This document shows, piece after piece, positions 1 through 24,297 of a DNA stretch of 24,297 nucleotides. Source of the stretch: a virus; the IMG/VR virus record IMGVR_UViG_3300025889_000919, positions 1 to 24,297 of that record. One strand, given 5' to 3'. Both the position numbers and the translations under genes were made by a program. Below the pieces are notes generated by a model. That model was not told the DNA's origin and ran no database searches. It saw nothing but the letters and a program-made list of their open reading frames with translations. Each line of letters starts with the position of its first letter. Positions within the stretch are counted from its first letter, which is position 1.

Positions 1-58
1 TAGAAAAATAAATACATGTCAATAAAATTCTATTTTTTAGCCGTAAGAAAATGGTATT

Positions 59-147
59 TTTCCTAGAATGCTGGGAATTTCCTAGTAGTTTCCTAGTTAA
101 TTTTAAGCTAAAAGTGTTGGTATTATTGGTTTTTCCTAGTTTCCTAG
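59..147. repeat. Five direct copies of TTTCCTAG
   Basis: Exact octamers TTTCCTAG start at 59, 78, 89, 132 and 140, all in the same orientation, with start-to-start steps of 19, 11, 43 and 8 bases. Several steps are near multiples of a DNA helical turn. I saw no comparable cluster elsewhere in the window. Candidate roles are iterons for an origin-binding protein or operators for a regulator. The function is inferred from arrangement only. Confidence 0.7.
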
Positions 148-342
148 AAAAAAGTGCTGTAATGAAAAAAAAATAATTATTTTTTTTTCTAAGGAAGGGG
201 TATAGGGACTGGGAAAGTGGGAAAGTAATTTTTTGACTTGCAATTTTTGTCATTTACGGATATCTATTAATAGTTAATAGTTGTTTTTTTTCATATTAGC
301 TCTTTTCAAACATAAACGGAGGTACCATGACTTAGCTGACAA

Positions 343-357
343 GGGGGGATACCCCCC
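343..357. other. G6/C6 hairpin
   Basis: Six G (343-348), a three-base spacer ATA and six C (352-357) form a perfect 6-bp all-GC stem in an otherwise A/T-rich region. No U-run follows on either strand, so it is not a standard intrinsic terminator. It could be a protein-binding site, a structured-RNA stem or a block to polymerase. Confidence 0.6.
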
Positions 358-360
358 ATT

Positions 361-386
361 GGCCCGTGAGCCGTGTTCCGTGATCC
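361..386. repeat. Tandem CCGTG heptamers, intergenic copy
   Basis: CCGTG occurs three times at exact 7-base steps, read on the + strand as (C)CCGTGA-GCCGTGT-TCCGTGA. Similar tandem heptamers occur inside two leftward genes at about 1449-1464 and 13491-13507, in the same orientation. The family is therefore dispersed in this genome. Its function is unknown. Confidence 0.65.
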
Positions 387-394
387 TTTAACGC

Positions 395-422
395 TTGACA
401 TAAAACCGTTAATCGCTATATA
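395..422 (+). promoter_or_regulatory. Sigma70-like promoter facing right
   Basis: A consensus -35 TTGACA (395-400) is followed after 16 bases by TATATA (417-422). Transcription would start near 429 and run rightward, opposite to the first leftward gene. No rightward gene follows, so it would make either a short RNA or an antisense transcript to the small-gene operon. Confidence 0.5.
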
Positions 423-465
423 CCGTTCTCGAATATATATTCAATCCCTTAAGTTTATGTTTAGG

Positions 466-497
466 AGTCCTGGGGATGGGAGACTGGAACCAGGACT
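466..497. other. 8-bp hairpin at the end of the leftward operon
   Basis: AGTCCTGG (466-473) pairs perfectly with CCAGGACT (490-497) around a 16-base loop. One arm reaches the stop codon of the last leftward gene. Its position fits a transcript 3' end for that operon, or a structure in an RNA made from the promoter at 395-422. No U-run follows on either side, so it is not called as an intrinsic terminator. Confidence 0.4.
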
Positions 498-892
498 TAA
501 ACAATCACACTTACCAAGATACTCGTAAACAAAGCAGTCGTTGCACTCGTCACGCATCTTCGTAAATGTTCTAAATGTTTTCGGTGGTATTTTTTAGATT
601 CAGGTTCCTTACAATTACGATACTTATGATACTGCACATAATATCTTCTCCAAGCAACCTGCTTTTCAGTAAATTTTATATCCTTTTTTTCGATAGCTTG
701 TATGTATTTTGATTTAACATGTTCTGGACTAAATCCTGCCCAATAACAAACTTTTTGAAAATCATCATCATCATTAATAATCCAATTGTGCGCATCAAAC
801 TTATAAACAGAGCTCTTTCGATCGTTTTGATTGTTGCATGAATCTTCTAAAGCATTACATAAAACTCCACGCCAAAGTTTTTCTTCAGCCAT
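497..892 (-). CDS. Small hypothetical protein, last gene of the leftward operon
   Basis: About 131 residues from the ATG at 892. The frame stays open upstream to a GTG at 967, with another ATG at 913. None of these starts has a clear Shine-Dalgarno sequence. I chose 892 because the N-terminus (MAEEKLWRGV) looks natural and longer versions would overlap the preceding gene. The middle is acidic (an INDDDDF patch) and rich in Trp and Tyr. The C-terminal part is basic, and the last 18 or so residues are hydrophobic and could be a tail anchor or simply buried. I recognise no family. It is the tenth and last gene of a compact operon, so an early host-interaction role is possible but unproven. Confidence 0.6.
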   Translation of the reverse strand: MAEEKLWRGVLCNALEDSCNNQNDRKSSVYKFDAHNWIINDDDDFQKVCYWAGFSPEHVKSKYIQAIEKKDIKFTEKQVAWRRYYVQYHKYRNCKEPESKKYHRKHLEHLRRCVTSATTALFTSILVSVIV

Positions 893-926
893 AATTTCTT
901 GAGTAGATAACATAGTGGCAGCGAAG

Positions 927-1139
927 CTAGTGCCCATAAGTTTTAACAAGGTAGGAGAGTAAGTCACGGAAATATACTACCCGATCAGGGTCACTCCTTC
1001 GTTTTTTATAATGGTAATTATAGTCATCATGGACATTTTCTATTAGATTATGAATATCCTGTCCAGACCACCCCTCGACTTTCGGTATATCTAAAAAATC
1101 TTTAAAGATACTCATATCTACAGTGTAATCAGTTGCCAT
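927..1139 (-). CDS. Small hypothetical acidic/aromatic protein
   Basis: About 70 residues. The ATG at 1139 overlaps the end of the upstream gene by 11 bases and has a purine-rich GGTGGA about 10 bases before it. A GTG further upstream at 1151 is also possible. The protein has a short acidic N-terminal half and a C-terminal half rich in Tyr, His, Lys and Arg (YNYHYKKRRSDPDR). No membrane segment or metal-binding cysteines are visible. I do not recognise a family. It is coupled to both neighbours within the leftward small-gene operon. Confidence 0.6.
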   Translation of the reverse strand: MATDYTVDMSIFKDFLDIPKVEGWSGQDIHNLIENVHDDYNYHYKKRRSDPDRVVYFRDLLSYLVKTYGH

Positions 1140-1398
1140 CAGCTTTTCCACCCTTCACTACACTTAATTTAATAATTTTTGCTTTTTTCTCTACGCGTCT
1201 TTGTTTAATATTTTTCCAAATCATCTGAATGTCTTGCATAAAATTTGGATCAAAGGTATCTCGATAATCAAATTTTTGGCCCATATACAATCGGAACATC
1301 ACTCCTGTCACGAGTGCATATTCCTTCATGTTTAATTGTTTAGCTAAAATATGTAACGACTTATGTAAATCGCTAATGTCTTGTGTATTTTTTGCCAC
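1129..1398 (-). CDS. Small hypothetical basic protein, GTG start
   Basis: 89 residues, starting with GTG at 1398 preceded by AGGA eight bases upstream. It overlaps the end of the zinc-finger gene by 26 bases. The sequence looks mainly helical, and residues 55-85 are very basic (KNIKQRRVEKKAKIIK), so nucleic-acid binding is possible. I recognise no family. It sits in the middle of the leftward operon and overlaps the next gene by 11 bases, which suggests coupled translation. Confidence 0.65.
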   Translation of the reverse strand: MAKNTQDISDLHKSLHILAKQLNMKEYALVTGVMFRLYMGQKFDYRDTFDPNFMQDIQMIWKNIKQRRVEKKAKIIKLSVVKGGKADGN

Positions 1399-1648
1399 GA
1401 ATCAATTCCTTTATTGCGGTTATTAAACCTATTAAAAAGCCCGTACTAGGGCCGTGATCCGTGTTTATTGGTTCTAAGTATCCATTACCATCGCAATGCT
1501 GACATAACTTTAAAGGCTCACTGACCTGGAGTTCTTCTGCTGTTGCAAAATATCCATTGCCCTTACAAGTCATACAGATCTCGTATGATTCAACTTTATC
1601 GAATGACGATACTTCTTTGATTCCGAATGTCAAATCTTTTTTTGTCAT
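1373..1648 (-). CDS. DnaJ-type zinc-finger small protein
   Basis: 91 residues. Two CxxCxGxG motifs (C25-C28 and C49-C52) are the signature of the DnaJ central cysteine-rich domain. Full DnaJ has four such repeats binding two zinc ions, so this protein should bind one. There is no J domain. Just after the finger, residues 62-69 (NTDHGPST) are encoded by a copy of the CCGTG heptamer repeat. The C-terminus is a hydrophobic stretch (about 70-83) followed by a basic tail. The start at 1648 has a strong GGGAGG Shine-Dalgarno and overlaps the previous stop as ATGA. Likely a protein- or nucleic-acid-binding zinc module. The partner is unknown. Confidence 0.85.
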   Translation of the reverse strand: MTKKDLTFGIKEVSSFDKVESYEICMTCKGNGYFATAEELQVSEPLKLCQHCDGNGYLEPINTDHGPSTGFLIGLITAIKELIRGKKYTRH

Positions 1649-1878
1649 AGTCCTCCCTCCCTTCTCATCTTATCTAATAGTTCATGATTGTCTTTTAACT
1701 TATGGTCAAACGGTTTTGTTCTAGGATTTTTACCTTTTGGCCATCTACACTTTATGGTCAACTTTTGTTCTTTATGAAGTTCACCAGATAAAATAATTAT
1801 ATCATGCCCATTTTCATGAGGATGGATATAATGCCTTATATAAGTTGGTATGGTGATTTCACCTTCTCCCTTTTTCAT
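1645..1878 (-). CDS. Small hypothetical His/Lys-rich protein
   Basis: 77 residues, ATG at 1878, directly abutting the stop of the upstream gene, with AAGGA nine bases before it. The first half is beta-like with several histidines (IRHYIHPHENGH). The second half is very basic (RWPKGKNPRTKPFDHK). The stop overlaps the zinc-finger gene by four bases (ATGA). I recognise no family. It is probably a small soluble protein of the early operon. Confidence 0.65.
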   Translation of the reverse strand: MKKGEGEITIPTYIRHYIHPHENGHDIIILSGELHKEQKLTIKCRWPKGKNPRTKPFDHKLKDNHELLDKMRREGGL

Positions 1879-2094
1879 TTAGTTATCCTTCCCTTCTTTA
1901 CCTAAACATTCTTCACACATATCTATGCGATCTGATAAAATGTCTTGTCGTTCAGATAAGTTATCTAATCGTTTACTTATAATGGTCAAAAGTTTATCAT
2001 GACGATCAATCATTACATTCATCCCCTTCAAAAGATTAGTAATCTCTGTCATCATGGCAACTGAAACAGTCACTTTACTTTTTTGATCGGCCAT
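1879..2094 (-). CDS. Small coiled-coil protein with C-terminal CxxC
   Basis: About 71 residues from the ATG at 2094. A longer reading to 2163 runs out of phase through the preceding gene and its extra N-terminus looks artificial. The central part has heptad-like leucine/isoleucine spacing (roughly residues 30-60), which indicates a coiled coil and probable oligomerisation. It ends with MCEECLGKE, a lone CxxC that could be redox-active or bind metal in a dimer. It overlaps the ribbon-helix-helix candidate upstream by 20 bases. No family recognised. Confidence 0.65.
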   Translation of the reverse strand: MADQKSKVTVSVAMMTEITNLLKGMNVMIDRHDKLLTIISKRLDNLSERQDILSDRIDMCEECLGKEGKDN

Positions 2095-2278
2095 TGAGTA
2101 ATGTTTTAAGATATTTATCTTTAGGTTGTTTAGTTTTTTTAGCACGTATATCGACATACTCATGTAACATTTTCGATATCATAGCTGCAGGGGATCTAAA
2201 TTTAGCATCACATAATGCTTTCAGTATATCGTAATCAGGTTTTCTGACTGCAACGCTTTTAAATTTATTTATATCCAT
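2075..2278 (-). CDS. Ribbon-helix-helix-like small DNA-binding protein (candidate)
   Basis: 67 residues. The layout is a short N-terminal strand (KSVAVRK, about 7-13), a helix (DYDILKALCDAKF), a turn and a second helix (SPAAMISKMLHEYVD), then a lysine-rich tail. This matches the size and order of Arc/CopG-type ribbon-helix-helix domains, which bind DNA as dimers through the strand. The start at 2278 has AGGAG about 10 bases upstream and overlaps the previous gene by 14 bases. If the call is right, it is a natural candidate to regulate the divergent promoter region at 2809-2872. The assignment is by pattern only. Confidence 0.55.
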   Translation of the reverse strand: MDINKFKSVAVRKPDYDILKALCDAKFRSPAAMISKMLHEYVDIRAKKTKQPKDKYLKTLLNGRSKK

Positions 2279-2453
2279 GTTTCTTACACTCCTCTTTCAT
2301 CTGTTGTTTGGTTGTTATTTTTGGGTTTGCTAACACAATATAAAATCTTTCAAAGTATGGATTGTTATCACTGAAGTCCCAACCCATTTTTTTACTCAAT
2401 CTTTTGTGAGCAGCATATTGTTTATCTTTCCAGTCTAAATTTTTAAAACTCAT
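2265..2453 (-). CDS. Small hypothetical protein
   Basis: 62 residues (MSFKNLDWKD...), ATG at 2453 overlapping the stop of the membrane-peptide gene as ATGA. The frame extends further upstream to 2540, but that extension overlaps the membrane-peptide gene out of phase and is rejected. The protein is basic and aromatic, with conserved-looking tryptophans near the N-terminus and a final Lys/His cluster. No family recognised. It is one link in the tightly coupled operon. Confidence 0.65.
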   Translation of the reverse strand: MSFKNLDWKDKQYAAHKRLSKKMGWDFSDNNPYFERFYIVLANPKITTKQQMKEECKKHGYK

Positions 2454-2557
2454 ATAAATATAGGTCCTAAAATTAAACCAAGGATAATCAAAAACAATTT
2501 TGGAAATGATATTAAAGTTATAAAAATAATTAATATCCACTCAAAGTCTAGTTTCAT
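2450..2557 (-). CDS. 35-residue single-pass membrane peptide
   Basis: A gene shorter than usual cut-offs. The ATG at 2557 has AAGGA eight bases upstream and overlaps the preceding stop as ATGA. Its own TGA stop overlaps the next ATG as ATGA. After a short charged start (MKLDFEW) almost the whole peptide is hydrophobic (ILIIFITLISF, then LFLIILGLILG), enough for one membrane span or a re-entrant hairpin broken by Pro-Lys at about 19-20. Precise coupling at both ends argues that it is real. Possible roles are an early membrane effector or a holin-like peptide. Neither is shown. Confidence 0.7.
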   Translation of the reverse strand: MKLDFEWILIIFITLISFPKLFLIILGLILGPIFI

Positions 2558-2808
2558 TGCTTGTCCTTTTGTTTATGTTTGATTTCATCATTCACAAGTA
2601 TCGTACAGATCTCTTGATTGAACGGTTTGTAAATGTTCCCGAAGTCATCTGCTAAAAATATATTTTTAACATTACCTTCATGCTTAGCTTTCTCATTCGA
2701 GTTCATCATGTTCTTACCATAATAATCAGTAGCTTCGACATGAGATAGTTGTCTATCTAACTTTTGAATAAGTTCTCTAAACATTACGCTTTTACTTTCT
2801 AGTTTCAT
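2554..2808 (-). CDS. Small hypothetical protein, first gene of the leftward small-gene operon
   Basis: 84 residues from the ATG at 2808. An in-frame ATG at 2829 lies upstream of the -10 of the leftward promoter, so it would not be transcribed from it. There is no Shine-Dalgarno, and the promoter predicts a start of transcription only a few bases before the ATG, so the message may be almost leaderless. The protein is hydrophilic, with an N-terminal helical part (MFRELIQKLDRQL) and a Lys-rich end. No family recognised. Being first from its own promoter, it is probably among the earliest proteins made. Confidence 0.65.
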   Translation of the reverse strand: MKLESKSVMFRELIQKLDRQLSHVEATDYYGKNMMNSNEKAKHEGNVKNIFLADDFGNIYKPFNQEICTILVNDEIKHKQKDKQ

Positions 2809-2817
2809 AGTCCCATT

Positions 2818-2846
2818 TAAATAGGACATGCTAAGTATATTGTCAA
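2818..2846 (-). promoter_or_regulatory. Leftward sigma70 promoter of the small-gene operon
   Basis: On the minus strand TTGACA (2846-2841) is followed after 17 bases by TATTTA (2823-2818). The predicted start near 2811 is about three bases before the ATG at 2808. The -35 box overlaps that of the rightward promoter on the other strand. Confidence 0.65.
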
Positions 2847-2866
2847 GGATAAAAACCTGTCATAAT
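2840..2866 (+). promoter_or_regulatory. Rightward sigma70-like promoter
   Basis: TTGTCA (2840-2845) is followed after 15 bases by CATAAT (2861-2866). Transcription would begin near 2872-2873, right at the ATG of the next rightward gene. The -35 shares the TTGTCAA core with the leftward promoter, so the two promoters probably compete or share a regulator. Confidence 0.45.
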
Positions 2867-2872
2867 GAATTA

Positions 2873-3103
2873 ATGAAAGAATATTTTTTAGCAGGATTAA
2901 TTTGTTTATTAAATCCTATTTCGGATCGTCCTTACTGTATGCAATTTAAAGAAGATCCAATTGTTTATTATTCTTTAGAACAATGTAAAGCAGTAGCTAC
3001 CACAAAAGTCAATGAAATAGCGGCTAATTTCACATCTCAAAACTTTCAAATACTTGAATTAAAAATTGTGTGCCTGGTTGACAAGGTTTCTAAAAACACT
3101 TGA
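2873..3103 (+). CDS. Small protein with signal-peptide-like N-terminus
   Basis: 76 residues from the ATG at 2873. An in-frame ATG at 2828 would lie inside the promoter. The N-terminus MKEYFLAGLICLLNP is hydrophobic enough for a signal peptide or membrane anchor. Three cysteines follow the hydrophobic stretch, the last in a VCLV stretch near the end. They could form disulphides outside the cytoplasm. No Shine-Dalgarno is visible, consistent with a leaderless message. No family recognised. It is the first of three rightward genes. Confidence 0.65.
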   Translation: MKEYFLAGLICLLNPISDRPYCMQFKEDPIVYYSLEQCKAVATTKVNEIAANFTSQNFQILELKIVCLVDKVSKNT

Positions 3104-3128
3104 TTTTACACTAAATAGTTGATAAGAT
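3100..3128 (+). promoter_or_regulatory. Rightward promoter before the second small rightward gene
   Basis: TTGATT (3100-3105), a 17-base spacer and TAAGAT (3123-3128) form a plausible sigma70 promoter. Transcription would start at about 3135, which is the ATG itself. No Shine-Dalgarno precedes that gene. Confidence 0.4.
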
Positions 3129-3134
3129 AATCAC

Positions 3135-3392
3135 ATGAAGCAATATCGTTGCCAAGCGCGTGTAGCTGGTTTGAAATTTGATTGTACCGTAAACGCTACA
3201 TCGGACAGTGAGGCACTCGATAACTTCGCTAACAAGCTCAACAGTAAAGACTATACTGTGCAGGTTGAATCAACATATCGGCCAGATAGAATTTACGTAA
3301 CGTATGAGGAGGTCGAAGATGTTACAAAAGTTAATATCGGAGAAACTTCAGTTGGAGTCACAGTGGGCCAACAAAGCGTTGGAACAAGGTAG
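3135..3392 (+). CDS. Small hypothetical beta-rich protein
   Basis: 85 residues, ATG at 3135 without a Shine-Dalgarno. Residues 1-60 read as alternating strands and one helix (an RCQARVAGLKFDCTVNA strand pair, then DSEALDNFANKL, then YTVQVESTYRPDRIYVTYEEV), a compact alpha/beta domain. The last 25 residues are Val/Gly/Ser/Thr-rich and overlap the next gene out of phase by 74 bases. Two cysteines lie in the first 20 residues. No family is recognised with confidence. It probably forms an operon with the next gene. Confidence 0.65.
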   Translation: MKQYRCQARVAGLKFDCTVNATSDSEALDNFANKLNSKDYTVQVESTYRPDRIYVTYEEVEDVTKVNIGETSVGVTVGQQSVGTR

Positions 3393-3504
3393 AGTTACAA
3401 CAGACATGAAGTGGATCGACATAAAAATAAAAGAGCTCAAAACGAAGATCAATGAGCAAAGTGTTTTAGACGCACAAAAAGGTCTATTTGATATAGCTAG
3501 CTAA
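3319..3504 (+). CDS. Small helical protein
   Basis: 61 residues from the ATG at 3319, which has GAGGAGG a few bases upstream. The ATG at 3304 in the same frame lacks one. The protein is almost entirely helical and charged (KLISEKLQLESQWANKALEQ, then MKWIDIKIKELKTKI), with coiled-coil-like spacing. It starts inside the upstream gene, overlapping it by 74 bases, so translation is probably coupled. Its stop codon lies in a hairpin that may terminate the transcript. No family recognised. Confidence 0.6.
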   Translation: MLQKLISEKLQLESQWANKALEQGRVTTDMKWIDIKIKELKTKINEQSVLDAQKGLFDIAS

Positions 3505-3533
3505 TTAAAAGTTAGTTAAATTTTGATTTTTTT
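3498..3533 (+). terminator. Possible rightward terminator
   Basis: TAGCTAA (3498-3504) pairs with TTAGTTA (3512-3518), with one G-U pair and a 7-base loop. It is followed by AATTTTGA and a run of seven T. It overlaps the stop of the last rightward gene. The stem is A/T-rich, so strength is doubtful. A second A/T-rich inverted repeat lies at 3520-3539. Confidence 0.35.
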
Positions 3534-3542
3534 CAAAATCGT

Positions 3543-3701
3543 TCAATCGGTAGAGGCCTTTATGCCCTTTTCTAAACAGTAACACTCACCACAGAAATAA
3601 ATTTTATTTTCAACTACGACTGCAATTTTTTCACATTTCGAACATTTGTGCTGAACAGGTGTGGGACTTTCTCGGTATACTTTAACATTTTTCCTTTCCA
3701 T
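3543..3701 (-). CDS. 52-residue zinc-ribbon protein
   Basis: The ATG at 3701 is preceded by a strong GGAGGAG. The protein starts MERKNVKVYR and carries CSKC (C20, C23) and CGEC (C37, C40) separated by 13 residues, a classic zinc-ribbon knuckle pair, plus C42. It overlaps the 3' end of the ParB-like gene out of phase by 88 bases. The zinc pairs straddle the overlap, and the strong ribosome site supports it as real. Small zinc ribbons in phages often bind nucleic acid or protein partners. No specific function can be assigned. It would be the last gene of the replication block. Confidence 0.7.
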   Translation of the reverse strand: MERKNVKVYRESPTPVQHKCSKCEKIAVVVENKIYFCGECYCLEKGIKASTD

Positions 3702-4072
3702 AGCTCCTCCATAATGTTATCTACGTTTGGATGCATTTCCCAAAGTTTAACATTTAACCTTGAAAAGAAATTAACCTCTGCATCAGATTGTGCTTTATAG
3801 AAAAAACTTGCGTCACCTAATTTTTTTAAAATTTTAAATCTATGATTCCCATTTCGTAATTGCATCTTTTGGTCTAACACCATAGGACATAACAAACCAT
3901 TTTTTTCAATATCAGCTTTAACAGTTTGTTTAAATTCTACATGAGTACCATGAACAATTTTTACATCATCAAACTTAACAAGTTCTAATCTATCTTTGAA
4001 TATACGATACCAAGGCCAAATAACTTCTCCTGTACCTGCAATAAAATTTTTATGTAGCTTGTCCAAAGTCAT
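3614..4072 (-). CDS. ParB-like domain protein
   Basis: 152 residues. The central part (VKADIEKNGLLCPMVLD, then QLRNGNHRFKILKKLG) resembles the ParB/sulfiredoxin-like fold, with the GNHR segment corresponding to the family's G-x-x-R nucleotide-binding loop. Phage members of this fold are often uncharacterised nucleases or CTPase-like switches. It overlaps the end of the polymerase gene by 23 bases. AGGAG lies immediately against the ATG, too close for ideal spacing, so the start is uncertain. The last 29 codons overlap the zinc-ribbon gene in another frame. Fold call moderate, function unknown. Confidence 0.6.
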   Translation of the reverse strand: MTLDKLHKNFIAGTGEVIWPWYRIFKDRLELVKFDDVKIVHGTHVEFKQTVKADIEKNGLLCPMVLDQKMQLRNGNHRFKILKKLGDASFFYKAQSDAEVNFFSRLNVKLWEMHPNVDNIMEELWKGKMLKYTEKVPHLFSTNVRNVKKLQS

Positions 4073-5915
4073 CTCCTAATGCAATGTCAACTTTGCTAGG
4101 GACTTTAAACTCCATACAAGTTTCCATCGTCTCTTTAATCTTATTTATGTCATTTTCATTTTTTATATCAAAACATAATTCATCATGAATTTGTAATTTA
4201 GGCATAAACCCTGCCTCATAACAACTAATAATAGCTTGTTTAGTTTGATCTGCTGCGGATCCTTGAATTAATCTATTTAGTGCTTTATAGGTAAATGCTC
4301 TTTTAATGTTAGCCCTACCATATTTTGATACTGCATTTTCAAAAGACTCAGCTTGATGAATACCAAAATCTTTTGTTTCCCACATATCAAATCTACATTT
4401 TCTACCTTTTTTAGTTCTTATGACACCTTCATCACTTGCTTTTTTCATGCATCTATCCGATAACAGTTTTACAAATGGAACCTTACGATTATACTTTGCT
4501 ATTAATGTTTCTGCCTCTTCTTTTGATAATCCCAGGCTTATTGCTAATTTGTTTTTACCCATACCGTACATCAACCCAAGTCCAATTGTTTTTGCTTGTG
4601 ATCGTTCTATTCCTGCTAGATCTGCTACTGTTTGATGGAAATCTGTTTCTGAATTAGAATAAGCTTCTACTAGTTCGGTAGACCCTTCATATCCTTCACC
4701 GATACTTGCTGCGTAATGAACGACCATTCTTGGTTCTTGTTGTGAATAGTCGAATGAACCCCATCTGCAACCTTCTTCGGGTAAGAATAGTCCTCTGATT
4801 CGTTTTGCATAATCTTTATTACGTGCGGGTAACTGTTGAAGATTAGGATTAGCCATAGACAAACGGCCAGAGACGGTCCCACCACTATCGCTACGTAATT
4901 GATTAATTTCTGCATGAATACGTCCCTTATACTCATATTTAAGTATCCCATGCAAGAAGGTATTGTGAAATTTATTAACTTCTCTAGCTTGTACAATTAA
5001 TTTACAGATCTTGTGTTTTGAGTTTGACAACCAGTTAGCCGTGAAGCTTGGTTCGCCAGTCTCAGTTCTAGGAAAATCTATTTTTAATCGCTCAAATATA
5101 TGGCCTATACCTCGAGCTTTCCATACATCTACATCTTCCCCTGCAATATCTTTAATGTCCTTTAAAATACCCTTTTCCTCGGCCATAAACGCCTTTTTAA
5201 GGCCATTCGCCTTCTCAACGTCCACTCGTATACCCTTTTCTCTCATTTCGATTAAAACAGGCAATAATCGTGATTCCATATCCCAGACAGTCTCCAGGCT
5301 TTGTTGCTGTATTTCTACCTTAAATCGTTGCCATAATAGGTACGTGAGCCGTGCATCTTGTTCCGCGTAAAAACCAACATGCTCAGCAGGTAACTTCCAC
5401 ATCTCAGCTTTAGGATCTATACCATGATCTTTGGCTGCTTCATTTAAATCTTGTTCACTTTTTAACTCCCCTAGGTAATCTTTTGACAGATTGTTTAGAC
5501 TATATGACCACCTGTTTTCATCTATAATACCCGCAGCAATCATCGTATCAACGATTTGACCATTAATTTTTATACCCATTCTTCTTAACCAACCCACATC
5601 GTATTGAGCATTATGGAATATCTTAGTTGCAGGTAATGCACATACGTCTCTCATGTATTTAATTACCTGTTTTTCAATCATGTTACCTCCACCAAAATGT
5701 TTAAAAGGAAAGTAACCTTGCCAACCTTCTACCGCTACAGCAAATCCTATGACATATCCATTACCTGTTGCCCAACCTGCACCAAGCTTTTCATTAATTC
5801 CTTCATCACGTGTTTCTAAGTCAATGGCTATTTCTTTATAACCAGATAAGTCTTTGTATTCTGATGGACATGCCCAAATATGTTTTTTAAAATTAAATGT
5901 AAACTGTAAAGACAT
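4050..5915 (-). CDS. polA: Family A DNA polymerase with 3'-5' exonuclease
   Basis: 621 residues, replicative DNA polymerase. Exonuclease motifs are present: Exo I DLET (D32, E34), Exo II HNAQYD (D106) and Exo III YAEQD (Y183, D187). Polymerase motifs follow: A, FDYSQQEPR (D389); B, RSQAKTIGLGLMYG (K442, Y450); C, IHDEL (D578, E579). There is no 5'-3' exonuclease domain, as usual for phage enzymes. The residue equivalent to E. coli Pol I F762 is leucine (L446, codon CTT at 4580-4578). The ATG at 5915 overlaps the upstream stop as TAATG, with AGGAA about 10 bases before it. It is the core of the leftward replication block. Confidence 0.97.
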   Translation of the reverse strand: MSLQFTFNFKKHIWACPSEYKDLSGYKEIAIDLETRDEGINEKLGAGWATGNGYVIGFAVAVEGWQGYFPFKHFGGGNMIEKQVIKYMRDVCALPATKIFHNAQYDVGWLRRMGIKINGQIVDTMIAAGIIDENRWSYSLNNLSKDYLGELKSEQDLNEAAKDHGIDPKAEMWKLPAEHVGFYAEQDARLTYLLWQRFKVEIQQQSLETVWDMESRLLPVLIEMREKGIRVDVEKANGLKKAFMAEEKGILKDIKDIAGEDVDVWKARGIGHIFERLKIDFPRTETGEPSFTANWLSNSKHKICKLIVQAREVNKFHNTFLHGILKYEYKGRIHAEINQLRSDSGGTVSGRLSMANPNLQQLPARNKDYAKRIRGLFLPEEGCRWGSFDYSQQEPRMVVHYAASIGEGYEGSTELVEAYSNSETDFHQTVADLAGIERSQAKTIGLGLMYGMGKNKLAISLGLSKEEAETLIAKYNRKVPFVKLLSDRCMKKASDEGVIRTKKGRKCRFDMWETKDFGIHQAESFENAVSKYGRANIKRAFTYKALNRLIQGSAADQTKQAIISCYEAGFMPKLQIHDELCFDIKNENDINKIKETMETCMEFKVPSKVDIALGDDFGQAT

Positions 5916-6091
5916 TATGCTTGTTTCCTATTGTAATAATCAACCATTGCACGTGACCCCTCATACTTTGTTAATCTTCTTTTCATCATTTGATTCTGTA
6001 AATAAAGTTTTTCATTTTTCTTTTTTAATTTATCTATGATTGTTCGAAATCTTAAATGCCAATTTTTTGCAAGATCTCTGTCACCAATCAT
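5915..6091 (-). CDS. 58-residue basic helical protein
   Basis: A gene just under usual length limits. Its ATG overlaps the DUF3310 stop as ATGA, and its TAA overlaps the polymerase ATG as TAATG. The sequence (MIGDRDLAKNWHLRF...) is strongly basic and helical, with a Lys/Glu-rich middle (KLKKKNEKLYLQNQMMKRRL) that could form a short coiled coil. Perfect coupling on both sides argues that it is translated. No family recognised. Position suggests a replication accessory or a coupling peptide. Confidence 0.75.
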   Translation of the reverse strand: MIGDRDLAKNWHLRFRTIIDKLKKKNEKLYLQNQMMKRRLTKYEGSRAMVDYYNRKQA

Positions 6092-6333
6092 TTCTTTTTC
6101 ATGTCTTTAAGTTTTTTAATTTCTAATTCACAATAATGTTTAATTTTCTCAAGATCTTCGATACCGTTTTTATTTAAATATCTGCAAACGTACTTAACTA
6201 CATTGCCTTGAAAAAATGATAGATTGTTTTTTGATATAAATTCATAGGGTTGTATGGTAAACGATTTATAGTGAGATCCTCCAATTTGTTTATCTTGTGG
6301 AAATGCATCTTCAAATATTCCTTTATTCGTCAT
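6088..6333 (-). CDS. DUF3310 family protein
   Basis: 81 residues. The sequence matches the typical DUF3310 layout seen in many phages: an IGGSHYK start motif (18-24), IQPYEF, then GNVVKYVCRY, KNGIEDLEKIKHYCELEI and a basic tail. The family is widespread in phages, usually near nucleotide-metabolism or replication genes, and its biochemical role is not settled to my knowledge. The ATG at 6333 overlaps the helicase stop by 11 bases and is preceded by GAGGAA. Confidence 0.9.
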   Translation of the reverse strand: MTNKGIFEDAFPQDKQIGGSHYKSFTIQPYEFISKNNLSFFQGNVVKYVCRYLNKNGIEDLEKIKHYCELEIKKLKDMKKK

Positions 6334-7969
6334 TTGTTCCTCTCATAAATTTTAAATAATCTTCGCCAATAGGGTAATGATACTTATAGTCAGTTGAAAG
6401 CACATGTAAAGTATCTTTTGCACGTGTTCCACCTGTATACCAAACCTTTTTTTCATTAGATTTTTCTTGTTTGTTTTTATGTCTAAAACTAGATGGCCAG
6501 TTAGCTTTCGAATACAATACAACATGATTTGCTTCATCACCTTTAACTGAATGTATAGTATCTATAATAACTCTTGGTGCTTCATCTAATGCTTTAGTTC
6601 CATATCTTTTTAATAACCTTAAAAAATAGATAACTTGTCTTGGTGCGAAGTTTCTTTTTAATATCCACCACCATTGTTTATGCTGCATCTCATCAGCCAT
6701 ATCAAGTCCACACCATTCTCTTAAATCATTAAAGTTATATTCTTGATAGTCAGGTACACCTTTCCAAAACTTTGGTGTTCTAAAATCAGAATCTTTAAGT
6801 TCTCGAATAAACCTAAACATAACTTCAGCATCTTTTTTATTAATCTTTTTACCATTACTAATAGCTGTCCAGGACTTGATCGCTTGCCATTGTTTAGTAT
6901 CAAATGATTTATTACCTTCATTATCTGAGAAATAAATACCTGCATCTTTAGCTAATAGTTTCAATTCATTTACAGTTCTATGAACCCGACCTAGTAAAAA
7001 CCAAGTGCCCTCTAAATTAAATGGAATCTCTTTAAAATTTAAATATCTTTTAACAGCACTCTTTTTATCTGCAGGATTAAACATCTTATCAATACTATCT
7101 AATATTCCTTGACGCATGATCTGTGTAAAATCATGTATTGCTTTACCGTATCGTCTTGTTTTCTTTAATACAACTTTGCGACCTGGAAAGTAATGCGTAA
7201 AGTATTTTGAATCTGCACCATTCCACTGATAGATAGCCTGGTCATCATCACCTGCTAAATAAACTCTTTTAACATTATCAACCATTTTATAAATGACAGA
7301 CCATTGTAATGGAGTAAAATCTTGAGCTTCATCTAATATTAATACTTCTAATTCTGGAAACTCTACTGTATCAATTGCTTTCTCAATCATATCGGTAAAG
7401 TCTATAAATGAAACTTCACCACCAGCTTTTTTATAATGTTCGTATGTATCAATCTTTCTTAAAAATACATCTAAGGAATCTAATCTGTGACTTTCTTGTT
7501 TATAAACGAGTGTTGGGTCGAGCATCATGTTTCGTGCTTTATCATAAATACCTAATGACCAATCTTTATATGTAAAGTTATCTTCAGATAATCTTGAGTC
7601 AGATCTTTTTACAAATTTATTTTGTAATGCATAATCAATCATACAATGTTTAGTATCAAAAATTTCTTCTTCAAAATATCTTCTGCAATATGAATGCAAA
7701 GTTCTGAAACGACTAAACTGTTTATCACTAATATGTGGAAACGCTTCTAGAGCTCTTTTGACTGCAGTATTTACTGCTTTGTTTGTAAAAGATATAAATG
7801 CAATCTTCTCTGGATCTACACCTTTTCGAATATATTTTTTAACTACCTTTTCTATGAGTGTCCAAGTTTTACCTGTGCCTGGAGGACCAAATATTTTAAT
7901 AGTCTTATTGTAAAGACTCTTATGCTTTTGGAGTTCTGAATTTTGTATGGTATTCGTCATCCATTTCAC
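6323..7969 (-). CDS. UvrD/Rep-like superfamily 1 DNA helicase
   Basis: 548 residues. SF1A motifs are in order: Walker A GPPGTGKT (28-35), Walker B LDEAQD (212-217), motif III DDDQAIYQWNGAD (241-253), motif IV around TRRYGKAI (271-278), motif V DTIHSVKGDEANHVV (470-484) and motif VI YTGGTRAKDTLHV (511-523). An ATP-driven 3'-5' DNA helicase/translocase is expected from the family. It is shorter than bacterial UvrD (about 720), with reduced inserts. The start is GTG at 7969 or ATG at 7960. Either overlaps the primase gene by 40-50 bases with only a weak ribosome site. Probable role: unwinding or remodelling at the fork. Confidence 0.95.
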   Translation of the reverse strand: MKWMTNTIQNSELQKHKSLYNKTIKIFGPPGTGKTWTLIEKVVKKYIRKGVDPEKIAFISFTNKAVNTAVKRALEAFPHISDKQFSRFRTLHSYCRRYFEEEIFDTKHCMIDYALQNKFVKRSDSRLSEDNFTYKDWSLGIYDKARNMMLDPTLVYKQESHRLDSLDVFLRKIDTYEHYKKAGGEVSFIDFTDMIEKAIDTVEFPELEVLILDEAQDFTPLQWSVIYKMVDNVKRVYLAGDDDQAIYQWNGADSKYFTHYFPGRKVVLKKTRRYGKAIHDFTQIMRQGILDSIDKMFNPADKKSAVKRYLNFKEIPFNLEGTWFLLGRVHRTVNELKLLAKDAGIYFSDNEGNKSFDTKQWQAIKSWTAISNGKKINKKDAEVMFRFIRELKDSDFRTPKFWKGVPDYQEYNFNDLREWCGLDMADEMQHKQWWWILKRNFAPRQVIYFLRLLKRYGTKALDEAPRVIIDTIHSVKGDEANHVVLYSKANWPSSFRHKNKQEKSNEKKVWYTGGTRAKDTLHVLSTDYKYHYPIGEDYLKFMRGTNDE

Positions 7970-9494
7970 TCACTACTTTTGATGTATTTGTTGTTTGCTT
8001 AATTGCTTGGTGACTTACAAACTCTGGCATAGCTACATACCAAACATTTTTTTCACCTTCATGGTAATCATGTTTATCACATCTTAATAATCGTAAAGCT
8101 TCTGCTACAGATGAGAAAGCTTTATGTGACGAACGCTTTAAATAACGATCTAATGTAGATCTTTTAAAGTAAATCATATTTGTTTTACTGTCTAATACTG
8201 TATATCCATCTTTAAGTTTATCAAAATCATCTTGTTCAATTGTAGATTCAAAGAAATCTTTTAACGTCTGATACTGCTCCTCTTCTAATGTATCTTCATA
8301 TTTTAATTGTGTATTCTCTGTTGCAGTCTCAACGATATACTTCATTAGTAATTCAAATGGATCTGGTCCCTTTTTAGGTCTTGGTAAGGTTAACCAAAAT
8401 ATTCTATGCTTAGCTAAACAAGTTCTCCATGACTTTTGGTCTTTAAAATCTTCTGGTCTAAATGCAATGTGTGCACCCCTAAAATCGCATTCCCAAACTA
8501 TGCCTTTTGTATCTTGAGTATAAATAATATTTTCAAATTCATTTTTAATATCAGGCGCCTGGACACCGATACCTAACTTTCTTAACTTACAAGTTTCTTT
8601 ATCACAAATAGATGCAACAAAACCATGTTTAGGTGGACAGAAGTATTCGTAACCTTTTGTATGTACCGATTGAGCAACCATATCACTTTCAGATCTTTTT
8701 AAAGGTCCTTTAGGATGGTTTGCATAAATAGATTTTTGTCTTTCCCAAGCAATATCTTTTAATTGTTTTACACTTAAACTGCCTTCTGCTTTTTTCATTT
8801 CAGTTACACAAATGTTAAATAACATATTATTTCTTTCACCTGTCCAACCTTCTTGTATTACTTTTTGAACACACGGAGGATATTCCCTCCAATCAGTTTC
8901 AGCATTGTATTCAGTAACTTTAGATTTTAAAAATTCTTTCGGATCTATTGTTTTCTTTTTTGCTAATTCTATAAAACCACCTAACATTAAAGGTGTATTA
9001 TTATCATCAAATGCATATTCAATTGCAGCATCTGCTTTGTGGTAAGGCATACCTACTGCTTTGTTTAATGGAAATACTTCTTTAGATAAAAAGTATTCTT
9101 TGTTAATCTCTTCTAACTTCTTTTTAATTTCAATTTTATCTGCCCATTCTGAGAAAAAAATAAATAAATGTAATCCACCAGATTTAGATTTAACAGGGAC
9201 AAGTGGTAAATCAAAATCTCTAATGATGTCGACATACTTTTTTTGTGAGTATGCTTTATAGTTTGCAGGGTCAATATCAATACAAGACCACTTCAACTTG
9301 TCACCATTTTCTGGTCGGATCCCTATTAAAATTTTACCTTCAATATGATCTTGCCATAACTGTTCGGTTACAGGTTCGTGATGCGTGAGGTAGTCTGCTT
9401 TTTTCTTACCCCGTTCATCAGTCTCCCCCGTCAGAGAGACTGTGATGAACTGGGAAGAGTCGCCCTCAAATAAATGAAGTAACTCTTTTTGCAT
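7920..9494 (-). CDS. Archaeo-eukaryotic-type (AEP) DNA primase
   Basis: 524 residues. Motif I CIDIDPAN (D73, D75) and motif II SKSGGLHLFIFF (S105, G107, H109) mark an AEP primase/polymerase catalytic domain in the first 170 residues. A helical PriCT-like region follows (about 205-285). Four cysteines, C208 (PPCVQ), C286, C297 and C302 (YFCPP, SICDKETC), followed by RKLGIG, suggest a metal or Fe-S site resembling that of large primase subunits. There is no Walker A, so this is not a primase-helicase fusion. It begins at 9494 as TAATG with the SSB-like gene's stop. Function: RNA or DNA primer synthesis for the phage replisome. Confidence 0.85.
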   Translation of the reverse strand: MQKELLHLFEGDSSQFITVSLTGETDERGKKKADYLTHHEPVTEQLWQDHIEGKILIGIRPENGDKLKWSCIDIDPANYKAYSQKKYVDIIRDFDLPLVPVKSKSGGLHLFIFFSEWADKIEIKKKLEEINKEYFLSKEVFPLNKAVGMPYHKADAAIEYAFDDNNTPLMLGGFIELAKKKTIDPKEFLKSKVTEYNAETDWREYPPCVQKVIQEGWTGERNNMLFNICVTEMKKAEGSLSVKQLKDIAWERQKSIYANHPKGPLKRSESDMVAQSVHTKGYEYFCPPKHGFVASICDKETCKLRKLGIGVQAPDIKNEFENIIYTQDTKGIVWECDFRGAHIAFRPEDFKDQKSWRTCLAKHRIFWLTLPRPKKGPDPFELLMKYIVETATENTQLKYEDTLEEEQYQTLKDFFESTIEQDDFDKLKDGYTVLDSKTNMIYFKRSTLDRYLKRSSHKAFSSVAEALRLLRCDKHDYHEGEKNVWYVAMPEFVSHQAIKQTTNTSKVVSEMDDEYHTKFRTPKA

Positions 9495-10312
9495 TAGAAC
9501 GGTGTGGCTTCGCTTGTGACCTCTTTTTTAACTTCTTCTTTACCGAAGTCAACTTTACCAAAGATGTCCGATTTCATCGCACTTTCATAAAACCCTTTTG
9601 ACGCTTCCAATGTAGGCGCCAATTTTGGATCGTCTAGATATCTATCGAATTCGACAACCCAACCATACCAAGAGTTTTGTGAATTACTTTCTTTGGTAGT
9701 TTTTAGTCTATAGGCTGTTGCCCAAGACGGTGGAGTAAAGAAACCTTTTTTACCTTTAAGTTTTCGACTTGCAATCATAGAATTCCAAGTTTTAGATTTC
9801 TTCTTTTGAGTAGATTTCATAGTAATCAATGCAGTCTCCACTGGTGCATAATTACTATCTAAGATTTGTACAAAATGATTTCCTGTATCTTCGATATAGT
9901 TACCATTTTCTAGTCTATCTTTTCCATCATCACCTCTCATAGTTTTAGACATGACAGACGGATCAGTATGTATACCTACAGGTCTACCTGGACTATCGCC
10001 TCTATCTTTCCACTCATTAAAGGTATTGATATATAAACATGGTACAACGATTAGACCGTCTTTACCTTTGTAAAGTGATCCAGTTATTTCATTGTAGATG
10101 TCACCTTGTTTTGCTGTTTCAATATACTTGCCATCTGATTCGTCAAGTACAGGTGAATTAGCATAAAGGATTTTTAGGATCGGGAGTCTTGTGTCCCTTG
10201 CAGTTACGAACTCTTGTCCTTGTCCTGCCATTTCTTCCAGATTAAATTGTACTGGAACAGATGCTTCTTTTTTAACTGCCACATCTTTTGCAGCTTCTTT
10301 TGCTTGTTGCAT
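9494..10312 (-). CDS. Probable single-stranded DNA-binding protein
   Basis: 272 residues. The core (about 20-230) is beta-rich with many aromatic and basic residues, including a KKKSKTW stretch and a GWVVEFDRYL segment. The C-terminus is a Lys/Glu-rich linker ending in EATPF, similar to the -PF tip that bacterial SSB uses to recruit partner proteins. It lies directly upstream of the primase and overlaps its start by one base (TAATG), with AAGGAG before its own ATG. The SSB call rests on position, composition and C-terminal tip rather than a recognised OB-fold signature. A recombination mediator is an alternative. Confidence 0.5.
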   Translation of the reverse strand: MQQAKEAAKDVAVKKEASVPVQFNLEEMAGQGQEFVTARDTRLPILKILYANSPVLDESDGKYIETAKQGDIYNEITGSLYKGKDGLIVVPCLYINTFNEWKDRGDSPGRPVGIHTDPSVMSKTMRGDDGKDRLENGNYIEDTGNHFVQILDSNYAPVETALITMKSTQKKKSKTWNSMIASRKLKGKKGFFTPPSWATAYRLKTTKESNSQNSWYGWVVEFDRYLDDPKLAPTLEASKGFYESAMKSDIFGKVDFGKEEVKKEVTSEATPF

Positions 10313-10314
10313 TG

Positions 10315-10860
10315 TTACTCCTTCGCTTTTATTTTGGTTCTTGTTGCTACGTAAACACCGAATAAATCGGCAGGAACGTCTTTACCATTTTCAATTTGTT
10401 CTCTAACGAACGCCTTGAGGGTCATCGGTTCCACCTTTTCGGCTTGCTTAACATTATGCCCTTTTTCTCTTAGATCGTCAACTAATTTCTTAGCGGTATC
10501 ATCTTCACCACGACTAAAAGTTATTGCGACATTGTTCTTGATTAAATCACCGTTTCCAGTTTCTCTTAACCAAGTAAAAGCCTCTTCGGTTCTTGATACA
10601 GGTATCCTTGCTGCATAGTATGGTTTAACTTCTACTGAAGAACCATCAGTTAATTTCAACGATGAAATACCTGCCTGTTGCATTAAGTTAGGGATATCCT
10701 GTTCAGAAAGTTTCAACTCTGATTCTTTAACCTTTTTCAGTTTGTCTTCTAGATCTGCTACTTCCTTCTGGATGTCCAATAGCTCATTGCACTTCTTAGC
10801 TATGTCTGCTGACATGCTTGTGTCGATTGTTATATTTTTCGACAACGCTTCTAAGTCCAT
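10315..10860 (-). CDS. Conserved phage protein with N-terminal coiled coil
   Basis: 181 residues. Residues 20-50 form a heptad-rich coiled coil (DIQKEVADLEDKLKKVKE). The rest is an alpha/beta domain with KPYYAARIPVSRTEEAFTWLRE and KVEPMTLKAFVREQIENGKDVP. Proteins of this general layout occur next to SSB-like and replication genes in many short-tailed phages, with no established function that I can name. It is the first gene of the leftward replication block. The ATG at 10860 has a strong AGGAGGT, and the stop is two bases from the next gene. Confidence 0.75.
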   Translation of the reverse strand: MDLEALSKNITIDTSMSADIAKKCNELLDIQKEVADLEDKLKKVKESELKLSEQDIPNLMQQAGISSLKLTDGSSVEVKPYYAARIPVSRTEEAFTWLRETGNGDLIKNNVAITFSRGEDDTAKKLVDDLREKGHNVKQAEKVEPMTLKAFVREQIENGKDVPADLFGVYVATRTKIKAKE

Positions 10861-10886
10861 ATTGACCTCCTATTTTATGTTTAACT

Positions 10887-10915
10887 CTATTAAAATACTT
10901 AATTGACAATGTAAA
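10887..10915 (-). promoter_or_regulatory. Leftward promoter of the replication block
   Basis: On the minus strand TTTACA (10915-10910) is followed after 17 bases by TAATAG (10892-10887). Transcription would begin near 10880 and give a 20-base leader carrying AGGAGGT before the ATG at 10860. It overlaps the rightward promoter of the SNF2-like gene. Confidence 0.45.
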
Positions 10916-10931
10916 GAAAAAAATATATTAA
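10903..10931 (+). promoter_or_regulatory. Rightward promoter of the SNF2-like helicase gene
   Basis: TTGACA (10903-10908), a 17-base A-rich spacer and TATTAA (10926-10931) make a good sigma70 promoter. An alternative -10 is TATATT at 10924-10929. Transcription would begin near 10938, leaving a leader of about 27 bases before the ATG at 10965. Confidence 0.6.
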
Positions 10932-10964
10932 TGGGACAACTCTAACCAATGAGATGAATAACGA

Positions 10965-12374
10965 ATGACGAAACAATATATTTATAAAACTAAACCCTTC
11001 GAACATCAACGACAAGCTTTAATCAAAGGTGCAGAAAGAAAAAACTTTGCGTACTTCATGGAAATGGGTACAGGTAAAACCAAAGTTGCAATTGATAACG
11101 CGTGTTGGTTGTATCAACAAAATAAAATAGCAACTGTAATCGTTATTGCACCTAACTCAGTTTATCGTAACTGGATTAATGAAATTAAAATACATGCACC
11201 TGTAGAGAATTTAAATATAGGTGCACATAAAATGGAACCGTTTAGATGGAAGGATGGTTATTTAAATTGGTTTTTAATTAATGTTGAAGCTTTAAGTCAT
11301 CCAAGTGGAGTAAAAGTATTACAAGAAATTACTCTAAATCATGCTTCTTCGTGTATGATGATTCTTGACGAAAGTACAACGATAAAAAACAGATCAGCAA
11401 AACGATCAAAAAACATTTGTAGACTAGGTAAGCCAATCCAATACAAAAGGATACTAACAGGCTCGCCAATAACAAAATCTCCATTAGACTTATTTACTCA
11501 ATGTGCCTTTCTAAGCGAATCGCTTTTAGGATTTAAATCCTTTTATACTTTTAGAGCAAGATATGCCGTAATGCAACAAATAGATATGAATGGTAGGCAA
11601 GTTTTATTTCCTAAATATTATACAAATCTAGATGAATTAGAATCTAAATTAAAAACATTTTCTTATCGTGTAAGAAAACATGAATGTTTAGATTTACCTG
11701 AGAAAATATATCAGATTAGACACTTAACTATGTCTAAAGAACAGAACGAAGTGTATCAACAACTCAAACGTATGGCTTTTGCTATATTAAATGATAAAGA
11801 AGTTAGCTTTCAAAACAAACTAACTGAGATAATTAAACTACACCAGGTATGTAATGGATTTGTAAAATCAGATGATGGTTCTATTACACCATTTGACAAT
11901 TGTGCTAAACTTAAAGACCTTATGACGATAGTGGATGAGGGAGAAGGTAAGTTTATTATTTGGGCTAACTATGTTCACAACATTAAAAAAATTATTGAAA
12001 CATTACGGAACACTTACGGGGATAGTTCTGTGGTTGCTATATATGGAGAAGTTTCAACAGAAGATAGGACAGAGGCTGTCCGAAGGTTTCAGACTGACGA
12101 TAGCTGCCGTTTTTTTGTTGGTAATCCTTCCACTGGTGGTTATGGTCTCACTCTTACCAATGCTAGTTACGTTGTTTATTTCTCTAATTCATACAATTTG
12201 GAAGTACGTCAACAATCTGAGGATAGAGCTCATCGAATCGGTCAAAAGAAAAATGTAACTTATATTGATCTGGTTATGAAAGATACGATTGATGAATTGA
12301 TTATCTCCGCGCTGAAAAAGAAAATCAAAATCAGCGCAGAGACTTTAGGTGAAGAAATATTAAAATGGTTATAA
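10965..12374 (+). CDS. SNF2-like superfamily 2 helicase/translocase
   Basis: 469 residues. Motifs in order: Q-like PFEHQRQAL (11-19), Walker A MGTGKT (34-39), Walker B LDEST (134-138, the DEST form common in phage members), motif III TGSP (165-168), motif V region GNPSTGGYGLTLTNA, and motif VI QSEDRAHRIGQ (417-427) typical of the SNF2 family. It should be an ATP-dependent double-stranded-DNA translocase. There is no accessory nuclease or RING domain. It is the only large rightward gene, has its own promoter and no strong Shine-Dalgarno. It ends stop-to-stop with hsp20 without a single spare base. Its role could be replication-fork or recombination remodelling. Confidence 0.95.
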   Translation: MTKQYIYKTKPFEHQRQALIKGAERKNFAYFMEMGTGKTKVAIDNACWLYQQNKIATVIVIAPNSVYRNWINEIKIHAPVENLNIGAHKMEPFRWKDGYLNWFLINVEALSHPSGVKVLQEITLNHASSCMMILDESTTIKNRSAKRSKNICRLGKPIQYKRILTGSPITKSPLDLFTQCAFLSESLLGFKSFYTFRARYAVMQQIDMNGRQVLFPKYYTNLDELESKLKTFSYRVRKHECLDLPEKIYQIRHLTMSKEQNEVYQQLKRMAFAILNDKEVSFQNKLTEIIKLHQVCNGFVKSDDGSITPFDNCAKLKDLMTIVDEGEGKFIIWANYVHNIKKIIETLRNTYGDSSVVAIYGEVSTEDRTEAVRRFQTDDSCRFFVGNPSTGGYGLTLTNASYVVYFSNSYNLEVRQQSEDRAHRIGQKKNVTYIDLVMKDTIDELIISALKKKIKISAETLGEEILKWL

Positions 12375-12764
12375 TTATTTAATATTTACTTTTGTACCTT
12401 TAACTTCTTCAGGTTCTTTAAAACCTAATTTAATTGTAAGTACACCATCTTTCATTTCAGCTTCATCAACAAGTACATCATTTCTTAATGAAAATTGTTT
12501 GTAAAACTTTTTATAAGATAGTCCTTTTGTAATATATTCTTTCTCAGAATCATCAACTTGACCTGATACAGTTAATATTCCATCTTTTACTTCAACAGAA
12601 ATATTTTTTTTATTGTATCCTGCTAGTCCTAATTCCATTCCATATTTACCTTTGCCATACTTCACAACATTGTAAAAAGGGAAAGAATGTATTTTAGTTA
12701 GATTATTGAAGACATGATCAAACGTGTCATCAAAAAAGTTATTCATTAAACCAAGTGCTGTCAT
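12375..12764 (-). CDS. hsp20: Hsp20-family small heat-shock protein
   Basis: 129 residues. The alpha-crystallin domain spans about 35-120, with hallmarks GLAGYNKKNISVEVKDGILTVSG (read in two parts, about 46-68) and GVLTIKLG near the end. A V-x-I tail (KVNIK) resembles the family's I-x-I oligomerisation motif. It is an ATP-independent holdase chaperone that keeps unfolded proteins soluble, here presumably phage or host proteins during infection or virion assembly. The ATG at 12764 has a perfect AAGGAGG. Upstream lies a promoter that fits a heat-shock sigma factor. It is convergent with the SNF2-like gene at zero distance. Confidence 0.95.
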   Translation of the reverse strand: MTALGLMNNFFDDTFDHVFNNLTKIHSFPFYNVVKYGKGKYGMELGLAGYNKKNISVEVKDGILTVSGQVDDSEKEYITKGLSYKKFYKQFSLRNDVLVDEAEMKDGVLTIKLGFKEPEEVKGTKVNIK

Positions 12765-12820
12765 ATTATCCTCCTTATTTAAGCAAGTTTAATAGGCCAC
12801 ATTACTGTGCACCTGCAATA

Positions 12821-12850
12821 AATATAGGGGGTACCCAAGGTCACGTCAAG
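12821..12850 (-). promoter_or_regulatory. Heat-shock (RpoH)-like promoter of hsp20
   Basis: On the minus strand CTTGACG (12850-12844) is followed by CCCCTATATT (12830-12821). Read as sigma70 it is TTGACG-N17-TATATT, itself good. Read as sigma32/RpoH it has the CTTG -35 and the C-rich CCCC-TAT-N-T -10 with a suitable spacer. Transcription would start near 12814, with about 50 bases of leader. The spacer contains the palindrome GGGTACCC (12829-12836). Confidence 0.6.
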
Positions 12851-12853
12851 GTC
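12836..12853. repeat. Two CAAGGTC direct repeats over the hsp20 promoter
   Basis: CAAGGTC occurs at 12836-12842 and 12847-12853, eleven bases apart start to start (one helical turn). The second copy overlaps the -35 element and the first lies in the spacer. The arrangement is suited to a dimeric regulator binding one face. No regulator is identified. Confidence 0.5.
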
Positions 12854-12869
12854 GTTTCGTTAAAATATG

Positions 12870-12892
12870 AGGCTCTCAGGAGCTTATTTTTT
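12870..12892 (+). terminator. Intrinsic terminator for rightward transcription
   Basis: AGGCTC (12870-12875) pairs with GAGCTT (12880-12885) with one G-U pair and a 4-base loop, followed by A and six T. It would stop the transcript that starts before the SNF2-like gene, after that transcript has run antisense through hsp20. It overlaps the stop codon of the Cas4-like gene. On the minus strand only a weak U-run follows. Confidence 0.6.
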
Positions 12893-13597
12893 CTCTGAAT
12901 AGTATCTTTTTACTCTTTCAAACCATTTTTCTTCATATTCAGCTAATCTGGTTTGGTCGAGTTCAAAGCTTTGAAACTGTAAATCTTTTGTGCACATAGC
13001 TACTAAACCACCTTCAATTGGTCCATGACTTTTTTTATGTGCTAATGAATATGCTGCGAGTTGGTAGTAATAGTCTTCGACCCATTCTTCCCTTTTAAGT
13101 TTATTAGACTGCTTAAAGTCAATAATGTAAGGGCGATCTTTATAATTAGCCACCAAGTCAGTAGAACCAGCCCATTGATCGTCATATGCTAAACTTACCT
13201 CACTTCCATATATAATTTTTAAAGGTTCTAAATTATCTATTATTGTATGAGCCATCATTCTAGCGTGAGCTCCATCCTTTGACAAGTTAAAGTAACCTAC
13301 ACCTTTAATATAGTTTTCTAAAACATAATGCATTTCTGTTCCACGTGTTGCAGCTTGTTGTGTAATACGTTGAGCTTCTTGGTATCCTACTCTTGCTCGC
13401 CAAGCGTCCAATGATTTTCTTTTTTCTTCTGATTGTGTGGCTGATAATATAGTTGTAACTGATGGAACCTTTTTATCTTTGACGGCATAGGTCCGTGGGC
13501 CGTGATCATCGTCTCGTGTGTACTGCTTATACTCGTATTTATTTTCCCATTTAAAATCAGTGACTGTGAAACTTGTATCTGTACGAATGATTTTCAT
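12884..13597 (-). CDS. PD-(D/E)XK nuclease, Cas4/RecB-like
   Basis: 237 residues. The nuclease core has H90 (RGTEMHYVLE), E133 (YGSEVSL), D147 (GSTDLVA), the IIDFK motif (D160, K162) and the downstream QLAAY (Q179, Y183), the order seen in RecB/Cas4-type exonucleases. No four-cysteine Fe-S set as in Cas4 is seen. A phage DNA end-processing or recombination exonuclease is expected. Residues 30-36 (DDHGPRT) are encoded by a CCGTG heptamer repeat (13491-13507), probably a surface insertion. There is no Shine-Dalgarno at 13597. The stop lies in the rightward terminator. Confidence 0.85.
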   Translation of the reverse strand: MKIIRTDTSFTVTDFKWENKYEYKQYTRDDDHGPRTYAVKDKKVPSVTTILSATQSEEKRKSLDAWRARVGYQEAQRITQQAATRGTEMHYVLENYIKGVGYFNLSKDGAHARMMAHTIIDNLEPLKIIYGSEVSLAYDDQWAGSTDLVANYKDRPYIIDFKQSNKLKREEWVEDYYYQLAAYSLAHKKSHGPIEGGLVAMCTKDLQFQSFELDQTRLAEYEEKWFERVKRYYSEKK

Positions 13598-13609
13598 TCG
13601 TTATTAATA

Positions 13610-13792
13610 CTAAAAATGTTGAGAAAGTACAGCTAAAAGTATAGCTCCTAAACCACCTATGATCCATTTTTCTATTCTAAGGATTCTATTTTCTAGCTTT
13701 TCTATTTTATCAAAAGTTTGTTTCTGCATAATTCTGCAGATCTTTTCATGGTACTCGATTCTGTCCAGTGCAGTTTTTTTACGTGTAGCCAT
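13610..13792 (-). CDS. Small coiled-coil membrane protein, holin- or XhlA-like candidate
   Basis: 60 residues. Residues 8-42 form a charged coiled coil (KTFDKIEKLENRILRIEK-like spacing). Residues 43-57 form one hydrophobic span (WIIGGLGAILLAVL). This N-in coiled coil plus C-terminal span layout recalls XhlA/holin-accessory proteins. Its ATG overlaps the stop of the 1038-residue virion protein gene as TAATG. No endolysin or other lysis gene is seen in the window, so a lysis role is an inference. A structural membrane adaptor is also possible. Confidence 0.65.
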   Translation of the reverse strand: MATRKKTALDRIEYHEKICRIMQKQTFDKIEKLENRILRIEKWIIGGLGAILLAVLSQHF

Positions 13793-16700
13793 TACCCTTG
13801 TCCTCTCTCTGCAATCGCTTGACCCAATGTATCAAAAGGATTTAAAGCTTTGAATGTAGAAGCTCTATCTACAGGTTGTACAGGTTGTACTGGAGCTACA
13901 TTACCTAAAGGAAGTTGACCTCCTGTTTGATTCATTTCTTGTTGTCTTCCATAATTTAATACTTCATCATCAATTCTATCTGCAGCTTCATTTTGATTTG
14001 CAGCGATCATATTACCTTTAATATAATTTTCAGCATTAGTTAATTCTTCTGTAGTAGAGTTTTTAATTTGATTTAACTCAGGATACATTCTATTTTTAAT
14101 ATCATTGGTAATATTTTCTATACTAAATCCAGTTCTAGGTATTTTAGTCGGTGTTGATAACAAATACCTTGTTACTTCTTCAAAATCAATTTTACCTGGT
14201 ACAACTTTAGGTGCATCTTTATCTTCTTCCATGACATAATTATATAAATCAGCAAAAGATTTTTGACCTGCCTTAGTCATAGGTTGAGTTAAGTAAGATT
14301 TATATTCACCTGTGCCTGATAATTGATCCATTCGTACTAGTGGATCATAAACAGTATTATAAAATTTTTCTAATCCTTTAGAGTCTCCTAAAATAGCCCC
14401 TGCTTTTCTACCTAATAAAATAAATGATAATGTTGGTAAGAATCCCATAGTCGCTACTCCAAGTCCTGCAGTTGCTGTAGGCATTAATGGCATAACCGCA
14501 CCCATAACTCTTCTCATACCACCAATTTGAATTGATCTTTTTAAGTATGTAGATGCATCACCTAATTCATAAGAATACTGACCATCCATGACATCAATAA
14601 TTCTTTCAAGTCTTTTTACTGATTCATTACCTTTTGCACCACCACCATACATTTCGACTAATCTATTTCTAGCTGCAGCTACTTCTGATGATGTGCCTGT
14701 TAAACCTAAATTTTGTCTAAACTTAGCTGGATTAAATTGAGCTACTTCATCTGCTTTTAATCTTAATTGATCAAAACCAATATCGGTTAATCCAGACTTC
14801 ATTAATTTATCTGGATCTAAACCTGCAAGTGCCATATCTTGTGCAGTTAATTTATCACTTTCTTTAGCTAAGAAGTTTGGTTTAATCATTCCTCTAGTTT
14901 GCATTTCACTTACCTTTTTAAATAAAGGTACATTGTTAAGTATAGGTTTCATATCAAATGCATCGTTGTAGGCATCGAACATATAAACAGTTCTAAATCT
15001 ATCGAATATTTTAGTTCCTGTTTCTTGTGTTTGACCACCTCTATCCATACCTAATAATTTTTTAACATTTCTAATACTACCATCACTACCGTTTTTAAAT
15101 GCATTTAATAAACCATCTTCAAATATTCTATTACCATCTAAGTTAGATCTACCTGCAATATTCATTAAACCTTTTTGTGTAAAAATATTAGAGTCAAATT
15201 TCTTAAATGTTTTAGTCCCCATAAGTGCAGAACCTTCTGATTTAAATGTTCTAATATTTCTAGTAAAGAATTCATTGGCATCCATTAATTCTTGTTGAAA
15301 AGCTTTCATATCTTCAATTAAATCTGTTAAATATTTTTGTCCTGCTTGTGGTCCAAAGTTAGATACTTGTTCATCAAATGCTTTTTTAATTTCATTGTTC
15401 TGTAATAAATCATCTACAGATTGTGGTGCCATTACGCTATTTAAATCTTTTTTTAGTGCACTATCTAATCTTGCAGCAATACCAGTTGGGTTTTGCATGT
15501 CTGATAATTGATAAGCTTGTTTTAGTTGTCTATGGAAATCTACATATTTAGGAGCTGTAATACCATCCCTCATATTGTAACTGTTTTGAACACCTTCAAT
15601 ATATTTTAATAATGGATCGTTTTTGATATCTAGACCTTTAAGTCTAGGATCATAAAAGTCCATTCCAACTGTTGTTTGTTGGTAGTATTTTTTAATCCCT
15701 TCTGCTTCTTTCATAAAGTTATCTAATTTGATAAAAGGCGCTTTACCTCCACCAATGTTTTCAGCATTTCTCATTACAGTGGTATATCTTGCATCAATTA
15801 AATTATACATTTCTCTAAAGTTCTTTTTAACTTGTTCTACTGCACCATAACTTAATAATTGTGCATCTGCATAAGGTGCTGATGCATCAAAATAATCTAA
15901 CATTCTTTTATAAGTCGCTCTTTCAATTTCTACTCTTGCAGCTTTAGGAGGACCTGCAAGTGTAGGTATAACTGTAATTGTTCTACCTAAATCTTTTAAA
16001 CCTTTAGCAATAAAGCCTTTACTCTCATCAATTAGTCCTTGATAATTAATTGGAAGACCTTCTTCTCTTGCTGTTTTTGCTAACTCATATGCTTTCTGTC
16101 CTTCTAAACCAATTGAACTTCTAAATCCTTTTGTCATTAAACCTAACATTGGAGCAATTGAGAAAGCACCAAAATTAAAATACAATGCATTCTTCATTGC
16201 ATCTGCAGCATGCACCATAGCTCTATCACTAACAGGTAACTTTCTAATATCGTCATCACTTATATTTGCTAAATCTTCTGATGTTGTTGCAGCAAAATCT
16301 GTCATTAAGTTAGCTGCATCATAAGTTAAAGATCCGATACCAGCTCCTACAGATCCACCAAATTGTGATAATGCTTCTGTATATAAAAATGGAGTAGGAC
16401 CTTTCATTCTAATATTACCTGGGCCTTGTCTAATAAAGTCTCCCATTTTACCTATGACATTACCAACTCTGCCTAATAATTTAGATCCTCTAACTATAGG
16501 TAATTTAGCAATATATCTTTGAAATTTATTTAACTGTTCTGGTTTTATTATTGATCTTTGATCAACATTAAACTCTGCTTTACCATTGTTAGCTATTAAA
16601 GATTTTACTAACATATCTTTATTTTTTACATAAGGTATTAATGTACCAGTGACATCTCCAACTAATTCTAAGTCTCTTCTTTCAATACCTGTTGCAGTTT

Positions 16701-16908
16701 GGAATGGTTCTAATCTTTGTTGTTCTTTAGATGCAATAATTTCTCTTGCAGCTTCTTGTTCAACTTCTATTTCTTTTACGTTATTGTAACCTTTAAGATC
16801 ACCTTTTTGGAACAATACATCGATTGCTCCTTTTTGTTGGTCATTTAATTGAGTAACATCTAACTTCTTTAGGTCGATTGCATTTTGGAGTTCTTGTACT
16901 GTTGCCAT
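13792..16908 (-). CDS. Large internal virion (ejection) protein, 1038 residues
   Basis: A very long, mostly helical protein with two marked hydrophobic segments, about 241-258 (ALYFNFGAFSIAPMLGLM) and about 820-855 (PLMPTATAGLGVATMGF onward). The rest is polar with long helical stretches, and the C-terminal 100 residues are Gln/Asn/Pro-rich. Size, position downstream of other internal proteins and composition fit the T7 gp15/gp16-type ejection proteins that cross the cell envelope. No transglycosylase motif is evident. The ATG at 16908 has AGGAG six bases upstream, eight bases after the previous stop. Family call by context, without a recognised conserved domain. Confidence 0.75.
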   Translation of the reverse strand: MATVQELQNAIDLKKLDVTQLNDQQKGAIDVLFQKGDLKGYNNVKEIEVEQEAAREIIASKEQQRLEPFQTATGIERRDLELVGDVTGTLIPYVKNKDMLVKSLIANNGKAEFNVDQRSIIKPEQLNKFQRYIAKLPIVRGSKLLGRVGNVIGKMGDFIRQGPGNIRMKGPTPFLYTEALSQFGGSVGAGIGSLTYDAANLMTDFAATTSEDLANISDDDIRKLPVSDRAMVHAADAMKNALYFNFGAFSIAPMLGLMTKGFRSSIGLEGQKAYELAKTAREEGLPINYQGLIDESKGFIAKGLKDLGRTITVIPTLAGPPKAARVEIERATYKRMLDYFDASAPYADAQLLSYGAVEQVKKNFREMYNLIDARYTTVMRNAENIGGGKAPFIKLDNFMKEAEGIKKYYQQTTVGMDFYDPRLKGLDIKNDPLLKYIEGVQNSYNMRDGITAPKYVDFHRQLKQAYQLSDMQNPTGIAARLDSALKKDLNSVMAPQSVDDLLQNNEIKKAFDEQVSNFGPQAGQKYLTDLIEDMKAFQQELMDANEFFTRNIRTFKSEGSALMGTKTFKKFDSNIFTQKGLMNIAGRSNLDGNRIFEDGLLNAFKNGSDGSIRNVKKLLGMDRGGQTQETGTKIFDRFRTVYMFDAYNDAFDMKPILNNVPLFKKVSEMQTRGMIKPNFLAKESDKLTAQDMALAGLDPDKLMKSGLTDIGFDQLRLKADEVAQFNPAKFRQNLGLTGTSSEVAAARNRLVEMYGGGAKGNESVKRLERIIDVMDGQYSYELGDASTYLKRSIQIGGMRRVMGAVMPLMPTATAGLGVATMGFLPTLSFILLGRKAGAILGDSKGLEKFYNTVYDPLVRMDQLSGTGEYKSYLTQPMTKAGQKSFADLYNYVMEEDKDAPKVVPGKIDFEEVTRYLLSTPTKIPRTGFSIENITNDIKNRMYPELNQIKNSTTEELTNAENYIKGNMIAANQNEAADRIDDEVLNYGRQQEMNQTGGQLPLGNVAPVQPVQPVDRASTFKALNPFDTLGQAIAERGQG

Positions 16909-16916
16909 GTTATCTC

Positions 16917-19037
16917 CTAATTAAGTTGTATACTATCGATTATAGTACCTACATTTTGATTTAATACTTGTTGGTTTCTTTTGCCAATATGTTGTTTAAT
17001 CATTGGAATGTTATCAAATCTTAATAAGTATTCATTAGATCCACCTTGCTCTTGGTATTGTGATAATACTTCTCCAAACTTACTATTTAAGTCATCTACA
17101 ATCGCAGCATAATTACCTTTAATTTTTCTTGGAGAATCAAATCTAAAGATATCCGTTAGCTGACCTGCAGCATCAATATCTCTTTGTGTTAATCTGTCTT
17201 CAGCTTTGTTAGCGTTTGCAATTAAGTACTTTAATCTAACTTCTACAAGTTTTGCTTTTGTAATTTTAGCAAGCTCTTCATCGTTTGGTCTTCTGAATGC
17301 ACCAAAGCCAAATCGTTTTTCATCTGCTCTAGTTATTTTTCTTGCATCTTCTAAATCTTTTCTTAAACCCTCATTAATCATTTTCTTTTCTTCTTCATCA
17401 ACATAAGTTTCGTTAGCATATAAAGTTCTTAAATATGCATCAGGGTTTGCCCCCGCTGTACCTGTAACTAATGCATCTGCTGTACCAACAATACTTTCAG
17501 TTGCTGACATAATAGTTCCTTTAGGTCCGATTAAATCTTCAGGTAAAGCTAATACAAAGTTAGCCATTTCATAACCTAGATTAATACCATTCAACTGGTT
17601 TTGTAATTTTCTCATTGTTGCAGGAGATGATTCTATTTCTCTAGCACCACCTAAATCATTTTGGTTTGCTATTCTCCAAGTAAAGCTTCCATCAGGATTA
17701 GTTTGTTTAACTGCTTCATAACCTTTGTATGGTCCACTATCAAAGTTTTTAACTTCTATTGATTTTTGTCCATTAATTGCATTTGCATCAGGTACTAAAA
17801 ATCTTCTTGTGTCTCCTGTTACTTGGAATTGATTTGTTGCATCTTTTTTAGCTTTAACATAAGCAACCGCTAAATCATTCTTTCTTTCTTTTTCTTTAGC
17901 TTTAAGAGCAATCATAGTATCTAAGGTAGGGCCTGCAGCTTGTCCCGCTACATCTAAAGCACCTCTTACACCTTCTCTTCCTGATGTACCTGTTAATAAT
18001 CCTGAAGCAAACTTTAATAATAGTAAATTGTTGGTATCATCTTTACCTGTTAAATTTTCAATATCATTATAAAATTTTTGAAACTCACTACCTTCTTTTG
18101 TTCTTAATTGTTTACCTGCTTCATCTTTAATACTATCTTCTACAACAGATCTTTGAATTTCCATTTCATTCATGTCACCTTCTTTAAATGTTTTAGGTCC
18201 TGTAGGCGTGATTACTTTACCTTGTTCTATAGGCACTGAGCTTCTTTCATCAGTACCTTTTGCACCTGGTGCAGTTGTAGAAGTTATTCTTTGTTTAATT
18301 TCTTTTTTTTGATCATCACTTAATTTAATATTGTTTTCTTTTTCATACTGCTGAATTGATATATCAATTGGATCTCCTAATACTTTTGGAGCTGCTCTTG
18401 TTCCTTCATCTTCAAATACATAGCCTGTTCCTAATAACCCAAGACCTGCTGGAAGAGTTCCTTTTCTAGATGTAAGTTGTTGAGTTTTTTTACCAACTTC
18501 AGATATTGCTCTTCTAACTTGGTCAACTTTACCAGTTCCTTTAGCTCCAATACCTGCCATTCTTAATGATCGTCCTAAGATAGGTAATGATAATAAACCT
18601 GTTCCTAATCCACCTGCTACTTGTCCATAATCTCCTTCCATGGCTCCTGTTATAGCTTGGTTTACACCTTCAGCAGCAAAGGGTGCACTTAAACCTATTT
18701 CAGCAGCTGTTACGCCTCCTCTACCGATAGGTCCTTTAATAGGTCCTCTTGCTCTTAATGCTTTTGATTCTAATCCACCAAGACCTGTAGTTCTTAAACC
18801 TTTTTGTTGACCCATCATTCTTCCTGCTAAAGAAGGTTGAGAACCTCCAGTAATTAATCCTGATGGTGGTTTAGGAGTAGCTCGTGCTGCTCTAAAAGCT
18901 TGTGTACCTAATCTAATTGCTCCTGGTATTCTAGTTAAAATACCAAGATAGTGTCCTGGTACATTTCCTGTTTGAATTTGTTTAATGTGTCTAGCTTTGT
19001 TTGCAAACAGTTTTCTTTTTAATATTGGATCATCCAT
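16917..19037 (-). CDS. Internal virion protein, 706 residues
   Basis: The N-terminal 200 residues are Gly/Ala/Arg/Pro-rich and low in complexity (RARGPIKGPIGRGG, LGTGLLSLPILGRSL). The remainder is charged and helical (QYEKENNIKLSDDQKKEIKQ and similar). No catalytic motif is recognised. Its place between the Gln/Ala-rich protein and the 1038-residue protein, sharing TAATG with the former, makes it part of the ejection or internal core set. It could be a tail-tube-associated protein instead. Confidence in coding is very high. Confidence in role is moderate. Confidence 0.75.
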   Translation of the reverse strand: MDDPILKRKLFANKARHIKQIQTGNVPGHYLGILTRIPGAIRLGTQAFRAARATPKPPSGLITGGSQPSLAGRMMGQQKGLRTTGLGGLESKALRARGPIKGPIGRGGVTAAEIGLSAPFAAEGVNQAITGAMEGDYGQVAGGLGTGLLSLPILGRSLRMAGIGAKGTGKVDQVRRAISEVGKKTQQLTSRKGTLPAGLGLLGTGYVFEDEGTRAAPKVLGDPIDISIQQYEKENNIKLSDDQKKEIKQRITSTTAPGAKGTDERSSVPIEQGKVITPTGPKTFKEGDMNEMEIQRSVVEDSIKDEAGKQLRTKEGSEFQKFYNDIENLTGKDDTNNLLLLKFASGLLTGTSGREGVRGALDVAGQAAGPTLDTMIALKAKEKERKNDLAVAYVKAKKDATNQFQVTGDTRRFLVPDANAINGQKSIEVKNFDSGPYKGYEAVKQTNPDGSFTWRIANQNDLGGAREIESSPATMRKLQNQLNGINLGYEMANFVLALPEDLIGPKGTIMSATESIVGTADALVTGTAGANPDAYLRTLYANETYVDEEEKKMINEGLRKDLEDARKITRADEKRFGFGAFRRPNDEELAKITKAKLVEVRLKYLIANANKAEDRLTQRDIDAAGQLTDIFRFDSPRKIKGNYAAIVDDLNSKFGEVLSQYQEQGGSNEYLLRFDNIPMIKQHIGKRNQQVLNQNVGTIIDSIQLN

Positions 19038-19900
19038 TATCGCCTCGTCATGTTGTAAGCAGCGTATGCACCGATACCTGCTCCTGCTGCTTGTGCTAAA
19101 GGATTAGTGCCTGGGGCCGTGGTCGCTGTTACAGCAGACTGGGTAGTTGGAAGATTTGTCATGATGCCCTTTAAAAATTCTAATCTTTGATATGGCTCAT
19201 ATGATCTAGCTAATGAAGTTTGTCTAGATGCTTCTAAAGCTTGCTGACCTAATTGTCTTTGAATTCCACCCGCTTGTAATAAACTTTGAATGTCTCCTTG
19301 TTGCATCGCTTGTTGTTGTCCACCCAACGCTCCTAACATTTGTCCCGCTTGTAAACCTGTTTGAGCTTGCAAAGATTGTTGCTGTTGAGCAGCGCCTACT
19401 GCTTGTCCATAACCAGAAGCTAAAGCTTGTCCAATGTTAGCTTGTGTTGCTCTTTGTAATTCAGCTTGTTGTATTCCTTCTCTCCCACCACCGAATGCGC
19501 CTTGATTTACAGCTTGCGCAGCTAATTGATTTTGTGCCATCTGACCTTGTCTAGCAATTTCATTTGTCACATATTGTTGGTAAGGGTTTAAAAATTGACT
19601 TATGTTTGGTGCACCATAAGCTGCTTGTTGTGCTCCTAATACAGATCCAATTCCTGCAGTTGTTGTTCCTGCTCCAACTCCTGTTGTTCCTGCTTGTTGA
19701 AATCCTGTTTGTTCTAATGCACTAGGTCCTGCAACTTGAAAAGCAGGAATGTTTACAGGTGTTTTAGCAAGTGTTGCGGCTTGATCATATAAGGCTAGCT
19801 TCCTGCTTTCTACATCAGGAGCTTCTCTTGCGATCGTAACTTGTGTTCCTGAAGAGGCACCTCCGCCTCCGCCTCCGCCTCCGCCAAATATTGCTCCCAT
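19037..19900 (-). CDS. Gly-tract, Gln/Ala-rich internal virion protein
   Basis: 287 residues. It begins MGAIF followed by nine glycines encoded by (GGCGGA)x4 plus GGT. The middle has FLNPYQQYVTNEI, QLAAQAVNQGAFGGGREGIQQAE and long Gln/Ala/Gly helices (AQQQQSLQAQ). The NPY...GAFGG(G/S)R pattern is familiar to me from short-tailed marine phage proteins beside the internal virion genes. It is comparable in place and composition to T7 gp14-like ejection proteins. The ATG at 19900 is preceded by AAGGAG and its stop overlaps the next ATG as TAATG. The role is inferred. Confidence 0.75.
   Translation of the reverse strand: MGAIFGGGGGGGGGASSGTQVTIAREAPDVESRKLALYDQAATLAKTPVNIPAFQVAGPSALEQTGFQQAGTTGVGAGTTTAGIGSVLGAQQAAYGAPNISQFLNPYQQYVTNEIARQGQMAQNQLAAQAVNQGAFGGGREGIQQAELQRATQANIGQALASGYGQAVGAAQQQQSLQAQTGLQAGQMLGALGGQQQAMQQGDIQSLLQAGGIQRQLGQQALEASRQTSLARSYEPYQRLEFLKGIMTNLPTTQSAVTATTAPGTNPLAQAAGAGIGAYAAYNMTRR
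19860..19885. repeat. Hexanucleotide microsatellite (CCTCCG)x4
   Basis: Four exact tandem CCTCCG units (19860-19883) plus CC, an all-GC-rich tract in an A/T-rich genome. On the coding strand it reads as alternating GGC and GGA codons for the N-terminal polyglycine of the virion protein. Such tracts can gain or lose units by slippage without a frameshift because the unit is six bases. Confidence 0.9.
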
Positions 19901-19901
19901 A

Positions 19902-20363
19902 TTACTTTAACTCCTTTGTATATAAATATCTTTTAACTTCCAAACCTTTACTCTTTAAAAAGTTTTTCCATCCAGGTCTTGCATGCACTGCTATTTTTTT
20001 GCAATCTTCTTGAATTGCTAAGTTCTCTATTGCATCTGCTGCTTCGTCCTGCCATAGTTCTCTTTTTTCTCCCTTTAACAATATGACTTCACATTGTCTA
20101 AAGTTCGGTAATTCCATTATTCTAGTGACAAATACACCGAACACTTTGTACTTTTCACCATCGTCAGATCCAAACATCATAAATAATTGAAAGGATCCAT
20201 CTAGAAGATTTTCTTTAAGATCTTCTATGTTCATAGGATTGCCATCGTATTTAAGGCCTTCCCTAAGCATGAAATCTACAAGATTCCAATACTCTTCAAT
20301 TTTGTTCTGGCCAATGTATAAAACATTAACCTCTTTTCTAATTTGTTTTTTCTCTGGCAGCAT
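19902..20363 (-). CDS. T7 gp13-like GNAT-fold virion-associated protein
   Basis: 153 residues. The order of strands and helices and the C-terminal block (EAADAIENLAIQEDCKKIAVHARPGW, then KSKGLEVKRYLYTKEL) match the GNAT-like fold of the T7 gp13 (internal virion protein A) family, where an ARPGW/GRPGW segment precedes the last helix. The acetyl-CoA-binding loop of active acetyltransferases is not clear, so it is probably a structural or assembly protein. The ATG at 20363 overlaps the previous gene by 26 bases with no good Shine-Dalgarno, so the start is uncertain. It sits exactly among the internal virion genes, as in T7. Confidence 0.65.
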   Translation of the reverse strand: MLPEKKQIRKEVNVLYIGQNKIEEYWNLVDFMLREGLKYDGNPMNIEDLKENLLDGSFQLFMMFGSDDGEKYKVFGVFVTRIMELPNFRQCEVILLKGEKRELWQDEAADAIENLAIQEDCKKIAVHARPGWKNFLKSKGLEVKRYLYTKELK

Positions 20364-21339
20364 CTAATAAATCATAAATTCGTTTAAACTTTGCTTGTTG
20401 ATCATAAAAAAAAGCAGCACCTTTTTTTCTCATATCTTTCATATTAGTTGGGTTAGCACCTTCCATAATACCTGCTCCTAGAATTGCATCTGCTCTAGAT
20501 ACAAATTCACCATCAGCAAGTTGTGCAAGCATAGTGTCTTCATCTTTATCTCCGTTACCAGAACCGTCTTCAACATAACCTTGTGCTCTAACGTAATTGT
20601 TTACGTCATTTTCATCATGATCAATTTTAGATGGTAAATAATTTATTCCTCCTGAATTGAATTTAGGTAAAGCATTTACAATTCCACCTTGATTAAATGT
20701 ATACATAGGGTTTGAAGTTGAGTAATTATAAATATTTGGAACTGATGTAGAAGATGCATATTTAGCCCCATCAGTAATTCCTTCTAATTCTTTTTTTTGT
20801 TTTTCATATGCGTTAGCATAATCTGCCTCTGTAAAAGGTGGTTTTGGTTCTTCTTCCTCTCCAGCTAGTAGTGTAGCTCCTGCGGCTCCTAAACCTAATT
20901 TCATTCCAGTATCTAATCCCATAAACCCTGATCCACCAAACTTTTCAGCGGCAAGTGTAGCATCCATACCTTGTTCAATTGCAGCTTTCATAGCAGCTTC
21001 ATTTTTAGAGGTGCCAATTAATTTTTTTAAACCTCCTGTCAATTGTTGACCTATTGTTGGTTGTTGTAATGTGTTTAAACCTACTTGTGTATTGAAAGGA
21101 ACAACTTGGCCAGTAGATGTAGTTACTGAAGTAAGTGGGGCAGCGCCAAACATTCCTTTTATAGTACTGAAAGGGCCTCCTGCCATTGAACCTACATTTT
21201 GAAATGCTCCTAATCCTGAAGGTCCTAAAGCATATGCACCTCCACCCATAAGGGCAGCATCTTTTAATGCAGTTCTGGTAGATTTCCCTCTTAGTTTTTG
21301 TACGCCAAAAGTGGCTAATGCTATAGTAAATGGATCCAT
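20338..21339 (-). CDS. Virion protein with C-terminal DGEF motif
   Basis: 333 residues. The N-terminal 160 residues are Gly/Ala/Leu-rich and of low complexity. A linker EEEEPKPPFTEADYANAYEKQ follows. The C-terminus carries DTMLAQLADGEFVSRADAI, then GAGIMEGANPTNMKDMRKKGAAFFYDQQAKF (quoted in parts). The DGEFV...A(V/I)xGAG...GA pattern recurs in marine phage structural proteins as I know them. It is the first gene after an internal leftward promoter at 21365-21393 and has no clear Shine-Dalgarno. A probable internal or tail-associated protein. The exact role is unknown. Confidence 0.7.
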   Translation of the reverse strand: MDPFTIALATFGVQKLRGKSTRTALKDAALMGGGAYALGPSGLGAFQNVGSMAGGPFSTIKGMFGAAPLTSVTTSTGQVVPFNTQVGLNTLQQPTIGQQLTGGLKKLIGTSKNEAAMKAAIEQGMDATLAAEKFGGSGFMGLDTGMKLGLGAAGATLLAGEEEEPKPPFTEADYANAYEKQKKELEGITDGAKYASSTSVPNIYNYSTSNPMYTFNQGGIVNALPKFNSGGINYLPSKIDHDENDVNNYVRAQGYVEDGSGNGDKDEDTMLAQLADGEFVSRADAILGAGIMEGANPTNMKDMRKKGAAFFYDQQAKFKRIYDLLDAAREKTN

Positions 21340-21364
21340 ATTTTTAATAACTTAGTTAATGGAT

Positions 21365-21393
21365 ATTTTAACTTGTATAGCTAGATATATCAA
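21365..21393 (-). promoter_or_regulatory. Internal leftward promoter before the internal virion genes
   Basis: On the minus strand TTGATA (21393-21388), a 17-base spacer and TAAAAT (21370-21365) form a good sigma70 promoter in the 59-base gap after the glycosyltransferase gene. Transcription would start near 21358, about 19 bases before the ATG at 21339. It would separate internal virion genes from the upstream structural/glycosyltransferase segment. Confidence 0.55.
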
Positions 21394-21398
21394 TATCA

Positions 21399-22151
21399 CT
21401 ACACTTTTATGATATCGTCTTGAAACTTACCTGTATAATGGTATTCGCCAACATGGCCTATTTCTTCGTCTATTAAAGCATGAATTTTGCCTCCCATAGA
21501 TGTCCATAACTTACAGAAATAAAAGTCTTCCCCCATATAAGTTTTTGTCTTAGGACTATAGTAGGAATCAAAAAAATTAAAATAATGAGGTCTATCAACC
21601 ATTTTACCGTTAATAAGTGTCTTTTGAACAATATTTAATTCACTGTATTCTTTTTCTAATTTTTCAAATACTTCTCTTTTTATCATCATCATACCTGTAG
21701 GTCCTCTTTCTACTTCTATAAAACCATTTACAGGATTCATATTTTCTGGATCTGGAACAGTAATTGGATAAATATGTCCAAAACTATTATGATTTCCGTC
21801 AGGTCTTCTTTTAAAATCTTCTCTAAATTTTCCCTCATTAACTGTTTTCATAGGATAAGGTACTAAGGCTACATCATAATCAGCTTTAAATAATCTAAAA
21901 ACAGATCTGGATGTAAAATCCATATCAGAATCAATAAACAACATATGGGTATGATTTGAATTCATAAAACCAGATGCACATAAATTTCTTCCTTGAGTAA
22001 CAAGACTACTTTTCATAAGTTGAAAGGTAATATTTATTTTATTTAATAAACATTCTTTTTGTAAATCTAAACACGATCTCATATAATGCATGGATACTTC
22101 TGAATGCACAGGAGTGCATACCATTAAACTATTTTTGATTTCGTTTGACAT
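21399..22151 (-). CDS. GT-A fold glycosyltransferase
   Basis: 250 residues. A GT-A nucleotide-sugar-binding core is visible: MVCTPVHSEVSMHY at the first strand, QGRNLCASGFM, then the metal-binding LFIDSDMDF (D74, D76, D78), a GPTGMMMIKREVFEKL segment and a C-terminal GEDFYFCKLWTSMGGKI block, the layout of GT2/Anp1-like transferases. It should move a sugar from a nucleotide sugar. The acceptor is unknown (virion protein, DNA or host glycan). The ATG at 22151 has AGGAG and overlaps the other glycosyltransferase gene by 23 bases, so the two are co-translated. Confidence 0.85.
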   Translation of the reverse strand: MSNEIKNSLMVCTPVHSEVSMHYMRSCLDLQKECLLNKINITFQLMKSSLVTQGRNLCASGFMNSNHTHMLFIDSDMDFTSRSVFRLFKADYDVALVPYPMKTVNEGKFREDFKRRPDGNHNSFGHIYPITVPDPENMNPVNGFIEVERGPTGMMMIKREVFEKLEKEYSELNIVQKTLINGKMVDRPHYFNFFDSYYSPKTKTYMGEDFYFCKLWTSMGGKIHALIDEEIGHVGEYHYTGKFQDDIIKV

Positions 22152-23070
22152 GCAGCGCTCCTTTTAAAAAATCAGTCCAAAAATTACCAATTACTTTCCA
22201 ATCATAAAATCTTTTATAATACTCTTGTTGAAACTTTAATCCCCAAGACAAATCTTGTTTTAGCATTTCCTTTGTTTGTAAGATACATTCAGCTAATTGA
22301 ATAGCTAGTTTTCTTTTGTCTGAGATGTAAGGTATGTATATTGGAAACTCAGCACACGTTTCTGGTAGTGCACCGAGGTCCGTGGTTATTAATAACTGAC
22401 CCGCGGCTAACGACTCCATAGCAGATATACAAAATGTTTCTTCCCAAATACTTGGAAAACAATTTACATCATATTGATCTAATTTCCCAACTAATTCTTT
22501 ATGAGGACAATAACCCATATAATTTACGTTTGGTAATTGTTTAGCCTTTTCATATAATTCTTGGTAACCTTTATCGTTAGCATTATGGAATGATTGACCA
22601 TAAATAATAGTACTTGAATAAACATCTAAAGTTATATCAGGATCTTTAATTGCTGACATGGCAGCTAAGGCTACTTCTAATCCCCTCCAGGGAGTAGATA
22701 TGTAACACATTTTAATTTTAGACTTTGGTGTAAAGTCATCTTTAATTTTTAATTCATCATAATCAATTGCATTTTTTATTACTGTACATTTGTGTTCAGG
22801 AATTCTATAAAAGTATCTATATTTTTCATAAGTCCAATGTGAGTTAAACACATACCAATCATATTTAGAATGATTTTCTTTATTTTCAAACCATGGTTTA
22901 AGATTTGGCTGGTCGTAAGAATTTTTAATCCAAAGAATATTAGACTTAATTGGATCTAAAGGAATTTTTTCTGGAACAGAAGTTGTAATTTGAACAGAAT
23001 CAATTAAATTTTGATTCACATGTTTTTTTAAATAATCAAATTGAATTTCAGTTCCACCGTATGGTTGCAT
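22129..23070 (-). CDS. GT-B fold (GT4-like) glycosyltransferase
   Basis: 313 residues. It starts MQPYGGTE, the glycine-rich loop usual near the N-terminus of GT4 enzymes. The Rossmann-like C-terminal half contains STPWRGLEVALAAM, LPNVNYMGYCPHKELVGKL and the E-x7-E donor-binding motif EETFCISAMESLAAG (E211, E219). It is shorter than typical GT4 enzymes (about 350-400) because the first strand and part of the N-domain are reduced. It shares TAATG with the previous small gene. With its neighbour it probably builds or modifies a glycan on virion or host surface. Confidence 0.85.
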   Translation of the reverse strand: MQPYGGTEIQFDYLKKHVNQNLIDSVQITTSVPEKIPLDPIKSNILWIKNSYDQPNLKPWFENKENHSKYDWYVFNSHWTYEKYRYFYRIPEHKCTVIKNAIDYDELKIKDDFTPKSKIKMCYISTPWRGLEVALAAMSAIKDPDITLDVYSSTIIYGQSFHNANDKGYQELYEKAKQLPNVNYMGYCPHKELVGKLDQYDVNCFPSIWEETFCISAMESLAAGQLLITTDLGALPETCAEFPIYIPYISDKRKLAIQLAECILQTKEMLKQDLSWGLKFQQEYYKRFYDWKVIGNFWTDFLKGALHVKRNQK

Positions 23071-23288
23071 TATTTGGTTTTACCAAATACCTGAAGAGAT
23101 GCAACTGTTATTTTTTGATTAATTTGTAAATCATCCACGCTAGTGTCAGTGTTGGGATTAGCAACATCATTATCAAAATCACTTTTGCTAGCATAAATTT
23201 TACCTGTTCTTTTATTCTTTACTTCTTCCTCTGCTTTTGCAGGAATTACTGGAACTTCTTTACCGTCTATTATTATAGTTTTTGTCAT
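23070..23288 (-). CDS. Small structural-region protein
   Basis: 72 residues, hydrophilic. It begins with a short strand pair (KTIIIDGKEVPVIP), then KNKRTGKIYASKSDFDNDVANPNT and a C-terminal QINQKITVASLQVFGKTK. The pattern is familiar from small proteins in marine phage structural clusters, but I know of no function. Its ATG overlaps the stop of the 43-residue basic gene as ATGA, and its stop overlaps the glycosyltransferase start as TAATG. Confidence 0.75.
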   Translation of the reverse strand: MTKTIIIDGKEVPVIPAKAEEEVKNKRTGKIYASKSDFDNDVANPNTDTSVDDLQINQKITVASLQVFGKTK

Positions 23289-23416
23289 ACTCGTCCTTGT
23301 CCATTGTATTTCTTATAACATCTTTTGGCGCTCTTGTTAAGTCTTTTAGTGTGACGCCCAGGACGTTTCTTAGGTTTTGGACGAGGTACAAAGTGTACAA
23401 ATTTTTGTTTAGCCAT
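23285..23416 (-). CDS. 43-residue highly basic protein
   Basis: A gene below common length limits. The ATG at 23416 overlaps the upstream stop by 8 bases, and the TGA overlaps the next ATG as ATGA. Nearly half the residues are Lys, Arg or His (VPRPKPKKRPGRHTKRLNK, then KRCYKKYNGQG). The PGRH...NKxxKR...K(K)YxGQG pattern is one I associate with small proteins in marine phage structural regions. Binding to DNA or RNA, or packing inside the capsid, is a reasonable inference. No function is known to me. Confidence 0.8.
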   Translation of the reverse strand: MAKQKFVHFVPRPKPKKRPGRHTKRLNKSAKRCYKKYNGQGRV

Positions 23417-23747
23417 TTTGATCTTCTCTTGATATTTCTAAAATTGATACAATAGCAGTTACATTAGTAGTGTTATTGGTTTCTAAAGATATAGAATCAC
23501 TCTCTTCTAATATAATAGGACCTTTTGCTAAATTGCATATTGTAGGCCCTGAAATGTCAGCGTAAGCTATTTGGTAAGTGCTTGATGCCGAATTATCTGT
23601 AACTTTCGCTTTTACTATTTTACTTCCGCCTTCGTTAGTTACTTGAATGTTCTGTATTATACCTCTAGCATTAGTTGGAGCCGTATAAACACTTACACTA
23701 CTTGTAGTCGTACCTGCAAAAAAAGCGTTTTTATAAAAATTAGCCAT
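23409..23747 (-). CDS. Small beta-rich structural protein
   Basis: 112 residues, almost entirely beta-strand by pattern (SVSVYTAPTNARGIIQNIQVTN, SKIVKAKVTDNS, SISLETNNTTNVTAIVSILEI), with many Ser/Thr/Asn. This suits a beta-sandwich virion component such as a decoration, tail or fibre-associated protein. No family name can be given. It begins inside the last codons of the upstream gene (8-base overlap at AATGGCTAA), and the next gene begins in an identical way. Confidence 0.7.
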   Translation of the reverse strand: MANFYKNAFFAGTTTSSVSVYTAPTNARGIIQNIQVTNEGGSKIVKAKVTDNSASSTYQIAYADISGPTICNLAKGPIILEESDSISLETNNTTNVTAIVSILEISREDQNG

Positions 23748-24297
23748 TTGTCGTATCGTACCATTTTATTGAACCCACAATATCATCACCATTTGATGCA
23801 CCTTTAGCACATAAAGTTAGTGTGTCAGATACACCTGCTATTGTTTGTCCAAGTTGATATTCAAAATTAAAACCATCTCCAAAGTTTTCAATAGAAACTC
23901 CTTTACCCGATAAATAAGTTCTATTTATAATTGTTCCCCCTGTAATGGTTTTAGTACCGTCTAAATCATACTCTATATTATCAGAATAACTTGTATATGA
24001 AAATGCTGTTGAAGGAGTTGCGTTTTGTCTTAATTGTACTTCAAAGTCAGAGTTAGCTACAGCAGAAGCTATAAAACCTTGAGGAATAATAAGTGCGTAA
24101 GGTCTTCCTGATTTAATTTTAATAGTTCCTAAATTATAAAATGTACCAGCTGTTGTTAAATTCACTCCACCTAATGAAGCTGTTCCAACTGATTGAATAA
24201 CTCCTTGTGGAGAATAGCCACCTTCAATCATACAAGAAGAACATACTTGTTGTAATACGGCTGCACCAGATATCGTCCCTGTCGTTTCTATTTCATA
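23740..24297 (-). CDS. Structural protein, 5' end cut by the window edge
   Basis: The frame is open from the stop at 23740 to the right edge. The ATG at 24231 is internal, because the 22 codons before it (YEIETTGTISGAAVLQQVC...) continue in frame and look like protein. The YEIETTGT...LQQVC...EGGYSPQG pattern is familiar from marine phage structural proteins. The visible 185 or so residues are beta-rich, with PYALIIPQGF and QLRQNATPSTAFSY. The protein is therefore a larger virion protein whose N-terminus lies outside the window. The exact role is unknown. Confidence 0.75.
   Translation of the reverse strand, partial: YEIETTGTISGAAVLQQVCSSCMIEGGYSPQGVIQSVGTASLGGVNLTTAGTFYNLGTIKIKSGRPYALIIPQGFIASAVANSDFEVQLRQNATPSTAFSYTSYSDNIEYDLDGTKTITGGTIINRTYLSGKGVSIENFGDGFNFEYQLGQTIAGVSDTLTLCAKGASNGDDIVGSIKWYDTTNG

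Follow-up and report, generated by a model that had tools for sequence, protein, structure and literature searches.

The question raised by this locus is which element governs a viral small heat-shock gene: the promoter in front of it, or the leader of its transcript. The window, that is, the whole 24,297-nt stretch of DNA analyzed, is a 24.3-kb virus record (IMGVR_UViG_3300025889_000919) whose phage is nearest to Pelagibacter phage HTVC023P. The DNA polymerase A proteins of the two phages are 72% identical over the full length, and their DNA is 66% identical over part of the adjoining genes; judged by these genes, the window phage is an HTVC023P-like pelagiphage of the SAR11 type. A sequence-only reading had placed a phage hsp20 gene behind a promoter fitted to the host heat-shock sigma factor, RpoH (sigma32). 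The gene is indeed there: its product matches the Pfam HSP20 family with 51 bits (E = 1.6e-13, cut-off 20.8). We consider it likely (roughly 0.7) that a ROSE-like RNA thermometer, short and made of two hairpins, forms the 5' end of the hsp20 transcript, and that the promoter is a separate, exchangeable module; with this reading the focus shifts, in that the leader, and not only the promoter, is the important element. The coordinates are collected in Table 1.

Table 1. Features of the hsp20 locus in the window and the basis of each assignment (SD, Shine-Dalgarno sequence).
Feature	Start	End	Strand	Basis
hsp20 gene, 129 aa, ATG start	12375	12764	-	ORF list; Pfam HSP20
Whole leader	12762	12818	-	Covariance model R1, 73.4 bits, sole match in the window
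SD, AGGAGG	12770	12775	-	Sequence
Hairpin II: CUUGCUU pairs with AAGGAG, sequestering the SD, one G unpaired	12771	12787	-	Fold; UYGCU..AGGA in 61/61 distinct window-type leaders
UUGCU anti-SD motif, hallmark of ROSE elements	12782	12786	-	Fold; invariant alignment columns; motif as defined in PMC3669281
Hairpin I: AGGU-[bulged G]-CACA-loop GUAA-UGUG-GCCU	12794	12814	-	Fold; covariation; bulged G in 60/61 distinct window-type leaders
Expected transcription start, 6-9 nt past the -10, at the foot of hairpin I	12812	12815	-	Inferred from the -10 position
Promoter-like site, sigma70-type: CTTGACG (12850-12844), C-run (12831-12827), TATATT as -10 (12826-12821); RpoH use putative	12821	12850	-	Sequence; pattern and matrix scoring
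Conserved block, TCCTGAGAGCCTCATATTTTAACGAAACGAC, adjoining the promoter on its upstream side and belonging to a portable promoter cassette	12851	12881	-	Recurs, little changed, upstream of hsp20 in other phages and of a 35-aa ORF in L083, L096 and L453

On the minus strand, the promoter-like site reads CTTGACGTGACCTTGGGTACCCCCTATATT from 12850 to 12821, or CTTGACG...CCCCCTATATT, and lies 56 nt upstream of hsp20. The bases and the spacing that had been described as RpoH-like are present, but their fit to RpoH is not above chance. For the E. coli sigma32 consensus (CTTGAA-N13-18-CNCCATAT), to which the site conforms at 11 of 13 positions, the window holds five distinct sites with at least 11/13 matches, versus a mean of 4.6 in 30 shuffled versions. 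With a matrix derived from 60 distinct SAR11 hsp20 and groES promoters, the site scored 8.0 in the spacer-tolerant form (rank 10 of 48,532 positions), below all 60 host sites, the lowest of which scored 10.0; in the gap-free form, it scored 0.2 (rank 108). A sigma32 promoter better than chance was thus obtained in neither the E. coli nor the SAR11 form, RpoH control was downgraded as the main explanation on these scores and counts, and the window promoter is, as far as its sequence goes, not assignable to RpoH. The complete C-rich string is not due to chance: CTTGAC-N10-GTACCCCCTATAT, with up to three mismatches, occurs once in the window versus a mean of 0.01 in shuffles. Another stretch, at 393-421 on the plus strand (CTTGACATAAAACCGTTAATCGCTATAT), is among the best window matches to the SAR11 heat-shock matrix and has no evident gene role.

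We lean slightly towards an ordinary sigma70 promoter firing early in infection, in which the C-run would be part of a phage-lineage cassette or a putative site for another regulator. The site agrees with the sigma70 consensus (TTGACA-N17-TATAAT-like) at 10 of 12 positions, with a 17-nt spacer, and is identical to CTTGAC-N17-CTATAT, which we take to be the sigma70 consensus of S. meliloti. The site had been described earlier, from the sequence, as a fair sigma70 promoter, but the region contains 16 sigma70-type matches versus 18.1 in shuffles. Sigma70 use of the window promoter would seem at least as likely as RpoH use. It should be noted that sigma70 and RpoH sites are reported to overlap heavily in alphaproteobacteria, with 298 S. 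meliloti promoters assigned to both (PMC3616915), and this overlap also counts against a reading in terms of RpoH.

The heat-shock promoters of the hosts bear directly on this choice. The hsp20 and groES promoters of SAR11 have the form CTTGAAA-N16-C(A/T)TAT. Taken as a fixed pattern, this form yielded 19 sites in eight SAR11 genomes, versus seven matches when the pattern was read backwards; 11 of the 19 lead hsp20 (6), groES (3) or lon (2), the genes being named from their translations. An rpoH gene above the curated family cut-off is present in 19 of 21 SAR11 genomes, and a host heat-shock regulon in SAR11 looks real, judged by these patterns. The pattern CTTGA-N11-17-CCCCATAT was rejected as too strict for SAR11; it was found in 11 of 99 genomes, with few occurrences before heat-shock genes (one before hsp20). 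Sites of the form CTTGAAA-N-CATAT at five SAR11 loci (L423, L426, L430, L434 and L436) precede lon and apparent genes for a response regulator, a BAX-inhibitor-like protein and a superoxide dismutase, and may represent a small RpoH regulon.

If host RpoH read the window promoter, the heat-shock response of the host would raise hsp20 transcription. The register of the SAR11 hsp20 and groES promoters is preserved in the window site (C at position 24, then TATAT), CTATAT occurs also at host groES, and SAR11, which has rpoH, is described as having only two sigma factors (PMC13198564). However, CTTGAC was found in 0 of 63 host promoters, versus CTTGAA in 47 of 63 (nine hsp20 loci yielded no site under the picking rule). 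The orthologous phage loci point in both directions. Of 80 homologous loci from IMG/VR, five were set aside because their upstream DNA was too short; the C-rich form is present in 17 of the other 75, a site of the C/ATTGAA type in 43, and neither in 15. Two relatives, L027 and L062, carry CCCCCCATAT at the promoter, and many orthologues have CTTGAAA in the same register as the window site; these sites speak for RpoH, whereas the C-rich form is found in only 17 of the 75. We regard control by RpoH as unlikely.

The exact C-rich element was found in 21 other viral contigs, where it is followed by hsp20 in 17, by a 35-aa ORF in two and by other genes in two. A search for the upstream block produced 63 contigs; among the 35 of these that were listed, there are hsp20 loci, five loci with the 35-aa ORF and, for the remainder, apparent chance matches, and some of the listed elements differ by a base or two. 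The five loci (L083, L096, L453, L460 and L478) have the cassette, with some base changes, in front of this unrelated ORF; therefore, the cassette is portable and not bound to hsp20, which is in line with sigma70 use. The 35-aa ORF (MFPTYAQVKEFW...) may be phasin-like; it had no match in a Pfam scan, and none in a SAR11 search that was run without a positive control. At the same five loci, it has a small hairpin leader of its own, without the ROSE motif.

The leader between promoter and gene contains two hairpins, the second of which includes the ribosome-binding site (Table 1). Covariation was analyzed in 47 of 57 distinct leaders, near-copies being omitted by eye. In the two-hairpin structure, 96.3% of the cells are paired versus 85.4% in shuffled controls, and versions of the structure slid along the alignment reach at most 73.7%; there are 66 double-change cells versus 20.4 in shuffles, and none of 500 shuffles attained either the pairing or the double-change value. 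The double changes are confined to hairpin I, hairpin II being nearly invariant and, on its own, of little evidential value. Hairpin II is too conserved to covary; therefore, its pairing rests on sequence identity, on a compensatory swap in HTVC103P (the SD variant GGAU is matched by A replacing C, giving A-U for C-G) and on U-to-C changes that pair with G. When arms were swapped between leaders, the pairing decreased from 97.0% (own arms) to 73.5% (swapped) in window-type phages, from 99.1% to 83.8% in SAR11 hosts and from 100% to 84.5% in cyanophages; the observed value was reached by 0 of 1000 permutations in the first two sets and by 1 of 1000 in the third. RNAalifold alone predicted hairpin I and not hairpin II, and the window leader taken alone is no more stable than shuffles (z = -0.46).

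The motif UYGCU followed by AGGA is present in 61/61 distinct window-type leaders, 32/32 SAR11 hsp20 leaders, 61/61 cyanophage leaders and 5/10 pelagimyophage leaders, versus 0/30 groES leaders; the chance expectation is approximately 2-4%. A covariance model built from window-type phages only (R1) matched all 36 SAR11 hsp20 loci at E <= 1 (E from 9e-7 to 0.31; 30 at E <= 0.01) and none of 34 control loci (30 groES and four 16S). It should be noted that several SAR11 matches skip hairpin I as a local end, so that most of their score comes from hairpin II and the ribosome site. Three of the 36 SAR11 loci (L262, L263 and L266) could not be parsed, yet R1 matches them. R1 was also run on 40 of the other phage hsp20 loci, and 26 matched, many of them T4-like, with 13 at E of 0.05 or better. 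The window and 79 loci, together 595 kb and largely of phage origin, were scanned as well; 76 sources were matched once each, always at an hsp20 leader, and the four sources without a match are the four pattern-search loci that have no hsp20 behind the C-rich element; since most of these sequences were used to build R1, what is informative is that nothing else matched. A DNA search of a phage collection left the leader region unmatched. The leader is carried by the isolated phages HTVC008M, Mosig, HTVC115P, HTVC103P, Melnitz-3, C48C1 and S-SM2, and T4-like cyanophages, pelagimyophages and an OM43 phage have an hsp20 leader of this layout.

The proteins encoded behind these leaders are deeply diverged. 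A tree of 71 Hsp20 proteins places the window-type phages in a single clade (100/99) that is distant from both the SAR11 hosts (32 rows) and the T4-like phages; the pelagimyophage proteins cluster with the SAR11 hosts, and the cyanophage proteins form another long branch. The deep order of this tree is unsafe because of the long branches. Since the Hsp20 clades are distant and yet have the same leader, the leader either predates their splits or has travelled with the gene. In addition, TATAAATA, which we take to be a T4-late -10 element, lies upstream of the leader in cyanophages (32 of 61 distinct leaders) and in pelagimyophages (2 of 10); therefore, the leader occurs under different promoters. 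In these sequence comparisons, the leader persists while the promoters vary.

We estimated the opening of the SD with a fold model; the values are nearest-neighbor estimates in which non-canonical pairs, thought to be important in ROSE elements, are untreated. Between 15 and 45 °C, the predicted open fraction of the SD in the window leader rises from 0.11 to 0.28. Samples of 30 leaders were drawn for each set (10 for pelagimyophages). Window-type leaders have a median of 0.07 at 10 °C, where shuffling of the upstream part gives 0.34, and reach 0.25 at 40 °C. Over the same 10-40 °C range, the values are 0.09 to 0.21 for pelagimyophages (shuffled 0.34), 0.13 to 0.16 for cyanophages, that is, almost no opening (shuffled 0.37), and 0.36 to 0.40 for the groES controls (shuffled 0.36). 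In the SAR11 hsp20 leaders, the model gave no SD masking beyond that of shuffles (0.37 to 0.41 versus 0.42).

Among the thermoregulator families of Rfam, ROSE_3 is the one that aligns to the leader, with scores below its cut-off of 43 bits in five phages: Melnitz-3 (34.1 bits, E = 0.0013), C48C1 (26.8), S-SM2 (24.9), L414 (20.2) and that of the window (15.1, at 12759-12809). The gathering score was reached by none of the leaders tested, and 16 whole loci gave no match at that score. As a yardstick, the leader of E. coli ibpA, a true ROSE element, scores 100.4 bits with ROSE_2 and 20.8 with ROSE_3; R1 does not match it. Since E. coli ibpA itself obtains only 20.8 with ROSE_3, a sub-threshold score excludes the named Rfam subfamily and not the ROSE class. 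Short ROSE-like elements are described as having two hairpins with U(U/C)GCU opposite the SD (PMC3669281; PMC11182007). The leader studied here precedes a small heat-shock gene as part of its 5' UTR, has U(U/C)GCU opposite the SD and falls within the range of two to four hairpins, the last of which includes the SD with imperfect pairing and a bulged or mispaired G (in a hairpin II that is conserved rather than covarying). By sequence, the leader is thus like a ROSE element in all these features, while by score it would be placed outside every named Rfam ROSE family.

The closest comparison is with the probed ROSE-like elements of Pseudomonas ibpA (PMC3669281), which also precede a small heat-shock gene, have only two hairpins with a stable 5' hairpin I, and pair the SD with U(U/C)GCU in hairpin II. 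A sigma32-type promoter is described upstream of Pseudomonas ibpA in the same source, whereas the window promoter is not clearly sigma32. Other differences are that the gene studied here is viral, from AT-rich marine phages, with a conserved bulged G in hairpin I, and that its melting is predicted by a model. The members of RF01832 (ROSE_2) and RF02523 (ROSE_3) occupy the same place before small heat-shock genes with the same core motif, and ROSE_3 aligns to the leader, but the phage leaders score 15-34 bits versus the cut-off of 43. The SAR11 host hsp20 leader shares the two hairpins, the bulged G in hairpin I and UYGCU facing AGGA (32/32 distinct); it differs in hairpin I, whose lower stem is longer and whose upper stem has 2 bp, in its CTTGAAA-N16-C(A/T)TAT promoter and in an Hsp20 from a separate, distant clade. 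Known phage RNA thermometers include those of lambda cIII, SPbeta blyA and a Caudoviricetes sigma70 gene (PMC11182007), which, as the leader is predicted to do, place phage genes under temperature-sensing leaders. According to that source, the blyA and sigma70 thermometers are fourU-type hairpins found by one descriptor; as far as these three are described there, none is ROSE-like and none precedes hsp20. Searches of open-licence PMC papers listed none that was recognized as describing a ROSE element in a phage; those on cyanophage small heat-shock proteins do not mention a UTR or thermometer, and the one on SAR11 structured RNAs does not mention heat shock.

In the mechanism that we propose, hairpin I would be a stable bulged-G stem at the 5' end of the transcript, and hairpin II would mask the SD by imperfect pairing of AAGGAG with CUUGCUU, which leaves one G unpaired. 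Ribosomes would be excluded at low temperature; upon warming, hairpin II would loosen and the chaperone would be made. The window promoter, with its C-rich -10, would be compatible with sigma70 and might also be read by host RpoH, and this module would have been swapped in relatives for CTTGAA-type sites or, in T4-like phages, often for T4-late promoters. Under the model, the phage might benefit from such a temperature response. The notion that a phage chaperone is wired to host stress is partly supported: SAR11 has rpoH, the host register is matched and, above all, the ROSE-like leader, which the sequence-only reading did not report, is shared with host hsp20, whereas CTTGAC, the low matrix score, the minority of orthologues with the C-rich form and the cassette before the 35-aa ORF weigh against wiring through the promoter.

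The same leader could, in principle, be unregulated and have been inherited from a common ancestor simply as a 5' hairpin that stabilizes the mRNA together with a strong ribosome site. Hairpins of this kind can protect an mRNA, as was suggested for hairpin I of Pseudomonas ibpA (PMC3669281), and the stability of the window leader is unremarkable. However, a conserved anti-SD sequence is not expected at a strong ribosome site, and UYGCU facing the SD is invariant across phages with deeply diverged Hsp20 proteins while absent from groES of the same hosts; this alternative is, in our view, improbable.

A further alternative is that translation is blocked by free Hsp20, of the virus or of the host, bound to the 5' UTR until aggregated protein titrates it away, so that protein overload would be sensed more than temperature. 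E. coli IbpA is reported to repress its own translation via its own 5' UTR, with Arg93 being essential (PMC10474464), and such autoregulation would account for the conservation of hairpin I. The equivalent position has Arg in 58/62 distinct proteins of the window-type and podo-labelled phages (the label 'podo' in the Hsp20 trees covers window-type phages, HTVC115P and HTVC103P), 7/8 of myophages, 10/10 of cyanophages and 30/30 of SAR11, but the window Hsp20 and two near copies (L003 and L004) have Lys, a substitution with which the E. coli protein loses this function. The Arg associated with IbpA-type control is therefore lacking in the window protein, and Arg may be kept elsewhere for other reasons. 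We treat autoregulation as a tentative possibility; it is also compatible with a thermometer, and perhaps operates alongside it, as both controls may coexist.

The thermometer reading can be extended beyond the window. We find it reasonably probable that the conserved control of hsp20 in marine phages, including several kinds of SAR11 phages, an OM43 phage and T4-like cyanophages with hsp20 as a core gene, lies in a ROSE-type thermometer and not in the promoter, and that the thermometer has persisted through swaps between host-like and T4-late promoters; translation of the viral chaperone would then respond to temperature or protein stress in the infected cell via the RNA device that the host also uses for its own gene. 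If so, one of the commonest viral chaperones in the sea would be under this control. Few phage RNA thermometers have been reported, with three being named in PMC11182007. If the leader works as predicted, phage and host would use the same post-transcriptional heat switch, and sea temperature would be linked, in a testable manner, to the supply of viral chaperone in phages that infect SAR11 or marine Synechococcus and Prochlorococcus.

Several leaders depart from the common layout. The anti-SD motif is UCGCU in L231 (HTVC115P) and L235 (HTVC103P). In L008, the leader before hsp20 has a near copy of the anti-SD hairpin (GGTTGCTTAACCAAGGACC) in place of hairpin I. Five pelagimyophages (L323, L324, L325, L328 and L330) keep hairpin I, and ACTGTCTAAACAAGGAGG or a close variant replaces the UYGCU hairpin. 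In the phage S-T4 (L236, MH412654.1), a ROSE-like leader and an ATG lie approximately 75 nt upstream of the annotated hsp20 start, which seems to be placed too far downstream.
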